A stretch of DNA of 64,000 nt, taken from IMG/VR virus record IMGVR_UViG_3300042305_001986, positions 54,537-118,536 of that record; one strand, written 5' to 3'. This DNA is from a virus. Positions 1 to 64,000 of the stretch are shown here, one piece after another. Made by a program: the position numbers and the translations under genes. Every line of letters starts with the position of its first letter. The first letter of the stretch is position 1. Below the pieces are notes generated by a model. It was not told where the DNA came from. It did no database searches and saw nothing but the letters and a program-made list of their open reading frames with translations.

Positions 1-1102
1 CAGTACTCAGAGAGGCAATTCTCGATTTGAGATAGAACTGAATGATTTTCTTGTCTTCGTCAAATAGTTCATCAGGATATGCATTTACCAATTTTTCATA
101 AATGATCGGTCCGACTCTCATATCCCAAATTTCATCTGGTAAAGTGTCTGCAACCCCCATAACCATTTCTGCCGATCTTGGATCGTCAGGTAAACCCTGA
201 GTCATAACCAAATCGTTCACACCTTTAAGTAATTCATGAATTAAAAGTGGAAACCATGTGGCCTGTGCTTTTACGGTTGGAGGATCTGTAGTTTCGTCAA
301 CTTCCTCTTTACCCATCATTCCTTCACCACTACCTGCCATATTCAACATTTGTTGGTTAGGCATAATCCAATATAGATAGTCAGCATATGACATTATAAC
401 ACCATATAATCTTACCAAATCAGGATTCAATCTATCTAATTCTGGAACTACAAGTTGATACATGTAGTGACCTTTTTTTGCACCACCCTGAATCAACGCA
501 TTTAAAATTCTTCTTTTTGCGGTTTCCGCGTTAAAATTCTCCATAGAATTCATAAATGACATAAAGTCATCTTGAAAATCTTCTTCTTCGTCCTCTTCAC
601 CTCCGAATTGTTTTTCAATTTCATCCTCATCGTACTCTTCTGGTTTAGAACTCATACCTTGTTTTGAAATTTCACCGGGACTAACTAAGTCCGCTTCAAA
701 ATTTACTTGATCTGTAATACCGGTCTCCTTCTTTACTAAATCAATTGCTAAATTTTCCAAATATTCTTTGTGACTAGATTGAATCTGTAGAATTCTATTC
801 GATGCACCCATAACCAAAGTCTGTAACTGCATCATACCATTCATTCCCGATAAATTTCTTACACCTGTAAGACGTTTCAAGTTTTCGATAACATCCTTAA
901 ATCTTTTACTCGCAATAATTTGTTCGAAAGAATCAGGTATTCCATCGTTATTTTTATCGGGAAGTGCGGGATTTTTACTATAAGGTGTTTCCCCCCTGTT
1001 AAAAAGATCTTCCAAAGAAGGATCCATTCTTTCAGGACCATCATATCTTATCGGAGCCTCTAATAAAGCCTTTCTTACTGTATTTTTTAAATCCTGTCTC
1101 AT
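1..1102 (-). CDS. Virion-type protein, partial (C-terminus beyond window)
   Basis: Open frame from an ATG at 1100-1102 that runs off the left edge, giving about 367 visible residues. I do not recognise the family. The N-terminus MRQDLKNTVRKALLEAP is a short basic amphipathic helix ending in Leu-Leu-Glu-Ala, like the helix-plus-LxE leaders of other virion-type proteins here. An acidic Glu/Asp-rich stretch lies near residues 155-175. The start overlaps the stop of the upstream gene as TAATG, so it is translationally coupled to it and belongs to the minus-strand operon. It could be a structural, baseplate or core protein; the order of genes suggests virion assembly but does not fix the role. Confidence 0.75.
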   Translation of the reverse strand, partial: MRQDLKNTVRKALLEAPIRYDGPERMDPSLEDLFNRGETPYSKNPALPDKNNDGIPDSFEQIIASKRFKDVIENLKRLTGVRNLSGMNGMMQLQTLVMGASNRILQIQSSHKEYLENLAIDLVKKETGITDQVNFEADLVSPGEISKQGMSSKPEEYDEDEIEKQFGGEEDEEEDFQDDFMSFMNSMENFNAETAKRRILNALIQGGAKKGHYMYQLVVPELDRLNPDLVRLYGVIMSYADYLYWIMPNQQMLNMAGSGEGMMGKEEVDETTDPPTVKAQATWFPLLIHELLKGVNDLVMTQGLPDDPRSAEMVMGVADTLPDEIWDMRVGPIIYEKLVNAYPDELFDEDKKIIQFYLKSRIASLST

Positions 1103-2091
1103 TATTTCTCCGCCTTTGGTTTTGGTTTATGCTTTGGTTGAAATGGAGTTTTTCTTTCAGGTTTGGATGGTGCGACATCTGGTTTAACAGGCGCCGGTTT
1201 TGTAAATGGTTCAGATTCAAAAATTTCTGAATAACTCATCCAATCAGGTAATTCTTTTCCTGCCTTTGGTTTTGGTTTGTGTTTTGGTTGGAAAGGTGTT
1301 TTTCTTTCAGGTCTCGACGGAACAACACCAGGTTCCTTTACAGGTGCGGGTTTTGTTAAAGGTGCTTCATTAACTAATTTAACTAAGTCACCTTTGGTAA
1401 TACTCGCAGGAATATGTTTTTTAACAATTTTCATTACACTTTCCTCCAAAGATTTGAGATTATCTTCTTTCACTTTTTCGGGTAGTTTTTTGAAGTTAGT
1501 GTGTTGAGCAAATTCGTCAGCCATATTACACCATTTATTTCTTTCTTTTTTACTTAATGATTCATCGTTACATTTGGCAAAAAAGTATTTTTGTTGTGAT
1601 TTGCTTTGAAATTTTTCTTCAATTTCACCCTTTTCACCATTTGATTTTTTTGATTTAATGATGTCTAACATAAGATCAATTTCTTCATCAGATAACTCAT
1701 TCATCATTGATCTATTATTGTCCGAATCATCATCCATACCATCAGGTGCCATGTCGTCAGCATCATGTGGTCCTTGTTGACCTGTATAATCTTGTCTTGT
1801 GAGAGCAGTCAAATCATCCTGATTTTCTTTCATTTCACCCTCACCCGAAACAACAGTCAAAGATCCATCTTGACCTGGAACAACTTCACCATTATTCACA
1901 GCCAATCCTGTTCCTTTATTTTTCATAGCTTCAACTTCCCCTTTTGTATAAGTTGTTTTTTTCACAACAGAAGTTTGAGCTTCATTCAATATTTTTTTTG
2001 CCAAAATATTTCTTTGGTTTTCACTTAAAGAACGAATTGTTTTGATTGAAAAACCTTCATCAAGTAAGACTTTGATATTTTTTTTGTTCAT
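1102..2091 (-). CDS. Tagged virion-associated protein with duplicated Pro/Lys tail
   Basis: 329 aa, family not recognised. The N-terminal helix ends in ILNE-A (residues about 34-38), and a second copy of the pattern, KLVNE-A, sits near residue 245; both fit an (L/I/V)xE processing site. The middle (about 75-150) is Gly/Asp-rich and probably disordered. A Lys/Cys-containing segment around 160-210 resembles small SK-x-QQ-type domains seen in phage proteins. The C-terminus carries two copies of a Pro/Lys-rich block with the core PERKTPFQPKHKPKPKA, separated by about 20 residues. It overlaps the upstream gene by 4 nt. Likely a prohead-core or packaged protein, by inference only. Confidence 0.7.
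   Translation of the reverse strand: MNKKNIKVLLDEGFSIKTIRSLSENQRNILAKKILNEAQTSVVKKTTYTKGEVEAMKNKGTGLAVNNGEVVPGQDGSLTVVSGEGEMKENQDDLTALTRQDYTGQQGPHDADDMAPDGMDDDSDNNRSMMNELSDEEIDLMLDIIKSKKSNGEKGEIEEKFQSKSQQKYFFAKCNDESLSKKERNKWCNMADEFAQHTNFKKLPEKVKEDNLKSLEESVMKIVKKHIPASITKGDLVKLVNEAPLTKPAPVKEPGVVPSRPERKTPFQPKHKPKPKAGKELPDWMSYSEIFESEPFTKPAPVKPDVAPSKPERKTPFQPKHKPKPKAEK
1110..1367 (-). repeat. Tandem coding duplication, Pro/Lys-rich block
   Basis: Two diverged copies of about 100 bp (1110-1206 and 1259-1367) encode the PERKTPFQPKHKPKPKA block at the C-terminus of the 1102-2091 gene. Copies differ at many third positions, so the duplication is not recent. Confidence 0.75.
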
Positions 2092-2483
2092 GGTGTTTGT
2101 AATATTTTTTCCTCTGAAAGAACTATATCTCTTTCGTAAAATTTATCCTTTATTATAGAAATATCATCTCCAAATCTAAAGACCAATCTTTGGTTTCCTT
2201 CATATCCCGAATCTTCAGATTCCCAAGCCAAAGAAATGACACCATCAACGGCATCGTACATATTGAAGTAATCAGAATTACGAACAAGTTCCAACTTGAT
2301 GTCGGAACTGCTCAGTTTTAAAACACAATGAATGAACTCCAATAGGGGAGGAAATGGTCTCCCTGAGGCGGGACTTACATCCCAATCTTCACCGTAGACC
2401 TCTTCGTTTTTTGAGAAAATAAATTCGTATGTGTTATTTCCTTTATAGTCAGGTCCAAGTTCATTCACATAAACGAGTTTCAT
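2088..2483 (-). CDS. Hypothetical protein in virion operon
   Basis: 131 aa, not recognised. Mixed alpha/beta composition, no signal peptide or membrane segment. It starts with MKLVYVNELGPDYKGNNTYEF and has no LxE leader helix. It overlaps both neighbours by 4 nt (start with the 2480-3724 stop, stop with the next start), so it is expressed from the same transcript. Recognition of the operon as virion-related is by association only. Confidence 0.7.
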   Translation of the reverse strand: MKLVYVNELGPDYKGNNTYEFIFSKNEEVYGEDWDVSPASGRPFPPLLEFIHCVLKLSSSDIKLELVRNSDYFNMYDAVDGVISLAWESEDSGYEGNQRLVFRFGDDISIIKDKFYERDIVLSEEKILQTP

Positions 2484-3724
2484 TCCAAAAATCCTTTTTG
2501 ATTAATTTTGAATTCTTCACCATTAATCTTGACAACGATATTTTTCTTGTTTGTTCTTCCGATTAACTCAACCTCTTTGAATTCCTTGATGATTTTTTTG
2601 GAAGCAACTTCTTGTTCATATGTTGTAGCCATTTTGTTGACTGACTCAATCATAAGTTGTTTCTTTTTTTCGTTTTTGATTTTGGTTTCCTGAATAACGG
2701 ATTCACTCAAGTATTTGTTAATAGTTTTTTCAACCTTCGATTCTGCAAATATTGAATCCATAATCTTATCTAAGTCACTTTTTGGTTTCTCCATCATATA
2801 ATCACCGCCCTCACCTAGCTCCTCTGTTTTTTCAGGAGATTCTGGTGTTTCTTCAGTACCCATTTCCATATCTAATTCCATATCCATTCCACCCCCATCT
2901 TCATCCGCGGTAACGTCAACAGATGTATCCTCCAAACCATAATCAATTTCACCCTCCAATCTTTCAATAACTTCATCTTTATCTTCTTCTTTGAATTTTT
3001 CTAAATCCATCGCCGAAAGAATCGAATTAATAACATATTTCATATTCGAAGAGTCCAACCCTTGGGTAGAATCCAATTCTCTTAATTTTTGAGAGAGTTT
3101 GCCTGTAATTTTTTGAATTGTTTTGAAGTCGGTTCCTTCTTCACCTGATGGTGTTTCCATTCCCATGTCAGGAGTTTTCTCTGTACCGGCGTCCATACCT
3201 AAATCGAAATCTAATTCGGATCCTGTGTCAGATCCTGCATCCATAGATGGTTCTGCCGGCATCTCCAAGTCAGTTTGAGCTTCTAATCCTGCGTCCATGC
3301 CAAGATCTGCAGATGGTTCATCATATGTTGGTTCAGGTGCGGATTTGGGTGTTTTTAAAACAAATTTCTTTTGTTCACCAAAAAGATTTGTTTCTTCATT
3401 CACACCTTGAGTATAGTTAACCTCACGAGCCAACAAATTCAATCTCTTAAGTGCTTGAGAATACGAATTATAATATCGTCTATTCTTCATAGGCTCAATG
3501 TATTCCTCAACACCTTCGTTGATAGATTTTTTTATAATATATCCAAGCTTTTCTTTGGCTATGACATACTTTACACCATCACTTAATGTTTTGGAATATT
3601 CCACGCTAGATACTTCGTTAACTACCTGCTTTGGAACTTCTTTATATCTTGCGATCTCCAAGATTCTTCTGATTTTTTCATCCCCTTGAAGTCTTTCGCT
3701 TCCTAATGGTCTCAAATCTGACAT
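2480..3724 (-). CDS. Acidic scaffold/prohead-core-like protein
   Basis: 414 aa. Residues about 1-120 are basic and helical; about 130-200 is a low-complexity acidic, Met/Asp/Gly-rich stretch with repeats of LGMDAG and MPAEPSMDAG type; about 200-260 is a helical domain (KLSQKLRELDSTQGLDSSNMKY); then a second acidic stretch and a coiled, Lys-rich C-terminus. The alternation of acidic disorder and coiled coil is what phage scaffold or core proteins look like, but I see no diagnostic motif. It heads a four-gene overlapping operon running toward the left edge. Scaffold/core is an inference. Confidence 0.7.
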   Translation of the reverse strand: MSDLRPLGSERLQGDEKIRRILEIARYKEVPKQVVNEVSSVEYSKTLSDGVKYVIAKEKLGYIIKKSINEGVEEYIEPMKNRRYYNSYSQALKRLNLLAREVNYTQGVNEETNLFGEQKKFVLKTPKSAPEPTYDEPSADLGMDAGLEAQTDLEMPAEPSMDAGSDTGSELDFDLGMDAGTEKTPDMGMETPSGEEGTDFKTIQKITGKLSQKLRELDSTQGLDSSNMKYVINSILSAMDLEKFKEEDKDEVIERLEGEIDYGLEDTSVDVTADEDGGGMDMELDMEMGTEETPESPEKTEELGEGGDYMMEKPKSDLDKIMDSIFAESKVEKTINKYLSESVIQETKIKNEKKKQLMIESVNKMATTYEQEVASKKIIKEFKEVELIGRTNKKNIVVKINGEEFKINQKGFLE

Positions 3725-3749
3725 TTGTATTTTTTGTTAATTTTTAATT

Positions 3750-3935
3750 TTATGAATTTAACCCTCGAAAACCTCCAAGAGTAACGGCGTTACATTGATA
3801 TGCAATTTCTGTTGTATTATCTCCCTCTGTCCATAATGGAGTAGGAATTGAGTAGAAAGGAGCTGCGTCATTTCTTGCCACACTTATTCTGTTTACGTTA
3901 GCGTAGTTTGATTGAGTACAAGCGGTTATTGCCAT
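3750..3935 (-). CDS. Small hypothetical protein
   Basis: 61 aa, starting MAITACTQSNYANVNRISVA; not recognised. No membrane segment. Contains several Asn/Thr and aromatic residues in a beta-rich pattern, like small decoration or capsid accessory proteins, but nothing diagnostic. An AT-rich TATATTTATT-type element lies 10-25 nt upstream of the ATG on the coding strand, so it may begin its own transcript ahead of the virion operon. Confidence 0.55.
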   Translation of the reverse strand: MAITACTQSNYANVNRISVARNDAAPFYSIPTPLWTEGDNTTEIAYQCNAVTLGGFRGLNS

Positions 3936-3973
3936 TATAGTTTTTTATAAATAAATATAGAGATAAATACAAA

Positions 3974-4732
3974 TTATCTTTTTTTCCTACTATGTGATTC
4001 TAAAGAAAGTGTTTTGTCTATAATTTTATTTTTAGCATCAAATAGTTTTTGAATATATCCAGCCCTCCTCATATATTTAAAAACGAGGTTTTCATATGAT
4101 TTTTCCCCACCTTTGAGTAATCCTGCGGATCTATATTTTTTCAATTTATCTTTAAAATTATCCAATATTTCTATAGCTTTTTTGGGTTCCTCGTCATTTA
4201 AATTCAAAAATACGTCATCAAATTGTGAAATAACATTCTTAATTTTTCTCTTTAAAATATCTTTGTCAATCTGTGTTTCTTCTTTTTTGGGTATTTCAAC
4301 CCAATCATTATGTAAGATACTGTATACACCAGAAGAATGATGAGGCTCCAATATATCTTGGATATAAACTTCCACATCATGTCCATAAATTGTAATATCA
4401 TGAGTGCTGTTAAATAATGTTTTTTTGAGATTAAAATATTCTTTATATAATTCTTCGTTTCCTTCCAATTGTTTAAAATCTAAAATAAAATGTAAATCAA
4501 CATCTGATAAATCAGACCAGTTGAAATTTGCTAAGGATCCTGTCATTGTGATATCAGACAAAAATATATCAAGATCTAAATATTCAAAAAACTCTTCACT
4601 AATTTTCATGAGTTGTTTTTTGATATTTTCTTTCAAAGTTGAATTATCAGGTGTTTGAGGATTGTCCCAAAACTTGGGATTCAACTCATCCTTATATAAC
4701 AAGGTGTCAACAACCTGATTAATTGAATTCAT
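3974..4732 (-). CDS. Pol-beta-superfamily nucleotidyltransferase
   Basis: 252 aa. The nucleotidyltransferase signature is clear: TMTGSLANFNWSDLSDVDLH (residues about 62-81) has the Gly-Ser of the substrate loop (65-66) and the metal-binding pair D77-x-D79, and DVEVYIQD (about 118-125) supplies the third carboxylate strand. The rest is helical. Family members transfer nucleotides to RNA, proteins or small molecules; the substrate here cannot be read. Length is normal for a minimal NTase plus helical tail. The stop side is free and the start overlaps the KTSC gene by 4 nt, so the two are co-expressed. Confidence 0.8.
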   Translation of the reverse strand: MNSINQVVDTLLYKDELNPKFWDNPQTPDNSTLKENIKKQLMKISEEFFEYLDLDIFLSDITMTGSLANFNWSDLSDVDLHFILDFKQLEGNEELYKEYFNLKKTLFNSTHDITIYGHDVEVYIQDILEPHHSSGVYSILHNDWVEIPKKEETQIDKDILKRKIKNVISQFDDVFLNLNDEEPKKAIEILDNFKDKLKKYRSAGLLKGGEKSYENLVFKYMRRAGYIQKLFDAKNKIIDKTLSLESHSRKKR

Positions 4733-4971
4733 TTTTTAGTATATTTGAAAGTTTTGGCGATTTCTTTATTAAAAAACGATCCTTGTGATTCTGCCATTCT
4801 AAATTTTGTATAAATTTGATGTGGAACCTCTTCATAAGAATACACCAATCCATTTTTAAATGTCACCTCAAGGTTTTGAGTTTTGGTGTCATAAATTGTT
4901 TGATTGATGTTTGAGGATTCAATCTCATTTAAAATCCTTGTTCCTTCTATTTTTTCAGATATTATTGCCAT
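4729..4971 (-). CDS. KTSC-domain protein
   Basis: 80 aa. The region LEVTFKNGLVYSYEEVPHQI with the following FRMAESQGSFFNKEI matches the KTSC domain: a small beta-rich module with a Tyr-x-Tyr strand and a conserved Gly-Ser-x-Phe-x-x-x-I helix. KTSC is named for the KTSC residues of the family and occurs alone or fused to RNA-related enzymes such as lysyl-tRNA synthetase; its molecular role is unknown. It overlaps both flanking genes (4 nt and 17 nt), so it is in an operon with the nucleotidyltransferase. Confidence 0.85.
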   Translation of the reverse strand: MAIISEKIEGTRILNEIESSNINQTIYDTKTQNLEVTFKNGLVYSYEEVPHQIYTKFRMAESQGSFFNKEIAKTFKYTKK

Positions 4972-5257
4972 TTTTGAAAGGTATTTCTTCTTCTATTATA
5001 TTGAATTTTGAATAAATATGCTCAAAAAATTTGTTATCGGAAATATCAAACCCATTATTTTGGATAATATTTTTAAAATTTAAAATTTCGTCCTGAATTT
5101 TGTTCAGTTGATTTCTTAATACTTCAGTATTATCTGACTCGGATGTCAGATCCACACCTTTCTCACAAAGGTCATTAAACAAAGTCCTGAAGTTTCTATA
5201 TTCGGAAAGAAGGACCGAGTCGTCCGTTGTAGAAGATAAATAATCGTTAATATTCAT
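4955..5257 (-). CDS. Small coiled-coil protein
   Basis: 100 aa, not recognised. Predominantly helical with heptad-like spacing from about residue 25 to 90 and no membrane segment. Its stop lies inside the KTSC gene (17 nt overlap). A TATATTTATA element ends only 3 nt before the ATG, so if this is the promoter core the mRNA leader is extremely short. First gene of the 5257-to-3974 transcript. Confidence 0.6.
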   Translation of the reverse strand: MNINDYLSSTTDDSVLLSEYRNFRTLFNDLCEKGVDLTSESDNTEVLRNQLNKIQDEILNFKNIIQNNGFDISDNKFFEHIYSKFNIIEEEIPFKNGNNI

Positions 5258-5260
5258 GAT

Positions 5261-5270
5261 TATAAATATA
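5261..5270 (-). promoter_or_regulatory. TATATTTATA element
   Basis: Exact TATATTTATA on the coding strand just ahead of the 4955-5257 start. It is one of a recurrent set in this window and differs from the host TAnnTTTG by A for G at the last position. Confidence 0.5.
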
Positions 5271-5281
5271 TCAAGAATTAA

Positions 5282-5306
5282 AAACCCCTCCGTGAGGGAG
5301 GGGTTT
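5282..5306 (-). terminator. Rho-independent terminator
   Basis: Stem of 10 bp (AAACCCCTCC with GGAGGGGTTT) and a 5-nt loop GTGAG. On the minus strand it is followed by TTTTT. It ends the UVR-protein transcript and isolates it from the genes to the left. Confidence 0.85.
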
Positions 5307-5311
5307 CAATT

Positions 5312-5749
5312 TTACGATTTCAACTTTTTTATTTCATCCCTATATTTTATCGCCGATTCGAAATCTTGTTTGGTTACAGAATTATTCAATTTTGTTTCTA
5401 ACTCTTTGATTTTTTCTTTGTTGGATTCAATAGATTTTATTTTATCCCTCAACTTAGCCGCGGTTTCATAATCTTGTTTTTCAACAGCACTTTCAAGTTG
5501 TTTTTTGAGATCCCATCTTTCACCTGAAGGTTTACTGTTATCATCAGATGTTTTATATATTGTAGTCACCTGAAATGATCCGTCTTCTGATACAAATGAT
5601 TCTTTGGTCCAAGATCCATTTTCATCATCTCCCGATTCCACGTTCCTTTTACCTCTGATCATATAAGGTGAAGTAAATGAACCGAAATCTTCAAACAAAG
5701 AATCAAATTCAGAAAACAAATTGTTAAAGTTAATTTTTTTACGTAACAT
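5312..5749 (-). CDS. UVR-motif protein (McsA/ClpC-adaptor-like)
   Basis: 145 aa. Two UVR motifs sit in tandem in the C-terminal half: LESAVEKQDYETAAKLRDKI (about 82-101) and NSVTKQDFESAIKYRDEI (about 120-137). UVR helices mediate UvrB-UvrC contact and also occur in ClpC and its adaptor McsA. No McsA zinc fingers are seen. The N-terminal 70 residues are unrecognised and polar. It is divergent from the ClpC-like gene, with about 160 bp between the starts, and has its own terminator. Because that ClpC-like protein also carries a UVR motif, an adaptor role is a reasonable inference, not shown by sequence. Confidence 0.75.
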   Translation of the reverse strand: MLRKKINFNNLFSEFDSLFEDFGSFTSPYMIRGKRNVESGDDENGSWTKESFVSEDGSFQVTTIYKTSDDNSKPSGERWDLKKQLESAVEKQDYETAAKLRDKIKSIESNKEKIKELETKLNNSVTKQDFESAIKYRDEIKKLKS

Positions 5750-5817
5750 TTTATTATTTTTTTATTAGTTTATTTCTGAAAATCACTACTTATCAAATTT
5801 GTGCCAAACTTCACAAA

Positions 5818-5857
5818 CTGACAAAATGTCATACAAATAAAAAAAACCTGACAAAAT
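5818..5857. promoter_or_regulatory. Candidate operator, direct repeat between divergent genes
   Basis: CTGACAAAAT occurs at 5818-5827 and again at 5848-5857, exactly 30 bp (about three helical turns) apart. The first copy lies in the palindrome TGACAAAATGTCA (5819-5831). It sits between the UVR gene and the ClpC-like gene, so one regulator could control both. Confidence 0.4.
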
Positions 5858-5907
5858 TACAAATATTGATTTTTTCATGAAAAACATATATTCTTAAAAT
5901 AAAAAAA

Positions 5908-7926
5908 ATGATTGAAGATATCGACCCAAGCGAATCCAAAAAGGAAAGAAAACCAAAACAAAATCCAAACTCAAAAACCCCTGTATTAGATAATTTCTCA
6001 AGAGATTTATCCAAACTTGCGGAAGTTGGAGCCTTGGATCCTGTTGTAGGAAGAGATGAAGAAATTTTACGGATTGCACAAATTCTTTCAAGAAGAAAGA
6101 AAAACAATCCAATTATAATTGGTGAGCCCGGTTGTGGTAAAACCGCCATAGTTGAGGGTCTTGCTCAAAAGATTTTTGAAGGGGATTGTCCAAGAAACTT
6201 ATGTGACAAAAGAATCGTTTCTTTGGATATGACATCCATAGTTGCAGGAACAAAATACAGAGGACAATTTGAAGAGAGATTAAAGGTGATCTTGGAGGAA
6301 CTTCAGGAAACCAAAGAAGTTATCGTATTCATCGACGAGATACATAACATCGTGGGCGCGGGAAATAGTTCGGGATCTTTGGATGCTTCCAATATCTTTA
6401 AACCTGCTTTAGCTCGTGGTGAAATTCAATGTATAGGAGCTACGACATTAGATGAATATAGACAAAATATTGAAAAAGACGGAGCGTTAGAAAGGAGATT
6501 CCAAAAGGTTGTTGTTGAACCACCATCAGTGAAAGAAACGATTCAGATTCTCATGAATATCAAAGACAAATATGAGGATTTCCATAAAGTAATATATCAC
6601 GATGACGCAATAACCGCCTGTGTTCGTTTGGCGGACAGATATATTACAAATAGAGAATTTCCTGATAAGGCAATTGATATTTTGGATGAACTTGGTGCTA
6701 GAAGTCAGGTAACAACAAAACTTCCCGAGTCCATTGAAAAATTAAAAGAAGAAGCTGCGGATATCAAAAAACTAAAACTTGAAGTGGTTAAGGCTCAAAG
6801 ATATGAAGAAGCCGCAAATTTGAGGGATAGAGAGAAAAAAGTCTTGAAAGAACTTGAAGACCAAAAGAACAAGTTTGAAAAAGAACAAAACACAATAAGA
6901 AAAGAGATATCTGAAGATATGGTATATGATGTCGTTGCATCAATCACCAAGATACCAGTATCAAAATTATCGGCTGATGATGTTGACGCTCTGATAAACT
7001 TGGAAAATAATCTCAACGAAAAGGTGATTGGTCAACATGATGCGGTTGAAAAGATTTCAAAAGCAATCAGAAGAAACCGTCTTGGAATCAAAGACCCAAA
7101 CAGACCGATTGGTTCATTCATTTTCTTGGGGTCTACAGGGGTTGGAAAAACATATCTAGCAAAACAACTTGCAAAACAAGTTTTTGGTGATGCAAATTCT
7201 TTGATCAGGGTTGATATGAGTGAATTCCAAGAAAAACATTCTCTCAGTAGATTGATTGGATCACCACCGGGTTATGTCGGATACAATGAAGGTGGACAAC
7301 TAACAGAACAAGTTAAAAATAAACCATATTCTGTTATTTTGTTTGATGAAGTTGAAAAGGCTAACAAAGACATATTCTCTTTGATGTTACAAATCTTGGA
7401 TGACGGATACATCACCGACTCCACAGGACGGCACATCAACTTCAAGAATACTTTGATCATTATGACTTCCAACTTGGGTGTTAAAAAATTGATGGAATTT
7501 GGAACAGGTGTTGGTTTCAATACAGCATCAAGAGCTGCAAACACAGAGGAAATAAAAAGGGATATTCTAAAAAAAGAAGTCAAAAATTACTTTTCACCTG
7601 AGTTTTTGAATCGTGTCGATGAGATCGTTCTCTTTAATTCTCTAAATGAAAACGACATTCACAAAATTATTGAGATCGAGTTTGTTCAACTCAAAGATAG
7701 ATTAGATGAACTTGGTTATTACATCAACTTCGATGATAGTATATACAAACATATCTCAAAAATTGGATATGATGAGGAATTCGGAGCACGACCCCTAAAA
7801 AGAGCAATACAAGAACAGATTGAAGATTTTATATCCGAAAATGTGTTAAGGAAAAATATAGTTCTTGATAAAAAATACGAACTATATATGAAAGAGGACA
7901 AAGTGACCTTAAGAAAAAAGAGATAA
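5908..7926 (+). CDS. clpC-like: ClpC-type AAA+ protein unfoldase lacking the N-domain
   Basis: 672 aa Hsp100 unfoldase with two AAA+ rings. NBD1: Walker A GEPGCGKT (72-79) and Walker [10 protein letters not shown] (about 138-146). Middle: a UVR helix (about 289-312), typical of ClpC and short compared with the ClpB M-domain. NBD2: Walker A GSTGVGKT (about 408-415), Walker [10 protein letters not shown] (about 475-483). A VGF tripeptide (535-537) sits in the loop where ClpA/ClpC carry the ClpP-docking motif, so partnering with ClpP (presumably the host's) is predicted. ClpC is normally about 810-850 aa; the two N-terminal Clp_N repeats are missing and replaced by about 25 charged residues, so adaptor or substrate selection must differ. 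Followed by a terminator. Confidence 0.95.
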
Positions 7927-7928
7927 AA

Positions 7929-7952
7929 AAAAGTGGGAGAAATCCCACTTTT
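7929..7952. terminator. Bidirectional terminator
   Basis: Stem AAAAGTGGGA with TCCCACTTTT (10 bp), tetraloop GAAA, with T tracts on both strands. It separates the convergent ClpC-like and peptidase genes. Confidence 0.85.
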
Positions 7953-7956
7953 TTCT

Positions 7957-8742
7957 TTAGATCCTTTCACATCCTAACTTATCGTAGATTTCAATACCTG
8001 TATTAACAGCATTCTCGACTTCCTCAACAATGATATATTCATTAGGTGTATGATACCTGTGATAACCACAAGATAGATTAATCATGTTGATGTGAGGGAA
8101 TAATTCCTTAAGGGCCTTCACATCAGTATAAGGATGTTTTTGTAACTTGAATTCAGGATTGAATGTTTCACTTAAGACGGGTTCCATACGAGTAAAGAAT
8201 TCAGAGTTACGGTCAAACAATTGGACACCTGAACAATATTCACTCACCATATAGTTCGAAGGAGCGTCAAACTGAACCACATATCCGACATCGGAGAAAA
8301 AGTAATTATCCGCTTCAGAGGATCCGATACATCCGACTTCTTCGGACACAAAAAAGGCAATCTTGACGTTATCCAAAGATTCGAGTAACTTCAAACACAC
8401 ATAAATACCACACTTGTCATCACCACCAATACCGACATGTTGATCATTAAACATGGAGTACCCCTGCAAAGCAAGTTTCATCTCTCCATTATCATTTGGT
8501 AACATCTTTTCTACAACTCGGATAGGGGTCATAGAATGTACAGTATCGAGGTGGGATACAAAACAAGGATAATATTCTGCAATACCTTTGGTTACATAGA
8601 TATTTGATAAATCATCCGTGTAAAATTCATATCCTCTGCTATACAAAAAATCCGTGATGAAACTCACCATCAGATCTTCTTGATAAGTTTTAGATGGGAC
8701 ACTGAGTAGTGTTTTGAAAAAATCTAAATCTTGTTGTTTCAT
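7957..8742 (-). CDS. M20/M28-type metallopeptidase (PepT-like), compact
   Basis: 261 aa. Co-catalytic zinc motifs are in order: SHLDTVH (H64 and D66), GIGGDDKCG (about 104-112, bridging Asp), SEEVGCIGS (E134-E135), a later Asp (FDAPS) and a C-terminal His (RYHTPNE). These peptidases release amino acids from di- or tripeptides in the cytoplasm. Typical M20 enzymes are about 400 aa with an inserted dimerisation domain; this one lacks it, so it is the bare catalytic core. No signal peptide. The promoter side has TATATTTG close to the ATG. With the ClpC-like unfoldase and tmRNA next door it would fit the last step of protein turnover. Confidence 0.85.
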   Translation of the reverse strand: MKQQDLDFFKTLLSVPSKTYQEDLMVSFITDFLYSRGYEFYTDDLSNIYVTKGIAEYYPCFVSHLDTVHSMTPIRVVEKMLPNDNGEMKLALQGYSMFNDQHVGIGGDDKCGIYVCLKLLESLDNVKIAFFVSEEVGCIGSSEADNYFFSDVGYVVQFDAPSNYMVSEYCSGVQLFDRNSEFFTRMEPVLSETFNPEFKLQKHPYTDVKALKELFPHINMINLSCGYHRYHTPNEYIIVEEVENAVNTGIEIYDKLGCERI

Positions 8743-8803
8743 TATACAAATATATCAAAAAAAATCTATTTATTAACAAACTTGTAGAATATTTTTTTGA
8801 AAA

Positions 8804-8853
8804 TTTGATTTTATCTAAAAAGAATATGTATATTTGTAGTGTTCTTTGATATT
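8804..8853 (+). promoter_or_regulatory. Bacteroidetes-type promoter plus boxA-like site for tmRNA
   Basis: TTTG (8804-8807), 21 nt, then TATATTTG (8829-8836), followed by TGTTCTTTGATAT (8840-8852) directly before the mature tmRNA 5' end. The last element resembles the rRNA leader boxA (TGCTCTTTA in E. coli). Confidence 0.75.
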
Positions 8854-8855
8854 AT

Positions 8856-9245
8856 GGGGGCGATTTTGGATTTGACCGGTATGGTCAGGCACAGAGTGCA
8901 CGTAGTGAGATGAGATCTATCACTTTAATCTACGGTTTCAAAAACAACTGGCGAAACTTTCGCAAAACTTCAGTCTATTGGTTTGATCCAAACTGAAGAG
9001 GTTTACGCAGCCTAAGGCTCCGAAAACCTACGGGTCGGTCAGGACATATACCTATGAACAGAAGTCCACTGAAGGTTGGTTACCTTAATAACCAAAGGTT
9101 GTAGTACATCTTAAAGTATTACCACCGTGGCTGAACGGTGTGAGAATTCAGATATTTCGGATTATTGTGAATTAATAATGACCTAAACGTGTAGTACTCT
9201 CTGTTTGAGATACTAGGGACGGCGGTTCGAGTCCGCCCGCCTTCA
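8856..9245 (+). ncRNA. ssrA: tmRNA (transfer-messenger RNA)
   Basis: One-piece tmRNA. The 5' end GGGGGCG (8856-8862) pairs with CGCCTTC (9238-9244), giving a 7-bp acceptor with two G-U pairs. The 3' T-arm is GGCGG-TTCGAGT-CCGCC (9221-9237). The tag reading frame is best placed at 8950-9015: GGC GAA ACT ... GTT TAC GCA GCC TAA, coding 21 residues that begin GETFAK and end EEVYAA. Usual bacterial tags are about 8-15 residues and end in LAA; here Tyr-Ala-Ala ends a longer tag. CCA is not encoded. Ribosome rescue and marking of nascent proteins for proteolysis are the known role. The exact resume codon is inferred. Confidence 0.93.
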
Positions 9246-9268
9246 CTAAATAAACTTAATTTTCAAAA

Positions 9269-9589
9269 ATGAAAAAAATTCTTTACATTCTCCTGTCAGT
9301 AACATTCTTAACTTCTTGCGTCGGAATTAAAAACACCGTAAATCGAGCACGTGTTGAAAAAGGTGAATCTTTTATCAAGTACGGTGTTGATGGACACCCT
9401 GATGGGATTGAGGTTTTAAAAGGAAGTGAATGTTTAAAGACAGATGCAGAGATTCGTCGATTTAACAGAAAATGGGAGAAACAAGAACGTCGACTTGAAA
9501 AAGAAAAAAACAAAGAACTGAATAAAATAAAAAGAAAAATAAAAAGAGTAACTAGACAAACCACAAGACAATTCAAAAAATCGGAATAA
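9269..9589 (+). CDS. Small lipoprotein, copy 1
   Basis: 106 aa. Type II signal peptide with lipobox LTSC (Cys17), followed by a short conserved domain (SFIKYGVDGHPDGIEVLKGSE) and a highly basic helical tail of Lys/Arg. Predicted periplasmic-side lipid-anchored protein. It begins 23 nt after the tmRNA and may be read through from its promoter. Its paralogue lies at 10414-10743; the first about 75 residues are nearly the same and the tails differ. Function unknown; a host-surface change during infection is possible. Confidence 0.8.
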   Translation: MKKILYILLSVTFLTSCVGIKNTVNRARVEKGESFIKYGVDGHPDGIEVLKGSECLKTDAEIRRFNRKWEKQERRLEKEKNKELNKIKRKIKRVTRQTTRQFKKSE

Positions 9590-9659
9590 CAAGTAACTGT
9601 ATTGTCAAACATTAATTTTATTATTTTGATGACTGTAAGTTCCTTCATTTATTTAAAAT

Positions 9660-10184
9660 ATGAAAAATTTAATCTGCCTTTTTTTTCTGTTGACACCAAT
9701 ATGTGTCTTTTCTCAATCTCAATCAGATATTGATTCTGTAAATTACTACTTCAATATTTTACTCAATCATGATAGAGACAGTATTCGCCTTCATCAGAGG
9801 TCTGATTTAAATAAAGTTACTATTGAGACAGATGTCACGAAATTTATTAATCCCCTTGAACACCTGGATAGATGTGTTGATGATCTTATGTACACAGGAA
9901 GTTACTTTCCTCACACAACAACAAATATTGAAAACTTTTTAGCAACATATAGTCCTTATGATTTTTCAAGTCAGTATGTTGACCCGAAACAGATTGCTTA
10001 TGAATTTTTTACTCGTTGGAAAAACTCACCAAAAGGTCACTATTATGTCATGATAAGTGATAAAAAATGGTCCAAACGAGATGATTGGGATTATCAAACT
10101 TTTATCGTACTATATAAAATGAAATATGATCCTGCAGCAAGAAACAAATGGGTCTTATGCGCGACTTTTACTGTGTTCGAATAA
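9660..10184 (+). CDS. Secreted hypothetical protein
   Basis: 174 aa with a clear signal peptide (MKNLICLFFLLTPICVFSQS, cleavage after about residue 19). No lipobox Cys. The mature part is alpha/beta with several Trp and Tyr near the C-terminus (KKWSKRDDWDYQTF). Not recognised. It lies between the two lipoprotein paralogues, so the trio may have arisen by duplication around it. Confidence 0.7.
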   Translation: MKNLICLFFLLTPICVFSQSQSDIDSVNYYFNILLNHDRDSIRLHQRSDLNKVTIETDVTKFINPLEHLDRCVDDLMYTGSYFPHTTTNIENFLATYSPYDFSSQYVDPKQIAYEFFTRWKNSPKGHYYVMISDKKWSKRDDWDYQTFIVLYKMKYDPAARNKWVLCATFTVFE

Positions 10185-10383
10185 ATCAACCTAATTACCA
10201 ATGAGCCGTACACATTTCGTATTTACCAAAAAATAAATTAGGTACATGTATATTCTATTCAATCGAGTCTATTTTTTGATTTCTTCTCTTTGAATGAGTA
10301 ATGGAATAATTTTGGGTTTATTACTGAATCTATAAATTTTTTGATTGTCAACGTCTTGATTTGGAATAGTAGATAATATTCAC

Positions 10384-10391
10384 TATATTTG
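10384..10391 (+). promoter_or_regulatory. TAnnTTTG promoter core
   Basis: TATATTTG 23 nt before the start of the second lipoprotein gene; the 10185-10413 stretch upstream otherwise shows no gene. Confidence 0.6.
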
Positions 10392-10413
10392 TGAAACGAA
10401 TGAACTCATAAAA

Positions 10414-10743
10414 ATGAAAAAATTAGTTTACATCCTCCTGTCGGTAACAATCTTAACGTCTTGTGTTGGTGTTAAAAACACCGTAAATCGATCACGTGTT
10501 GATGAAGGAGAATCTTTCATCAAGTATGGTGTTGATGGGTATCCTGATGGGGTTGAGGTTTTTAAAGGAAGTGAATGTTTGATGACTGACGCAGAAATTC
10601 GTAGATTCAATAATCAGTGGGAAAGACAAGAGCGTAAAGCACGTAAACAATCCAAAAAAGAAGAAAAAGTTTTTTTGAAAGAACTTCATAGAATTACTGA
10701 GGAAACTCACAAAAATTTTTTAGAGACTTGTTGCGATGATTGA
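10414..10743 (+). CDS. Small lipoprotein, copy 2
   Basis: 109 aa paralogue of 9269-9589. Lipobox LTSC (Cys17) and the domain SFIKYGVDGYPDGVEVFKGSE are conserved; the C-terminal tail is charged and ends with a Cys-Cys pair. It has its own TATATTTG promoter. Two retained copies suggest selection for dose or diversity rather than a recent copying accident, since the DNA differs at many silent positions. Function unknown. Confidence 0.8.
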   Translation: MKKLVYILLSVTILTSCVGVKNTVNRSRVDEGESFIKYGVDGYPDGVEVFKGSECLMTDAEIRRFNNQWERQERKARKQSKKEEKVFLKELHRITEETHKNFLETCCDD

Positions 10744-10755
10744 ATGATGAAGTTA

Positions 10756-12438
10756 TTATTTACTACCTATATAAGTAACTTTAATAAGTGAATTACTATC
10801 AACGAAAGTATATCCATTGACTCTTTCATTATCAGGAATTACACCCTCAATTTTTCCGCTGAATGTTATTTCTGCTTTTTGTCTACCTTGTTTAAAAAAG
10901 TAATATCCTCTAAATGGACCTTCAGTTATTTGTATTATCTCTCTATCTTTACCCTCACCATATAAGGTACTTAAGACATTCAAAAATTTGTCCTTCCTTT
11001 GTTCATTAACTTTGATTTCTTTATACCTAACATTTGTTTTGAGTTCTTGTCCGGGTTTTATAACATACATTTCTGAAACTCTATCAACACCTAATTTAAC
11101 ACTATAACCTTCTTCACTGTTATTCTTAACATTAAGTAGTAATATACTTCCTTCTAATTTATTACCAATTACTTTCATGACTGATTTATCTGAAACAATA
11201 TCGAACAATACGGGATTAGGGAATATTACGGTACTTTCTGTATTTTCAACTTTTTCCACAAAGTCTTGTTTTTCTTCACTCCTATAATTTTCATACCCTT
11301 CCACACCACCATATCTAGATACCATTTTCTCCGTATCGACAAGTTTATCCATTTCCTCTTTAGTTGCGGTGTAATTTTGAATTACATTACCACATTTATC
11401 CATTACTGCTAAAATTTTATTTTCTTTATTACCTCTATCAGCCTTTGGATTGACACATTGGTGATAAAGTATTTCTCCCTTTTTATTAGATAATTTGACT
11501 TCTTGTGTACTAGTATGACAATTATTTGACATACATTTAGTAAATAAAACCAATCGTTCATTATCTTGGAAGTAATAACCTTTCATTATTTGTTCTACTA
11601 AGTCAGGTGTGACTTTTAGTTTAGCAACTCTATCTCCACCCACATCTTTTCCTGAACCATTATTTAAATCAGCCACACCTATCAAAGTTTCATTTATGAA
11701 TACTTGAAACTTAGCCTCATCACATGAATGTCCCCCTCGACAAGGAAATTTACTGTCATACTTTTTATAATAACTTACATCAATCTCAAAATCAATCAAA
11801 CATGTATCTTCATATACATCTTCGGTTTTTATTGACTCCACACTGATATCGAATTTTATATATTGATCCTCTTTATATTTCGGGTCATTTGCGTTTTTTC
11901 GATCTTCTTCTTTAGTTCTATCGTACTTATGTTTTTGTGTACCTAACTCTACGTTTGTTTTAGGTTGAGGGATTATCGGTTTTGTTTTGATAATGCCATT
12001 TGTCACATAACTATCAAATATCTCATTGAGATAATTAACTAAGGTCTGTGCTCTTGCTTTTGCTAATGCGCCCGGTTCCATTCTACAACGATCAGTATAT
12101 TCTTTTGGTGGACATTTTTCTCTATCATAATTAGTAACCGCCGATTCACCAACCTCGAGGTTTATGGTTACTTTAGCGTTTGGATTTTCTTTTAAAAATC
12201 GGGCTATATTTTCTAAACCAGTTTTAATTTTTTCTTGAGACTCTGGAGATAAAGAGGTAAATTTATACTTACCTTGTTCAAAATTATTAGATCCTACGTC
12301 TATTTTTAAACTTTCTGTTGAGGTTTTTGTACTTACTTTAGTTTGTTCTTTACTTCCGAATGAGGGTTGTTGTTGCTCTGAAATCAAACCCATCATTTCT
12401 TTAATTCTACTGATTTCAACAATAATATCCTTTTTCAT
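10756..12438 (-). CDS. Large tagged protein with OmpA-like region
   Basis: 560 aa from the ATG at 12436-12438; an upstream TTG in frame is less likely because the ATG start begins the leader MKKDIIVEISRIKEMMGLIS found in similar form on other proteins, which ends ISE-Q. Residues about 60-150 resemble an OmpA-type peptidoglycan-binding domain: LSPESQEKIKTGLENIARF, VTINLEVGESAV, then GALAKARAQTLVNYL. The middle contains Cys-rich beta segments (CRGGHSCDEA, KCMSNNCH). No signal peptide, so export by the Sec system is not expected; delivery in the virion is the inference. Convergent with the lipoprotein gene. Confidence 0.75.
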   Translation of the reverse strand: MKKDIIVEISRIKEMMGLISEQQQPSFGSKEQTKVSTKTSTESLKIDVGSNNFEQGKYKFTSLSPESQEKIKTGLENIARFLKENPNAKVTINLEVGESAVTNYDREKCPPKEYTDRCRMEPGALAKARAQTLVNYLNEIFDSYVTNGIIKTKPIIPQPKTNVELGTQKHKYDRTKEEDRKNANDPKYKEDQYIKFDISVESIKTEDVYEDTCLIDFEIDVSYYKKYDSKFPCRGGHSCDEAKFQVFINETLIGVADLNNGSGKDVGGDRVAKLKVTPDLVEQIMKGYYFQDNERLVLFTKCMSNNCHTSTQEVKLSNKKGEILYHQCVNPKADRGNKENKILAVMDKCGNVIQNYTATKEEMDKLVDTEKMVSRYGGVEGYENYRSEEKQDFVEKVENTESTVIFPNPVLFDIVSDKSVMKVIGNKLEGSILLLNVKNNSEEGYSVKLGVDRVSEMYVIKPGQELKTNVRYKEIKVNEQRKDKFLNVLSTLYGEGKDREIIQITEGPFRGYYFFKQGRQKAEITFSGKIEGVIPDNERVNGYTFVDSNSLIKVTYIGSK

Positions 12439-12509
12439 ACTGAATTTTCTCAATAAATAGTTGTATAATTATAAAAACGGTTGTATATTCGTAAAAATTT
12501 TGATAACAC

Positions 12510-13100
12510 ATGAAATTTTTGACCCTCATCCCTCTTTTGTTCTTCTCGTTATCGATGAAATCCCAAATCACAGGTATGACTCCAAAGATCTACACCTGTT
12601 TTGAATTAGAGGGGAAAGACACGATTATTGTTCCTTGTGAAGAACATCCTCACATCATCTCAAATACCCGTAACTTGGATCCTAATAAAACTAATATCGA
12701 TTCACTCTGTCATCAAATGAGTTTGAATTTTCATAACCACTTGAACAAAGTAAGGAGAGATTTGAATTTGAGTACATTATCTTATGATTCTTCTATGTTT
12801 ATCCTCTTAACTCATCCTCACAACTTATGGCAAGTTAAAAATGCAAAAGTTTCACATAGTGAAGGTAACTTAACATTATCTGAAAGATTTGAATATTACG
12901 GATACAACGGTATTGGAGAATGTGTGGCATACAATTTTAGATTTGATGAAACCCAAGAAAGTATGTTTCTAACTCAATATCGGGATAGTCCTTCTCATTG
13001 GAAAATTCTTACCGATCCAAAATACAATTATATTTCAATCTCCACCCTTTATGATCAAGATAAAAGAAGGTTTTACTCAACTGTAAATGTTAGAAAATGA
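12510..13100 (+). CDS. Secreted CAP-superfamily protein
   Basis: 196 aa with signal peptide (about residues 1-18). The mature domain has CAP/SCP-PR1 features: a helix NFHNHLNKVRRDLNLSTLSY, then THPHNL, SHSEG, GECVAYNF and a C-terminal SPSHWKILTDPKYN motif in the position of the family's HYTQ-type segment. CAP proteins are secreted and bind lipids or act as proteases or adhesins; the biochemical role here is unknown. The stop overlaps the next gene start by 4 nt, so it is co-translated with 13097-13621. Confidence 0.75.
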   Translation: MKFLTLIPLLFFSLSMKSQITGMTPKIYTCFELEGKDTIIVPCEEHPHIISNTRNLDPNKTNIDSLCHQMSLNFHNHLNKVRRDLNLSTLSYDSSMFILLTHPHNLWQVKNAKVSHSEGNLTLSERFEYYGYNGIGECVAYNFRFDETQESMFLTQYRDSPSHWKILTDPKYNYISISTLYDQDKRRFYSTVNVRK

Positions 13101-13621
13101 AAAAGTTATTTTTGTTAATGATTACTTGTGTTAACACCGCGTTTTCACAAGATGTTAGTTTAATTGAAAAAGAATTACTTCGACTTATCCAAGAAGAAAG
13201 GACAAAGGCGGGTTTAAATGAGGTTATTCATTTAGATATTTTGGATAGAACCGCAGATATTCAATCCGCTTATCTGTCAACTCTTAGTTATATTGGTGAT
13301 GTAACCCATTCACATCCCAATAAATCGTTGGAAGAACCTGAACAACGGTACATGAGTTTGAGAAAATATAATGATTATACTCTTATTTTTGAAAATATCA
13401 CAGTTTTCACATACCGAGCATCTGAAGGTGAACTATTAACCGCCTTACGTGCTCATAATAATTTTATGAAGTCGAAAGGTCACGCTCTTCGTGTGATGGA
13501 TGATCCAACCTGTATTTTTACCAAAGATAGATTACCTTATAATTACGGACACAGTATTGTATACGACAAAAAAAATAACTGGATTATCGTGGTTCAAGTA
13601 TTTCAAATTAGTTTTAAATAA
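13097..13621 (+). CDS. Secreted CAP-like protein, copy 1
   Basis: 174 aa, signal peptide ending AFSQ (about 17). Mature domain starts with a helix LIEKELLRLIQEERTKAGLN, as in CAP domains, then THSHPNKS, FENITVF and a NNFMKSKGHALRVM segment corresponding to the CAP motif around the second His. Nearly the same as 13783-14313. ATGA overlap with the preceding CAP gene shows they form an operon. Confidence 0.75.
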   Translation: MKKLFLLMITCVNTAFSQDVSLIEKELLRLIQEERTKAGLNEVIHLDILDRTADIQSAYLSTLSYIGDVTHSHPNKSLEEPEQRYMSLRKYNDYTLIFENITVFTYRASEGELLTALRAHNNFMKSKGHALRVMDDPTCIFTKDRLPYNYGHSIVYDKKNNWIIVVQVFQISFK

Positions 13622-13717
13622 TTTAGATGTATTTCCAAAAACACTTGGAATGTCATTATCTATTATTAGGTGTGAAATCCTTAATAAAAGACAAAATAAG
13701 AATCTTGTAGAATAACC

Positions 13718-13785
13718 ATTTCAATATCCACTCCTTATGACAAAGAACAAAGAAGGTTTTACTCAACTGTAAATGTTAGAAGATG
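13718..13785 (+). pseudogene. Remnant of the 3' end of the first CAP gene
   Basis: This stretch repeats the end of the 12510-13100 gene (ATCTCCACCCTTTATGA... becomes ATATCCACTCCTTATGA..., then the shared GAAGGTTTTACTCAACTGTA) right up to the ATG of the second copy. It marks the left end of the unit that was duplicated in tandem. Confidence 0.75.
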
Positions 13786-14313
13786 AAAAAGTTACTTCTG
13801 TTGATGATTACTTGTGTTCACACTGCGTTTTCACAAGATGTTAGTTTAATTGAAAAAGAATTACTTCGACTTATCCAAGAAGAAAGGACAAAGGCGGGTT
13901 TGAATGAGGTTATTCATTTAGATATCTTGGATAGAACCGCTGAGATTCAATCAACTTACTTGGCCACTCTTAGTAATATTGGTGATGTTACCCATTCACA
14001 TCCCAATAAATCGTTGGAAGAACCTGATCAACGTTACTTGAGTTTGAAAAGAGGGGATATTTCTACTTCTATTTTTGAAAATATTACAGTTTTTACGTAT
14101 CGTCCAAGTGAAGGTGAACTATTAACCGCCTTACGTGCCCATAATAATTTTATGAAGTCGAAAGGTCACTCACTAATTGTAATGAATGACCTAACTTGCG
14201 TCTTTTCTGAAAATAAACCAGAATATAATTACGGACATAGTATTATTTTTGACAAAAAAAATAATTGGATTATTGTAGTACAAATATTCCAAGGTAGATA
14301 TGAAAGATGTTGA
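13783..14313 (+). CDS. Secreted CAP-like protein, copy 2
   Basis: 176 aa, tandem duplicate of 13097-13621 with the same signal peptide and domain plan. Differences cluster in the middle (about 90-100) and near the C-terminus, while long stretches of DNA are unchanged, so the duplication is relatively recent. The ATG retains the coupling context of the first copy although the upstream gene is only a remnant. Confidence 0.78.
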   Translation: MKKLLLLMITCVHTAFSQDVSLIEKELLRLIQEERTKAGLNEVIHLDILDRTAEIQSTYLATLSNIGDVTHSHPNKSLEEPDQRYLSLKRGDISTSIFENITVFTYRPSEGELLTALRAHNNFMKSKGHSLIVMNDLTCVFSENKPEYNYGHSIIFDKKNNWIIVVQIFQGRYERC

Positions 14314-14356
14314 AATCTTACTCCAATCCTTAGAAATCTATCAGTGTTAAAAAATT

Positions 14357-15610
14357 TTATCTTGCTCGATAATTAGGTTGATCGTCGGGGATATAGAAAA
14401 CAAAATAACTTTTCGATAATCTAATCATTTTTATTTGTTTTCCATCAACTACATGAACTTCTATAGCGTCATCACCACCATATCTTGTATTTTGAGTTGT
14501 CATTGGACCTACCCAATAAAAATCTCTTGGTACATTATTAAAATCAGGAGCATATTGATTTTTTGGTTCTATGGTACCAACTAAATTGTTACCTACATAA
14601 AACTTATCTTCACTTATCGAAGCTTTCATTTGACCACTCAACTTTGGTATATTTAAACTTTTTGCCAATTCATAGGAAATGAACGTACCTTCATTACCTC
14701 TCTTATCGTAGACCAAATAACCGTCAATAAATTCTCTACGACCTTCCTTGAATAATTCAACCTTGACACTTTGATTCTTCGGAAGGGTTCCAACCTCTGA
14801 TTTTTTCGTTGCTTCGTCATCTGAAGGCAGTGGCCGATTAACCACCAAAACTTCAGCGTTTGGATTGAGAACAATTGTTCTAAATTCTTCACCTCTTCTA
14901 TTTGGTTGTCCATAATAATTTATACCCGGTAAAACATTAATCTTTAAGTCAAAACCGGTAGCTTCTTTGATTTTTTCTATTAATACTTTAGCATATTCAT
15001 TAGCTCTATTATCTGCCAAATATTGGTTCATCTTTTTAGGATCTGTTTCACCATTATACGGTTTTGGATCAGGATGATCTAAAGAACTGTAACCCTGTGG
15101 GACCTTCAGTGTTGGTGTGGCAGAGTCTGCGCTTCCCTGTATCGTTACATTAGTTAATTTATTACCTCCACCCATTTTTATATATTCAGTGAATAATTTA
15201 ACAATTTGTTTAAATTTATCAAGTGCCTCAGGATACTTATCAAAGTATGGTTTAACCATATTATCCGCATATGGTAAATCACCACCTTGAAGTGTAAATT
15301 TTTCTAAAGTCATTTCCTCTGAAGGTTCCGTAATTTTTTCTGTGGAATCTTTTTTTACCTGAGAGTTATAAACATATTCTCGAACAACAAATCCCTCTTC
15401 ACCAACATAATACGCAAGAGGTTTGCCGTCCAAAACGGAAAAGTTCAAAGTACCACTATCTCTATTCTTCCAACTGTAAGGGAGATCCTTTTTTCTTCTT
15501 CTATATTTTTTAACTTTCCTTTGACCGACCACATCACCAGGAGTTTGTTCATTTACAAACCCCATCATCTCTCTAATACGATATATTTCGGATAAAACTT
15601 TCCTTTCCAT
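14357..15610 (-). CDS. Tagged protein with OmpA-like domain
   Basis: 417 aa. Leader MERKVLSEIYRIREMMGFVN ends in VNE-Q, as in the 10756-12438 product. Residues about 125-230 match an OmpA C-terminal-like domain: VTIQGSADSATP (beta strand and turn), then NQYLADNRANEYAKVLIEKI and a closing strand. OmpA-like domains bind peptidoglycan non-covalently. The C-terminal 170 residues are beta-rich and unrecognised. No signal peptide. A virion protein contacting the host wall is a fair inference. Confidence 0.78.
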   Translation of the reverse strand: MERKVLSEIYRIREMMGFVNEQTPGDVVGQRKVKKYRRRKKDLPYSWKNRDSGTLNFSVLDGKPLAYYVGEEGFVVREYVYNSQVKKDSTEKITEPSEEMTLEKFTLQGGDLPYADNMVKPYFDKYPEALDKFKQIVKLFTEYIKMGGGNKLTNVTIQGSADSATPTLKVPQGYSSLDHPDPKPYNGETDPKKMNQYLADNRANEYAKVLIEKIKEATGFDLKINVLPGINYYGQPNRRGEEFRTIVLNPNAEVLVVNRPLPSDDEATKKSEVGTLPKNQSVKVELFKEGRREFIDGYLVYDKRGNEGTFISYELAKSLNIPKLSGQMKASISEDKFYVGNNLVGTIEPKNQYAPDFNNVPRDFYWVGPMTTQNTRYGGDDAIEVHVVDGKQIKMIRLSKSYFVFYIPDDQPNYRAR

Positions 15611-15674
15611 ATGATTTTTCTTAATAAATACCTATGCGTTTCGAAAAAAATTTGGTTTATTGAAAAACAATTCA

Positions 15675-15682
15675 TATATTTG
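15675..15682 (+). promoter_or_regulatory. TAnnTTTG promoter core
   Basis: TATATTTG followed by TGTTCTGA, 20 nt upstream of the 15703 ATG. Confidence 0.65.
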
Positions 15683-15702
15683 TGTTCTGAAAAAACAACA
15701 AC

Positions 15703-16125
15703 ATGAAAAAGGTATTCAACTTGGGTGTTGGCAACACGATCAAAATGAACCGCAAGTTCGGAATGCAGATCAAGGAAAAATATGGATTGACCTTTTTTCC
15801 CCGAGTTGTGGATGTGGTTGGATTGGTTGACCTTGACAAAACCAACATGAACTTGGTGATCAAGCTCACCAAAGAAAATGGAAAGGTTTGCCGTTGTTGC
15901 GGGGCAACCCTCAAGACACCAATGTCACAACTCACCAGCATCGGACCGGTATGTTCCAAACACTTGGGAGTGAAGTTCCCAACCACACAGAACCAAGTTG
16001 AATCGTTCCGTCAAGAAATTGAAAACAAGATCGAATCTCTTGGTGAATTTGAAATCAAAATCCCGAAGAGTCAGATTGACAAATGGGAAGGGGATGCATC
16101 GATGCTCGTCAATGTTCTCGTTTAA
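15703..16125 (+). CDS. Zinc-binding DUF6011-like protein
   Basis: 140 aa. The motif VCRCCGATLKTP followed by SIGPVCSKHLG (about residues 65-93) has the CxxC...C arrangement with GxGPxC found in DUF6011-type small zinc modules. Codon use is visibly more GC-rich than in neighbours, as in 19972-20292, which may mean high expression or foreign origin. Convergent with the next gene, overlapping by 4 nt. Function of the family is not known to me. Confidence 0.7.
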   Translation: MKKVFNLGVGNTIKMNRKFGMQIKEKYGLTFFPRVVDVVGLVDLDKTNMNLVIKLTKENGKVCRCCGATLKTPMSQLTSIGPVCSKHLGVKFPTTQNQVESFRQEIENKIESLGEFEIKIPKSQIDKWEGDASMLVNVLV

Positions 16126-16559
16126 AAATTGAAAAACTTGTTGAGTTTTTTCAGAGTATAATATGAGGGAACCCATCCGTTGAAATTAAAATCCGGATCT
16201 ACCTGTTCCCTCATATTTTCTTCAAATTCTTTGGCTTCGATATTATTCTTATATGTAATACCTGAGACATATTGAATTATATCTTTTGGATGATATCCGC
16301 TCAACATACCAAAGACAACGGTCATGGGTTCACTTCCAAAAATGGATTCAAATCCTTCATCGGGAAACTTACTTAAAATAAAGGGCAACAATTCATTCAT
16401 TTCTTCACAAGCATCCTCATCATCCTCATCCAAACAGTTAATAAAAACATTCCAAAGATATTGATCATCATACGGATGAAAATCATATACATATGAAACA
16501 TTTGTTCCATATTTTTTGTCAAATTCAACCGATGGTTTTTCGTTTAGATAAAATTTCAT
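16122..16559 (-). CDS. Acidic hypothetical protein
   Basis: 145 aa, strongly acidic (DEDDEDACEEM near residue 45), no membrane segments, not recognised. The ATG is preceded by a small tandem repeat, GATAAAATTTCATA, reading on the plus strand (16557-16584). Confidence 0.6.
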   Translation of the reverse strand: MKFYLNEKPSVEFDKKYGTNVSYVYDFHPYDDQYLWNVFINCLDEDDEDACEEMNELLPFILSKFPDEGFESIFGSEPMTVVFGMLSGYHPKDIIQYVSGITYKNNIEAKEFEENMREQVDPDFNFNGWVPSYYTLKKLNKFFNF

Positions 16560-16580
16560 AGATAAAATTTCATAGATAAA

Positions 16581-16736
16581 ATGAATACTTTTTATAAATA
16601 CCTTGAGAATTATAAATCACAGAATTGGTTTATCAAAACGTTAACTTTGATGGTTTTTTTTCTTCCTGGAGGTTTGTTGCTTCTTGGAGGAATTATATTA
16701 ATCGATAACTTAATTAAGAATTTTAGAAGTTCATGA
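16581..16736 (+). CDS. Small single-span membrane protein
   Basis: 51 aa from ATG 16581: a polar N-terminus (about 1-20), then a hydrophobic span rich in Leu/Gly/Phe (about 22-42, MVFFLPGGLLLLGGIILI) and a short basic tail. Too short for many gene callers. Sits between divergent and membrane-protein genes. Function unknown. Confidence 0.5.
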   Translation: MNTFYKYLENYKSQNWFIKTLTLMVFFLPGGLLLLGGIILIDNLIKNFRSS

Positions 16737-16765
16737 ATATTTATTAATATAAAACAAAAAAGCCC

Positions 16766-16999
16766 ATGAACACAGAAAAATTTAAATCAGTTGTAAGACA
16801 CGCTCTCACAGCTATCGGTACCTTATTGGTATTCTTTGGATTGAACAGTTATGTTCCTTTGGTTGATTATCTAACGGAGAACTTGGACGGAACAGTCCAA
16901 GCTATCGAAGTCCTTGTCGGTTTTGTATTGGTCGTCTTTGGTTTCTTGAGAAACAAAGACCGGTTCCAACTGTCGAATAAGGAAGAACAAAACGGTTAA
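16766..16999 (+). CDS. Two-span membrane protein, holin-like
   Basis: 77 aa with two hydrophobic spans (about 13-31 and 47-62) separated by a short acidic loop, and a charged C-terminus. This is the size and topology of class II phage holins, but the location is away from the endolysin, so the call rests on topology only. AATATTTATTAATAT lies upstream; a strong terminator follows. Confidence 0.6.
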   Translation: MNTEKFKSVVRHALTAIGTLLVFFGLNSYVPLVDYLTENLDGTVQAIEVLVGFVLVVFGFLRNKDRFQLSNKEEQNG

Positions 17000-17009
17000 A
17001 CACCTGAAG

Positions 17010-17039
17010 CCCTCCACCAAAAAGTGGAGGGTTTTTTTT
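17010..17039 (+). terminator. Rho-independent terminator
   Basis: Stem CCCTCCAC with GTGGAGGG, loop CAAAAA, followed by eight T. Confidence 0.92.
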
Positions 17040-17084
17040 GATTATAAAATTAAAATAAACTATAATTCATTTAAAATTTTAATT

Positions 17085-17579
17085 ATGGAAGCTGTTTTGG
17101 TTTTAAACGCAGATTATACACCCATCAATACAACAACTTTAACGAGGGGATTCGTCTTGGTACATAAAGGAAAGGCTGAAATTTTGAAAGGAGGAGAAAA
17201 ACCCATCGCAACTTCGATCGGAAATTTTATCAGACCGTTGATCATTCGTCTTTTGCATTATGTAAGTTTTAGACCCGTGAAATCACGTATCTCAAGACAC
17301 AAGATATACAAAAGAGATAATCATGAATGTGTTTATTGTGGAACCAAAAATGATCTATCCATCGATCACGTAATTCCAAAATCAAGGGGAGGAGGGAATA
17401 CTTGGGCAAATCTTGTGACTTGTTGCAAGAAATGTAATTCAAGGAAGGGGAATAGAACTCCTGAAGAAGCAAATATGAAATTTGTAAAAAAGGTTGAAGT
17501 ACCCAAAACTTTCTGTGGGATCTTTACAGTTGAAGCAGAAAAAATGTATAATGAGTTTATGACAAGTTTCTCTTATTGA
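17085..17579 (+). CDS. HNH endonuclease
   Basis: 164 aa. The nuclease is at about 80-140: YKRDNHECVYCG (zinc CxxC), LSIDHVIPKSRGGGNTWANL (catalytic DH and the second His/Asn) and CCKKCNSRKGNRTPEE (second CxxC). The N-terminal 75 residues (LNADYTPINTTTLTRGFVLV) are typical of the bacterial stand-alone HNH family that begins VLVLNxxYxP. Could act in homing, host DNA cleavage or genome processing. No intron is visible next to it. Confidence 0.88.
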   Translation: MEAVLVLNADYTPINTTTLTRGFVLVHKGKAEILKGGEKPIATSIGNFIRPLIIRLLHYVSFRPVKSRISRHKIYKRDNHECVYCGTKNDLSIDHVIPKSRGGGNTWANLVTCCKKCNSRKGNRTPEEANMKFVKKVEVPKTFCGIFTVEAEKMYNEFMTSFSY

Positions 17580-17597
17580 TTTTTTTAGAATAATTCA

Positions 17598-17607
17598 TAT
17601 ATTTATA
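17598..17607 (+). promoter_or_regulatory. TATATTTATA element
   Basis: Exact TATATTTATA between the HNH gene and the small frame at 17624. Confidence 0.45.
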
Positions 17608-17623
17608 ATCAGAATTTAAAACA

Positions 17624-17707
17624 ATGCTCAACAAAAAAGGACATATCAAAGGATTTAACGGCTGTGATTGGCAGCAGGAACCACCATGTCCATTTGTTCG
17701 GGTATAA
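17624..17707 (+). CDS. Possible 27-residue peptide
   Basis: ATG to TAA, reading MLNKKGHIKGFNGCDWQQEP and ending PCPFVRV. It has a TATATTTATA element 16 nt upstream and a terminator 25 nt downstream, so it is the only translated feature of a short transcript. Too short to judge by composition. Confidence 0.35.
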   Translation: MLNKKGHIKGFNGCDWQQEPPCPFVRV

Positions 17708-17732
17708 AAAGTATATTTTTAAAAAAAATGTA

Positions 17733-17760
17733 ACCCGAACAACAAAAGTTCGGGTTTTTT
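17733..17760 (+). terminator. Rho-independent terminator
   Basis: Stem ACCCGAAC with GTTCGGGT, loop AACAAAA, then a T run. It closes the short transcript before the tRNA operon. Confidence 0.88.
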
Positions 17761-17764
17761 GTTG

Positions 17765-17788
17765 TATATTTGTGTTGTTCTTTGATAT
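17765..17788 (+). promoter_or_regulatory. Promoter and boxA-like site of tRNA cluster 1
   Basis: TATATTTG (17765-17772) and TGTTCTTTGATAT (17776-17788), the same pair and spacing as at the tmRNA. Drives the eight RNA genes to 18497. Confidence 0.75.
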
Positions 17789-17803
17789 ATGAGGAAAAAA
17801 AAA

Positions 17804-17875
17804 GCAATGGTAGCTCAATGGTAGAGTTCCAGTCTTCCAAACTGGATGTTGTGGGTTCGAATCCCATCCATTGCT
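17804..17875 (+). tRNA. tRNA-Gly (TCC)
   Basis: Acceptor GCAATGG/CCATTGC, D-loop TAGCTCAATGGTAGA, anticodon loop CTTCCAA, T-arm GTGGG-TTCGAAT-CCCAT. CCA not encoded. Confidence 0.92.
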
Positions 17876-17882
17876 CAAAAAT

Positions 17883-17981
17883 AGTCAGGTAGTGGATATG
17901 TAAGCGGGCTCAAGCTCGGTAAGTCGAAAAGGTATGATCCTCTTTACGAGGCCACATTGCAGGTTCGAATCCTGTCCTGAC
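17883..17981 (+). tRNA. tRNA-Leu-like (CAA?), long
   Basis: Acceptor AGTCAGG/CCTGACT and T-arm GCAGG-TTCGAAT-CCTGT are good. Best anticodon loop is CTCAAGC (CAA), with an imperfect stem. It is about 99 nt because of a long variable region that includes CCTC-TTTAC-GAGG. Identity uncertain. Confidence 0.5.
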
Positions 17982-17989
17982 TTCAAAAT

Positions 17990-18065
17990 GCGTCAGTAAC
18001 TCAATTGGTAGAGTGGTTATCTCCAAAGTAACAAGTTGTGGGTTCGAGTCCTACCTGACGTGCCA
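17990..18065 (+). tRNA. tRNA-Trp (CCA)
   Basis: Acceptor GCGTCAG/CTGACGT (one G-U), anticodon arm GTTAT-CTCCAAA-GTAAC, T-arm GTGGG-TTCGAGT-CCTAC. CCA appears encoded (18063-18065), unlike most others here. Confidence 0.88.
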
Positions 18066-18069
18066 ATAA

Positions 18070-18140
18070 GGTCGGATGTCCGAGTGGTTAGGTGAATCTC
18101 TGCAAAAGATTTAACACTGGTTCGAATCCAGTTCCGACCT
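18070..18140 (+). tRNA. tRNA-Cys (GCA)
   Basis: Acceptor GGTCGGA/TCCGACC, anticodon arm AATCT-CTGCAAA-AGATT, T-arm ACTGG-TTCGAAT-CCAGT. Confidence 0.9.
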
Positions 18141-18144
18141 CTAC

Positions 18145-18215
18145 TTCTCCATAGTATAATGGTAAAACAACGGATTTTGGTTCCGTGGTTTTAGGTTCGA
18201 GTCCTGATGGGGAAA
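18145..18215 (+). tRNA. tRNA-Gln (TTG)
   Basis: Acceptor TTCTCCA/TGGGGAA, anticodon arm ACGGA-TTTTGGT-TCCGT, T-arm TTAGG-TTCGAGT-CCTGA. Confidence 0.9.
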
Positions 18216-18231
18216 CAATGTTATATATTAG

Positions 18232-18321
18232 GTGTGGGCATGACCACAAATAAACAAAGGCGGGTTGGTTTCCCAACTTCGGAGAAATTCGGAGAGTCTG
18301 AGTTCGATTCTCACCCACACT
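18232..18321 (+). tRNA. tRNA-like RNA, identity unclear
   Basis: Acceptor GTGTGGG/CCCACAC and a TTCGATT T-loop are present, but the D-arm lacks the GG pair and the centre holds the hairpin GTTGG-TTTC-CCAAC and a direct repeat TTCGGAGA. No standard anticodon loop can be drawn. Could be an atypical class II tRNA or a degenerate copy. Confidence 0.45.
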
Positions 18322-18345
18322 CTAATATATAATTAATTATAAAAT

Positions 18346-18417
18346 GGCCCATTCGTCTAAAAGTAAGGACATTTGGTTTTCATCCAAAAAATCTCGGAGC
18401 GTTACCGGGATGGGCTA
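18346..18417 (+). tRNA. tRNA-Glu (TTC) with unusual T-loop
   Basis: Acceptor GGCCCAT/ATGGGCT, anticodon arm TTTGG-TTTTCAT-CCAAA. The T-arm pairs CTCGG/CCGGG but its loop is AGCGTTA rather than TTCRANY. Confidence 0.8.
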
Positions 18418-18425
18418 CTAATAAA

Positions 18426-18497
18426 GGTCTATTGGTGAAGTGGCTATCATACCTGCCTGTCACGCAGGAGTAGAGGGGTCGGAACCCTCATAGACCG
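18426..18497 (+). tRNA. tRNA-Asp (GTC) with unusual T-loop
   Basis: Acceptor GGTCTAT/ATAGACC, anticodon arm CCTGC-CTGTCAC-GCAGG. T-arm GAGGG-GTCGGAA-CCCTC lacks the canonical TTC. Confidence 0.85.
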
Positions 18498-18525
18498 CAT
18501 TTGTTTTATTAACTCCACCGAAAAA

Positions 18526-18548
18526 CCCACAAATCTTTAGTTTGTGGG
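18526..18548 (+). terminator. Hairpin closing tRNA cluster 1
   Basis: Stem CCCACAAA with TTTGTGGG, loop TCTTTAG. The following bases (ATAAAAGG) are not a T run, so termination strength is doubtful. Confidence 0.55.
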
Positions 18549-18595
18549 ATAAAAGGTTTGATTAAACATTTCTTAATTTAGGAATATTTATTTAC

Positions 18596-19867
18596 GTGAG
18601 AGAGCAAATACGCAAAATTCTAAAAGAATTATTTTCAGGTGACGGTTCCGTAACCTTTAGTTTTCGTGATATGAAGGCTTTTAAACCAACATACACTAAT
18701 GCTCCGTGGAGGGTATACTTTAATGGTTTAAAAATAAAAGATGGTCAATATTCACATGGTGAAAATACATATATAGATTTGATTGGAAATGATGTTGAGT
18801 TGAGAGGTATTAATCCTATAGATTTTATGAGTGATGGAAAATCGGGTTACGTTGACCTTTACAAACTTGAAGAAATAAAACCTGATATTCGTGAAATTTT
18901 GTTCGGTAGTAAGGATAGTGGAAAAGTAAAATCAGGTGTCGGTCCTGTAACCTTTAGTTTTCGTGATATGAAAGCTTATAAACCAACATACGGTCCGTGG
19001 AGGGTATACTTTAATAACTTAGAAACCAAAAAAGGCCAATATTCACATGGTAAAAATACATATATAGATTTGATTGGAAATGATGTTGAGTTGAGAGGTA
19101 TTAATCCTACAGATTTTAATTTTACGGAAGATGGAAAATCGGGTTACGTTAAGCTTTACAAACTTGAAGAAATAAAACCTGATATTCGTGAAATTTTGTT
19201 CGGTAGTAGGAATAGTGGAGAAGTAAATTCAACTTTAATTAGGAGTGCGTTAAAAAAGGCGTTTCCAAATAATTGGAAAGAACGAGATGAAATATATAGC
19301 GCAGGTATTAGAGATATAAATACAATAGGTGAAAGAACGGGTAAGGGCGAGTCATGGTCAATTATGAATTATTTTGATACAAAAAAAGAAGTACAAAAAA
19401 AAATATCACAAAAATGGAATAATGAAGGTGAAGGAGATTTAGAGGAATGGTTAGTTGATGTATTTAAAAACGACAACAATTTTATGAAAGAGTTATTGGA
19501 TATCCAATGGAGGTCAATAGAAAATGGTTATAATACTGAGATATATGCCTCAGAAGTAATTTCTAATCATATACCAGGTAATCTTGAGTTGTTCCCTCCT
19601 GGTTCTATAATTGACCGATACGGTTCAATAGACATGATTATTGGGGGTCAGAGTTTTCAAATAAAACCTTTATCTGGTCTCCTCGTAAAAGACGGTAAAT
19701 ATTTTGTTAAAACTTATGGTATGAAGAAGGACTATAAAAGTAAAAAAATTGATTATATTGTTTATGCAAAAATAGGTGGTAAGGTATATGTTTTCCCTAA
19801 TAAAAACTATGAAGTAGGTGGTGGAGGTAGTGAAGTGACACATTTTGAAAAACCTACAATCTATTAA
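18596..19867 (+). CDS. Tagged protein: duplicated domain plus PD-(D/E)XK-like nuclease
   Basis: 423 aa from GTG 18596. The leader MREQIRKILKELF ends in LKE. Residues about 18-110 and 117-210 are two copies of one domain (TFSFRDMKA, WRVYFN, GQYSHG, YIDLIGNDVELRGINP, LEEIKPDIREILFGS), each about 95 aa. The C-terminal domain (about 215-423) has DRYGSIDMIIGGQSFQIKPL at about 339-358, a D-x(n)-QxK arrangement as in PD-(D/E)XK nucleases with Gln replacing the middle acid. No signal peptide. ATATTTATT lies just upstream. If the leader directs packaging, this would be an injected nuclease; that is inference. Confidence 0.75.
   Translation: MREQIRKILKELFSGDGSVTFSFRDMKAFKPTYTNAPWRVYFNGLKIKDGQYSHGENTYIDLIGNDVELRGINPIDFMSDGKSGYVDLYKLEEIKPDIREILFGSKDSGKVKSGVGPVTFSFRDMKAYKPTYGPWRVYFNNLETKKGQYSHGKNTYIDLIGNDVELRGINPTDFNFTEDGKSGYVKLYKLEEIKPDIREILFGSRNSGEVNSTLIRSALKKAFPNNWKERDEIYSAGIRDINTIGERTGKGESWSIMNYFDTKKEVQKKISQKWNNEGEGDLEEWLVDVFKNDNNFMKELLDIQWRSIENGYNTEIYASEVISNHIPGNLELFPPGSIIDRYGSIDMIIGGQSFQIKPLSGLLVKDGKYFVKTYGMKKDYKSKKIDYIVYAKIGGKVYVFPNKNYEVGGGGSEVTHFEKPTIY
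18647..19208 (+). repeat. Tandem coding duplication (two ~280-bp units)
   Basis: Units start at the GTAACCTTTAGTTTTCGTGA sequence (18649 and 18947) and end near GAAATTTTGTTCGGTAG. Long stretches are unchanged at the DNA level, so the duplication is recent or is kept homogeneous. Confidence 0.85.
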
Positions 19868-19971
19868 CACCTTCAGTTAAAGATTAATTTACGTAGATCG
19901 AAAAAAGTCACATCAAAATTTGGAAAGATCAATCTCTTGCCATACCTTTGTGGTGTTAAAACAAACACACC

Positions 19972-20292
19972 ATGAAAAACGTCATCTCCAACCCCCAAAA
20001 ACGGATCGGCCGTGTAACCAACAACTTCGACTACGAAACCGTAGCGAAGGTCGTAAAGGCTCTGAACCGTGAGGCGATGTATACTTCTTGGTTGGAAGTG
20101 TCACCCGACTCTTTCAACGTCCAAACACTCAAGGACTATACCACCGTCGTGATGAACCAAGCATTCACTTCCTACGAACAGGAAGGAGTGACCAACTTCG
20201 GGATGGGTGGGTTCATTGTGGACATCCGAAACCACGAAGACAAGGTAAACGTAAACGTGGCTTACGTGATTGATGAGATGGACGCCTACTAA
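19972..20292 (+). CDS. Hypothetical protein with distinct codon use
   Basis: 106 aa, not recognised. Helix-rich N-half (FDYETVAKVVKALNREAMY) and a beta C-half (GGFIVDIRNHEDKVNVNVAY), no membrane segment. Codons are rich in C/G at third positions (AACTTCGACTACGAAACC), unlike most of the window. TACCTTTG promoter core lies about 30 nt upstream. Possibly a strongly expressed early protein. Confidence 0.65.
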   Translation: MKNVISNPQKRIGRVTNNFDYETVAKVVKALNREAMYTSWLEVSPDSFNVQTLKDYTTVVMNQAFTSYEQEGVTNFGMGGFIVDIRNHEDKVNVNVAYVIDEMDAY

Positions 20293-20306
20293 TAGTAGGC
20301 TCCTCT

Positions 20307-20339
20307 CCCCTCCCCAAAAATATAGAATAGAGGGAGGGG
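20307..20339 (+). terminator. G/C-rich hairpin after 19972-20292
   Basis: CCCCTCCC pairs with GGGAGGGG across a 17-nt AT-rich loop; followed by TTG rather than a long T run. Confidence 0.55.
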
Positions 20340-20361
20340 TTGAAACTTCAGAAGATTTGTT

Positions 20362-20386
20362 GTATGTTTTGGGTGTTCTTTGAAAT
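20362..20386 (+). promoter_or_regulatory. Degenerate promoter and boxA-like site
   Basis: TATGTTTTG (one base longer than TAnnTTTG) followed by TGTTCTTTGAAAT (20374-20386). It would originally have served the tRNA-Leu at 21078; the GIY-YIG gene now lies in between. Confidence 0.55.
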
Positions 20387-20419
20387 ATTGAAATAGGTAT
20401 ACAAAAAATGGTAGACGAA

Positions 20420-20429
20420 TATATTTATA
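20420..20429 (+). promoter_or_regulatory. TATATTTATA element
   Basis: Exact match ending 4 nt before the ATG of the GIY-YIG gene. Confidence 0.5.
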
Positions 20430-20433
20430 TATT

Positions 20434-21087
20434 ATGAAACCATATGTATATAAAATAACGGGTAAAAATAACACCTATTACTATGGTGTAAGATGGAATT
20501 ACTTCGGTAGTCCTGAAGACGACTTATTAGTAAAGTATTTTACATCATCCGATTACATAAAAGAAATTATGAGTAAAAATGGTGTTGATTTCTTTTCAGG
20601 AGAAATAATTAAAATTCTGAACACGAGAGAAGAGGCATTACAATTAGAATATGAATTAATTAAAAAGTCAATAAATGATGACTTATGTCTTAACCGTGCA
20701 ATTGGTAAATGCACTATTTGGGACGAATTTTTATTAAAAAAACTTTCTAACTCGATGCAACATAGGTGGGAGGACCCTAATTATAGATCAAAAATCGTAG
20801 AATCAAAAAAAGGCGAGAAAAATCCAAATTATATGAAACCATCTTGGAGAAATGTAAATAGTGATGTCCAATCATGGATGAAGTCTTTTCAAATATTTGA
20901 CGATTACATCAATGAAAGTTGGGATTTCACTAAATATGGATTCGGAAGACTTATGTTACAAAAAAGATATGATATCTCTCAAGGGACCTCAAGATGTCTT
21001 ATTAAAAAAATAAAAAATGGTTGGTCCCCATATAATGATATTGATTTTATAGATTTTTATAGAGAAAACACGTCCATGGCCGGATGA
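20434..21087 (+). CDS. GIY-YIG homing endonuclease with NUMOD-like motif
   Basis: 217 aa. The N-terminus has a GIY-YIG core in variant form (YVYKITGKNNTYYYGVRW, about 4-21), followed by the Arg/Glu helix region (EALQLEYELIKK). Residues about 105-140 hold a NUMOD3-like DNA-binding motif (KGEKNPNYMKPSW). The C-terminal helix region may be a DNA-binding repeat. Its last 10 nt overlap the tRNA-Leu gene, and it separates that tRNA from its promoter/boxA. This placement is that of a mobile gene inserted at a tRNA. Confidence 0.8.
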   Translation: MKPYVYKITGKNNTYYYGVRWNYFGSPEDDLLVKYFTSSDYIKEIMSKNGVDFFSGEIIKILNTREEALQLEYELIKKSINDDLCLNRAIGKCTIWDEFLLKKLSNSMQHRWEDPNYRSKIVESKKGEKNPNYMKPSWRNVNSDVQSWMKSFQIFDDYINESWDFTKYGFGRLMLQKRYDISQGTSRCLIKKIKNGWSPYNDIDFIDFYRENTSMAG

Positions 21088-21163
21088 TGAAATTGGTATA
21101 CATGTTTGACTTAAAATCAAATGGACCGAAGGGTCCGTGCGGGTTCGAGCCCCGCTCCGGCTA
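21078..21163 (+). tRNA. tRNA-Leu (TAA)
   Basis: Acceptor GGCCGGA/TCCGGCT, anticodon arm TTTGA-CTTAAAA-TCAAA, variable arm GGACC-GAAG-GGTCC, T-arm GCGGG-TTCGAGC-CCCGC. Overlaps the end of the homing gene. Confidence 0.93.
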
Positions 21164-21181
21164 CCGCAACAATTAAAACAA

Positions 21182-21742
21182 ATGAAAGTAATTTTTATGG
21201 ATCACGATGGTGTGATCTGTTTGGAATCTGAATGGGGTTCAAGATTCGATAAACAAAAGAAATATGATCCACGCCCCACCATCAAAGAAATCCCAATCTT
21301 GGATAGGTTTGACAACTTCAATCATAGTTGTGTTGAATGTCTAAATCAGGTCATCAGAGACACCGATTGTGAGATTGTAATTTCTTCTGATTGGAGAACT
21401 TGGGCAACTTTGGAAGAAATCGGTGAATATTATGAAAGTCAGGGGATCATCAAAAAACCAATCGGTTTTACCCCTTTCATCGATCGAAGTGAAGTTCCAC
21501 CTGAGTTCGAATTCAAGATGGGTCTTGGGTTAAACCAAACCCGAGTTTTGGAAATCAGAAAATGGTTGAACAACCATCCTCACGTCGTATCATGGGTCGC
21601 AATCGATGATATGAGACTTGGAGAACAGGGGTGGGGTTTGGAACATTTTGTTTTGTCAACAGATCACAAAAATGGAATTTGTAATTCCGAAGTTAAAACC
21701 TTATTGATCGAATATTTGAATCAACCGGTTCTTATATTGTGA
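21182..21742 (+). CDS. HAD phosphatase, RNA-repair-associated type
   Basis: 186 aa from ATG 21182; an in-frame start farther upstream would lie inside the tRNA. Motifs: FMDHDGVIC (motif I, catalytic Asp pair), VISSDWRTWA (motif II Ser), AIDDM (acidic motif IV). The S-S-(S/D)-W-R signature and closing DD are those of the small HAD domain found in multi-domain RNA-repair proteins. It would remove phosphate from a nucleic acid end or small molecule; substrate unknown. Located between tRNA-Leu and tRNA-Ser, which fits tRNA repair. Confidence 0.78.
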   Translation: MKVIFMDHDGVICLESEWGSRFDKQKKYDPRPTIKEIPILDRFDNFNHSCVECLNQVIRDTDCEIVISSDWRTWATLEEIGEYYESQGIIKKPIGFTPFIDRSEVPPEFEFKMGLGLNQTRVLEIRKWLNNHPHVVSWVAIDDMRLGEQGWGLEHFVLSTDHKNGICNSEVKTLLIEYLNQPVLIL

Positions 21743-21751
21743 CAATAAGTT

Positions 21752-21839
21752 GGAAGGTTACCCAAGTTGGTGAAGGGGTTTGTTTGCTAAACAAATAGGG
21801 CGAGGAATCGTCGCGTGGGTTCGAGCCCCACACCTTCCA
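21752..21839 (+). tRNA. tRNA-Ser (GCT)
   Basis: Acceptor GGAAGGT/ACCTTCC, anticodon arm TTTGT-TTGCTAA-ACAAA, variable arm GCGAGGAATCGTCGC, T-arm GTGGG-TTCGAGC-CCCAC. Confidence 0.93.
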
Positions 21840-21854
21840 CAAAAAAATAATGTT

Positions 21855-22454
21855 ATGATCAAAGTACTCGGAAATATTCCAACCTCTGAATTTGGACTTG
21901 CTTGTTCGGGAGGGGTTGACTCTATGGCCGTTTTGGATTTTTTGAGAAGATCAAATTATAATCCACACGTCCTTTATTTCAATCACAATACAGAACACGG
22001 TGATGATGCTGAAAAGTTTATCACCAAATATTGTGAGGAAAACGGTTTGAGTTTGTTTGTTGGAAGGACAGATCAAAAACCAAAATCCAACAAGGAAAAG
22101 ATGTGGTCTGATTTGAGGTATGAGTTTTTTCGATCATTTGATTTTCCAATCGTAACGTGTCACCATTTGGATGATTGTGTTGAAACATATATTTTCACTA
22201 TGACGAGGGGATTTCAATCGGTCATCCCTTATCGTAAGGAGAATGTTATTCGTCCTTTTCTTTTGACTGAAAAGTCTGAGTTCGAAAGTTGGTGTAAAAG
22301 GAAAAACGTACCTTTTATTCAAGACGAATCAAATAACTCGGTGGAATATTCAAGAAATAGAATCAGACATAATATTATTCCCGAACTTCTAAAGGTCAAC
22401 CCCGGTCTTAAAACTGTTGTGAAAAAAATGATCAAAAAAGATTTGGTGAATTGA
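21855..22454 (+). CDS. tilS: tRNA(Ile)-lysidine synthase, catalytic domain only
   Basis: 199 aa from ATG 21855 (16 nt after tRNA-Ser). N-type PP-loop CSGGVDSMAVLDF (about 17-29), HHLDDCVETYIF (about 103-114), MTRGF and a RPFL motif (about 137) are in the order of TilS. TilS attaches lysine to C34 of tRNA-Ile(CAU) so that it reads AUA. Bacterial TilS is usually 300-430 aa; the C-terminal tRNA-binding domains are missing here, as in minimal forms. A CAT-anticodon tRNA follows 50 bp downstream, which strongly supports the substrate. Confidence 0.9.
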   Translation: MIKVLGNIPTSEFGLACSGGVDSMAVLDFLRRSNYNPHVLYFNHNTEHGDDAEKFITKYCEENGLSLFVGRTDQKPKSNKEKMWSDLRYEFFRSFDFPIVTCHHLDDCVETYIFTMTRGFQSVIPYRKENVIRPFLLTEKSEFESWCKRKNVPFIQDESNNSVEYSRNRIRHNIIPELLKVNPGLKTVVKKMIKKDLVN

Positions 22455-22465
22455 GAAATATGTAA

Positions 22466-22489
22466 TATCTTTGTGGTGTTCTTTGAAAT
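22466..22489 (+). promoter_or_regulatory. Promoter and boxA-like site for CAT tRNA
   Basis: TATCTTTG (22466-22473) and TGTTCTTTGAAAT (22477-22489), 16 nt before the tRNA. Confidence 0.75.
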
Positions 22490-22505
22490 GTCGGAATAAT
22501 AAAAC

Positions 22506-22579
22506 CCTCCCATAGCTCAATCGGTTAGAGCGTCGGACTCATAATCCGCAGGTTCTTGGTTCAAGTCCAAGTGGGAGGA
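22506..22579 (+). tRNA. tRNA (CAT), probably Ile2
   Basis: Acceptor CCTCCCA/TGGGAGG, anticodon arm TCGGA-CTCATAA-TCCGC, T-arm CTTGG-TTCAAGT-CCAAG. The CC pairs at positions 4-5 of the acceptor and the ACTCATAATC context resemble bacterial tRNA-Ile2, the TilS substrate. Elongator Met cannot be excluded by sequence alone. Confidence 0.85.
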
Positions 22580-22675
22580 CTATTTGACTCTATATCTCAA
22601 TTGGTAGATTATTACCTTCCAAGATTGAGAATTCAAATTTGTCTCCTTCTTACAGGTCGAAAGTTCTTCACCTAC

Positions 22676-22721
22676 AGGCTTGTTGGGCCTTTCCTCTTCT
22701 GTGAAAGAGGCTTGTTGGGCC
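22676..22721 (+). repeat. 14-bp direct repeat in gene-free stretch
   Basis: AGGCTTGTTGGGCC at 22676-22689 and 22708-22721, flanking the hairpin CCTCTT-CTGTGA-AAGAGG. The 22580-22750 stretch holds no gene; it may be processed spacer RNA between two tRNAs. Confidence 0.6.
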
Positions 22722-22750
22722 CTTCCTGGCGTGTTGAACTCGACCCTTTT

Positions 22751-22824
22751 TCTCCCTTAGCTCAGTCGGTTAGAGCGGTTGACTGTTAATCAATAGGTCC
22801 TTGGTTCAAGCCCAAGAGGGAGAG
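22751..22824 (+). tRNA. tRNA-Asn (GTT)
   Basis: Acceptor TCTCCCT/AGGGAGA, anticodon arm GTTGA-CTGTTAA-TCAAT, T-arm CTTGG-TTCAAGC-CCAAG. Confidence 0.92.
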
Positions 22825-22851
22825 CAAAAAATAAAAATTATCTAAATCACT

Positions 22852-23055
22852 ATGAAAAAACTAATCAACATCACAGGATTTGCGTCACTCACACTCTTCA
22901 TCCTGTCATTTATTGTATTTTTAACTTGTATCCTTTGGGATGTGCCACTCGACGGTACCCTACTTCACGACCTAATCAGATACTCTCTAGTGGGTGGGTT
23001 GACCCTTAGTTACATTTGTTTTTTCATGTTTGTTTATCGAGAGTTTAAAGACTAA
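22852..23055 (+). CDS. Two-span membrane protein
   Basis: 67 aa. Hydrophobic spans at about 10-30 and 42-62, short basic N-terminus, acidic loop (DVPLDGTLLHDL), short charged tail. Set between tRNA genes on the same strand. Not recognised; holin-like size but no supporting context. Confidence 0.6.
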   Translation: MKKLINITGFASLTLFILSFIVFLTCILWDVPLDGTLLHDLIRYSLVGGLTLSYICFFMFVYREFKD

Positions 23056-23061
23056 AAACAC

Positions 23062-23159
23062 AGTCAGGTGGCGGAATTGGTTAGACGCACTCCTCAAATA
23101 AGATGTGTATAGGCTACGCGCTAATCCTATACGTACAGGTTCGAGTCCTGTCCTGACTA
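23062..23159 (+). tRNA. tRNA-Leu (CAA?), long variable arm
   Basis: Acceptor AGTCAGG/CCTGACT and T-arm ACAGG-TTCGAGT-CCTGT match those of the RNA at 17883. D-arm GGCGGAATTGGTTAGACGC is Leu-type, variable arm GTATAGG/CCTATAC is long. The anticodon stem is weak; CAA is the best reading. Confidence 0.7.
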
Positions 23160-23175
23160 CTAAAATAATAAACTA

Positions 23176-23886
23176 ATGAAAACAATCTTTATCGGAGACA
23201 TTCATGGTCGAGACATATGGAAAAAAATCGTAGAAAGTGAAAAAGCTGATCGGGTTCTTTTCATCGGGGATTATTTTGACAGTTTCGACATTGGATCAGC
23301 AGAACAACAATATAATTTCAAGGAAATTATTGAGTTCAAAGAAAAAGGTGAATGTGAGGTCATTATGTTGATTGGTAATCATGATTTCCATTATATTAAC
23401 ACTTACGAAGTGTATAGTGGATTTCAACGGAGTGCAGGACCAGCAATTCAACTTCTCATTAAAGAAAACCTACACCACTTTCAAATGTGTTATGAGATGG
23501 ATAATATTTTGTGTTCACATGCGGGTATTGGTTATGATTGGTTGGTAAATCAAAATAGATACAAGGAAGGAGAACCTATCTCTAACTTTGTAAATGAAAT
23601 TTGGAAATACAAACCACGAAATTTTGAGTTCAACGGAATATTTGATCCAACAGGTGATGATATCATGCAAACACCGATTTGGATTCGTCCAAGAAGTTTG
23701 ATGTCGGGAAATAAAAATACTTTTTTAAATGATCAATATATTCAAGTTGTAGGTCATACAGAAGTTAAAGAAATGCCAATGAAATTGATGTTGAAAAATA
23801 AATTATTTCTAATTGATGCTTTGCCCGTTGGTAATTACTTGATCTACGAGGAAAATTATTTTATGATTGGTGTTGTAAATGGGTAG
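23176..23886 (+). CDS. Metallophosphoesterase (PPP/calcineurin-like)
   Basis: 236 aa. Motifs in order: GDIHGRD (8-14), GDYFDS (about 36-41), GNHD (about 72-75), SHAG (about 119-122), VGHTEV (about 194-199). These bind the two metals of the calcineurin-like fold. Family members act as protein phosphatases (lambda-type), nucleotidases or diadenosine hydrolases. Full length for a lambda-phosphatase-like enzyme. It follows tRNA-Leu by 16 nt in the same transcript. Substrate unknown. Confidence 0.9.
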   Translation: MKTIFIGDIHGRDIWKKIVESEKADRVLFIGDYFDSFDIGSAEQQYNFKEIIEFKEKGECEVIMLIGNHDFHYINTYEVYSGFQRSAGPAIQLLIKENLHHFQMCYEMDNILCSHAGIGYDWLVNQNRYKEGEPISNFVNEIWKYKPRNFEFNGIFDPTGDDIMQTPIWIRPRSLMSGNKNTFLNDQYIQVVGHTEVKEMPMKLMLKNKLFLIDALPVGNYLIYEENYFMIGVVNG

Positions 23887-23903
23887 GTTTGTCCGTGGTA
23901 ACG

Positions 23904-23929
23904 GTCTGATGGGGGAAACCCTGTCAGAC
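23904..23929 (+). other. Hairpin in spacer before tRNA-Tyr
   Basis: GTCTGA pairs with TCAGAC, with GGG/CCC continuing toward the loop. The 23887-23998 stretch has no gene. Confidence 0.5.
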
Positions 23930-23998
23930 TTCCTGAACTAAAATCCATCACAAGGTCCCTCTCTTGGGTGGGGTAATGGGGGAAAAAACGGTCATTTT

Positions 23999-24078
23999 GG
24001 GGGTATCGCATAGTGGCAATTGCGGCTGACTGTAAATCAGCTCCTAACGGTTCGGTGGTTCGAGTCCATCTACCCCCA
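23999..24078 (+). tRNA. tRNA-Tyr (GTA)
   Basis: Acceptor GGGGGTA/TACCCCC, anticodon arm GCTGA-CTGTAAA-TCAGC, T-arm GGTGG-TTCGAGT-CCATC. Confidence 0.92.
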
Positions 24079-24088
24079 CAAGTTATAT

Positions 24089-24163
24089 CGGGATATAGCG
24101 TAGTCCGGTCATCGCGCCTGCTTTGGGAGCAGGAGGTCCCAAGTTCGAATCTTGGTATCCCGA
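24089..24163 (+). tRNA. tRNA-Pro (TGG)
   Basis: Acceptor CGGGATA/TATCCCG, anticodon arm CCTGC-TTTGGGA-GCAGG, T-arm CCAAG-TTCGAAT-CTTGG. Confidence 0.93.
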
Positions 24164-24164
24164 C

Positions 24165-24593
24165 AAGGAAGAGTTCTTTGACATTAAAAAAAATTAAAAA
24201 AATGACAATAGAATTATTAAATTTCGTGGGGGGTATGATACTATCAGGTTTTATTGGTTTGATAGTGTTTTTAGTTTCCGTGAACAAAAAAATCAAATTG
24301 TTGCAAGAAAAACAACAAGAAATAGATGACATAAGAGAACAAATGTCATACGATCATTCCAACTATGCTCGTGATCGTGAAATGATGGATAGACGTGTTT
24401 CAGAAGTTGTTGATGACTTGTCTCGTGAGCTTGACTTATCAAAAGATCACCTTCACAGACGAATCGATGAAGTTGAGATGAACTTTAATCGTGATTTGGA
24501 CAGTAGATTAGATAAACTAGAAAACCGATTGACTAATCGTTATGGGTCAATCATAATGGGTGAATAAATAAATAAACAAAAGAACTCTTCCTT
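24165..24593. repeat. 15-bp perfect inverted repeat flanking a gene
   Basis: AAGGAAGAGTTCTTT (24165-24179) and AAAGAACTCTTCCTT (24579-24593) enclose the 24202-24567 gene. The left arm contains the boxA-like GTTCTTTGACAT. Confidence 0.8.
24202..24567 (+). CDS. Membrane-anchored coiled-coil protein
   Basis: 121 aa from ATG 24202; earlier in-frame codons run through the tRNA-Pro gene and are not used. One hydrophobic span (about 8-29, FVGGMILSGFIGLIVFLVSV), then a long charged coiled coil (about 30-112) with DDIREQ and SRLDKLENRL heptads. Predicted inner-membrane anchor with cytoplasmic rod. Spanin-like or structural roles are possible; no lipobox, so not an o-spanin. Confidence 0.65.
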   Translation: MTIELLNFVGGMILSGFIGLIVFLVSVNKKIKLLQEKQQEIDDIREQMSYDHSNYARDREMMDRRVSEVVDDLSRELDLSKDHLHRRIDEVEMNFNRDLDSRLDKLENRLTNRYGSIIMGE

Positions 24594-24657
24594 TTCTTTA
24601 AAATATTTGGTAATTCGGTGAATTGGTTGTATATTAGTTTCACTAAAGAAAACCGAT

Positions 24658-24942
24658 ATGGAAAACCTTTTTGATTTCTACTCTGTTGAGATTTGTTCTC
24701 CTCGCAAACGATCTATCTACAATGCGTTGGGTAAGAAAGTGAGTTATTCCGATGGTCTTAAAAGTCGTAAGGTTCTAGATAACTCTGTTTTTCCGAAATA
24801 TGAATATTCATATAATGTAGGTTTCTCTTCTATCATGAATTCTTCACCCGAAGAAGCTTCTGCAAAGGCAGATGAGATTGCAAACAAATATCGGAATATT
24901 GAAGATGTCCGAGTATTGATCAAATACCATTGTCGGGATTGA
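24658..24942 (+). CDS. Hypothetical protein
   Basis: 94 aa, alpha/beta, no signal or membrane segment, not recognised. A TATATTAG element lies about 30 nt upstream (one mismatch to TAnnTTTG). Confidence 0.6.
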   Translation: MENLFDFYSVEICSPRKRSIYNALGKKVSYSDGLKSRKVLDNSVFPKYEYSYNVGFSSIMNSSPEEASAKADEIANKYRNIEDVRVLIKYHCRD

Positions 24943-24968
24943 TATAAATAATAAATAAATGAAATTAA

Positions 24969-25634
24969 ATGAATATAAAACTAGTTCACATTCTAACTGA
25001 AATTGAGTCAACAAGAGAAAAAAATTCAATTTTATCTTTGTCACCGTTGGGTAATTTGGGGATTGAGTATAAACAACAAATAAATCCGAGATATCTTGGA
25101 GAGGATTGGAAGATAAGACCTGCAATTACTCAATCAGAACATACAAATCATGGTCCTGGTCATTATGGAGCTTATCAATCATTCAAGCAAGCATTCTTGG
25201 ATAATTTCACAGATGATTTGGACGCATTGATCGTGTGTGAATGTGATTGCGTTCTTACCTGTTCACCTGAGGAATTTGTTGAAAAAGTAAAAGAAGGTAT
25301 AGAATTTTCGGAAAAACATAATTTGTCACACTTTTCACTTGGATCTAATTATTGTAACGGTTTTTTACAATCGTCTTTCAAAGAAGTTTATGATGAATCA
25401 AGTTTCTATGTAACTGACAAAATTATTATGGCCCATTGTTTGGTCTTTCCAAAAAAAACCAAGAGAGTTTTGTTCGAATCATTAGAAAAATTCTCGTGGG
25501 ATACACCAGATATTTGGTTCAATGAAATTTTTTGGAGGAACGGATTGAATCGATTCGGAATCCTGAAAGAAAAAGTAACAATACAACATGAAGGTATGTC
25601 TTTGATTGATAATCATTGGAAACATAGTCAATAA
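24969..25634 (+). CDS. Glycosyltransferase-like protein
   Basis: 221 aa. HGPGHYGAYQSFKQAFLDNF (about 58-77) followed by ALIVCECDCVL (about 84-94) resembles the acceptor helix and acidic metal motif of GT-A fold transferases, with E-C-D as the DxD-like element. C-terminal WFNEIFWRNG and HEGMS fit sugar-binding positions. Located away from the main glycan cluster. Family assignment is tentative. Confidence 0.55.
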   Translation: MNIKLVHILTEIESTREKNSILSLSPLGNLGIEYKQQINPRYLGEDWKIRPAITQSEHTNHGPGHYGAYQSFKQAFLDNFTDDLDALIVCECDCVLTCSPEEFVEKVKEGIEFSEKHNLSHFSLGSNYCNGFLQSSFKEVYDESSFYVTDKIIMAHCLVFPKKTKRVLFESLEKFSWDTPDIWFNEIFWRNGLNRFGILKEKVTIQHEGMSLIDNHWKHSQ

Positions 25635-25642
25635 TCAAAAAT

Positions 25643-25715
25643 GACCTCTTAGCTCAGTTGGTAGAGCAATACACTTTTAATGTATGGGCCGGCGGTTCGA
25701 GCCCGCCAGGGGTCA
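25643..25715 (+). tRNA. tRNA-Lys (TTT)
   Basis: Acceptor GACCTCT/AGGGGTC, anticodon arm ATACA-CTTTTAA-TGTAT, T-arm GGCGG-TTCGAGC-CCGCC. Confidence 0.93.
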
Positions 25716-25775
25716 CTTTTTTTTTCAAAATAATTTGTCTATTAAATTTTTTCCACATATATTTTTATAAAAAAA

Positions 25776-26363
25776 ATGCAAAGTTATAGAGTTCTTGTTA
25801 GTGGTTGGGAGAATCACTTTCGTACATTCGGGTTAGATAAATCTGATATTGAAACAATCAAAGATATTTTGATGAAAAACGACACAGATAATATTGTGTC
25901 AGTTTATGAAGAAATTGAAACCATGCTCAGTCTTGCTGGTATGGAACTTATGGATATTTCACGACCACATTTCAATCTTGAAAATCTTTGGTTCAAAGTT
26001 GAAGATTCCGATAATAATGTGGTTTGTGAATTTATCGGAACTGAAATCAACAATCATGAGGAATTTCAGGATGAAGAAGATTTGTCAGAAACTTTCGATA
26101 TTATGATGGATGAAGAATTCGAAAATGTTATGTTGTTTGTTGACGAATATAAGGGAGGTCTTTTTGAATTGAATATCGAATCCGATACAATTCCACAACC
26201 ATCGGATTTTTCATTTGTAAGCGGATCAGTGGTTGCACCAAATTTCGAGATTGATTTTATCTCCAAAATCTTCTTTAAGGGGGAAATTTGTGCACCTCAA
26301 TACACGTTGGACAACGATCATAAGGGATCCTCTGTGTATATGGTAAATGGTGATATTCTTTAA
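25776..26363 (+). CDS. Acidic hypothetical protein
   Basis: 195 aa, strongly acidic in the middle (EEFQDEEDLSETFD, about 92-105), no membrane segment, not recognised. Preceded by ATATATTTTTATA, a stretched form of the AT-rich element found before many genes here. Confidence 0.6.
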   Translation: MQSYRVLVSGWENHFRTFGLDKSDIETIKDILMKNDTDNIVSVYEEIETMLSLAGMELMDISRPHFNLENLWFKVEDSDNNVVCEFIGTEINNHEEFQDEEDLSETFDIMMDEEFENVMLFVDEYKGGLFELNIESDTIPQPSDFSFVSGSVVAPNFEIDFISKIFFKGEICAPQYTLDNDHKGSSVYMVNGDIL

Positions 26364-26415
26364 TATCGAAGTTTGACATTTTCCAAAATCGAATTATATT
26401 TTAATAACCAAATGA

Positions 26416-27153
26416 ATGAAAACCATGATTGAGAATCAAACACCATATCTTGGAAAGGTAAAATTCAGGTTCCAAAAATCTCCGAATTATATCGGGAAGA
26501 GTATCCTGAACCAAGTTCATTTGGATCTCGGATTTGTTAAGTTGGTTAGTAGGGTTTTTCCCGAAAAGGACAAGAATGGATGGATTCCGGACATTAACAA
26601 AATTTATAAGATTAACAGATTTACCGGCGGATACATCAGGAAATATTCTTGGTCTCACTCGGGAGAAACCTTTAACATTCCAAACTCATTTGTTTCTAAA
26701 GATGGAACTTTGATCGGAGATCTAAGGACAGGTTGGTCGTATTATCAAAACAATTTAAAAGTTTGTGATGATTTTCCAAAAGGTGTTGCGATCAAATACG
26801 ATGATGTTGAAAAAACAACTCATTATGCATCTCTAAAATATGGAACACCAAAAATAGTTGGATATGTAACTTCAACACATAGGGGTGAATCATTATTCAA
26901 AATCGGTGATAGATACTTTGAATCCGACTATATTCCAAACATCCAAGATTATGATGAAAATGAATGGAATAAATACAATTCCGAATTTATTCAATCTATA
27001 AAAAACGCAAAAGATTCCAACGAAAGAAAAAAGATTGAAGAAGGTGGAATCAGAAATTTCATACCATTTTCAAGGTTAGGAAAAAAAAAGATCAAGACAT
27101 TGTCTGAAGCAAAACAATCAGCAATAAATCTGTATACATATCTTTCGTCATGA
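26416..27153 (+). CDS. Hypothetical protein
   Basis: 245 aa, not recognised. Beta-rich N-terminal half with many Tyr/Trp (GGYIRKYSWSHSGETF, TGWSYYQNN), basic helical C-terminus (NERKKIEEGGIRNF, LGKKKIKTLSEAKQSA). Start taken at ATG 26416; another ATG at 26412 is out of frame. Overlaps the next gene by 4 nt. Confidence 0.6.
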   Translation: MKTMIENQTPYLGKVKFRFQKSPNYIGKSILNQVHLDLGFVKLVSRVFPEKDKNGWIPDINKIYKINRFTGGYIRKYSWSHSGETFNIPNSFVSKDGTLIGDLRTGWSYYQNNLKVCDDFPKGVAIKYDDVEKTTHYASLKYGTPKIVGYVTSTHRGESLFKIGDRYFESDYIPNIQDYDENEWNKYNSEFIQSIKNAKDSNERKKIEEGGIRNFIPFSRLGKKKIKTLSEAKQSAINLYTYLSS

Positions 27154-27404
27154 CCAAGACTGCCGGAAATATTATAGTGGAGGAAATCAGAATTGGTGAC
27201 ATTCATTATGAATATGATGGCCCAATTGGCATCAAATGTCAAGTAATCGAAGTTCCAACACAAGATCAAAACGGAAATTGGACGTGGGTAAGTAAAAATT
27301 TAAAATCAGGTAAATTAATTCATTTTTTTGTTAGTGAACAGTATCCACAATTTTCACCGAAGCTTTATGATTATAATGCTTATGATGTAAAAGAATGGAT
27401 ATAA
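27150..27404 (+). CDS. Small hypothetical protein
   Basis: 84 aa, beta-rich (IRIGDIHYEYDGPIGIKCQV), coupled to the upstream gene by ATGA. Not recognised. Confidence 0.6.
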   Translation: MTKTAGNIIVEEIRIGDIHYEYDGPIGIKCQVIEVPTQDQNGNWTWVSKNLKSGKLIHFFVSEQYPQFSPKLYDYNAYDVKEWI

Positions 27405-27490
27405 AAAATTTTATCAGAAAAATAAGAATTCTTTGGTTGAAATTTCAAAGGGAAACTTATTGGAATAAAGTCAACAAAAATTGGAGATGA
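27395..27490 (+). CDS. Possible 31-residue basic peptide
   Basis: ATG 27395 overlaps the preceding gene by 10 nt and its TGA overlaps the SET gene ATG (ATGA at 27487-27490). Basic and aromatic (ending NKVNKNWR). Likely translated for coupling if not as a functional protein. Confidence 0.5.
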   Translation: MDIKNFIRKIRILWLKFQRETYWNKVNKNWR

Positions 27491-27879
27491 TTAAACCACC
27501 AACCAAGATTGAGATTAAAGAATCCCTCGGTAAAGGGTGGGGTGTCTTTGCAACTGAAGACATCGAAGAAGGTGAAATAATTGAAGAATGTTTAGTCCTG
27601 ACCTTACCTATTCAAAAGGGTGAGGTCAGTTCTTTGTTTTTGGACTATCGTTTCAATTATCCACAACAAGGTGAATGGACAGAACAAGTATTAGGGATGG
27701 GATATGCATCCTACTATAACCACTCAAATAACGCAAATGCTTATTGGAGGGATCATCCGACTCTCAAAGCGTTTCAATTCATCTCAAATAGGAAAATATT
27801 TAAATATGAAGAAATTTTTGTATATTATGGTGATGATAGTTATTGGGGTGATGGAAGAACTCACGTAAATATTCTTTAA
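27487..27879 (+). CDS. SET-domain protein (lysine methyltransferase-like)
   Basis: 130 aa from ATG 27487. All main SET motifs are present: GKGWGVFATEDIEEGEII (about 15-32, SAM loop), YYNHSNNANAYW (about 76-87, NHS motif for SAM and catalytic pocket), and FKYEEIFVYYGDDSYW (about 104-119, with the ELxxxY-like end). It is a minimal SET unit without pre- or post-SET zinc motifs. SET enzymes methylate lysines in proteins; the target here is unknown and could be a host or virion protein. Coupled to the upstream peptide, and directly upstream of tail-fibre genes. Confidence 0.85.
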   Translation: MIKPPTKIEIKESLGKGWGVFATEDIEEGEIIEECLVLTLPIQKGEVSSLFLDYRFNYPQQGEWTEQVLGMGYASYYNHSNNANAYWRDHPTLKAFQFISNRKIFKYEEIFVYYGDDSYWGDGRTHVNIL

Positions 27880-27893
27880 TTCTAATAACTCAT

Positions 27894-27903
27894 TATATTT
27901 ATA
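27894..27903 (+). promoter_or_regulatory. TATATTTATA element
   Basis: Exact match 19 nt upstream of the collagen-like fibre gene, heading a virion operon. Confidence 0.55.
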
Positions 27904-27922
27904 TAAAAATAGAATTTTATTA

Positions 27923-28813
27923 ATGAAAATTAATGGTGTAACACTTACAGGTGGATCTTCAGGAACATCAGGTTCGAGCGGAACATCAGGTTCGAGCGGA
28001 ACATCAGGTTCGAGCGGAACATCAGGTTCGAGCGGAACATCAGGTTCGAGCGGAACATCAGGTTCGAGCGGAACATCAGGAGTTGCAGGTGGTGTTAGAT
28101 ATAATTTCACCGCAACCACAACCGATACAGATCCAGGTAATGGTCTTGTGTCTTACAATAACGCAACAATTGCTTCTGTTACATTCTTGTATATTGATAA
28201 CGTAGACCAGTTAGGTAATACTCAGACTGCGTGGTTCAATACATGGGATGACAGTACAACCACAGCAACTAGAGGTGTTGTAACTCTATATAGTCGAGAC
28301 ACAGGGACAGTAGTGAATCAATTTCAAGTTACGAGTACTGTTACAGTTGCTAGTGGATATTATAAAATTCCTGTGTCTTATATAAGTGGAACTTTACCTA
28401 CTAATAATGCCGCTTTAGCTATAGACTTTAGTCGAACAGGTAATTCAGGTTCTTCAGGAACATCAGGTTCTTCAGGAACATCAGGTTCTTCAGGGATTAA
28501 CGCGTTTCCTGTGGTCAGTTACACTGCAACTTCTGTGACTTTGGGAACGGCAGATGCAAGTGATTATCTTAGGATGAATAATGCCAGTGCAATAACCGCG
28601 TCAATACCACCTCAATCTTCAGTCACTTGGGCCAATGACACCGAAATTATTATTGAACAAGCGGGAGCTGGTAAGGTAACACTTAGTGGAGGTTCAGGTG
28701 TAACATTAAATTATAGTTCTTTGAGTGCTCAAACTAGAACTCAATATTCAGTTATTGGTTTAAAAAGAGTAAGTCAAAATGTTTGGACAATATTCGGAGA
28801 TTTAACAACATGA
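27923..28813 (+). CDS. Tail-fibre-like protein with collagen-like Gly/Ser repeats
   Basis: 296 aa. A short N-terminus is followed by seven units of SSGTSG (about 11-52), then a beta-rich domain (about 55-170), a second SSGTSG run (about 172-190) and a C-terminal beta domain (VTLGTADASDYLRMNNASAI ... NVWTIFGDLTT) of the kind found in phage fibres and trimerising tails. No catalytic motif. The next gene overlaps by 4 nt. Likely a receptor-binding or linker fibre. Confidence 0.8.
   Translation: MKINGVTLTGGSSGTSGSSGTSGSSGTSGSSGTSGSSGTSGSSGTSGSSGTSGVAGGVRYNFTATTTDTDPGNGLVSYNNATIASVTFLYIDNVDQLGNTQTAWFNTWDDSTTTATRGVVTLYSRDTGTVVNQFQVTSTVTVASGYYKIPVSYISGTLPTNNAALAIDFSRTGNSGSSGTSGSSGTSGSSGINAFPVVSYTATSVTLGTADASDYLRMNNASAITASIPPQSSVTWANDTEIIIEQAGAGKVTLSGGSGVTLNYSSLSAQTRTQYSVIGLKRVSQNVWTIFGDLTT
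27953..28080 (+). repeat. 18-bp tandem repeats coding SSGTSG
   Basis: Consensus GGTTCGAGCGGAACATCA, about seven tandem units, in phase with the reading frame; a diverged second run is at 28446-28496. Copy number may vary between strains. Confidence 0.9.
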
Positions 28814-29316
28814 GAACATTTTTTTATTTTTTAGATACCGGACAAATAGGTGACATTCGAGAAGGTAGGTACATGGTTGACGGTTTGCCAGGTTGGTTAC
28901 CTGATAATATTGTCGAAATTGAGTATTGTGAAGACAATACTCCGATATTTGATCACAATTTACAAACAATAGAAACAAATGAACTATTGGACTTGAATCA
29001 AAAAAAATTCTTTGTAACACATTCAGTCAGAGATCTAACACCTCAAGAAATAGAAGATAGAAAACCAAAATATAATGATTGCACACCTAGACAATTTAGG
29101 TTGGGGTTGTTAGACTACGGAATTGACCCTGATACGATTACTAACATGATTAGTCAAGTACCTGACTTGGACGAAAGAAAAAGAATTCTAATAACTTGGG
29201 AATATGCCGTTCTCATAGAAAAAAATAACCCGTTGATTGTCAATTTTGCTCAATTGTTGGGTGTCGATCAGTCAGGTATCGATGAAATATTTAGATTAGC
29301 AAATCAATATAATTAA
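28810..29316 (+). CDS. Tail-fibre-associated phage protein
   Basis: 168 aa from ATG 28810 (ATGA overlap with the fibre gene). The C-terminal half, DCTPRQFRLGLLDYGIDPDTI followed by ITWEYAVLIEKNNPLI and a GVDQSGIDEIFRLA helix, is the pattern of a widespread phage tail-region protein in which TPRQ(F/A)RL and WE(Y/R)A are conserved. N-terminus is beta-rich. No catalytic motif. Probably a fibre component or assembly partner. Confidence 0.7.
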   Translation: MRTFFYFLDTGQIGDIREGRYMVDGLPGWLPDNIVEIEYCEDNTPIFDHNLQTIETNELLDLNQKKFFVTHSVRDLTPQEIEDRKPKYNDCTPRQFRLGLLDYGIDPDTITNMISQVPDLDERKRILITWEYAVLIEKNNPLIVNFAQLLGVDQSGIDEIFRLANQYN

Positions 29317-29318
29317 AT

Positions 29319-30086
29319 ATGCCAAGTTCTATTTTTTCTGTTATACCAAAATTAAAAGGGGCATTTACTCCTTATAATTGGAGTGCTTACAATAGTAATA
29401 TGGAATGGAGAATTGACTTAACAAGTAGTGCATCGTATGTGGGAACCGGGACTTCGGTGACATCTTTAGGTCCTGGTGGTGGAACATGGACAGTTCAGGG
29501 AGATCCTCCATTTCAACAAGCAGGTTATGTAAAATATTTTAATCTTGATGGTTCAAGTGATGCTTATTATAGTAATACAAATTATACTTACAGCTCCACA
29601 TTCACATATTGGGTTTGGGGTGCTTGGGTTTGGCATGATACAACTGCAACACTGGTAAAAAGGGAAATCTTTGGGATAGAAGATTCCTCAACAGATTTAA
29701 TACAATTTACAGTTAATAGATCCGCTGGTGGTGTCTATAATATAATGGCATATATGAATAACGAATCAACTCAAATCCCTTTTAATACATCAATAAATCC
29801 TGATACTTGGAATTTTTTATGTTTTGAACACAACATGTCAACAAATGCCGTTACACTGTATAAAAATGGAGTTTCAGCATCGACTATTACGAGTCAACCA
29901 GTCATCAACGTTGCGCTTGAAAGATACGTCATAGGAGCATCGAATGGATCTGGAACTGCAGGAACGGGTAATTTTTGGTTAGGAAGAATACCCGAAGCAT
30001 TTCTTTGGAGATCTACAACTAATACAGATAGAGCTGCAATGATCTCGGCGATTTATAACGGAACAAAAGGTCGTTACGGTTTATAG
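29319..30086 (+). CDS. LamG/concanavalin-like tail protein
   Basis: 255 aa. Beta-sandwich pattern of LamG/laminin-G lectin domains: YFNLDGSSDAYYSN (about 68-81), WVWGAWVWHD, PDTWNFLCFEHNMSTNAVTL (about 167-186), LYKNG, and FWLGRIPEAFLWRSTTNTD (about 223-241). Such domains bind glycans. No signal peptide. It begins 2 nt after the previous gene stop, so the three fibre genes form one unit. Likely the receptor-binding tip. Ends with a TAG stop. Confidence 0.8.
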   Translation: MPSSIFSVIPKLKGAFTPYNWSAYNSNMEWRIDLTSSASYVGTGTSVTSLGPGGGTWTVQGDPPFQQAGYVKYFNLDGSSDAYYSNTNYTYSSTFTYWVWGAWVWHDTTATLVKREIFGIEDSSTDLIQFTVNRSAGGVYNIMAYMNNESTQIPFNTSINPDTWNFLCFEHNMSTNAVTLYKNGVSASTITSQPVINVALERYVIGASNGSGTAGTGNFWLGRIPEAFLWRSTTNTDRAAMISAIYNGTKGRYGL

Positions 30087-30106
30087 AATAAATATCATTT
30101 TATAGT

Positions 30107-30493
30107 ATGGATAGAGTTTTATTTTTAGTAAGAGGTGTACCGGGTGCTGGTAAAAGTACCCTTGCACCTTTTTTAACATCTAAACACATCGAAGCGGATA
30201 TGTATTTCACAATCAATGGTGAGTATAATTTTGACTCATCAAAACTGATCTATGCACACAAATGGTGTCAAGATACATGTGAAGACATGATGAAGTGGTC
30301 CGAACCTAAGATTGTCGTTTCAAACACCTTCTCTACAGAGTGGGAAATGAATGTATACTATGAATTGGCAGAAAAGTACGGATATAAGGTATTCAGTGTA
30401 ATTGTTGAAAATAGACACGGAAATAGTTCGGTTCACAATCCACCTGACGATGTTGTAGAAAAGATGAGAAATAGATTTGAGATAAAAATTTGA
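30107..30493 (+). CDS. P-loop kinase (N4BP2/polynucleotide-kinase-like)
   Basis: 128 aa. Walker A VRGVPGAGKSTLAPF (about 8-22); EADMYFTINGEYNF resembles the D-x-Y/F motif of the AAA_33-type kinases; KIVVSNTFSTEWEM (about 68-81) is the VSNTF strand typical of the N4BP2 family; a lid Arg follows. These kinases phosphorylate nucleic-acid ends or small substrates. It is complete though short. It sits just upstream of a tRNA transcript and may take part in RNA repair with the HAD proteins. Confidence 0.82.
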   Translation: MDRVLFLVRGVPGAGKSTLAPFLTSKHIEADMYFTINGEYNFDSSKLIYAHKWCQDTCEDMMKWSEPKIVVSNTFSTEWEMNVYYELAEKYGYKVFSVIVENRHGNSSVHNPPDDVVEKMRNRFEIKI

Positions 30494-30501
30494 TCTCAAA
30501 A

Positions 30502-30547
30502 TTTGGAAAATTGAAAAATATGATATATCTTTGTGGTGTTCTTTGAA
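30502..30547 (+). promoter_or_regulatory. Promoter and boxA-like site for ncRNA/tRNA unit
   Basis: TTTG (30502-30505), 20 nt, TATCTTTG (30526-30533), then TGTTCTTTGAA (30537-30547). Confidence 0.75.
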
Positions 30548-30549
30548 TG

Positions 30550-30704
30550 AGGAAATAAATCGATTGGTTGATGACCATCACCGAAATCTAGTAAGACATC
30601 TGTTGATGTTGTGAACGAAAGTAAGCGGTCATCGTAGAACCAACATCAGACCTGACGAGGAACCTGATGAGAGTTATTATAGGAGGAGACGAACCTCCAA
30701 AAAA
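30550..30704 (+). ncRNA. Candidate structured ncRNA with pseudoknot
   Basis: No gene is visible, yet the stretch is transcribed from a stable-RNA-type promoter. GATGACC (30570-30576) can pair with GGTCATC (30627-30633), and TGATGTTG (30604-30611) with CAACATCA (30641-30648); the two helices interlock as an H-type pseudoknot. A third hairpin GGAGG-AGACGAA-CCTCC is at 30682-30698. A near repeat CCTGACGAG/CCTGATGAG is at 30651-30671. No known RNA family is recognised. It ends directly at tRNA-Thr. Confidence 0.5.
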
Positions 30705-30705
30705 A

Positions 30706-30788
30706 GCCAGTGTCGCATAGTGGTCGATTGCACCTGATTTGTACTCAGGATCTGAAAAGACTCGGGGGTTCGAATCCCTCTACTGGCT
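30706..30788 (+). tRNA. tRNA-Thr (TGT)
   Basis: Acceptor GCCAGTG/TACTGGC, anticodon arm CCTGA-TTTGTAC-TCAGG, T-arm GGGGG-TTCGAAT-CCCTC. Slightly long variable region. Confidence 0.88.
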
Positions 30789-30798
30789 CTTTTAACTC

Positions 30799-30873
30799 GC
30801 CGGTGTGGCGGAATAGGTATACGCACATATTTTAGGTGTATGATAATTGTAGGTTCGAGTCCTATCACCGGTA
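30799..30873 (+). tRNA. tRNA-Leu (TAG)
   Basis: Acceptor GCCGGTG/CACCGGT, D-arm TGGCGGAATAGGTATACGC, anticodon arm CATAT-TTTAGGT-GTATG, T-arm GTAGG-TTCGAGT-CCTAT. The variable arm is unusually short for Leu. Confidence 0.88.
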
Positions 30874-30879
30874 CAAAAA

Positions 30880-30922
30880 GACACACATATAACAATTGTT
30901 TTTTATGTGTATGTCATTTTTT
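30880..30922 (+). terminator. Terminator of ncRNA/tRNA unit
   Basis: GACACACATA pairs with TATGTGTATGTC (one bulge), followed by ATTTTTT. Confidence 0.75.
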
Positions 30923-30932
30923 CAGTCGGATG

Positions 30933-30941
30933 ATATTTATA
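30933..30941 (+). promoter_or_regulatory. ATATTTATA element
   Basis: GATATTTATA 17 nt before the HNH gene. Confidence 0.45.
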
Positions 30942-30957
30942 TTAAAAACAACTTAAT

Positions 30958-31722
30958 ATGAATAATACTGAAAAAAAAATTTATGATAACCTCTCGCTGA
31001 TAAAAAAAATGATTAGTGAAAATGATACTAAAGCAAACATATGTAGATTTTTGAATGTTAAACCTTCTACCCTTGAAAAGTATCTAAAAAAATATAATTT
31101 AAATTATTCAGGTAATCCCTCAAGAAAAGGATTACCTCATTATGAACAAAGAACTTCATATAAGGAATACACTGAAAATGGAAAGAGTATTTCATCATCA
31201 CAACTACGTTTGAAATTAATAGAACAAGGTGTTAAAGAATCAAAATGTGAAATATGTCATTTACACAAATGGATGGGGAAAAACATACCTTTAGAATTAC
31301 ATCACATTGACAATAATCATTACAATAATAAATTGGAAAATTTGATGATATTATGTCCTAATTGTCATATGTTAATACATGATTACAATAACAAAATAAA
31401 AGAACCCAAAAAATTAAATCTGAAGAATAAAGAAACCAAAATAGATCAGATTTGTAAATTTTGTAGTGAAAAATTCAATGGAAGAAAACAACAAAAATAT
31501 TGTTCAATTGAATGTAAAAATCAATCATCTAAAAAAAATATACCAAACAAAGAAATATTATTGGGAATAATAAATGAACTTAAATCTTATGTACAGGTTG
31601 GTAAGTTTTTTTCTGTCAGTGATAATACAATTAGAAAATGGTGTGAAAAATATCAAATTAATTTAACATGTGGAACGGAGAGTATGAAGATTAAAAAAGG
31701 AGTCATCTCTGACTCCTTCTAA
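30958..31722 (+). CDS. HNH homing endonuclease with HTH ends
   Basis: 254 aa. N-terminal HTH (about 15-45, KANICRFLNVKPSTLEKYL). HNH core: CEICHLHKWMGKNIPLELHH (about 94-113), DNNHYNNKLENLMILCPNCH (about 115-134). A second zinc motif CKFC...YCSIEC (about 158-181) follows, and a C-terminal HTH (QVGKFFSVSDNTIRKWC). Very AT-rich. It lies alone between a tRNA terminator and the virion operon, as free-standing homing genes do. Confidence 0.9.
   Translation: MNNTEKKIYDNLSLIKKMISENDTKANICRFLNVKPSTLEKYLKKYNLNYSGNPSRKGLPHYEQRTSYKEYTENGKSISSSQLRLKLIEQGVKESKCEICHLHKWMGKNIPLELHHIDNNHYNNKLENLMILCPNCHMLIHDYNNKIKEPKKLNLKNKETKIDQICKFCSEKFNGRKQQKYCSIECKNQSSKKNIPNKEILLGIINELKSYVQVGKFFSVSDNTIRKWCEKYQINLTCGTESMKIKKGVISDSF
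31697..31718. terminator. Hairpin terminator inside end of HNH gene
   Basis: AAGGAGTCA-TCTC-TGACTCCTT, a perfect 9-bp stem that overlaps the last codons of the HNH gene. A run of six A precedes it, so it has the U tract for minus-strand transcripts coming from 31790. Confidence 0.7.
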
Positions 31723-31789
31723 ACCAAGGTATTTTATCTCCTTTTTATTGATTGGTTTATGATGTGAGGTGGTTAGTCTCACAACACGA

Positions 31790-32806
31790 TTAAGATACCA
31801 ACTTGTTTTTGATATCGTCAAATGTCTTCTGTGTGTTCTTTAACAAATCACCATATTGAGGACAAATCTTATTTGTCAACTGTTGTTTGACCTTTGATTT
31901 GAATTCATCCTTTTTTATGTTGTCAATTATTTCAGATCTTAATAGATCTTCAATATCTTTTGGAACACCAACGACATCAAATTTTTCATCTACCATTCCT
32001 TTGACCATTGCTTCATACATCATCTCAACAACTTTATTACAATCTGTAAATAAAGCTGGTACAGAATCATTTTCTAAATCTTCAATACTTGTTTCCAAAC
32101 TCTTTTTGAATAGTTCACTTTCATTTGGTAACTTCTTCATCAACCACCCTTTGTAAGAATCTTTGATTTTTGGTATGAAAGTCGGATCATCATCATATAA
32201 AGATTTCATCAATTCTACCAATCCTTCTTTGATAAGAACGGAACTGTAATTCTGTTTTTTCAAATAACTAACTTCGGATATTAGATTTGATGCCGTCCAA
32301 GTCTTTTTGGATTCTGAAAGAATATTAAATCTTTTGGATATGATATTCTTATCATTTTCTTTTTTTTGGAATTCTTCTTTTAAAATGTTTTTCATTGTTT
32401 TATTTTTAGATTCAGATGTCTGTTTTACAGAATTTTGAATTCTTTTGAACGCCATTTGAGTTTTACTTGCGTCTTTTATGAAACTCGTAAAACTGTCCTT
32501 ATTCCAAGTCGTATTATTTGTTAATTCAGTATCACCTTCAATATTTTTTATTAATTTGATTTCATTTTTTGACTGATTGGTAGTTAAATAAATATTTTTA
32601 TCTTTTTCGGATTGATAAAACTTAATACCTTCTCTTTCGTCAACTAAAAAATCAGGTACTATACCAAAAGAATCTGATATATTTTTTAAACTAGCTTGAT
32701 CTTTAATATCTTTAAGAGAAGTATCGTTTGAGAACTCAACATACTCTGATGGTGCCTGACCATCAACATCAGGACCTTGTTCAATAATTATTTTTTTAAA
32801 ATTCAT
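31790..32806 (-). CDS. Tagged virion-type protein
   Basis: 338 aa. The leader MNFKKIIIEQGPDVDG has IIE-Q right at the start. A second basic segment with MKNILKEEFQKKENDKN lies near 136-152 and contains LKE. C-terminal half is helical (YSSVLIKEGLVELMKSLYDD ... LRSEIIDNIKKDEF). Family not recognised. Nine nt after the next gene in the operon. Position beside two other tagged genes suggests packaging in the virion. Confidence 0.65.
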   Translation of the reverse strand: MNFKKIIIEQGPDVDGQAPSEYVEFSNDTSLKDIKDQASLKNISDSFGIVPDFLVDEREGIKFYQSEKDKNIYLTTNQSKNEIKLIKNIEGDTELTNNTTWNKDSFTSFIKDASKTQMAFKRIQNSVKQTSESKNKTMKNILKEEFQKKENDKNIISKRFNILSESKKTWTASNLISEVSYLKKQNYSSVLIKEGLVELMKSLYDDDPTFIPKIKDSYKGWLMKKLPNESELFKKSLETSIEDLENDSVPALFTDCNKVVEMMYEAMVKGMVDEKFDVVGVPKDIEDLLRSEIIDNIKKDEFKSKVKQQLTNKICPQYGDLLKNTQKTFDDIKNKLVS

Positions 32807-32814
32807 TTTAAAAA

Positions 32815-34719
32815 TTACATGTTTTCATTTATGTCATACCAAGAACCATTAGTATAAACTCTCCAAACACCATCTGATGTCTTTTTTATCGGATATTCTT
32901 TATTTCCCCAATAAATATTTTCACCATCTCTTATTAATTGATTTTCTTTTTCATCATTCATAACATCTAATAAATCTTGAGGGAATTCTTCTTGGGTACT
33001 TGTTTCATTTTCTCTTGGAGATCCATCAGGTTCTCTTTGAGGCGCTTGTTCACCTTCTTGAGGTAGACCTACTTCACCTTCAATCTTTTCGACTTCGCTA
33101 GTTTCTAAACCACATATTTTATAAATACCTTCTTCTATTCCCTCAATCGTACCTCTATCTAATGAGCTAAGTATTAAAGCAACTAAAGAGTTTTGAAAAG
33201 TTCCGAGACCACCTGGTAATAAGTTAAGAATATTTCCTAACCCCGCTTCCATATAAACTGAGTTCATTCTTTCAACGAAATCATCAATAAGTACGGTTAG
33301 AAAATTTACGATTACACTTTCTGTATTTTCTCCTTCTCTACTTATTTCAAGTTCATACGCTTCAGGTGCAAAAATATTATAAACTCCCTTAACACTAGGT
33401 TCTAAGATCCACCAAGTGGAAACAATTGTGGACATAGCCGCCTGTCCTATTATTATACCTACATTCATAGCAAAAAACGTTGCAAACGCAAATTCCGCAA
33501 ATGTTTTTTTATCCGATCTACCTCTCATTTGCACTATTCTTCTCACCCACGCACCCCATGAATCAAATTGAGCAGTAAGTAAAAACTGTGTAACTGAATT
33601 GTTCCATCTAAGTAAAGAACTGAATCTACCTCCAACAATTTCCTTAAGATCATTAGTAAATTTAGCACCTGTATTCTTAAAATTATTTATTAATCTTTGA
33701 TCTCCGTTATGAATTTCTTTCCAAGCACCAAAATAATCTCCTTCACTTTTTTCTAATTTTTCAATAATTTCCTCAGGTATGTTATACTCTCTTAATATAG
33801 TTGAAGCATCTTTTTTACTTGTAGCGATAAGAACATTTATTTCTCTATTAAAACTTAAAGCATATGCGTTAGTTAGTTCTTTTACTTTTTTATCTATTGT
33901 TTCTGGTGTATTACTAGCGTCTTTTAATATTTTTTGAAAACTTTGATAAAAACCATTGGTTAAAGATTCTATGTTTTTAATTGTAGTGTCACTTCCTTGA
34001 AACAAAACTTTAAATAAATCGTCAAAAAAAACGGTTGCTTTATCTTTAGTAATTATTCTATTAAGAGTGGCGATCTCAGTATCACTTAAGATCTTACCCG
34101 CAACATTAGAAATTTTTGGTGGGATCGTTGCCGCAAATTTACCTTGTTGTTTTAGGTTAATGTTATTTGATATCTTATCTCTCAAAATTTGTTTTAATGT
34201 GTAATCATCCTCTGTAAAAATACTATCTAATACTTCATCAATAGATTTATCCTCATCATTCATCATTTTTATTATAGCATTTAAAACTTGATCTTCGGTT
34301 TTAAAAGGTGAGTTTTGGACATTATAAATTGATTCTATAAATTTCTTGTAAATTTCATCCGTAGATCCTTCACTTTTTTTAATTATCTGCGCTAAAATAT
34401 ATTGAGTACTTTTTGGAAACCCTTTTAAAATATCTTTAAAATTTGTACTATCTACAGTTCCATTATTTACACCTTCAACTAAGGACTGTAGTTCTTCTAT
34501 TTCTTTTTTAGGATACAGAACCCCGTCTATAACATAAGCATCTTCTTTAGTATTAAAAGTTGCAATATCAACTTGATCCGACATTTTTTTAAGGACAGTA
34601 TCCCAAAGAAATCCCAAACTCTCTCTGATTGGATTAGCAATTGACTCTTTTATCAAATTTCTTCTAACACCCATCAATGTATGAATTCTGTTAATTTCAG
34701 TTATTAATGTATTTTCCAT
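32815..34719 (-). CDS. Large tagged protein with hydrophobic segment
   Basis: 634 aa. Leader MENTLITEINRIHTLMGVRR with NLIKE-S at 23-27. Long helical N-terminal half; a hydrophobic stretch FFAMNVGIIIGQAAMSTIVS at about 418-437; then GNILNLLPGGLGTFQNSLVA; an acidic Pro/Glu tail; and a short C-terminal module NQLIRDGENIYWGNKEYPI that looks like a small beta domain. No enzyme motif. A large internal protein with a membrane-active segment would fit an ejection protein, by analogy only. Confidence 0.65.
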   Translation of the reverse strand: MENTLITEINRIHTLMGVRRNLIKESIANPIRESLGFLWDTVLKKMSDQVDIATFNTKEDAYVIDGVLYPKKEIEELQSLVEGVNNGTVDSTNFKDILKGFPKSTQYILAQIIKKSEGSTDEIYKKFIESIYNVQNSPFKTEDQVLNAIIKMMNDEDKSIDEVLDSIFTEDDYTLKQILRDKISNNINLKQQGKFAATIPPKISNVAGKILSDTEIATLNRIITKDKATVFFDDLFKVLFQGSDTTIKNIESLTNGFYQSFQKILKDASNTPETIDKKVKELTNAYALSFNREINVLIATSKKDASTILREYNIPEEIIEKLEKSEGDYFGAWKEIHNGDQRLINNFKNTGAKFTNDLKEIVGGRFSSLLRWNNSVTQFLLTAQFDSWGAWVRRIVQMRGRSDKKTFAEFAFATFFAMNVGIIIGQAAMSTIVSTWWILEPSVKGVYNIFAPEAYELEISREGENTESVIVNFLTVLIDDFVERMNSVYMEAGLGNILNLLPGGLGTFQNSLVALILSSLDRGTIEGIEEGIYKICGLETSEVEKIEGEVGLPQEGEQAPQREPDGSPRENETSTQEEFPQDLLDVMNDEKENQLIRDGENIYWGNKEYPIKKTSDGVWRVYTNGSWYDINENM

Positions 34720-34742
34720 ATTCTATTTTATCTATAATTATA

Positions 34743-36317
34743 TCAGTTTTTTAGTTTGACATACGCATCAAGAGTTTGAGGATGAAAGGTTAATGTATCC
34801 CAAGGTTCATCACCTATCTCTGAAAGTAGTTTCCAACCATCATTAACATCAAAATTATTATTCAAGATCTCTACTTCAACATCAGGGGATTGTGTTTCTA
34901 CCATTGGTACAAAATCACCTCCATTAGATTCAACAGCGTATTTTGATAACAATTGAACGAAATTTTTAGCAGCACCCTCCGTACTAATAAGTTCTATATT
35001 CCGAGGGTTTTTGACTAAATTATACATAAGGTCTATTGTGGTTTTAACCTTATCTTTTTCTAATTGGAATACATTATACGCAAATTCAATCTGTGAATCT
35101 TCAGAAATATTTTTATTTATAAAATCAATTTTATTTTTCTCATATTCTGATTCTTCTTCGCCTATTATAGATACCAAATAAAAATATAGTAAAACACTCG
35201 CTCCGACAGTTTTCAACTCTTTACCCGTCATTCTATTCCAAAATTTTATTTCTCTAAATTTGGATATATCGGTCTTCATTTGTTGAATAATCTCTTCTTT
35301 CAGTTCGTCCTTAATTTGATTACTAATTTCTTTACCAATTAACTCAGATGATTCATCATTCTTCAAAAATGCGGATAAAAGATTTTTTTCTTCATCTGAT
35401 AACTTACCCCAAAATTCTATGTATTCATCAACTGATGACGTTTGTTTTAAACCTGACTCTGCAAATTTTCTACTTAAACTTTCACTTGTTAAAGCATTAA
35501 ATCCTTTGATTGTTTTTGAAAACTTAATAAGAGGTAAAAGACTAAAAACAACACTAAAAATTCCACTTGTTGTTTTGTTGGTTTGGAATTCTCTAACAGC
35601 AACAGGTAAACCAACTGCTAATTCAATCGCTAATTCTAGTAAAACACTTGTTGTGAATCCTAATCCCGCTACTGGTATTAACATTCCAGCAGCAATTGCC
35701 ACTGAAACTTGAACCGCAACACCCCAATCATCTACAAATCTTTCATAATCAGTTCTTTTTGATTCCCACTCAGGTTGTATATATTGAATACCGTCTTTTG
35801 TAAAATAACCAATAAACCTCCACTTACTACCTGGAAAGTCTTTTTTTCGTAATCTAGTTTTATATATGTTTCCTTTTGAGGTGAAGGATGCTACTGTTCC
35901 AGGTGGTAAAACGTCCGTAATATAATTTTTGAAATCTTCATCTTTATACTCAGTTTTTACTCTTTCTAATAATTTGATTATATTATTTTCATTCCTCCAT
36001 TCAATTGTTGAACCAGCGGGTATGTACATACCTACTATCTTTGAGGTTTCAGGTTGTGTAACAGGATATACGCAATAACCATCAATTAAACCTGATTCAC
36101 TACCACCATACTTAGGTGGTGGTTCCATTGCCTTATCAGGGTATTTACAATATTGAGGATATGTAAGTCGTTCAGTTTTGTTTGGTAATTGAACATTAAC
36201 TCTTGTGGCGTCTTGACGGACTTGAGTATCATTGGTTTGTTCCGTTAGAGGTTTAGAAGTTATAAAGTTGTTCAAAAATTTAATTCTTTGAATTTCTTTT
36301 GAAAGATTCGACGACAT
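34743..36317 (-). CDS. Large tagged protein with hydrophobic core
   Basis: 524 aa. Leader MSSNLSKEIQRIKFLNNFIT then SKPLTE-Q (about 21-27), the EIxRIK form. Hydrophobic segments at about 198-234 (VSVAIAAGMLIPVAGLGFTT then LLELAIELAVGLPV) and about 370-386 (GASVLLYFYLVSII). The remainder is helical and charged. Not recognised. Same operon as 32815-34719; the pair resembles large pore-forming or ejected proteins in layout. Confidence 0.65.
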   Translation of the reverse strand: MSSNLSKEIQRIKFLNNFITSKPLTEQTNDTQVRQDATRVNVQLPNKTERLTYPQYCKYPDKAMEPPPKYGGSESGLIDGYCVYPVTQPETSKIVGMYIPAGSTIEWRNENNIIKLLERVKTEYKDEDFKNYITDVLPPGTVASFTSKGNIYKTRLRKKDFPGSKWRFIGYFTKDGIQYIQPEWESKRTDYERFVDDWGVAVQVSVAIAAGMLIPVAGLGFTTSVLLELAIELAVGLPVAVREFQTNKTTSGIFSVVFSLLPLIKFSKTIKGFNALTSESLSRKFAESGLKQTSSVDEYIEFWGKLSDEEKNLLSAFLKNDESSELIGKEISNQIKDELKEEIIQQMKTDISKFREIKFWNRMTGKELKTVGASVLLYFYLVSIIGEEESEYEKNKIDFINKNISEDSQIEFAYNVFQLEKDKVKTTIDLMYNLVKNPRNIELISTEGAAKNFVQLLSKYAVESNGGDFVPMVETQSPDVEVEILNNNFDVNDGWKLLSEIGDEPWDTLTFHPQTLDAYVKLKN

Positions 36318-36330
36318 AAGAATGTTTTCA

Positions 36331-36341
36331 ATATAAATATC
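36331..36341 (-). promoter_or_regulatory. GATATTTATAT element
   Basis: On the coding strand, 14 nt upstream of the 36317 start; heads the 36317-to-31790 operon. Confidence 0.5.
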
Positions 36342-36359
36342 ATAAAAAAATCTATTTTT

Positions 36360-36390
36360 TTTGAATTTTAAAAAATATATAGTATATTTG
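36360..36390 (+). promoter_or_regulatory. TTTG/TAnnTTTG promoter
   Basis: TTTG (36360-36363), 19 nt, TATATTTG (36383-36390): a textbook Bacteroidetes promoter 4 nt before the ATG at 36395, so the mRNA is close to leaderless. Confidence 0.75.
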
Positions 36391-36394
36391 TGGT

Positions 36395-36745
36395 ATGAAT
36401 AATCTAAATCTCATCGGATCAACAGTTAGATTAATTAATTCTAATGAGGTTAAAAAAATTTCTGACTATGAAACAATCTTAGATAAAGAGATTTTTTACA
36501 TGACGGATAATACTTCTTATTGTAAAGATCAACTCATATTTATTGATGAGTTTGAATCTACTCTTCATGACATCTCACAATATATTATCAATACTGATCA
36601 AGATGTTTTAGGAATCAATGATGTTGCGGAAAGATTCGTAAAAGTACTGTCACCATATTCAACCAAAATTACCCAAGTTAAAGAAACTAAACCCAAAAAA
36701 TCAATTGTTACAAAATTTTTTGATTTTTGGAAAAGTCTTTGGTAA
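36395..36745 (+). CDS. Hypothetical protein
   Basis: 116 aa. N-terminal SH3-like strand pattern (LIGSTVRLINSNEVKKI), acidic middle, C-terminal basic/aromatic stretch (FFDFWKSLW). Not recognised. Ends 1 nt before the stop of the convergent tape-measure-like gene. Confidence 0.6.
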   Translation: MNNLNLIGSTVRLINSNEVKKISDYETILDKEIFYMTDNTSYCKDQLIFIDEFESTLHDISQYIINTDQDVLGINDVAERFVKVLSPYSTKITQVKETKPKKSIVTKFFDFWKSLW

Positions 36746-36746
36746 T

Positions 36747-38834
36747 TTATACAAACTGATCCTTACCTCTCTTAAATGCGTCCTCTACGATCATAACTAT
36801 TTGATTTTGAACGTCGGAGTTTCTGAGAAGATCAACCATATTACCATTTCTATCTGTGACAGATATTGTTCCACTGACATTAACATTAATGTCTTTCACT
36901 GCCATCGTCTGTTCAATTTTCTGAACAGAAGTGGATACGTTATTATATAGATTATCTAAAACAGAGGATTGTTTTTCAATTATTGATGGTAGGTTGTTTG
37001 CAGGTTCGTAATTAGATTGTGATTTCGTACCAAACAAATCTGTACCTCCTATGATTATATCATCTTTGGAAAAAGAAATTGGTTCTTGATTTGGTCTTAA
37101 TATAAAATCTTGTTCTTCGGGATCTTTACCCTCCATAGTTTTAGTACCAGGTGCCGTGTCCTGAGTTTCAGTACCTGGTTTATTATTAATGTCTATATCC
37201 GCAATTGTTTTGGCGGCATTTTCCAATGCCGTAACAAAACTCTCAACTGCAGTTTTTGAAATTCCTACCTTATCTGCAAAATCTATTGCGTTTTTAGCTA
37301 GTGAATCAGTTGTGGTGTTTATAAGACCTTTTACTTCTTTATCATCTACTTTACCATCTTCAAATATCTTTCCGATTTCCGTTGCGGTATCTGAGAGTGT
37401 TTGTTTAACATCATTAACCGACTCTTTGAGACCTTGAATTACATCTTGAACAGGTTGAGTATCAAATGCACCTGCACCTAATTTGAGAAGAGCTTCTTTG
37501 CTTGTCAACGTATCCAAACTATCCCTTAAAGATATTAATGATTTTGTATTTTCTTTTAATACATCTTGGGGATCCATACTCTCTTCAGCCTGTTGTTCTC
37601 TCAACTTATCCATCGCCTGAGTTATTCCCGCTTCATCAGTTAGTTGTATTTCTCTCACCTCATCACCTTCTTTCAATTTAACAACCATTTCACCTTTCTC
37701 ATTAATCTCACTCATATTAGCAATGAATTGTTTGTCCTCATCGGACATCCCTGCCAAACCACTAAACTCAATCTCCTCCATCGCCATCATTTGTTTTCTC
37801 GAATTGATGGCCGCATCTGTCAATTCTCCGAAATCAAGACCCAAAAGTCTTGCTTGTTCTTTTAATTTTTGTCTTGCTTGTGATGGAATTTCGAGTTGAC
37901 CTGTTTCTTCGTTTACGGTTGCGGCAGCACTAGCAAGATCAACTAAAGAATCTTGGATCGCACCAACATCATTCAAACTGTTATACATAAGTGCAAAAGG
38001 ATCACCCAACTCTCCGATATCACCACCCAAAGTTGCAAGTTCCGCAGCAAGTTCAACTGCTTTTTCTGGTCCACCATCTAAAATTGTATCCGCAAGATTA
38101 ACAGACTGTTGAATATCAAATCTTAAAGCTTGAGCTTTGGCCACCATTTTAGCTAAACCATTAACACCCTTATCAAAACCGTATTGATTTACAAGTTTGA
38201 TACTTTGACCTATCGAATTAATAAATGTATTTACATTTAGTCCTAAATTCTGAGCTTGAACTGTCAACGATTCAATACTTTCTAACGCTGTTGAGGTACC
38301 CATCCCTAAATCAGACATTTCTGCTACCATCTTTCCGATTTCTTCAGTACCAACTCCCGCCGCCTTTGCTAAAACACCCATTCTAGTTACTTCAGTGGAT
38401 GTCAAAAGATTCATTTTTCCCATCTCCGAAGTAAATCCTTCAATACCTTTAGCCGCTTCGTCTATAGAAATACCCAATTCGAATAATTCAACGTTTGCGT
38501 CTATTAATGTCGATTGAATTGCGTCAGAAAAATATCTTGTTTGACCAAAACCTCTCACCATATCGGTGGTGGTATCTTCAACATCCATTATGGTCTTACT
38601 AAAAAGAAAAGCCAAAGCTTTACCGGCTCCGATTTCTTGGGCCAATGAAGCAAAACCTGTTCCCAAAAATCCAACCGAAGTTGCCATTTTTCCCAATATA
38701 TCACCCATACCTCCCAAATCAGGAATAAGACCGGCAATCTTATCCTTAGCGTTGGTAATATGACCTTCTAGTTCACCTGCAGATTCGGCACCTGATCTTA
38801 TTGCGTCATCTAAATCTTCTGCTAAACTTGGCAT
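36747..38834 (-). CDS. Tail tape-measure-like protein
   Basis: 695 aa. Long helical protein with a Gly/Ala-rich hydrophobic segment near the N-terminus (MATSVGFLGTGFASLAQEIG, about 50-69), repeated ALESIES/AAKGIEG helices, TSTEVTRMGVLAKAAGVGTE and a central EETGQLEIPSQARQKLKEQA. This matches TP901/Mu-type tape-measure proteins in composition; the C-terminus (VNVSGTISVTDRNGNMVDLL) is a beta strand ending. Length would give a tail of roughly 100 nm by the usual 0.15 nm per residue rule. Start overlaps the 38834-39100 stop by 1 nt. Confidence 0.8.
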   Translation of the reverse strand: MPSLAEDLDDAIRSGAESAGELEGHITNAKDKIAGLIPDLGGMGDILGKMATSVGFLGTGFASLAQEIGAGKALAFLFSKTIMDVEDTTTDMVRGFGQTRYFSDAIQSTLIDANVELFELGISIDEAAKGIEGFTSEMGKMNLLTSTEVTRMGVLAKAAGVGTEEIGKMVAEMSDLGMGTSTALESIESLTVQAQNLGLNVNTFINSIGQSIKLVNQYGFDKGVNGLAKMVAKAQALRFDIQQSVNLADTILDGGPEKAVELAAELATLGGDIGELGDPFALMYNSLNDVGAIQDSLVDLASAAATVNEETGQLEIPSQARQKLKEQARLLGLDFGELTDAAINSRKQMMAMEEIEFSGLAGMSDEDKQFIANMSEINEKGEMVVKLKEGDEVREIQLTDEAGITQAMDKLREQQAEESMDPQDVLKENTKSLISLRDSLDTLTSKEALLKLGAGAFDTQPVQDVIQGLKESVNDVKQTLSDTATEIGKIFEDGKVDDKEVKGLINTTTDSLAKNAIDFADKVGISKTAVESFVTALENAAKTIADIDINNKPGTETQDTAPGTKTMEGKDPEEQDFILRPNQEPISFSKDDIIIGGTDLFGTKSQSNYEPANNLPSIIEKQSSVLDNLYNNVSTSVQKIEQTMAVKDINVNVSGTISVTDRNGNMVDLLRNSDVQNQIVMIVEDAFKRGKDQFV

Positions 38835-39100
38835 TAGTAAAGACTATTTGCTTTTCCTCTCGTTAATCCTGACTCCCATTTATAGTTGGGGTCATTCATA
38901 TATGTTTTTCCGAAGTTTCTTCCACTCGCCCATACAGGAACTGATGGTGCTCCACCACCTGAACTTGCCGCCGGTGCGGACGCAGCTGAATCTTCTTGTT
39001 CACCAAGTTCTTCAGTGGATTCGGTATCACCACTGAATTCAACTTCTTCAAGATCCATTAATTCTTTAATTCTTGAAATTTCTTCTCTTAAAATTTTCAT
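38834..39100 (-). CDS. Small tagged protein
   Basis: 88 aa from ATG 39098-39100; the longer in-frame upstream extension would overlap the divergent promoter and lacks the pattern. Leader MKILREEISRIKELMDLEEV is nearly only the tag (EEISRIKELM, LEE-V), then an acidic and Ala/Ser/Gly-rich linker and a short C-terminal domain (GRNFGKTYMNDPNYKWESGL). The cleanest example of the shared leader. Not recognised otherwise. Confidence 0.75.
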   Translation of the reverse strand: MKILREEISRIKELMDLEEVEFSGDTESTEELGEQEDSAASAPAASSGGGAPSVPVWASGRNFGKTYMNDPNYKWESGLTRGKANSLY

Positions 39101-39117
39101 CTTACCAGATAAATACT

Positions 39118-39125
39118 TATATTTG
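39118..39125 (+). promoter_or_regulatory. TAnnTTTG promoter core
   Basis: TATATTTG, 6 nt before the lipoprotein ATG; near-leaderless. Confidence 0.65.
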
Positions 39126-39131
39126 TGGATT

Positions 39132-39614
39132 ATGAAAAAAGTTCTATTTCTCCTCAGTAGTGTTCTCACTGGTTGTTTGGTTTATGAACAACCTTCCTAT
39201 CCTTCTTTGGACGGAACTTACGTAGTTACCTGTGTGACTATTGAATGTGATGAACTTGATATTTTTGAAGAACATTGTGAAAATACAACCGTTTTCACAC
39301 AACTACCATCCACACCTTTGGATACATTGAAAATCAACAAGACAAAGATTCATATTTCGGGTAATGAAATTTATATGAAGGACTACCTATTCAATGGTCA
39401 AGTTGAATGGTCTGAAAATTATCCATTGAGAATCAATCAAGATCTAATCACAGGTGCTTGGTCACACTTAAGCATTCTTTATCCCGGTAGAGAACCAAGA
39501 ACTTACAGAATTACGGAAGATGGTCTTGAGTATTTAATTTTGGGTTTTACTCAAGAACTCAGTTCATCGGCAACTTATAACTACATCCTTACATTTCAGA
39601 GACAAGGACCTTAA
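39132..39614 (+). CDS. Lipoprotein
   Basis: 160 aa from ATG 39132; the upstream in-frame extension is antisense to the tagged gene. Lipobox LTGC with Cys15. Mature part is beta-rich with three further Cys (CVTIECDELDIFEEHC) and resembles small lipocalin-like or immunoglobulin-like lipoproteins, unrecognised. Overlaps the convergent gene by 4 nt. Possibly a surface-exclusion protein. Confidence 0.75.
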   Translation: MKKVLFLLSSVLTGCLVYEQPSYPSLDGTYVVTCVTIECDELDIFEEHCENTTVFTQLPSTPLDTLKINKTKIHISGNEIYMKDYLFNGQVEWSENYPLRINQDLITGAWSHLSILYPGREPRTYRITEDGLEYLILGFTQELSSSATYNYILTFQRQGP

Positions 39615-40093
39615 TCCTTGAGGATATCTCTGATTCTTTGAAGGTTTTGGAGGAATTTCTCTGGGTTATTATATGCCCACTCTTTGATGCTTTCAGGTAA
39701 TTCCTCCTCCTTTATTATTATTTCTATTTTTCTTTTGCCATAACTCTCAGATAACGTGTCGTCCGTTTGAAGAACGTCACCAAAAATGTTGAACAAGTGT
39801 CTCTTGAGTTTTGGTAATTGCGCCACAAAACTAACCTGATATCCATGTTCATCCGCCCATTCTTTTAATTTTTGTGTATCCAAAGTTGACTTCTCAGATA
39901 GACCAACAGAACCCCTGAGTTTTTCAGGTTTGGTGTTGATTCTAATAATTTTTAAAGAAGGTGTAATATAAATCTCTATTTTATCCAATTGCAAACCCAA
40001 AAACCTCTCTTTGGTGAGGGTAATCTTTCCGATAAGTTTTTTCAACTTATCCAAATAATCTTCTCTTTCGGGTTGATCTGAGTATGGTTTCAT
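39611..40093 (-). CDS. Hypothetical protein
   Basis: 160 aa, basic, alpha/beta, with LGLQLDKIEIYITPSLKIIR and a C-terminal helix pair. Not recognised. ATG lies downstream of GATATTTATT on its own strand. Confidence 0.6.
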   Translation of the reverse strand: MKPYSDQPEREDYLDKLKKLIGKITLTKERFLGLQLDKIEIYITPSLKIIRINTKPEKLRGSVGLSEKSTLDTQKLKEWADEHGYQVSFVAQLPKLKRHLFNIFGDVLQTDDTLSESYGKRKIEIIIKEEELPESIKEWAYNNPEKFLQNLQRIRDILKD

Positions 40094-40104
40094 ACCAATA
40101 AATA

Positions 40105-40419
40105 TCAGAAAAATGTTTTTTCAGGTAGTTTTTTTGGATTAATTGTGTAATATTCATTTAGAAATGAAATCAATTCTTCCTCATCTAACATGATCCAATC
40201 TTCAGATTCTTCATCGTCTAATTCATCGGCATATTCTTCAGATTCAAACACAAAATCTTCTATCTCATCACCAATTTCTATACCATATTCGTTTAGTAAA
40301 GAAAATTCAAAGGTATCAACTCTACTTTCATCATCAGAATCTGAAGTCAACCTGAATGTGATTTCAACAGTTTTTAGTTGTTCATTCACTTCATAATGGT
40401 ATATTTCTAAAATTTCCAT
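40105..40419 (-). CDS. Small acidic protein
   Basis: 104 aa, very acidic (DEIEDFVFESEEYADELDDEES, shown in part), one beta-rich N-half. DNA- or protein-mimic type composition, but no family is recognised. Confidence 0.55.
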   Translation of the reverse strand: MEILEIYHYEVNEQLKTVEITFRLTSDSDDESRVDTFEFSLLNEYGIEIGDEIEDFVFESEEYADELDDEESEDWIMLDEEELISFLNEYYTINPKKLPEKTFF

Positions 40420-40518
40420 ATGATTAATTAAATTCTTATTTATTTTTATATAAAAGAAATATCTTTGTTTTTATGAAAAACCAAATTTTAAACTAAATTA
40501 GTAGTAAAATATTCAAAA

Positions 40519-41139
40519 ATGACAATAAAAGAAACCACCATGACCAATGTTTTTCTAATAAAAGAGAACATTTATGAAGATGAACGAGGTAAATTTTTAC
40601 AAATTTGGGACGAAATATCATATTCGGATAAGAAAAATATAATCAAATTCACTCAAAATACTGATGAGTCTTTAATAACAACATATTTTGTTCAAGACAA
40701 TATTTCCTACTCGAAAGAAGGGGTTTTCAGGGGATTACACTACCAAGTTGGGGATTGGTCACAGTCGAAGCTAGTTAGGGTCTTAAAAGGTCGAGTAATT
40801 GATTTTGTGGTTGATCTAAGGGAAGACTCGGATACATTCGGTAAGTTTGAATATTTTGACCTTGATGATAAAAATGGTTTTTCATTATTTATACCTCCTT
40901 ACTTCGCACACGGATTTTTATCTTTGGAGGACGACACAATTTTTCACTACAAGTGTGGAAATCTTTATAAAAAAGAAAATGAGGGTTCAATTACCCCCTT
41001 TGATGAAATTATTAGACATGTATCTGATAATAAAACAACAATCAAAGAAGTGTTTGATTTATTTTTACAAAATACTGATCTTATTTTATCTCAAAAAGAT
41101 TTAGAATCACCAAAATTTATGGATAGAAGGATCAATTAA
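40519..41139 (+). CDS. rmlC-like: dTDP-4-dehydrorhamnose 3,5-epimerase-like
   Basis: 206 aa. RmlC cupin motifs: EDERGKFLQIW (about 22-32), GVFRGLHYQ (68-76, catalytic His74), KLVRVLKGRVIDFVVDLR (about 84-101), SLFIPPYFAHGFLSL (about 119-133). It epimerises C3 and C5 of a 4-keto-6-deoxyhexose, a step toward rhamnose and related sugars. Length is normal. It stands about 15 kb from the main sugar locus; RmlA and RmlB are not in the window. Convergent with the M23 gene. Confidence 0.9.
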   Translation: MTIKETTMTNVFLIKENIYEDERGKFLQIWDEISYSDKKNIIKFTQNTDESLITTYFVQDNISYSKEGVFRGLHYQVGDWSQSKLVRVLKGRVIDFVVDLREDSDTFGKFEYFDLDDKNGFSLFIPPYFAHGFLSLEDDTIFHYKCGNLYKKENEGSITPFDEIIRHVSDNKTTIKEVFDLFLQNTDLILSQKDLESPKFMDRRIN

Positions 41140-41882
41140 AAAGAAGAATAACATTTTTGAATAAGTTTTTTTGTGGTTGGGTTCATATCTTGTATCTTAT
41201 CCTTGATGAGGGGTATCATCTCTGCCGTAATTTTACCGTTTACTGGTACACCCAAATCTTCTTGTAATTCTTTTATTGCTTCTTCAGTTTTAGGACCGAT
41301 TTTAGGGGTATCTACCTCATCGCCCAACTTTCTAAGTCCATATTTTGTGTTCTTCAAAAAACATTTCAGTGTTTTGATTGGATCTCCAGTACTCTCTTTA
41401 TCGATAGTTTCATTTGAGGTTGGTTTTGGAGACAAACTCAAGTTCACATAATCTTCAGGGTTCACTTGAGTACCTATTGGGCTTTGAACTTCCATGTGTA
41501 AATGACAACCCGAAGTTGATGTACCAGCACCGGTCGTTCCCTTTTTTCCACCAACTTCACCAATCTTCTCTCCTTTGAAAACTTTTTCATTTACTGAAAC
41601 ACTAATTTTTTGTAAATGACAATATCTTGTACTATAACCTCCATGATCAATTTTAATTCTACCACCACATGCGTTATCTTCAAAACTCGCTTCAATTACC
41701 TTACCATTTGCGGGTGACTTTAAAACGGTACCACAACTCACGGGTATATCTATCCCAACGTGTTTTCTATCACCTCTACTATCACCCCACCCTGAAGAAA
41801 TTGTTGTAGAATTTTGTGCACCATGAACAGGATTTGGTATTTCTAACTCCAACAATATTTTACGCAAAAGTTTTTTCATCAA
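41136..41882 (-). CDS. Tagged M23 peptidase with peptidoglycan-binding domain
   Basis: 248 aa. Leader MMKKLLRKILLELEIPNP (LLE-L). M23 catalytic domain: RKHVGIDIPV (first Zn His and Asp, about 39-48), then HGGYSTRYCHLQ and GCHLHMEVQ (about 123-131, HxH). C-terminal residues about 185-235 resemble a PG_binding_1 domain (KIGPKTEEAIKELQEDLGVP). It cleaves peptidoglycan cross-bridges. No signal peptide. The leader suggests it is carried in the virion to open the wall at entry, separate from the amidase endolysin. Confidence 0.88.
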   Translation of the reverse strand: MMKKLLRKILLELEIPNPVHGAQNSTTISSGWGDSRGDRKHVGIDIPVSCGTVLKSPANGKVIEASFEDNACGGRIKIDHGGYSTRYCHLQKISVSVNEKVFKGEKIGEVGGKKGTTGAGTSTSGCHLHMEVQSPIGTQVNPEDYVNLSLSPKPTSNETIDKESTGDPIKTLKCFLKNTKYGLRKLGDEVDTPKIGPKTEEAIKELQEDLGVPVNGKITAEMIPLIKDKIQDMNPTTKKLIQKCYSSF

Positions 41883-42403
41883 ATCTTCATCCTTTTCATC
41901 ATTTCATGAATCTTTGACTTCTGATTTTCAAAAGATTCTTTGATTTCTTCATCAACTTTACTCTCGTAAGAACACTCACATTTTTCTTCTGTAAGACCAC
42001 AAGTAGGACAAACTCTTTCTTCTATTTTATACTTTTCAGCGACTTCAGATTCAACATAATCAAACTCATTTTCGTCTTCATATCCCGCCTCATCAAGCAT
42101 CTCTTCCAAGCTTGACATAAGTTCGGCATATTCCATATCGTCGTTTAGGTCAACGATTGGTTCCTCATCTTCAAAATCATATTCATTTAACTGATAATTT
42201 TCGTTAATTCCATAATTTTTATAAGAAGAAACCTCACCTTTGTTATTGACGGTTATCCCTCCCATATCGTTGGCATAACTTTTTTCCTCCATAGGTTGAT
42301 ATGATGATGGAACGTTTTGAACTTGGTATCCGTTATAAAATGTTTTGTGTTGAGAAAGAATTGATTGTCTTTCTTCGTCGGTCATTGTTGAATATCCTCT
42401 CAT
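41879..42403 (-). CDS. Acidic protein with Cys cluster
   Basis: 174 aa. N-terminus MTDEERQSILSQHKTFYNGY (about 6-25), acidic middle, and CPTCGLTEEKCEC (about 137-149) as a small zinc-binding knuckle; the C-terminus IHEMMKRMKI is basic. Not recognised. Overlaps the M23 gene by 4 nt. Confidence 0.65.
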   Translation of the reverse strand: MRGYSTMTDEERQSILSQHKTFYNGYQVQNVPSSYQPMEEKSYANDMGGITVNNKGEVSSYKNYGINENYQLNEYDFEDEEPIVDLNDDMEYAELMSSLEEMLDEAGYEDENEFDYVESEVAEKYKIEERVCPTCGLTEEKCECSYESKVDEEIKESFENQKSKIHEMMKRMKI

Positions 42404-42417
42404 GGTAATATTTATTT

Positions 42418-42427
42418 TATAAATATA
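42418..42427 (-). promoter_or_regulatory. TATATTTATA element
   Basis: Exact match on the minus strand 14 nt from the 42403 start; AATATTTATT faces the opposite gene from the same spacer. Confidence 0.55.
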
Positions 42428-42434
42428 TTGTCAA

Positions 42435-43073
42435 ATGATATTAGAGAGTAAAAATCTTCAGGTAAGAAAAATTATATTGGAGTCGGAGAACAAAGTGACC
42501 CCTGTAAAAAAATATCTTGAGGATCTATATGAAGATGGAAAAGATTTTATCAAAGAAAAGGAAGTGGAGTTAGGTGTTGATTTGAAGTTTCTTTTGACAT
42601 TTGGAGCTGCTATTCCACCACTTAGCAAAATATTTACAGAATTTTATGAATTCAGATACCCTGAACTTGATTCAAAAGATATTACACTCTTGGTTATTTC
42701 TCTTTTGAGTTCAATTTTCTTTGAAAGAAGAGACCATAAAAAAGGTATTTACGATTCAATTGTAGAAAAAGGTCTTGAAGATGAACTAAAATCGGGAGAA
42801 GAATTTGTGGGAAAAAGAAACTTAAAGATTGAATCTTTCTTTACCAAGTTTGGAATTGGGGTTAAAAATTATTCCAATATAATTAAGTTTTCCGCTCTTG
42901 TTCCGTTGATGTCCGTGTTGACAAATATGATCCAAGAACAAGAGATGTCAACCAACGATGTTTTCAAAATATTTGCAGCAATTCTTTTGTGGTTTTCTTT
43001 TGAAAAAGGTGGAGATTTGGTAAAAGAATTCTTTTCGAATATTCTTAAATCTTCGAAAGGAGATAAGAAATAA
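42435..43073 (+). CDS. Membrane protein near lysis genes, with tag-like N-terminus
   Basis: 212 aa. N-terminus MILESKNLQVRKIILESE has ILE twice. Hydrophobic segments about 52-70 (LLTFGAAIPPLSKIFTEFY), 82-96, 146-164 (IKFSALVPLMSVLTNMIQE) and 174-188 (FKIFAAILLWFSFE). Conserved family not recognised. It lies beside the amidase and peptidase genes and is convergent with the HExxH gene (29-nt overlap). Holin is one option, but four possible spans and the length are unusual. Confidence 0.6.
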   Translation: MILESKNLQVRKIILESENKVTPVKKYLEDLYEDGKDFIKEKEVELGVDLKFLLTFGAAIPPLSKIFTEFYEFRYPELDSKDITLLVISLLSSIFFERRDHKKGIYDSIVEKGLEDELKSGEEFVGKRNLKIESFFTKFGIGVKNYSNIIKFSALVPLMSVLTNMIQEQEMSTNDVFKIFAAILLWFSFEKGGDLVKEFFSNILKSSKGDKK

Positions 43074-43638
43074 TATCTTCCACATCCTCGTCCGATAATT
43101 CATATCTCTTTTTATTCTTTTCAAAATAATTTCTCATCAATTCCTCGATAGGTTTTCCTGTGACCCTAGCTTGTCTTTGGAAACCTTTGATCTGAGCGGG
43201 AACTTCAATGGGGTGTTTGTAATATTCTTTTCCTGTTGTTTGTGAATATTCAGGATATTTTTCCAAACTCACGTCTCTATATCCATAGTTCTGATAGATA
43301 TGTTCTAACTCGTGAGCGATAAGATCATTCAAATCTCCAATTAATGTATATATTATCGATGGATAATCCTTTTTATTTATCTTGATTAAAACACCGATGG
43401 TGTCATCACCCAACAGATCGGCGTTTGTAAAATATTCAATGTCGTCTTCAATAGTAAAATCAAGAATTACATCAAAACCAAATGGTAATTGACGGAATTT
43501 ATATTCGGGGATATAATTTTCCGAAACTTCTTCAGGTAAATAATATTCACCACTCACTTGAGTTTTCACCATCTTTATGATGTCCTTAACAACTTGACGA
43601 ACTGGTTGGTCGGTGACCGCTTCAGATAAAAGACCCAT
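43045..43638 (-). CDS. Zincin-type metalloprotease (HExxH)
   Basis: 197 aa. DLIAHELEHIYQNYG (about 105-119) is a HExxH zinc site with a following acidic candidate for the third ligand. N-terminus MGLLSEAV has LSE-A. No signal peptide. Lies directly after the amidase gene (3 nt) in the lysis region. It could process virion proteins or act on host proteins or wall; substrate cannot be read. Confidence 0.8.
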   Translation of the reverse strand: MGLLSEAVTDQPVRQVVKDIIKMVKTQVSGEYYLPEEVSENYIPEYKFRQLPFGFDVILDFTIEDDIEYFTNADLLGDDTIGVLIKINKKDYPSIIYTLIGDLNDLIAHELEHIYQNYGYRDVSLEKYPEYSQTTGKEYYKHPIEVPAQIKGFQRQARVTGKPIEELMRNYFEKNKKRYELSDEDVEDIISYLLSKI

Positions 43639-43641
43639 CTC

Positions 43642-44493
43642 TTATAAATTTTTTAATATTTCAATTAATTTGGGGTGAGGATACATATCACTCTTGTCTT
43701 TTCTATAAGAGGTATGTGACCAAATTCCGTGACCACCCAACACAGCAAGATCGTTAAATTCAAAACCATTTATATCACCTCTTTTTGTGTCGTTATACAT
43801 CCTTTCAGCATATTTTGTGTTTCCACCCATCACCCCGTCGGTAGATAATTTCTTTCCATCCATTCCGACATATCCTTTGGAATTAAGGTATTCTTGTTTT
43901 TGTTTTACGGTCATAGATGTGAGGTTTTTCTTTTTTCCCAACACTTCTTTAAGGCCCAACTCTTTGTTGATCCCGTGTCTTTGGATTATATCTTTGATCA
44001 AAAATTCCAAAGATTCAAGTTGGTTTGGGGTATAGTTGTGCCAGTATCTGTAACCTCTAAATGGTTTTCCAAGATCCAAAACTTCTGATTGAGGAACAAC
44101 GGAGTTTACATAAGTTAAAAACTTTCCATCTTTGGTTAAGGTCAGTGGTCCGTAGTTACAAACTTCAATACCGATGGAATGTTTGTTTACATTGGCGTTG
44201 TTACTGGTTTTCATTCCGATATGGTGAGCCCAATACTTATCCTCAAACGCTTCATATATCTTTCCATCAAAATCCTGGTTTCCGTCTCTTACAGATTTTC
44301 CTCCGATCACATAAGAAGTTGCAATTCTGATGGATTCATTTTTTGATGTCTTATCTTTATCCCAACCCGAAATTGTCCAATCGGGTCTGTGACCACCGGC
44401 GGTATGGTGAAGAACCAAAATGGTCTTTTTGGTTTCGTTTTTGAAATACTCGTCTTCAGGAAGATTTTGTTTTGTTATATTGAAATCTGACAT
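43642..44493 (-). CDS. N-acetylmuramoyl-L-alanine amidase (endolysin)
   Basis: 283 aa. Amidase_2 (PGRP-like) fold: KTILVLHHTAGG (about 24-35, first Zn His), HHIGM (about 89-93), HSIGIEVCNYG (about 104-114) and AVLGGHGIWSHTSYRKDKSD (about 247-266) with the second His and the Cys-position neighbour. Cleaves the lactyl-L-alanine amide bond in peptidoglycan. No signal peptide and no separate binding domain apparent. Follows TATATTTATT upstream. Most likely the main lysis enzyme. Confidence 0.9.
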   Translation of the reverse strand: MSDFNITKQNLPEDEYFKNETKKTILVLHHTAGGHRPDWTISGWDKDKTSKNESIRIATSYVIGGKSVRDGNQDFDGKIYEAFEDKYWAHHIGMKTSNNANVNKHSIGIEVCNYGPLTLTKDGKFLTYVNSVVPQSEVLDLGKPFRGYRYWHNYTPNQLESLEFLIKDIIQRHGINKELGLKEVLGKKKNLTSMTVKQKQEYLNSKGYVGMDGKKLSTDGVMGGNTKYAERMYNDTKRGDINGFEFNDLAVLGGHGIWSHTSYRKDKSDMYPHPKLIEILKNL

Positions 44494-44549
44494 CGTATTA
44501 ATATATGGTTGTTTATTACAATAAATATAGATTAATAACTTTCTTTGAA

Positions 44550-44557
44550 TATATTTG
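44550..44557 (+). promoter_or_regulatory. TAnnTTTG promoter core
   Basis: TATATTTG 4 nt before the DHFR ATG at 44562. Confidence 0.7.
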
Positions 44558-44561
44558 TGAC

Positions 44562-44939
44562 ATGGAAATGATTGTCGCCGTCAATAAGTTGGGTTATATC
44601 GGAAAAGATGGAAATCTTATGTGGAAATGTTCCGATGATTTAAAGTGGTTCAAAGAAGTCACGATGGGGAAAAAATGTCTTGTCGGACGAAAGACCTTTG
44701 AATCCCTACCCCCTCTTAAAGGAAGGGAACTTATTGTGGTAAGTAAAAGTGGACTTCAGTTGGAGGATGCTTTGAAACTAAATCCCGATATTGTAATAGG
44801 TGGGGGTGAGATCTATCGCAAAACAATTGATCTGATTGACACACTCTATCTATCGATTATTGATGATGAACAAATCGGTGATACAAAATTTCCGATTATC
44901 CCAAACAATATAAAAATTATAACAAAAAGATTCTGTTAA
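44562..44939 (+). CDS. folA-like: Dihydrofolate reductase
   Basis: 125 aa from ATG 44562, chosen because the promoter core ends just before it. MIVAVNKLGYIGKDGNLMWK (3-22) has the substrate-binding strand; CSDDLKWF holds the catalytic acid region; GKKCLVGRKTFESLP (about 37-51) is the NADPH motif; VIGGGEIYRK (about 86-95) closes the site. Normal DHFR is about 160 aa; loops are shortened but all motifs remain. Reduces dihydrofolate for thymidylate synthesis. Coupled to the next gene as TAATG. Confidence 0.9.
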   Translation: MEMIVAVNKLGYIGKDGNLMWKCSDDLKWFKEVTMGKKCLVGRKTFESLPPLKGRELIVVSKSGLQLEDALKLNPDIVIGGGEIYRKTIDLIDTLYLSIIDDEQIGDTKFPIIPNNIKIITKRFC

Positions 44940-45355
44940 TGGACTTGATTTCAACACACCCAATCAAAAAGTCGGATTTGGGTTTTCACGGGAATTTATT
45001 TGGCGGATCATTACTTAAATGGATTGACGGAGCAGCGGCGGGTTATGCAATGCAATTATGTGACACACCAAGAATGGTGACCGTATCAATCGATAAATGT
45101 TTTTTTGAACGACCCGCCAAAGAAGGTCAATTACTTAAAATCTATGGATACCCAAGCAAACTCGGAACAACATCCATAACTCTATATATGGAAGCAAGAG
45201 CCCATAATGTATATACAGGACACCAAACCGTTGTTCTGAAAACCAATATTAGATTCGTAAGGATTGATGAAGAAGGAAATCCAATCCCGATCGGAGAGAA
45301 GGGTAGGATCCGAATTGACAAACTTTTGGAAAAACTTCAAATTGAAGGAGAATAA
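44939..45355 (+). CDS. Acyl-CoA thioesterase (hotdog, YciA-like)
   Basis: 138 aa. LGFHGNLFGGSLLKWIDGAA (about 15-34) is the hotdog helix signature with the Asp at the active site; AMQLCDTPRMVTVSIDKCFF and KTNIRFVRID follow in the order of the acyl-CoA thioesterase group. It hydrolyses acyl-CoA to acid and CoA in the cytoplasm. Full length. Unusual in phages. Co-translated with DHFR. Confidence 0.85.
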   Translation: MDLISTHPIKKSDLGFHGNLFGGSLLKWIDGAAAGYAMQLCDTPRMVTVSIDKCFFERPAKEGQLLKIYGYPSKLGTTSITLYMEARAHNVYTGHQTVVLKTNIRFVRIDEEGNPIPIGEKGRIRIDKLLEKLQIEGE

Positions 45356-45356
45356 A

Positions 45357-45388
45357 TTTGGTTTTTTGGAAAAAATCACCTAACTTTG
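45357..45388 (+). promoter_or_regulatory. TTTG/TAnnTTTG promoter of tRNA-Arg
   Basis: TTTG (45357-45360), 20 nt, TAACTTTG (45381-45388); no boxA-like site follows. Confidence 0.7.
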
Positions 45389-45414
45389 TCGTGTTGAAAG
45401 CATAAAAAAAATAA

Positions 45415-45486
45415 GCCCCCATAGTTAAAGGGAAATAACCGAATTCTTCTAAAGTTCTATTCCTGGTTCGAGTCCAGGTGGGGGTA
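45415..45486 (+). tRNA. tRNA-Arg (TCT)
   Basis: Acceptor GCCCCCA/TGGGGGT, anticodon arm GAATT-CTTCTAA-AGTTC, T-arm CCTGG-TTCGAGT-CCAGG. Confidence 0.88.
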
Positions 45487-45502
45487 CTAATCTTGATCTG
45501 AT

Positions 45503-45694
45503 ATGAAATATACAATTTGGTTGTTTGGTTTGGTGATGTTGGTATTACAATCCTGTGCTTCGGGCGGATATGTATACCAAAACGGAAAACGAAAAATGGT
45601 TCGTCAACGAGACGTTCAAGTGATCCATTCGGGTCACGCACCTAAAGATTTCTTGTTCGGCAAGAAAGAAGTTCCTTGTAGTGCACATTGGTAA
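45503..45694 (+). CDS. Small lipoprotein
   Basis: 63 aa. Signal peptide with lipobox LQSC (Cys18), then ASGGYVYQNGKRKMVRQRDV and a tail ending VPCSAHW. Lipid-anchored in the outer or inner membrane. Not recognised; size fits entry-exclusion or o-spanin-like proteins, but no partner is evident. Confidence 0.7.
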   Translation: MKYTIWLFGLVMLVLQSCASGGYVYQNGKRKMVRQRDVQVIHSGHAPKDFLFGKKEVPCSAHW

Positions 45695-45698
45695 TAAT

Positions 45699-46076
45699 AT
45701 GAAAAAATATCTTCAACTTAGTGGAACCATTAGTGGTTCAGTTTTTCTCGGTCGTTACTTTCTTTCAAGTATCTTGGCATACCTTATGGGTTATGGATTA
45801 GGTTATTATATGAAACTCGAAGATTATGGACTTGTAGTAGTTTTTGCAATTCTAATGTCTTTGGCTATCTATTTTAATCTCGCTAGTGTCTTCAAAAGGG
45901 TCAATGCACTATTCCCAACCCATTTGACAGAAATTATGGTCTTTGCAATTATCGGTAATTTGACAGCCGCATTCGTGGAACAACCAGTTATTGTAGGTAT
46001 TGTGAATTTGTCTTTCTTGATTTTGAACCTAACTTTGATTTTCAAAAATTCTGATGTCGAAAAGCACGAGGGATAG
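45699..46076 (+). CDS. Multi-span membrane protein
   Basis: 125 aa from ATG 45699, 4 nt after the lipoprotein. Four hydrophobic spans (about 10-36, 45-62, 78-95, 99-115). No catalytic motif; not recognised. Confidence 0.65.
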   Translation: MKKYLQLSGTISGSVFLGRYFLSSILAYLMGYGLGYYMKLEDYGLVVVFAILMSLAIYFNLASVFKRVNALFPTHLTEIMVFAIIGNLTAAFVEQPVIVGIVNLSFLILNLTLIFKNSDVEKHEG

Positions 46077-46161
46077 ACAGATTAAATTTTCCGAAGACAC
46101 AGCATATTATGCTATGATCGGAGTAATAACATTGACACTTTTGGTAATTTTATTTTGTTAA
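46054..46161 (+). CDS. Possible 35-residue membrane peptide
   Basis: ATG 46054 to TAA 46161, overlapping the end of the membrane-protein gene by 23 nt. Polar start then one hydrophobic span (AMIGVITLTLLVILFC). Confidence 0.45.
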   Translation: MSKSTRDRQIKFSEDTAYYAMIGVITLTLLVILFC

Positions 46162-46218
46162 AGGTTTTGTTTTTTTGGATTCAAATACTTACCTTTACGT
46201 CCTCTAACAACTACCCCA

Positions 46219-46614
46219 ATGAAAAAACTACTTTGGCTCGATGATTTGAGAAATCCTTTAGATCCTAATATGAACTGGCTCTCGTTCTCACCTATTGGAA
46301 CAGATGTTGAAGTTACATGGGTTAAGAATTACAAAGAGTTTATTTCATGGATTAAGATAAATGGTCTTCCTGACGGGGTTTGTTTTGACCACGATTTGGG
46401 TGAGACCAAAAAAGAAAAGACGGGGTATGATGCGGCAATTTGGATGGTGGAGTATTGTTTGGATAATAATCTCAATCCTCCACCTTACGGAATTCAGAGT
46501 TCTAACCCCGTCGGAAGATTAAATATTTCAACACTCATAAACAACTATAAGAATCACAGAAAAGATGATAGAATTTCAAGAGTCAAAAAGATTCACAGAG
46601 GAGGGAAATGCTAA
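46219..46614 (+). CDS. Cyclic-phosphate-processing receiver-type domain protein
   Basis: 131 aa. LWLDDLRNP (5-13), VCFDHDLGE (about 54-62) and GIQSSNPVGRLNI (about 94-106) are the signature of the receiver-like domain (cREC type) proposed to process cyclic phosphates at RNA ends. All conserved acids and the NPVGR turn are present. It would act in RNA repair or nucleotide signalling in the cytoplasm. The next gene starts within it. Confidence 0.75.
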   Translation: MKKLLWLDDLRNPLDPNMNWLSFSPIGTDVEVTWVKNYKEFISWIKINGLPDGVCFDHDLGETKKEKTGYDAAIWMVEYCLDNNLNPPPYGIQSSNPVGRLNISTLINNYKNHRKDDRISRVKKIHRGGKC

Positions 46615-46912
46615 AACAGCGTTCGTTGATATTGATGAAACCATTTGTTTTTATTCAGGTATTCGTCGGTATGACTTGGCAGAACCCAACTTTGACAACA
46701 TAAAAAAAATCAACAAACTCTTCGAGGAGGGTTGGATTGTAGTTTATTGGACGGCGAGGGGGTCTACCTCAGGTTTAGATTATACTGAATTTACATTGAA
46801 GCAACTTGTTGACTGGGGATGTAAGTTCAACTATCTTAAGTGTGGTGGAGAACACAAACCTCATTTCGATCTTGTGATAGACGACAAAGCAAAACGAATC
46901 GAAGAGTTGTGA
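46565..46912 (+). CDS. HAD-like phosphatase
   Basis: 115 aa. TAFVDIDETICFYSG (about 18-32) is HAD motif I; VVYWTARGS (about 58-66) motif II; HFDLVIDDKAKRI (about 99-111) motif IV. The 50-nt overlap with the upstream gene makes the start uncertain, but the motifs require at least this frame. Probable 5'-nucleotidase or RNA-end phosphatase; pairs with the receiver-type domain. Confidence 0.8.
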   Translation: MIEFQESKRFTEEGNAKTAFVDIDETICFYSGIRRYDLAEPNFDNIKKINKLFEEGWIVVYWTARGSTSGLDYTEFTLKQLVDWGCKFNYLKCGGEHKPHFDLVIDDKAKRIEEL

Positions 46913-46919
46913 TTTTTCA

Positions 46920-47006
46920 GGAGAGATGGCAGAGCGGTTCAATGCACCTGACTTGAAATCAGACGTACCTGAAAGGGTACCGGGGGTTCGAATCCCTCTC
47001 TCTCCG
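46920..47006 (+). tRNA. tRNA-Ser (TGA)
   Basis: Acceptor GGAGAGA/TCTCTCC, anticodon loop CTTGAAA in stem CTGA/TCAG, variable arm GTACCTGAAAGGGTAC, T-arm GGGGG-TTCGAAT-CCCTC. Confidence 0.92.
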
Positions 47007-47043
47007 CAAAATGGTCGGTTACAACTGACCTCTTAGTTTTAAA

Positions 47044-47439
47044 ATGAAAACATACGATATAGTAGTTATTTTTGGCGGTTTTGATCCCATCCATAGAGGA
47101 CATATCAATTTATTCAGAGCCGCAAAACATATGGGATATAAAGTCATCTTGGGATTGAATTCTGACGAATGGTTGGTTTCAAAAAATGGTAAAGTAAATT
47201 ATTGTTGGGCTGACAGGTCCCACATTCTCCGTGCAGTTAAGTACATAGATGAAGTTATTCATTTCAACGATATGGACGGAACTGCTGTAGATCTATTAAC
47301 AAAAGTCAAACAACTCTATCCAACCATGAAAATTGCATTTGCAAATGGTGGAGATATGGATGAAGATATTCTACCTGAAAAAGGTTTCTGTAATGCCTAT
47401 GGAATTGATATGTTGTGGAATGTTGGTCATAAAAAATAA
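47044..47439 (+). CDS. Cytidylyltransferase-like nucleotidyltransferase
   Basis: 131 aa. VIFGGFDPIHRGHINLFRAA (about 8-27) has the HxGH motif; GLNSDEWL (about 38-45) and ADRSHILRAVKYIDEV follow; the ISSTxxR-type motif is replaced by ANGGD. Transfers a nucleotide to a phosphorylated substrate, as in RfaE or glycerol-3-phosphate cytidylyltransferases. Complete but compact. The product could be an activated sugar or lipid head group; the sugar locus lies farther right. Confidence 0.8.
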   Translation: MKTYDIVVIFGGFDPIHRGHINLFRAAKHMGYKVILGLNSDEWLVSKNGKVNYCWADRSHILRAVKYIDEVIHFNDMDGTAVDLLTKVKQLYPTMKIAFANGGDMDEDILPEKGFCNAYGIDMLWNVGHKK

Positions 47440-47531
47440 GACGAATTGAATATAAATTCAGACGAACAAAGTTCATATACATTATCTTTTAAAACAAATT
47501 TAGTCATTTTCAAGAATTAATAAAATCCCGA

Positions 47532-47541
47532 TATATTTATA
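47532..47541 (+). promoter_or_regulatory. TATATTTATA element
   Basis: Exact match 17 nt before ATG 47559. Confidence 0.5.
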
Positions 47542-47558
47542 AATAAAATTTATTGGGG

Positions 47559-48179
47559 ATGGAATTCTATGATTATTTTGTGATTTTTATGACATCAATT
47601 ACATCAATAATTGTTGCGTTGATTGGTAAAGATTATTTCAGAAAAAAAGAAGATAAGAAGAGAAAGGAAAAATCCAAAGAGGATTTGATGGAGCAGATCG
47701 AAAGAGATGAGATTATTCATTTAGCGTTAAGAGATGTAAGAAGACAATTTCACGCAGATAGAATTTATATTTGGCAATTCCATAACGGAGGAAATTTTTA
47801 TACCGAATCATCTATGCAAAAAGCATCAATCACTTATGAAAGATGTTCTGAAGGGTTAGAAAGAAAATCAGAAAAATATCAAGGTGTTCTTGTTAGTTTA
47901 TTTGCTTGGTATATGAAACAAGTTATGATGAATGAATCTTACTTTTTGGATATGGAAGAAATCGAAGATATTGGAATTCGTTCTCTATGTACAGGAAATG
48001 GAACCAAGTCCCACGTGGCAACACCGATGTTCGATGATAAGAACCATTTGATTGGTATCCTATGTATGGATTGGGTATTCAGTTCTATACCTTCAGAAAT
48101 TGTTACAGACGGAAAGTTTAATCAAGAATTTATTCAAGAAGTAACACAACTTTCAGCATCACTCAAAACATATTTGTGA
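47559..48179 (+). CDS. Membrane-anchored GAF-like protein
   Basis: 206 aa from ATG 47559; a TTG two codons upstream is possible. N-terminal span (about 5-24, YFVIFMTSITSIIVALIG), a charged linker (FRKKEDKKRKEKSKEDL), then an alpha/beta domain with DRIYIWQFHNGGNFY and HVATPMFDDKNHLIGILCMD as in GAF sensors. Ligand unknown. Could monitor or modify host signalling. Confidence 0.65.
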   Translation: MEFYDYFVIFMTSITSIIVALIGKDYFRKKEDKKRKEKSKEDLMEQIERDEIIHLALRDVRRQFHADRIYIWQFHNGGNFYTESSMQKASITYERCSEGLERKSEKYQGVLVSLFAWYMKQVMMNESYFLDMEEIEDIGIRSLCTGNGTKSHVATPMFDDKNHLIGILCMDWVFSSIPSEIVTDGKFNQEFIQEVTQLSASLKTYL

Positions 48180-48187
48180 TATTTATA
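48179..48187 (+). promoter_or_regulatory. ATATTTATA element
   Basis: GATATTTATA overlapping the previous stop, 15 nt before ATG 48202. Confidence 0.45.
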
Positions 48188-48201
48188 TTCAAATATATGT
48201 T

Positions 48202-48864
48202 ATGAATAAGAAGGTTCTTGTTAAATATTTAAATTTATTATATAGTGAAGGTCATATCACCAAAGATACTTGGAATAGTTGGGATTTATATGAAATAGAA
48301 GCTTTACCTAGTATTTTAAAATCAGTACCCTTTTGGGATGAGTGGTTTGTAGTAGCTTTATTAAAAATTAATAAAAAAAATATAATAGATGGCACTCTTT
48401 CAGAAGACAACGTAATAATTCCTGAAAAAAAACTCTATAGGTTACATTATGTTGTAAAAGAAAATCTGTATCAAGGAACTTATTATGAAGATACAGTAGA
48501 GGGTTACGATAAAGAACAAGTTGAACATTACTTTCACTCCAGTGACTTTGAATATTGGGAGGGATCTTCTTTCGATACAGAAACTTATGATTCTGTTGTT
48601 TCTGGTATTGAATTAGAGGATGTTATTCCATTAAAAAATAATAATATTAATGAATCATCGGAGGAAGTAGAGGAAAAGCCATACGGAGAATGTAATTTCT
48701 CTGCAGATGAATTCATCAACTGTGTTCAAAATCATTCTGATTTGGAAACTCTTTATATGATGAGAACAATAATAGACGATGAGATTGAAAGATTCGAAAG
48801 AATGATTTCTATTGCTAAAAATTCAGATAGAGAACCCATAGGTTTCAAATTCGGTAAAAAATAA
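48202..48864 (+). CDS. Acidic hypothetical protein
   Basis: 220 aa. N-terminal helical domain with several Trp (TWNSWDLYEIEALP, VPFWDEWFVVALL), beta middle (RLHYVVKENLYQGTYYEDTV), acidic linker and C-terminal coiled segment. Not recognised. Abuts the stop of the convergent adhesin gene. Confidence 0.6.
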   Translation: MNKKVLVKYLNLLYSEGHITKDTWNSWDLYEIEALPSILKSVPFWDEWFVVALLKINKKNIIDGTLSEDNVIIPEKKLYRLHYVVKENLYQGTYYEDTVEGYDKEQVEHYFHSSDFEYWEGSSFDTETYDSVVSGIELEDVIPLKNNNINESSEEVEEKPYGECNFSADEFINCVQNHSDLETLYMMRTIIDDEIERFERMISIAKNSDREPIGFKFGKK

Positions 48865-51003
48865 TTACCTCATTATTGTAACGTAACCTGATTTTTGAAT
48901 TGGTTTGTTATTCCAAGCAACCCCTGTAATAGTATACACATAAATTCCATCGGAAACAAAGTAGACACTTCCACTATTACTTGCGTTCCACACGGCATCG
49001 GGGTCTTCAGATTCCCAAATCAAACTGCCCCATCTGTTATAGATTTGAGTTTTCCAAGTTCTCCAACAGTCTGACTGAGTAACCACTCTCCAAACATCGT
49101 TTAATCCGTCATTGTTTGGTGTTATAACATTTGGTACGAATGTATGTAAATCCGCTTCCTCACAAATATCAATTTCATAAATACAAGTCCCATCGTCAGA
49201 GTTTGCAAATGGATCAAAGTTAAGGGCCGTTGGATCGGTACAACCAAATATAATTTCAGGATCGTATGTACAAGATCCATCTTCTATGTTCGCATTTGGG
49301 TTGTAGTTATTTGCTTCGGGATCCGTACAACCAAAAATATCATAATTACATGATCCATCATCAGTATTGGCATTTGGATCATAGTTATTTGCTAATTGGT
49401 CAGTACATCCGAAAATCAAAATTGGGTCGTAAGTACAAGAACCATCGTCAACAGTTGCGTTAGGGTTATAATTATTTGCCGATGGATCAGTACATCCAAA
49501 GACATCATATAAACAAGATCCGTCATCTGTATTTGCATCAGGATTGAAGTTATTCGCTAAAGGATCGGTACAACCAAAAACATCATAAGTACAAGAACCA
49601 TCGTCAACAGTTGCATTTGGATTATAATTATTCGCCAAAGGATCCATACAACCTGGAACGGGCATAATACAAGATCCGTCATCAACCGTTGCAAAAGGAT
49701 CATAGTTTATTGCTGAACTTATAGTACAACCATAACAAGGTAAGTCAATTATTGTTACAAAAGAATTATTCGTTACAATTACATCATTCGGTGTTTCGAT
49801 AGAGATAGAAGTAACACCATTTGATGATATACCTCCGTTTACCTCAACCACATAAGTTTGACCAGGTAAAATATTTAAATTAGAAAAACAATATTGTTCA
49901 CCAGGTATACCATCAGGAAGAATATCCAAATTCAAACAGAAATTGGTTATAGTTGTATTACCTTGGTTGGATAGTGTAATGTTCATAGCAGCATATGGTG
50001 AACCTACATCACATCCTATTATGTCGTAAGAAAAGGAATCAATAGATAAGTCAGTAACATCCACAACCGTTTGACAATTCTCATCTACACGAATTATATT
50101 ATCACCAATTGTAACTTCGAACGTATTTGGTGAAATCAAACTGGAACTATTATTTATTTGCCATAATACTACTTCATAACAATTATCGAAATTACCTTGA
50201 TTATAAGATTCTTGAAGACATGTTATTAATGGATAATTTGATGCTTGGTCTAAATCGAGAGTGATTGTATCCCCCAAAACATAATCAGGTAAATAAGATG
50301 AGGTAAAATGAAGATAAGTATGTCCTTGATTAGGAGATGGTCCACAGTTGTCTTCTAACAAACTATTTATACCAATGGTCATGTTATAAAATCCAGGATT
50401 ATTAAGGTTGAAGTTGTTCGGACCAGGTGGATATCCTACAGAAAAACAATTATAATCACTATGGACAACAACATCTAATTCCATTTCAGGTTCTGTCCTG
50501 AAATCATAGAGTTCAAAATTACAATCACAAAATTGATCCTGATTGATATTTGGACAATCATCACTCAAAGGTAGGAATGAGTTTATGGTTTGAGCATTTA
50601 TAAAACATCCATTCAAGTAAACCATCAAAGGACCATAGTTTGGGTTTGGCCAACCGTTGGGTCCTGTGATTTCATCCCAAAAAGGCCACTCTGTTGCGTT
50701 TTGGGGGGTTGGTATATCAAAAACTGGTGTAGTTATTTGTAAAGTACCATTTGGTTGAATGGGTGCGCTTAAATTGATATTCCAAACGGATTGAGGATTC
50801 ATTGGTGAATCCAACCACCCAAAAGAAAGATGGAATGTCCCGTTTTGAAAAGGTGTAGTTCCATTATTTTTTATTGTAAAACTAAACTTAACACCAGGAT
50901 CAACATCTATCTTTTGGAGTGTTCCAGGTTGGATAATAACATCACATTGGGAGTATAAATTAACACCTAATATTAAAAATAGTATGGATAGTAATATCCT
51001 CAC
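48865..51003 (-). CDS. T9SS-secreted adhesin with CHU_C-type C-terminus
   Basis: 712 aa. Signal peptide (about 1-18, MRILLSILFLILGVNLYSQC). Two CARDB-like beta domains (about 20-420), then seven Cys-paired repeats of the form GCTDPxAxNYNPxAxxDDGSC with acidic residues that suggest calcium binding (about 425-590). The C-terminus (about 618-712: FVPNVITPNNDGLNDVW, YNRWGSLIWES, GIYVYTI) is the gliding-motility CHU_C domain, a type B sorting signal of the T9SS. It would be exported and attached to or released from the host surface. A host-derived cargo gene in a phage context. Confidence 0.88.
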   Translation of the reverse strand: MRILLSILFLILGVNLYSQCDVIIQPGTLQKIDVDPGVKFSFTIKNNGTTPFQNGTFHLSFGWLDSPMNPQSVWNINLSAPIQPNGTLQITTPVFDIPTPQNATEWPFWDEITGPNGWPNPNYGPLMVYLNGCFINAQTINSFLPLSDDCPNINQDQFCDCNFELYDFRTEPEMELDVVVHSDYNCFSVGYPPGPNNFNLNNPGFYNMTIGINSLLEDNCGPSPNQGHTYLHFTSSYLPDYVLGDTITLDLDQASNYPLITCLQESYNQGNFDNCYEVVLWQINNSSSLISPNTFEVTIGDNIIRVDENCQTVVDVTDLSIDSFSYDIIGCDVGSPYAAMNITLSNQGNTTITNFCLNLDILPDGIPGEQYCFSNLNILPGQTYVVEVNGGISSNGVTSISIETPNDVIVTNNSFVTIIDLPCYGCTISSAINYDPFATVDDGSCIMPVPGCMDPLANNYNPNATVDDGSCTYDVFGCTDPLANNFNPDANTDDGSCLYDVFGCTDPSANNYNPNATVDDGSCTYDPILIFGCTDQLANNYDPNANTDDGSCNYDIFGCTDPEANNYNPNANIEDGSCTYDPEIIFGCTDPTALNFDPFANSDDGTCIYEIDICEEADLHTFVPNVITPNNDGLNDVWRVVTQSDCWRTWKTQIYNRWGSLIWESEDPDAVWNASNSGSVYFVSDGIYVYTITGVAWNNKPIQKSGYVTIMR
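49190..49735 (-). repeat. Seven ~75-bp coding repeats
   Basis: Tandem units code GCTDP...DDGSC Cys-paired modules within the adhesin; spacing 69-78 bp. A further related copy pair lies in the 52317-54416 gene. Confidence 0.85.
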
Positions 51004-51308
51004 TTGAACATTTCTTTGGTAATTTTATAGGTTTCATCTAATTCAGCTTCAATCATTAAAACCTTTTTTGTACTATCACCCTCCTGAATATAAACTTCTC
51101 TAATTATGTAAGGAACTCCGTTAACAGTTGTGTCTACTTTACCCAACTCAATAATTGAATACCATCTATTAGCAGGAGTTTGACCATCCCATTCTAATAC
51201 GAGTACAGGTTCAATCGTCCAATCCTGTGGTTTTGATTGAATGTCTTCTAAGGTAATACAAGAAGATAGAAAAATCACTGATAACACTATCAATATAATG
51301 TTTTTCAT
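51000..51308 (-). CDS. Lipoprotein
   Basis: 102 aa. Signal peptide with lipobox LSSC (Cys17), beta-rich mature part (WTIEPVLVLEWDG, VPYIIREVYIQEGDSTKKVL). Overlaps both neighbours by 4 nt, so it is in one operon with two secreted T9SS-type proteins. Not recognised. Confidence 0.75.
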   Translation of the reverse strand: MKNIILIVLSVIFLSSCITLEDIQSKPQDWTIEPVLVLEWDGQTPANRWYSIIELGKVDTTVNGVPYIIREVYIQEGDSTKKVLMIEAELDETYKITKEMFK

Positions 51309-51940
51309 GATTTAATAATTTTTTCAGTTTTAACTGATCCATCTTCAAAAGTTATTTTCTTAATATAAATTCTGTTATTTTGTAAGGTTTCAAAGTTTAC
51401 TTTTATACCCAACAAGTCAAAATATTCAACAGAACTTACATGGATAACCGATGATATTGTTTCAACAGATGAAACTATTTCATCACAGAATCCATCTCCA
51501 TCATCATCAATACATCCATCTTCGTCCATATGAATTTCAACAAACAACATATTATCATTAGGATGGTCGTCGATACCAACACACGGCCCAAAGTTTGGGT
51601 TAAAGTTATTTAACGCAATAATTCTAAAGACATAAGTCCAAGAACCTTGGGGTACTGAAATCTCAGGCATTGTAAGTGTTGTAACCTCATCCGGTTGTAA
51701 CACACCCCCCCACGCCGAAGAACTGAACGGCCAAATACTTTGAGTGTCCTCCAAGAGACCCCATTGAATTTGAGCAGTTGTGATCGGTTCAGTTCCAACG
51801 TTTTTAATGGTTAGAATTGGTTGTGGATTAGTTGTTTGTGAATTGAACTCTACGTTTTGTAGATGTAAATCACAGGGTGCTTGGGACTTTAAAAAATTTG
51901 TCGCAGACACCAAAAGAATTGTAAAAATCAAATGTTTCAT
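51305..51940 (-). CDS. Secreted protein with T9SS type A-like C-terminus
   Basis: 211 aa. Signal peptide (about 1-20). CARDB-like beta domain (about 25-130), calcium-type loop DEDGCIDDDGDGFCDE, and a C-terminus (about 160-211: VEYFDLLGIKVNFE, RIYIKKITFEDGSVKTEKII) that matches a T9SS type A sorting domain in its last strands. First gene of the secreted operon. Exported function unknown. Confidence 0.8.
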   Translation of the reverse strand: MKHLIFTILLVSATNFLKSQAPCDLHLQNVEFNSQTTNPQPILTIKNVGTEPITTAQIQWGLLEDTQSIWPFSSSAWGGVLQPDEVTTLTMPEISVPQGSWTYVFRIIALNNFNPNFGPCVGIDDHPNDNMLFVEIHMDEDGCIDDDGDGFCDEIVSSVETISSVIHVSSVEYFDLLGIKVNFETLQNNRIYIKKITFEDGSVKTEKIIKS

Positions 51941-51955
51941 TTTGTTCCTTTTTTT

Positions 51956-51966
51956 ATATAAATATC
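51956..51966 (-). promoter_or_regulatory. GATATTTATAT element
   Basis: On the coding strand 16 nt upstream of the 51940 start of the secreted operon. Confidence 0.5.
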
Positions 51967-52020
51967 TGACAAAGTATGATTATATATTTTTTCCATATTA
52001 AGATTAAATCAAAATCAAAA

Positions 52021-52029
52021 ATATTTATA
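52021..52029 (+). promoter_or_regulatory. ATATTTATA element
   Basis: Fourteen nt before ATG 52043, followed by AATAAAAAAGGGA. Confidence 0.45.
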
Positions 52030-52042
52030 AATAAAAAAGGGA

Positions 52043-52294
52043 ATGATTGAATACTTCAAAGAAATGATGAGAGACCAAGATGGTCAGTTTTCATCAAAAA
52101 GATTTGTAACAGTAGGAGCGTTTTTACTCCTGTCTGTTGCTTTTTTAGTTGACGTTTTTATGGAAATTGACATCCCTGAATATGTTTGGGATGATATGAT
52201 GTATGTAGTTGCCGCCGGTATCGGATTCACCGCATCGGAAAGATTTACAAAAGTAATGGAAAGAAAAAAAGAGGAGGAAACCCCCCCTCTTTGA
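52043..52294 (+). CDS. Two-span membrane protein, holin-like
   Basis: 83 aa. Polar N-terminus (MIEYFKEMMRDQDGQFSSKR), spans at about 22-40 (FVTVGAFLLLSVAFLVDVF) and 50-64 (MMYVVAAGIGFTASE), charged C-terminus. The SSKRF...G...L start and topology resemble phage holin or structural membrane proteins. The gene end forms a hairpin (AAAGAGG/CCTCTTT) that may act as a terminator. Confidence 0.65.
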   Translation: MIEYFKEMMRDQDGQFSSKRFVTVGAFLLLSVAFLVDVFMEIDIPEYVWDDMMYVVAAGIGFTASERFTKVMERKKEEETPPL

Positions 52295-52316
52295 ATTATT
52301 GGAAATTAGAATCAGA

Positions 52317-54416
52317 TCAATTCAAATGAACTTTGTGAGTTCTGATTGTGCCATTTCTAAAATGTATATTAACTAAGTAAACACCTGATGATGTGATCTT
52401 GTTAATATCTATTTCTCTACCCAAAATATCATAGACAATAATTTTTTGAACAACATCCAACTTAATAAGTTCGATAATGCCAGTAACAGTATTTAATGAA
52501 CTTAAAGGTACCCCATCACAAGAATATCCAAAGATGGGATATTGACATTCAAAGTTTTCAGTTGCTTCTTCATTGTAATTACATGAGGTTGGATCCACAC
52601 AACCCAAAATTTCCAATTGGTCACAAATACCGTCAAGATCAATATCCAAGTTGCAACCACCAAAACAATCATAAACTTCACCACTGTAATAACATTCTCC
52701 TGAATCCATGTTGGCCACCGGATTAAAATTACAAGCAATAGGATCAGTACATCCTAAGATCTGTAAAATTTCGTCATAATCACAAATCCAATTAAAATTA
52801 CTATCAACACAAGTTTCAGCATCAACATCATCCAAACAAAAATTAATTACAAGTGGAGTTCCACTATTGGGTCCATAATATTGGATTGTTTGACCGTCAC
52901 CACTCAATAATTCCATAAAACCTATATCACTTAAGGGATCTTGAATTGTTAAGGTATAACAGCCAGCGGGTAGGCAATTAATTTCAAAATAAGGCAAAGT
53001 GTCGGCATTTGGATAATTCCCTCCCTCCCACACAACTTGATCATTTTCATCTGTGAATTGCCAATTTATCCAATTACCAAAATAATCAGTTGATATCACC
53101 AACGTGACTTCTTGTGATGGTTCAGAAATAAAATATTTGTCAACTTGGTTATCTTCGGTGTAAAAATCTTCAGTTACTAAACTAAAATTAATAGTTCCAC
53201 TCATATAGTCATTTGCCACCGAAGGAAAAGTCAAAATAACATAGTCACCAGTTTCAAAACTTTGATTTGATTCCCATGTCATAGTATGATTATACCCTGT
53301 CTCTGAAACATTACAAGACACTTGAAATGAATTGATTGAATTACCACCGGTATTTGTAATTCTTACTTGTGGTATAATTGATGGTGTCTCACAATGTAAA
53401 AAATATGTTGGTTCGGTAAGAGTTAAATTTGTATAGTCCAAAGGAACACATCCATCACTTTCAATTAACCCCTGTCGAGTGTAATGAAATAAACCATAAT
53501 TACTTCTCATTCTTGACTTCTGACCTTGAGTAAACATGTTTCTACAATCCTGATTGGTATAATCCATGTAGTTCTCTTTTTGTGTGATAGAACAATCACT
53601 GAAACTTGGATAACATGATGAATTACTGATGGTCGGTGGAGTATCACATACTTTATCACCCTGTACCACACAATCTGATTCATTTGATGCGTTATAACAA
53701 CTTGTGTAACCTTCGAATGTGTGATATAATCCGAAATAATGACCAACCTCATGAACAAAAACCCTACTTTTGTTGTGGGTTTCTTTTACATTACCAATCG
53801 AACCAACAACATTATGTAAAAGAACAATTCCATCTAAAATACTTGGTGTTGGGAAATACGCATACCCTTGAACTCCTCCGTTTCCATTATTCCCTTGGAT
53901 TTCCGAAACAATCCATACATTCATATACTTACTACGATCCCAACTCGTTGCCGTTTTGATCAAATTTTCTTGGGTACCAGGTTGATTAGGGGCCGAACTA
54001 ATACCATACAAAGGATAATCCACCCATTGGTTACCATTTACTCGATTAATTCCATTTGTGGGAATTCCATTCGGATCCCTCCGAGCCAAACAAAGTTCAA
54101 TTTCAGTATCAACCCCATCACCATCACCATTTGTTCCTGGTATCTTCCTTAAATCTTCATTTACAATTCTAAGAGCGTCCAATATCTGTTCATCAGAAAT
54201 GTTTGTTCCAACACCTACATCTTCACCCAAGTGGATGACATGAAACACAACAGGAATGGTGAATATTTGATCTCTATTTCCTTGGTAAGTGGGTCCATGA
54301 TACGCAACCGTATCAATCATTCCCATCATTTTAATGTGGTCAAATCCACATGGGTCTGATTGTGAAAATCCCACTAAAGAAATGAGAGTGAATAACGTAA
54401 AAAAGATTTTTTTCAT
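52317..54416 (-). CDS. Secreted M43/pappalysin-type metalloprotease, T9SS cargo
   Basis: 699 aa. Signal peptide (about 1-18). Metzincin zinc site HEVGHYFGLYH (222-232), with VCDTPPTISNSSC and MDYTNQDCRNMFTQGQ (Met-turn) as in the M43 family. Beta domains follow (about 330-550), then two Cys-paired repeats (GCTDPIACNFNP and GCVDPTSCNYNE) and a C-terminal T9SS type A domain (about 640-699: VYDILGREIDINKITSSGVY, HFRNGTIRTHKV). It would be secreted by the host T9SS and degrade proteins outside the cell. Intact, so not decaying. Confidence 0.92.
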   Translation of the reverse strand: MKKIFFTLFTLISLVGFSQSDPCGFDHIKMMGMIDTVAYHGPTYQGNRDQIFTIPVVFHVIHLGEDVGVGTNISDEQILDALRIVNEDLRKIPGTNGDGDGVDTEIELCLARRDPNGIPTNGINRVNGNQWVDYPLYGISSAPNQPGTQENLIKTATSWDRSKYMNVWIVSEIQGNNGNGGVQGYAYFPTPSILDGIVLLHNVVGSIGNVKETHNKSRVFVHEVGHYFGLYHTFEGYTSCYNASNESDCVVQGDKVCDTPPTISNSSCYPSFSDCSITQKENYMDYTNQDCRNMFTQGQKSRMRSNYGLFHYTRQGLIESDGCVPLDYTNLTLTEPTYFLHCETPSIIPQVRITNTGGNSINSFQVSCNVSETGYNHTMTWESNQSFETGDYVILTFPSVANDYMSGTINFSLVTEDFYTEDNQVDKYFISEPSQEVTLVISTDYFGNWINWQFTDENDQVVWEGGNYPNADTLPYFEINCLPAGCYTLTIQDPLSDIGFMELLSGDGQTIQYYGPNSGTPLVINFCLDDVDAETCVDSNFNWICDYDEILQILGCTDPIACNFNPVANMDSGECYYSGEVYDCFGGCNLDIDLDGICDQLEILGCVDPTSCNYNEEATENFECQYPIFGYSCDGVPLSSLNTVTGIIELIKLDVVQKIIVYDILGREIDINKITSSGVYLVNIHFRNGTIRTHKVHLN

Positions 54417-54480
54417 AACTGTGATTCTCTATAATCACAAATATACAAAAAAAAAGTAAAGGACAAAAAAAATTTTGAAA

Positions 54481-54984
54481 TTATCTCCTAACATTACCAT
54501 TGACGGTAACAAGAAGATCCACAAACTGATTGTCCAAATATTCAGGAGAGTTGACTCTCTTGGATGGATCATGATCAGGGCCATTGATAAAAGGTTTGTC
54601 CGTAACATAATTAACACCTCTTAAAAGGTCTCCTCCGTGATTCTGAAGGAACTTCTTAGTCCAATGACATCTTCTCTTTGCCATTGCGCCAGGTGGGTGA
54701 ACCTGATCTTCACCTCTAACACTAACAACGTTTGGAGTTTTGGACTCACCACCCTTGAGTTTAATGGTTACAACACCATCCTCATAACGATCTAATTCTC
54801 TTCTGATATCATCAATAAGTTCAAGAAGTTCTCTTTGATCTCTATCTTCAAGTTCGTATTGGTTAGGTTTAAAATATTTTTTGAAGTTTTTGGTCCATTT
54901 AACATCGTGCTTGTTGGACTCGGTGATGACCCTGTCAACAATTTTTCTCAAATCACTTTCGTTAAGTTTTATAACTTTTGGCAT
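54481..54984 (-). CDS. Tagged small OmpA-like protein
   Basis: 167 aa. Leader MPKVIKLNESDLRKIVDRVI then TE-S (ITE). The body has VVTIKLKGGESKTP, HPPGAMAKRRCHWTKKFLQN and a final strand DNQFVDLLVTVNGN, matching the OmpA-like region of 10756-12438 (GES...P-G-A-(L/M)-A-K-x-R). Probably a peptidoglycan-binding virion protein. TATATTTATA lies 16 nt upstream. Confidence 0.72.
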   Translation of the reverse strand: MPKVIKLNESDLRKIVDRVITESNKHDVKWTKNFKKYFKPNQYELEDRDQRELLELIDDIRRELDRYEDGVVTIKLKGGESKTPNVVSVRGEDQVHPPGAMAKRRCHWTKKFLQNHGGDLLRGVNYVTDKPFINGPDHDPSKRVNSPEYLDNQFVDLLVTVNGNVRR

Positions 54985-54999
54985 GACAAATCTTTTTGT

Positions 55000-55009
55000 T
55001 ATAAATATA
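55000..55009 (-). promoter_or_regulatory. TATATTTATA element
   Basis: Exact match on the coding strand of the 54481-54984 gene. Confidence 0.5.
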
Positions 55010-55075
55010 TTAATTCTTTGATTAAAATTTGGATTCCTAATAAATTTAGATTATATTTGTAGAAAATAAACTTAC

Positions 55076-55162
55076 ATGACAACATTCCTGATAATTTTAA
55101 TTTCTGCGGTTGCGGCACTTTTGGGATTGAAAGTTTTTTATTTTGAAAAGGATGAAGGTTAA
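55076..55162 (+). CDS. Possible 28-residue membrane peptide
   Basis: MTTFLIILISAVAALLGLKV with a short charged tail (YFEKDEG). TATATTTG is 17 nt upstream (55052-55059). The stop overlaps the next gene start by 11 nt. Confidence 0.5.
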   Translation: MTTFLIILISAVAALLGLKVFYFEKDEG

Positions 55163-55346
55163 TATTGAAGAATCAATCAAAAACTACAAGTACAAGAAGT
55201 TTGATCATCTCGTCCCTGAAGGATTTGTTTTGATTCCTGAAACTATGCTAGAAGAGTTACAAGATTTTGATGTTTGGAAAGAATGGAAAAATAATTTAGA
55301 TTTTTTTCAACAACTAATTAGGAAACACATCGATATGATGGATTAA
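55152..55346 (+). CDS. Small hypothetical protein
   Basis: 64 aa from ATG 55152. Charged helical protein (ETMLEELQDFDVWKEWKNNL), no membrane segment. Followed by a strong terminator. Not recognised. Confidence 0.6.
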   Translation: MKVNIEESIKNYKYKKFDHLVPEGFVLIPETMLEELQDFDVWKEWKNNLDFFQQLIRKHIDMMD

Positions 55347-55350
55347 AAAA

Positions 55351-55378
55351 AGGTGGTCATTTGACCACCTTTTTTTAT
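55351..55378 (+). terminator. Rho-independent terminator
   Basis: AGGTGGTCA-TT-TGACCACCT followed by TTTTTTT; A tract on the other side makes it bidirectional. Confidence 0.9.
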
Positions 55379-55457
55379 ATTTTTTTAAACTATTAAATCC
55401 ATTGTTAAAAATACAACACTCTAAACATTTGATATAAAAATCGACATATTCTTTTTC

Positions 55458-56234
55458 CTAAATTCTCATCCAAGAGTCAATATACACATCCTCAAAATCT
55501 TTAGGACCCTCGTAATTAAACCACTTATTTGGACATATGGTTACCCCTTTTTTTTTAGATAACCAACTTCCCCACCACCCAAAACTACTATTAGATATTA
55601 TTTTATTATCACAATTTGAAATAAGACACAGGTCGGTTATTTCATCCACAAACGGACTATAACTTATATTATCACCAATAAAATTTTTTTTACACCATTC
55701 AATATCATCAGATACGAAAATAAAATGAGTATCTGATCCAATTATATTCATAGCTTTTTCGTAAAAACTCTTATCACAAACCATGTGATAATTACTTAAT
55801 TTAAGATAATCTCCCCGTCTTACTTGAATCACACAAGTATTTCCATCGAAAGAATTCAAATAAGTTTCTACCACTTTTGTTATTGATTCTTGATGTTCAA
55901 AAAGATTTTTTATAATATCTTTTATATTGAAAAAATATTTTTCAGACTGAAAATATCCTACAAGACAGATATTATCTTCTTTTGGTAACTCTTGATACGA
56001 AAACGTATTTTCTCTATAAAATTTAATATTTGGTATGGAGTGTATACTTTCGATCGTTTTAACTTTTTTATAAAAGTTGTCTTTGTATTTATTAGCCGTT
56101 TTTCCTTGTTGTGGAGTATGACAGTGATTCAAATCAAAACCATATTCCATACCGTATTTGATTGCGTGACCCATAGTCGACGCTATTTGAAACATCTGAT
56201 TACCTAGTCCACCCTGTAATTGACATGTGATCAT
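55458..56234 (-). CDS. GT11 alpha-1,2-fucosyltransferase-like
   Basis: 258 aa. QLQGGLGNQMFQIAS (about 4-18), CVIQVRRGDYLKLSNYH (about 134-150, donor-binding HxRRGDY variant) and IISNSSFGWWGSWLS (about 213-227) are the GT11 motifs. Transfers fucose or a related deoxysugar from GDP-sugar to a glycan. Overlaps the next gene by 4 nt; terminal gene of the glycan operon. Confidence 0.9.
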   Translation of the reverse strand: MITCQLQGGLGNQMFQIASTMGHAIKYGMEYGFDLNHCHTPQQGKTANKYKDNFYKKVKTIESIHSIPNIKFYRENTFSYQELPKEDNICLVGYFQSEKYFFNIKDIIKNLFEHQESITKVVETYLNSFDGNTCVIQVRRGDYLKLSNYHMVCDKSFYEKAMNIIGSDTHFIFVSDDIEWCKKNFIGDNISYSPFVDEITDLCLISNCDNKIISNSSFGWWGSWLSKKKGVTICPNKWFNYEGPKDFEDVYIDSWMRI

Positions 56235-57085
56235 TTGTAATAGTGTTCCATTATTTTTTTTAATATTTGTTCGGGATATTCTCTACTAATATCTACTTTA
56301 ATCAACTTACCTCTAAAAAATGGATCTGTTTCAGATTCAATATTTTTGGCTATATTATTTTTATAATGAGAGTTATTAAATTCCTGATGAGAATAGGATT
56401 CTATTTTTTCAATAATAGTATCAACACCTCCAAAAAAACTGAAATGCCAACCACCATCGTCTATCACTTTATTAGTATATTTGTTTTGTCTGAGATGATT
56501 AAGACTTATATTTTTTAAATTTTTGTATTCACATATTTTAGAACCTGACCAATTATATTCCTTAAATAGATCAAATTGATAACAATACATTTTTTGTTTT
56601 AATTCTATAAAATTATCTTTTGATTCTTGTTTTAAATTATCAAAAATATTAGGATTAGGTATTTCATCCAGGTCTGAAATAATAATAATATCCTGATCAT
56701 TACAATCAATTAATCCTCTCAAAATACACTCTCTTTGGTAAATTTCAACACCCCATTGTATTTGGTTTCTTGACCATCCAGTGGATTCATTCACATATTT
56801 GAAAATCTTATTATTAATAATATCTATATCACAAACTGTATCAGATAAAATAATATTATTAAAATCTGATGGGGTGTCAGTTACTTTTACATATATAATT
56901 TTATCAAGATATTTCTTATATCTTTTTTTATTCAGCTCAAAATTGAATTTTTTATCTTTTGATGTGAAAGTTTTATTAGATTCTACAATAACAAAATAAT
57001 CCACATATTCATTTAAGATGTCTAATCTTAAGTCTAAAATATCTAATTCATTAAAAAAATTAAAACAATCGTATATCTTACTCAT
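56231..57085 (-). CDS. GT17-like glycosyltransferase
   Basis: 284 aa. KIYDCFNFFNELDILDLRL (3-21) and FVIVESNKTFTSKDK (about 31-45) with IIIISDLDEIPNP (about 131-143, metal DxD-type) match the GT17 (beta-1,4-mannosyl-glycoprotein GlcNAc transferase) family. Acceptor unknown. Coupled to both neighbours. Confidence 0.85.
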   Translation of the reverse strand: MSKIYDCFNFFNELDILDLRLDILNEYVDYFVIVESNKTFTSKDKKFNFELNKKRYKKYLDKIIYVKVTDTPSDFNNIILSDTVCDIDIINNKIFKYVNESTGWSRNQIQWGVEIYQRECILRGLIDCNDQDIIIISDLDEIPNPNIFDNLKQESKDNFIELKQKMYCYQFDLFKEYNWSGSKICEYKNLKNISLNHLRQNKYTNKVIDDGGWHFSFFGGVDTIIEKIESYSHQEFNNSHYKNNIAKNIESETDPFFRGKLIKVDISREYPEQILKKIMEHYYK

Positions 57086-57993
57086 ATTATGTTTTTTTGT
57101 GTATAATAATTTAACGCCTCTTTTTTACATTCATCATATGAAAATAAATTACCTTCTCTATCCAAATACATAAAAGGTCTACTATATGAATCGCCAGTTG
57201 CCCAATATCCATCACTTACATTATGTCTAGCCCAGTATTTAGGCGCAATAATAAAATCACTATTGGTGTTTAACCAAGCCGCCCACCATCCAAATGTGGA
57301 ATTAGATATAATTAAGTTTTTAGCTTGATTTACAACATAAAAATCAAATCCAATGTCTACGTGTAGTATGGGTATATCAAATGGCATGTATCTTTTTGCA
57401 GTACTTGGGTCGTCACTAATAACTAAAAATTTCATCTTAGGGTTTTTACCTTTCATAAGATTTATAGCATCTGACCAATATTTGGGGTTTAATATTACAT
57501 TCGGTATTGATCTATATTCTCCTCCTCTGAAATTAATTACACACAAATTTTCATCTATGGAAATATTCATAGATTGTAATTTTTTATCGTAATCAACTTT
57601 GAATTCTTCTTTTATTTTAAACCATTTTAGAATATCGTTTTTTCTATCTATCAAATAATCTTCTGATTGGTATAAACCACCTTCAGCACCATTGTACCCA
57701 ATTAGTCTTGTATTGTCATTTATTTCATAAACTCGTTTATCTAACATCGTTATATTAACATCGTCAACATGACGATAATGAATCCATTTTTCATGAAAAT
57801 TATTGAAATGTCCTTCAGGAAATTTTCCAAAATCCACATCCATAAAATACATTTGATTCATTCCTGCATGATAGTCGTGTGTTGGTGAAGGGTTGATCCC
57901 CCACTCGTAACCAAGTTTTTCAGCAATAACTCTACATACCGAATATTGCCACATATGGTTACCCAAGTTACCTGTTAAATTTGTTGTTATCAA
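57082..57993 (-). CDS. GT11-like fucosyltransferase
   Basis: 303 aa. NLTGNLGNHMWQYSVCRVIA (about 5-24), CVINFRGGEYRSIPN (about 150-164) and LIISNSTFGWWAAWLNTNSD (about 231-250) correspond to the three GT11 motifs, with FRGGEY in place of RRGDY. A second, diverged GT11 in the same operon. Confidence 0.82.
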   Translation of the reverse strand: MITTNLTGNLGNHMWQYSVCRVIAEKLGYEWGINPSPTHDYHAGMNQMYFMDVDFGKFPEGHFNNFHEKWIHYRHVDDVNITMLDKRVYEINDNTRLIGYNGAEGGLYQSEDYLIDRKNDILKWFKIKEEFKVDYDKKLQSMNISIDENLCVINFRGGEYRSIPNVILNPKYWSDAINLMKGKNPKMKFLVISDDPSTAKRYMPFDIPILHVDIGFDFYVVNQAKNLIISNSTFGWWAAWLNTNSDFIIAPKYWARHNVSDGYWATGDSYSRPFMYLDREGNLFSYDECKKEALNYYTQKNII

Positions 57994-58059
57994 TTTTAAT
58001 TATTATTTGTAAAAATTTATTAAAAAAATTTTATATAGGTATCTTTATTACTTTGATTT

Positions 58060-58779
58060 TTAACTCACTTCATGTATTGGATATAAATTACTGTTAAAAA
58101 TATAACATTCTAAACGTTCAATATTCCAAGGGGCGTTTAGGTCCCTTTCCAAAATATGAATTATTTTTTCATAAAACTTTTTTTCACGTTTTTGTACACA
58201 TTCTTTAGTAATCGCAAAATGTCCACCTGGTACAAATTCATATCTATTTAGTGCGTGTGGGGAATTAAAAAGCTCCGTAAAAATAGTATTCACATTCACA
58301 TTATTTCCTAAATCATGTGGTGAACCATTAGAGTTACATACCAATACTCGACCACCATAATGATCTTTTGAGATTTCAAGATTCCACATTTTACCACCTA
58401 AGTTCGATATTAAAGGCCAATTGGGTACAAAATTAGGAGTATTAATCGAGTTGTAATGAAATCCATAATATCCATCGAATTTAACACAAGCATTCTCCTC
58501 CCATGTTTTTTTATTTATCACCTCTATTATATTTTCAAAATGATCAAAAGGGTAATCTTGAGAAAAAAAAGTTAAATCACTTAAATTTTCATAGTTTTTT
58601 ACTATGTGATAAAAAAAGGTATGAACATCTCTACCTATATTTTTTTCTATCATTATTTCAGAATCTGAAGTTTCAAATTCATTTCCCTTTCTGTAGATTG
58701 TTATTTTTGTTTTGTCATCTAACAAATTTAACCAATCCAAAGGTTTATCATATGCCGATATTACAATTTCTAAATTCAT
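58060..58779 (-). CDS. DUF3431-type glycan-associated protein
   Basis: 239 aa. KNIGRDVHTFFYHIVKNYEN (about 45-64), TFFSQDYPFDHFENI, VPGGHFAITKECVQKREKKF (about 182-201) and a closing ERLECYIF match DUF3431, which is linked to glycosylation loci and has a GT-A-like layout. Activity is unproven for the family. Confidence 0.75.
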   Translation of the reverse strand: MNLEIVISAYDKPLDWLNLLDDKTKITIYRKGNEFETSDSEIMIEKNIGRDVHTFFYHIVKNYENLSDLTFFSQDYPFDHFENIIEVINKKTWEENACVKFDGYYGFHYNSINTPNFVPNWPLISNLGGKMWNLEISKDHYGGRVLVCNSNGSPHDLGNNVNVNTIFTELFNSPHALNRYEFVPGGHFAITKECVQKREKKFYEKIIHILERDLNAPWNIERLECYIFNSNLYPIHEVS

Positions 58780-58795
58780 TCTGTTTATTTATTAA

Positions 58796-59548
58796 TTAAT
58801 AATAGTTATTGTTGTGAATGTAATAATTATCTCCCTTAAATATGCAATTACACACATCGTTCGAAACTTGGTAAGCAACCATTCTTTTTTCAAACGAATT
58901 ACCGCCATATTCAGGTCCTCTATATATTCTCTCAGATTCTGATTCAGGGATATTAAAATTTATTTTTTTCAGGGTGTCAACTGATCCCATAAACAATTGA
59001 TCGGTAAATCCGAATGTGTAATTAAAATTTTTTGATTCCTCATATTCTCTATCAAGTAATTTGAATGTATTAATGTTTTCCCATTCGCCAACTGTAAAAC
59101 CGTTTGAAAGCTTTCTATTGTTTTTTGTCCATCCGACCATAGTTATATTACATTTTTTGTTGTTTTTTAATTCCGTAATTGATTTCTCAAGATACTCATC
59201 ATTCAGGAAGATGTCTTTCATACAGTCGGTCGCAACATTCAAAAGATATTCAGTTTCAACATTATCGATAGTGACAAAATATGGTATTGTGTAAAGAAAT
59301 CCGTGGGTTTTATCAGTAATATTCAAATGATATTTGTCATTTAAATCATCGATTTTAATTTTTTCGACTTGAAAAAAACAATAGTCATTAAATTTTTCTT
59401 TCAATAATATATTATTTTCTTTAGAAAGGTTATTAATCGTGATTGTTTTTTTGGTTATAAAATGAGATTCAAATTTATGAAACCAAAAATTTTCATCCAG
59501 AATATCTCGAATATTTCCATCATAAATTATGGTATTAAGTGTAATCAT
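58796..59548 (-). CDS. Glycosyltransferase-like hypothetical protein
   Basis: 250 aa, no clear family. LNVATDCMKDIFLNDEYLEK (about 102-121) and FTDQLFMGSVDTLKKINF (about 180-197, a Gln-Asp pair typical of nucleotide-sugar sites) suggest a GT-A-like transferase. Overlaps the following gene start by 4 nt. Confidence 0.55.
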   Translation of the reverse strand: MITLNTIIYDGNIRDILDENFWFHKFESHFITKKTITINNLSKENNILLKEKFNDYCFFQVEKIKIDDLNDKYHLNITDKTHGFLYTIPYFVTIDNVETEYLLNVATDCMKDIFLNDEYLEKSITELKNNKKCNITMVGWTKNNRKLSNGFTVGEWENINTFKLLDREYEESKNFNYTFGFTDQLFMGSVDTLKKINFNIPESESERIYRGPEYGGNSFEKRMVAYQVSNDVCNCIFKGDNYYIHNNNYY

Positions 59549-60198
59549 AGTAATTGATATCTTAAATTATGTTTACCATGAAAACCAAACGTCATTATTC
59601 CTAAACTTTCAGGGACATCATTTTCTATCGAAAATTTTACAGCAACATCGATGGGAGCAAAAACACAACCATTATTTTCATAAATAAATCTATTATGAAC
59701 ACAATAGAATCCATCTTCATTCCAAAACCCATGATAAGATTTCCAAGGTAAATTTAATTCACTAGCTAATGATAATAATTTTTTACTTCTAAAACTAAAA
59801 CCACCATTACCTACCCGTATCAGATTATCAAATGGATCACGATAGGATATTTTATCATTTAGTTTTGGTATTGGAAATGGAGCACCAATATAGTCGTAAT
59901 TAAAAAAATTATTATCCCACATCTGTGGATTAATTACAAAACCGTCCGATTGAATAATTAAAACGTAATCTGTTTTAATATATTTATATAATTCATAAAC
60001 AATAAAATGACTATACCCTATATAATCTAATTTAGGTATTTTAATGACTGAAATATCACTTATTTCCAATTCCTTATCTGTGAATAATATACTTGAATTG
60101 AATATTATTCCTTTTTTAGAATATTTTAAAGCTTTAATTGATTTATCAATATCAACAGAAGTAACACAAACCAATGTTACATTTGGTAATTCAACCAT
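59545..60198 (-). CDS. DUF5672-type glycosyltransferase
   Basis: 217 aa. YVLIIQSDGFVINPQMWD (about 77-94), DYIGAPFPIP (about 101-110), RVGNGGFSFRSKKLL (about 127-141) and FWNEDGFYCVHN (about 158-169) are the family pattern of DUF5672, a GT-A-type transferase. Acts on a surface glycan. Coupled at both ends. Confidence 0.85.
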   Translation of the reverse strand: MVELPNVTLVCVTSVDIDKSIKALKYSKKGIIFNSSILFTDKELEISDISVIKIPKLDYIGYSHFIVYELYKYIKTDYVLIIQSDGFVINPQMWDNNFFNYDYIGAPFPIPKLNDKISYRDPFDNLIRVGNGGFSFRSKKLLSLASELNLPWKSYHGFWNEDGFYCVHNRFIYENNGCVFAPIDVAVKFSIENDVPESLGIMTFGFHGKHNLRYQLL

Positions 60199-60889
60199 AT
60201 TTTTTTTTCATTACTTGAAATTCTTTATTTTTGAGCTCGAAACCAATTGTATCTGTCAACCTATTACCCCATGTTCGATTTACTACTGTAATTTCATCTA
60301 AAACTTCAGGATTACCGTGTTTTATGTACATTCTTTGATAAAAATCACAATCCATTAACCAATTAAGATTTTCATCAAATAAAAAGACTTCTTCATTTTT
60401 TATCGTGAGACCGCTTGGACACCCCAAAGTATTATTACCTGTCCAAACAGTATTATTCCATTTTGGGGTGTATAAATTATAAAATGATTTTCCATCATTA
60501 CTATGATAAAATTTAGAAAAAAACCAAATTAAATTTTTTTTTTCATCTATAAATTTTTTTTGTTTTTCTAACGATATATTATCATATAAAAAATCGTCTT
60601 GAAATAATATTTTTATCCATTTTCCATTACATCTCTTGATTGCCTCATTAATATTTGGTGAGATGACACCTCTACCCCTAACATTAAATTCATGTTTTAT
60701 ATCAATCTTATTTGACCATTTATCACAAATTTCCTTTATAGTATTATCGATACTATGGTCGGATACAATAATTTCAAAGCCCTGAAAAGTCTGTAAATGT
60801 AATTTTTCAAGACTGAATTCTAAAAATTCCCCACCTTTACCATCGTAACCATAAGTAGGTATTGCTATTGAAAAAAATGGATTATTCAT
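60191..60889 (-). CDS. GT2 glycosyltransferase
   Basis: 232 aa. FFSIAIPTYGYDGKGGEFLE (5-24), GFEIIVSDHSIDNTI (about 37-51) and KWIKILFQDDFLYD (about 90-103, acidic metal site) give the GT2 fold. C-terminal NWLMDCDFYQRMYIKHG is the acceptor region. Acceptor and donor unknown. Confidence 0.85.
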   Translation of the reverse strand: MNNPFFSIAIPTYGYDGKGGEFLEFSLEKLHLQTFQGFEIIVSDHSIDNTIKEICDKWSNKIDIKHEFNVRGRGVISPNINEAIKRCNGKWIKILFQDDFLYDNISLEKQKKFIDEKKNLIWFFSKFYHSNDGKSFYNLYTPKWNNTVWTGNNTLGCPSGLTIKNEEVFLFDENLNWLMDCDFYQRMYIKHGNPEVLDEITVVNRTWGNRLTDTIGFELKNKEFQVMKKKYG

Positions 60890-61559
60890 TTAAATCAGTT
60901 AATAATTTACTAATGTCAATTGACGTATTTTTGGGTATATTATTAGGTACAAAAGACTTACCAACATTAATAGTTTTTGAAGCTAATTCGAACATTGTCT
61001 TGGTTTCCGTACCAATATTATACAAACCACACAAACCTTTAGTAATAGATTTAATGATTAGATTGGCAATTACATCTACATAATCAAAATTACCTACTTG
61101 ATCAATCCAAGCGTTTTTATACGGAAATGGAGTCGGTTTGAAAGTACACCTTATTAGTAAATAATTTTTCGACCTGAGTTGTACTATAGCATCAGATACT
61201 AATTTTGTGTACCCATACCATGTATTACAATGAACAGGTACACTTTCTTCTGATGCGTTAGATTCAGAACCCGAATAAACATAGTCGGTAGAAATATGTA
61301 CAAGTTTTATGTTCTTATCATTACAATAATCAATTAACTTATCAACAAATTTTACATTAACATTCCAATGACTTTCTCTATCTTCTGAATATGTGTTGGT
61401 ATTTGCAATACAATTTATTATTATATCGTAATCTGAATTTATATATGATTTGAAATTATCAATATTAAAACTGTGGGACTTTCTGGAGAGAAAGTCCCAT
61501 CCAGTGATTTTAATCAATTCAGAACCCAATAATCCGTCACCTAAAATCAAAACTTTCAT
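60882..61559 (-). CDS. NAD(P)-dependent sugar reductase (RmlD-like)
   Basis: 225 aa. KVLILGDGLLGSELIK (2-17, nucleotide-binding GxxGxxG), IINCIANTNTYS, LVHISTDYVYSG (about 86-97) and WYGYTKLVSDAIV (about 114-126, YxxxK) are those of the RmlD group. Reduces a 4-keto-6-deoxysugar nucleotide. Shorter than RmlD (about 290), mainly in the C-terminal substrate domain. Overlaps the aminotransferase-fold gene by 4 nt, so it probably acts after it. Confidence 0.85.
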   Translation of the reverse strand: MKVLILGDGLLGSELIKITGWDFLSRKSHSFNIDNFKSYINSDYDIIINCIANTNTYSEDRESHWNVNVKFVDKLIDYCNDKNIKLVHISTDYVYSGSESNASEESVPVHCNTWYGYTKLVSDAIVQLRSKNYLLIRCTFKPTPFPYKNAWIDQVGNFDYVDVIANLIIKSITKGLCGLYNIGTETKTMFELASKTINVGKSFVPNNIPKNTSIDISKLLTDLNE

Positions 61560-62701
61560 TGTGGTTCAAAAAACTCTTTTATTTTACCACACACATAATC
61601 AACATCATCAATAGTCATCCCATGATGTGCACCGAGCAAAAATCCGTTCTTCATTATAATATCTGAATTTTGAAACTCTTGTAAATATTTTCGATATACG
61701 GGGTGTCTAGTGACATTACCTGCGAAAGTAACTCTTGTTTGTATATTGTTATTTTCTAAAAAGGTTAACAATTCAAATCTTTTTTCTGTTTGTAATGGTA
61801 TTGCTAACCAATTTGGTTTGATAGAGTCATCGGGTAGAACTAAGTCCCCTACACCTTCCAAGTTTTCAAGATATCTTTCGAAATTATTTCTTCTAATTTG
61901 TGAGAATTTCTTAAATCTTTCCAATTGCACTAAACCAAACGCGGCATTCATTTCACACGCCTTCATATGATACCCTAATACTGAATATAAAAACTTGTGA
62001 TCATAAGGGATACCATCAACACTATGATTAAATCTATCATCTATTATTTCAGAATCATCACCCAAACGACCCCAGTCTCGGTATTGTAGACATTTACTTA
62101 CATGTTTTTCATCGTTGAACATCACCATACCACCAATACCTCCCGCGGTAATTACATGAGAAGCGTAAAAACTAGTGGTTGCAACATCTGTTTCAATAGT
62201 TTCTGTTAAGGTGTCTGCCGAATCTTCAATTAAATATATATCATTTCTACCCAATAATTTTAATTCAGTTTTTAATCTTTTCCAATCAGGTTTATTACCA
62301 ATTAAATTAGGTAACATTATAACCTTAACTTCCGGAGTTATTTTACTCAAAACTTCATCTATGTTTGCCACATAATCAGTCAAACCAACATCAACGAAAA
62401 CAGGTTCAAAACCTAATTGAATAATTGGCGACAAGGTGGTTGAAAATGTACATGCTGGTGTGATCACTTTAACTCCTTCTATTAAGTCTAAAGATGCTAA
62501 AGCCAATAAACACGCTGAAGAGCCTGAATTAACAAAAACACCAAATTTTTTACCAAATCGTTTTGCAATAGCTTTTTCAAATTCAACAGATTTAGGACCC
62601 TGTCCTCCAAGCCATCCACTCCGTAATGACTCTTCGACCGCTTTTATTTCTTCTTCTCCGTATGATTCAAATTTATACGGTGCATACCAAACTTTTTTCA
62701 T
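61556..62701 (-). CDS. DegT-fold sugar 3-dehydratase-like (RfbH/ColD type)
   Basis: 381 aa, DegT/DnrJ/EryC1 fold. The N-terminus (SGWLGGQGPKSVEFEKAIAK) and cofactor region are normal, but the position of the PLP-binding Lys is His182 (SFYASHVITAGGIGG). A His there marks the non-aminotransferase members that remove the C3 hydroxyl (ColD, RfbH). RVTFAGNVTRHPVY near 334-347 matches their FAGN-T-R-x-P motif. It should lead to a 3,6-dideoxyhexose for surface glycans. Confidence 0.88.
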   Translation of the reverse strand: MKKVWYAPYKFESYGEEEIKAVEESLRSGWLGGQGPKSVEFEKAIAKRFGKKFGVFVNSGSSACLLALASLDLIEGVKVITPACTFSTTLSPIIQLGFEPVFVDVGLTDYVANIDEVLSKITPEVKVIMLPNLIGNKPDWKRLKTELKLLGRNDIYLIEDSADTLTETIETDVATTSFYASHVITAGGIGGMVMFNDEKHVSKCLQYRDWGRLGDDSEIIDDRFNHSVDGIPYDHKFLYSVLGYHMKACEMNAAFGLVQLERFKKFSQIRRNNFERYLENLEGVGDLVLPDDSIKPNWLAIPLQTEKRFELLTFLENNNIQTRVTFAGNVTRHPVYRKYLQEFQNSDIIMKNGFLLGAHHGMTIDDVDYVCGKIKEFFEPQ

Positions 62702-63420
62702 TTTCTATCTAATTTTTTATACGGTGATTTATTTCTTATTTTTACCGCAATTTCATTAACCAAAGACAAGTCTACTTTATGATCATTAATAGGATTTTGT
62801 TCATTATAAATATAATTTATATCTTCCATAAAAACATAATGTTCTTCTCCCGACATTTCGATCATGGGATACATAAATGATAAATCACCTGTCATTTTCC
62901 AATATACACCTTCTTCATCTTTCAAATCCAATATATCAATATTTCTCCAAAGAAATGCCCTCCATGTTCTTATATGTGATGCGGTAAATCTTTGATTTCT
63001 GATCGATTCAAAATTTGTTTGTTTTTGTGAGAACCCATCTAAACCTGATGAATATTTGAATCTTCCATTCGCAATCCATACATTATCGTTAGAATAAACA
63101 TTATTAATTCTTTCTAATGTTTTAGAATCAGGTAACCAATCATCACCATCAACCTCAACACAGATTTCATTATCATCAATCAACGGATTACTTCTTATCA
63201 CTTGATCATAGTTTCCAGGTTGGTAATATTTTTGTTTATTTTCAATAAGAATAAATCTATCGTCATTACTTATAGTTTTTTTAACAATATTTACACTATT
63301 ATCGGTAGACATATCATCAGTGATGTAACATTTGAAATCTTTAAATGTCTGATTTTTAATCGAATAAATACACTTCTCTATGTAGTCTTGAGAATTATAT
63401 AATGTAGTTAATATTACCAT
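62698..63420 (-). CDS. GT2 glycosyltransferase
   Basis: 240 aa. MVILTTLYNSQDYIEKCIYS (1-20), KCYITDDMSTDNSVNI (about 30-45) and ICVEVDGDDWLPD (about 85-97, DGDD metal site) define GT2. Overlaps the next gene by 4 nt. Confidence 0.88.
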   Translation of the reverse strand: MVILTTLYNSQDYIEKCIYSIKNQTFKDFKCYITDDMSTDNSVNIVKKTISNDDRFILIENKQKYYQPGNYDQVIRSNPLIDDNEICVEVDGDDWLPDSKTLERINNVYSNDNVWIANGRFKYSSGLDGFSQKQTNFESIRNQRFTASHIRTWRAFLWRNIDILDLKDEEGVYWKMTGDLSFMYPMIEMSGEEHYVFMEDINYIYNEQNPINDHKVDLSLVNEIAVKIRNKSPYKKLDRK

Positions 63421-63421
63421 T

Positions 63422-64000
63422 TTATAAACCTAATATTTTTTTCCAATTTTTAAATATTTCATCATTAGATAATGATTTTGCATCATTATCTATGTTAGAA
63501 TTTCCGTTAAACTTTGTTCCTGTCATTTCACATTCATCCTTCACCAAGGATGCGACTTCACTTAGAGAAGACTGGTAGACACATTCTATCATGGAATACA
63601 TTTTTGATTTATCATTAATAAAACCATATTCAATAACTGTTTTACCATCGATCAAAGGTTTTACATAACTTTCATAATAGTTTACATCCGTAACACCACC
63701 AAAAAGAATTACTTTCTTGTATCCATCACTTAGTGCTCTTTCAATAGATATATGAGTTTGTTTATTATAATCAATAGAACCAATTATACCTGCAACACCA
63801 ATGCTTTCATCTGATTTAACAACTTCAAAATAGTCTGAAAAGTTAGGTATGATTGAGTATTCACCATTGTATCCACTATGATAATCTCGTTGTTTTTTAT
63901 TTAAAAAGACAACTTCATCCCAATATCTATCTAATTTAGAAATCTCAAAAATATTTTTTTCGTGACAAGAAAGTACGACTTTCTTTACATTAGGTCTTTG
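63422..64000 (-). CDS. Glycosyltransferase (GT4-like), partial
   Basis: About 192 visible C-terminal residues; the frame is open to the right edge, so the start lies outside. GVAGIIGSIDYNKQTHISIE, DGYKKVILFGG, IDGKTVIEYGFINDKSKMYS and the closing acidic helix fit the donor-binding domain of GT-B glycosyltransferases. No codon in the visible part interrupts it, so it is intact as far as seen. Confidence 0.7.
   Translation of the reverse strand, partial: QRPNVKKVVLSCHEKNIFEISKLDRYWDEVVFLNKKQRDYHSGYNGEYSIIPNFSDYFEVVKSDESIGVAGIIGSIDYNKQTHISIERALSDGYKKVILFGGVTDVNYYESYVKPLIDGKTVIEYGFINDKSKMYSMIECVYQSSLSEVASLVKDECEMTGTKFNGNSNIDNDAKSLSNDEIFKNWKKILGL

What the first reader, a model, noticed from the sequence alone, without database searches (positions are those of the whole stretch)
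21855..22579. Phage TilS encoded next to a CAT-anticodon tRNA
A minimal TilS (PP-loop and catalytic domain only) is followed 50 bp later by a tRNA with anticodon CAT whose acceptor has C at positions 4 and 5 and whose loop context resembles tRNA-Ile2. The phage thus seems to bring both the AUA-decoding tRNA and the enzyme that makes its lysidine. This fits an AT-rich genome with many ATA codons.
Basis: partly seen in the sequence, partly recalled or inferred. Interest (0 to 1): 0.72.

Follow-up and report, generated by a model that had tools for sequence, protein, structure and literature searches.

The report
Phage lysidine enzyme beside its tRNA
A large phage carries a stripped-down copy of the bacterial enzyme that retunes one isoleucine tRNA to read the codon AUA, next to a gene for that tRNA; the same pairing recurs in unrelated phages, so phages may bring their own AUA-reading kit instead of relying on the host's.

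Summary
Window 21855-22454 encodes a 199-aa TilS catalytic domain (TIGR02432, 121 bits against a cut-off of 93.6; confident fold, best PDB match Aquifex TilS with ATP and lysine). A well-formed CAU tRNA starts 51 bp later at 22506. Against Bacteroidota references it scores as tRNA-Ile2 (53.6 bits) over elongator Met (41.9) and initiator Met (28.5), with C4-G69, C5-G68 and A73.

The gene belongs to a widespread viral family: at least 565 IMG/VR stretches; members measured are about 195-218 aa, against a median of 438 aa for bacterial TilS. It forms one clade (100/99) apart from the bacterial TilS sampled. Neither C-terminal tRNA-binding Pfam domain was found in eight phage records. A CAU tRNA lies within about 120 bp of tilS in five divergent lineages, and the three complete genomes examined each carry an Ile2-like tRNA.

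Phage TilS is not new (MIJ3, 2019), nor are phage tRNA-Ile2 genes (T4-like phages). What seems new is the N-domain-only viral clade, its recurrent linkage to the tRNA, and the weak 27-43 pair in most partner tRNAs. The AT-rich rationale is weak here: AUA is 30% of Ile codons, below compositional expectation. Lysidine formation is inferred, not shown.

The parts
21855..22454 (+). tilS, 199 aa, TilS N-terminal (PP-loop/catalytic) domain only
   Evidence: TIGR02432 121 bits, cut-off 93.6; PF01171 114 bits; AlphaFold2 pLDDT 91.4; best PDB match 2e89, Aquifex TilS with ATP and lysine, E 4e-15, TMq 0.82
22506..22580 (+). tRNA with CAU anticodon, tRNA-Ile2 type (annotated Met by ARAGORN); last base is the first C of CCA, the rest of CCA is not encoded
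   Evidence: Ile2 53.6 / eMet 41.9 / iMet 28.5 bits; C4-G69, C5-G68, A73, ASL TCGGA-CTCATAA-TCCGC with a T27.C43 mismatch
21752..21840 (+). tRNA-Ser(GCT), 15 bp upstream of tilS in the same array
17804..25716 (+). main tRNA array holding the pair (13 ARAGORN tRNAs, interleaved with small genes)

Best explanation
The phage encodes a two-part AUA-decoding kit. Part one is a tRNA-Ile2 with a CAU anticodon. Part two is an N-domain-only TilS that adenylates C34 with ATP and replaces the 2-oxo group with lysine, giving lysidine; the tRNA is then charged with isoleucine and reads AUA instead of AUG. Shown here by sequence or model: the TilS N domain with its conserved active-site motifs, the Ile2-type tRNA, their physical linkage in several lineages, and no detected C-terminal tRNA-binding domains. 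Inferred: catalytic activity, that the phage tRNA is the preferred substrate, that recognition rests mainly on the anticodon stem-loop, and that the benefit is AUA decoding during infection.
For: TilS N-domain equivalog above cut-off; fold closest to TilS in the PDB. The PP-loop (SGG.DS) and residues R88, D107, E110, R167, N168 and R171 are invariant in 33 viral TilS; R88, D107, E110 and R171 align with Aquifex TilS R113, D137, E140 and R205 (alignment; catalytic roles recalled from the Aquifex papers). The tRNA scores as Ile2 by 11.7 bits over elongator Met. A CAU tRNA is the nearest tRNA in 7 of the 16 distinct TilS loci that have any tRNA within 2 kb, and lies within 2 kb in 11 of them; CAU is 9.9% of tRNAs in ten carrier records (binomial P 5e-4 over loci, 1.6e-3 over ten hand-grouped lineages). 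Ile2-like tRNAs are present in MIJ3, LR756502 and LR745206. Purifying selection. tilS has fewer AUA codons than its flanking genes (17 seen, 61.5 expected, 15 clusters at 75% identity), while other A-ending codons are closer to parity (ratios 0.62-1.21) and bacterial tilS shows no such bias (158 against 163.6).
Against: No biochemistry. Most of the 80 distinct TilS loci have no tRNA within 2 kb, and in LR756502 the Ile2 tRNA is about 185 kb away. Known TilS enzymes are described as using C-terminal domains for tRNA binding (PMC12514573); an N-domain-only form might be weak or unselective. The AUA avoidance is not unique: against whole genomes tilS ranks in the lowest 2-28% of genes (rank-based P 0.0016), and other genes are as low. 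The class models are built from Bacteroidota: E. coli elongator Met scored as Ile2 with them, so calls in proteobacterial phages are less sure, and G003, G009 and L423 score slightly higher as elongator Met.
Confidence: 0.75

Rival explanations
1. The phage TilS works mainly on the host's own tRNA-Ile2, raising its modified fraction during infection; the phage CAU tRNA is secondary or made by the host TilS.
For: Most TilS loci have no CAU tRNA within 2 kb, one 139-kb fragment with tilS has no tRNA at all (G014), and T4-like phages carry tRNA-Ile2 while no T4-like phage was among the TilS hits (PMC1524935). P. aeruginosa TilS was among the slower enzymes measured (PMC12514573), so boosting could pay.
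Against: The three complete carrier genomes (MIJ3, LR756502, LR745206) and several large fragments also carry an Ile2-like tRNA; linkage to CAU tRNAs exceeds background. The window tRNA differs from Bacteroidota tRNA-Ile2 at 27-43 (T.C against C-G or T-A) and at 1-72, as if not tuned to the host enzyme.
Confidence: 0.15
2. The CAU tRNA is an elongator methionine tRNA and its proximity to tilS is a by-product of a dense tRNA array.
For: ARAGORN calls it Met; the window holds 17 ARAGORN tRNAs, and tRNA-Ser is closer to tilS.
Against: Ile2 beats elongator Met by 11.7 bits, with C32 (the Bacteroidota elongator Met references have T32) and the Bacteroidota Ile2 pairs at acceptor positions 3-7; linkage recurs in four other lineages.
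Confidence: 0.05
3. The N-domain-only protein no longer makes lysidine and serves another role, such as a regulatory partner or a different PP-loop chemistry.
For: It lacks the C-terminal domains; a TilS-HprT complex is reported to activate ftsH transcription in B. subtilis (reference listed in PMC6892783).
Against: Active-site motifs invariant across 33 divergent members, closest fold is TilS rather than TtuA or other PP-loop enzymes, purifying selection, linkage to CAU tRNAs.
Confidence: 0.05

Closest known systems
TilS of Pseudomonas jumbo phages MIJ3/PA5oct (Wroclawvirus; PMC6892783)
   Same: Same viral clade, about 44% identical, N domain only; MIJ3 also carries two Ile2-like CAU tRNAs.
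   Different: MIJ3 tilS is about 9 kb from those tRNAs; the paper found it closer to bacterial TilS and lists the tRNAs as Met. The larger set here puts it inside a viral clade.
Type II bacterial TilS, e.g. Aquifex aeolicus (PDB 1wy5, 2e21, 2e89)
   Same: Same N-terminal fold and active-site motifs, best structural match.
   Different: Type II keeps CTD1 (A. aeolicus chains of 311-317 aa); the phage form ends at the end of the N domain.
tRNA-Ile2 (CAU) of T4-like phages (PMC1524935)
   Same: Phage tRNA with CAU predicted to be lysidine-modified and to read AUA; T4's has the same loop and a weak 27-43 pair (G.A).
   Different: No T4-like phage was among the records matching the phage TilS; T4 therefore presumably relies on host TilS.
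Huge Bacteroidetes phages of 634-642 kb (Mahaphage; PMC7162821)
   Same: Nearest relatives of the TilS in the annotated phage collection, 76% identical; LR756502 has an Ile2-like tRNA.
   Different: In LR756502 tRNA-Ile2 is far from tilS, and these genomes also carry tRNA-Ile(UAU). The text search of that paper found tRNA modification genes but no mention of lysidine.

Membership tests
TilS (tRNA-Ile lysidine synthetase) | TilS N-terminal catalytic domain above the curated cut-off | tested here: met
   TIGR02432 121 bits, cut-off 93.6, positions 3-189 of 189
TilS (tRNA-Ile lysidine synthetase) | PP-loop SGGxDS and conserved active-site residues | tested here: met
   SGGVDS; R88, D107, E110, R171 align with Aquifex R113, D137, E140, R205 and are invariant in 33 viral members
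TilS (tRNA-Ile lysidine synthetase) | Makes lysidine at C34 of tRNA-Ile2 | not testable with these tools
   needs enzyme assay or tRNA mass spectrometry
TilS type I or type II | C-terminal domain CTD1 (type II), or CTD1 and CTD2 (type I) | tested here: not met
   The ORF ends with the N domain; PF09179 and PF11734 have no match at E <= 1 in eight carrier records. Caution: both models are weak detectors, passing their cut-off in only 4 and 6 of 14 control genomes. Not filed as type I or II.
tRNA-Ile2 (CAU) | CAU anticodon with the C32-U33-C34-A-U-A37-A38 loop | tested here: met
   CTCATAA loop
tRNA-Ile2 (CAU) | Class similarity above elongator and initiator Met | tested here: met
   53.6 against 41.9 and 28.5 bits with Bacteroidota class models; class labels assigned here by comparison with E. 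coli and B. subtilis sequences recalled from memory
tRNA-Ile2 (CAU) | TilS determinants known from E. coli in the acceptor stem: C4-G69 and C5-G68 | tested here: met
   both present; determinants as given in PMC12069591
tRNA-Ile2 (CAU) | TilS determinant known from E. coli in the anticodon stem: G27.U43 | tested here: inconclusive
   27-43 is a T.C mismatch here: weak like the E. coli pair but not the same bases; this determinant is reported as not conserved outside gamma-proteobacteria (PMC12069591)
tRNA-Ile2 (CAU) | Lysidine at 34 and charging with Ile | not testable with these tools
   needs tRNA sequencing or acylation assays

The most novel reading that the evidence does not exclude
Phages evolved a third TilS architecture, the catalytic domain alone, that identifies its tRNA from the anticodon stem-loop (including a weak 27-43 pair) rather than the acceptor stem, and together with its own tRNA-Ile2 it forms an AUA-decoding pair that is functionally independent of the host enzyme.
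Probability: 0.35. Interest if true: 0.75.

Novelty: new variant of a known kind. Interest (0 to 1): 0.56.

Why it matters
TilS decides both the amino acid and the codon of one tRNA, so a phage that carries it controls a branch point of the genetic code in the infected cell. An N-domain-only enzyme would also show how much of TilS is needed to tell tRNA-Ile2 from tRNA-Met, a question so far addressed with enzymes that have C-terminal domains. The family is common in environmental phages, PHROGs returned no TilS family for it, and its partner tRNAs are labelled Met by ARAGORN and in the MIJ3 record, so AUA-decoding capacity in phages is probably under-counted.

Tried and rejected
A split TilS with CTD1/CTD2 on another gene: no PF09179 or PF11734 match in eight carrier records, though these models are weak detectors. 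Recent capture of a host tilS: rejected for the sequences sampled, since viral and bacterial TilS separate with 100/99 support; the bacterial set was chosen by similarity to the viral one and one long bacterial branch (L117) meets the viral clade, so the root and donor stay open. AUA richness as the driver in this phage: weak. AUA avoidance in tilS as decisive proof of function: strong against flanking genes, but genome-wide ranks show it is not unique to tilS, so it is kept as suggestive. A weak 27-43 pair as special to TilS phages: it is also weak in T4 and Aeromonas phage 65 tRNA-Ile2, so it is a wider feature of Ile2 tRNAs in phages; what is notable is that the window tRNA differs there from Bacteroidota host tRNA-Ile2. 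A single-protein scan of bacterial genomes found no relative.

Full report
WHAT IS THERE. The window is 64,000 bases of a 118,536-base virus record. An ORF at 21855-22454 encodes a 199-aa protein. It passes the NCBIfam TilS N-domain cut-off (121 bits against 93.6) and the Pfam PP-loop cut-off, and its closest solved relatives are TilS of Aquifex, Geobacillus and E. coli. AlphaFold2 gave pLDDT 91.4; Foldseek placed it closest to Aquifex TilS bound to ATP, Mg and lysine (2e89, E 4e-15, TMq 0.82), ahead of TtuA-type enzymes. The protein stops where the TilS N domain ends. 51 bp downstream is a CAU tRNA. The two genes lie in an array of tRNAs.

THE tRNA. CAU tRNAs were collected from nine Bacteroidota genomes and fall into three groups. 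They were labelled initiator Met, elongator Met and Ile2 by comparison with E. coli and B. subtilis tRNAs recalled from memory. Profile scores for the window tRNA are Ile2 53.6, elongator Met 41.9, initiator Met 28.5. It has C4-G69, C5-G68 and A73, and positions 3-7 pair as in Bacteroidota tRNA-Ile2; it differs from those at pairs 1-72, 2-71 and 27-43 (T.C mismatch). Limitation: with these models E. coli elongator Met also scores as Ile2, so calls are safest for Bacteroidota phages. A Bacteroidota host is indicated by the nearest phage relatives (634-642 kb phages predicted to infect Bacteroidetes, PMC7162821), by tRNA genes without an encoded CCA end as in the Bacteroidota references, and by a type IX secretion signal domain in a window protein.

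A VIRAL TilS FAMILY. tblastn in annotated phages found the gene in two 634-642 kb phages (76% identity) and in the Pseudomonas Wroclawvirus group (44%). Family members in the first set are 195-218 aa, while bacterial TilS ORFs have a median of 438 aa. In a tree of 72 sequences the 32 viral ones are one side of a branch with 100/99 support. This differs from the MIJ3 paper, which put its TilS nearer bacterial TilS (PMC6892783), probably because few viral sequences were then available. Neither PF09179 nor PF11734 was found in eight carrier records. Purifying selection is clear (dN/dS about 0.07 for the closest pair).

LINKAGE. Among 80 distinct viral TilS loci, 16 have a tRNA within 2 kb; CAU is present in 11 and nearest in 7. 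CAU tRNAs lie within about 120 bp of tilS in the window lineage, L357, L373, L389/L442 and L469, whose TilS are 41-50% identical to one another. With 9.9% CAU among tRNAs of ten carrier records, the nearest-neighbour excess has binomial P 5e-4 over loci and 1.6e-3 over ten lineages that I grouped by hand. MIJ3, LR756502 and LR745206 each carry an Ile2-like tRNA though not adjacent. L389 and L442 have 99% identical TilS but different CAU tRNAs with the same anticodon stem-loop, and MIJ3 and G013 carry paralogous CAU tRNAs with one stem-loop and different acceptor stems. This is what recognition through the stem-loop would allow, but it is not proof.

THE 27-43 PAIR. In the Ile2-type tRNAs of the fully read carrier records, 27-43 is a mismatch in 9 of 11, against 14 of 154 in their other non-CAU tRNAs; several of the 11 are paralogues or near relatives. 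T4 and Aeromonas phage 65 show a weak pair too, so it is not tied to carrying TilS. It is Watson-Crick in the seven Bacteroidota tRNA-Ile2 references.

CODONS. AUA is 22.7 per 1000 codons here, 44.2 in MIJ3 and 45.8 in LR756502, 15.6 in a Bacteroidota sample and 0.9 in P. aeruginosa (PMC12514573). So the case that the host cannot supply AUA decoding is strong for MIJ3 and modest for the window phage. Viral tilS genes themselves are poor in AUA: 17 against 61.5 expected from flanking genes in 15 clusters, with other A-ending codons closer to parity and no such bias in bacterial tilS. Against whole genomes the effect is weaker: tilS ranks in the lowest 2-28% of genes in nine records, rank-based P 0.0016, and other genes are as low. 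Gene calls for these counts were simple longest-ORF calls.

INTERPRETATION. The best-supported reading is that the phage brings tRNA-Ile2 and the enzyme that converts its C34 to lysidine. Phage TilS (MIJ3) and phage tRNA-Ile2 (T4-like phages, PMC1524935) were each known. The N-domain-only viral clade and its recurrent linkage to the tRNA were not found described in the papers searched; that library omits most subscription journals. Activity, substrate preference and benefit remain inferences.

Noticed in passing
window 8856-9248: Phage tmRNA (Rfam 96.6 bits); several other TilS carriers also have a tmRNA (G008, G003, G013, G012).
   Followed up: partly
window 21137-21742: Just upstream of the tRNA-Ser/tilS pair: a HAD_SAK_2 protein (HAD domain of 'Swiss Army Knife' RNA repair proteins, Pfam 92.9 bits), a hint of RNA repair near the tRNA array.
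   Followed up: no
window 20434-21087; L006 3100-3620: Homing-endonuclease-like gene abutting tRNA-Leu(UAA). In L006/L007 extra sequence, apparently with an HNH-type ORF, lies between tilS and the CAU tRNA. T4 has the homing endonuclease gene segB beside its tRNA-Ile.
   Followed up: partly
window 23062-23159: A further tRNA found by Rfam (37.4 bits) but not by ARAGORN; looks Leu-like with a long variable arm.
   Followed up: no
window 48865-51003 and 52317-54416: Large predicted secreted proteins: one with a type IX secretion signal domain (CHU_C), the other with an M43-type peptidase domain; the first suggests a Bacteroidota host.
   Followed up: partly
L002 13502-13575; L003 12224-12298 and 35424-35495: The 634-642 kb relatives carry tRNA-Ile with a UAU anticodon as well as an Ile2-like CAU tRNA and TilS, i.e. 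two possible ways to read AUA.
   Followed up: partly
window 26416-27153: Protein matching Tad6, a type I Thoeris inhibitor family, just above the Pfam cut-off (33 bits against 27).
   Followed up: no
G008:C1 near 83712: ARAGORN calls a CUA-anticodon tRNA (Pyl label) close to the tmRNA in this 352-kb carrier; possible amber suppressor or false call.
   Followed up: no
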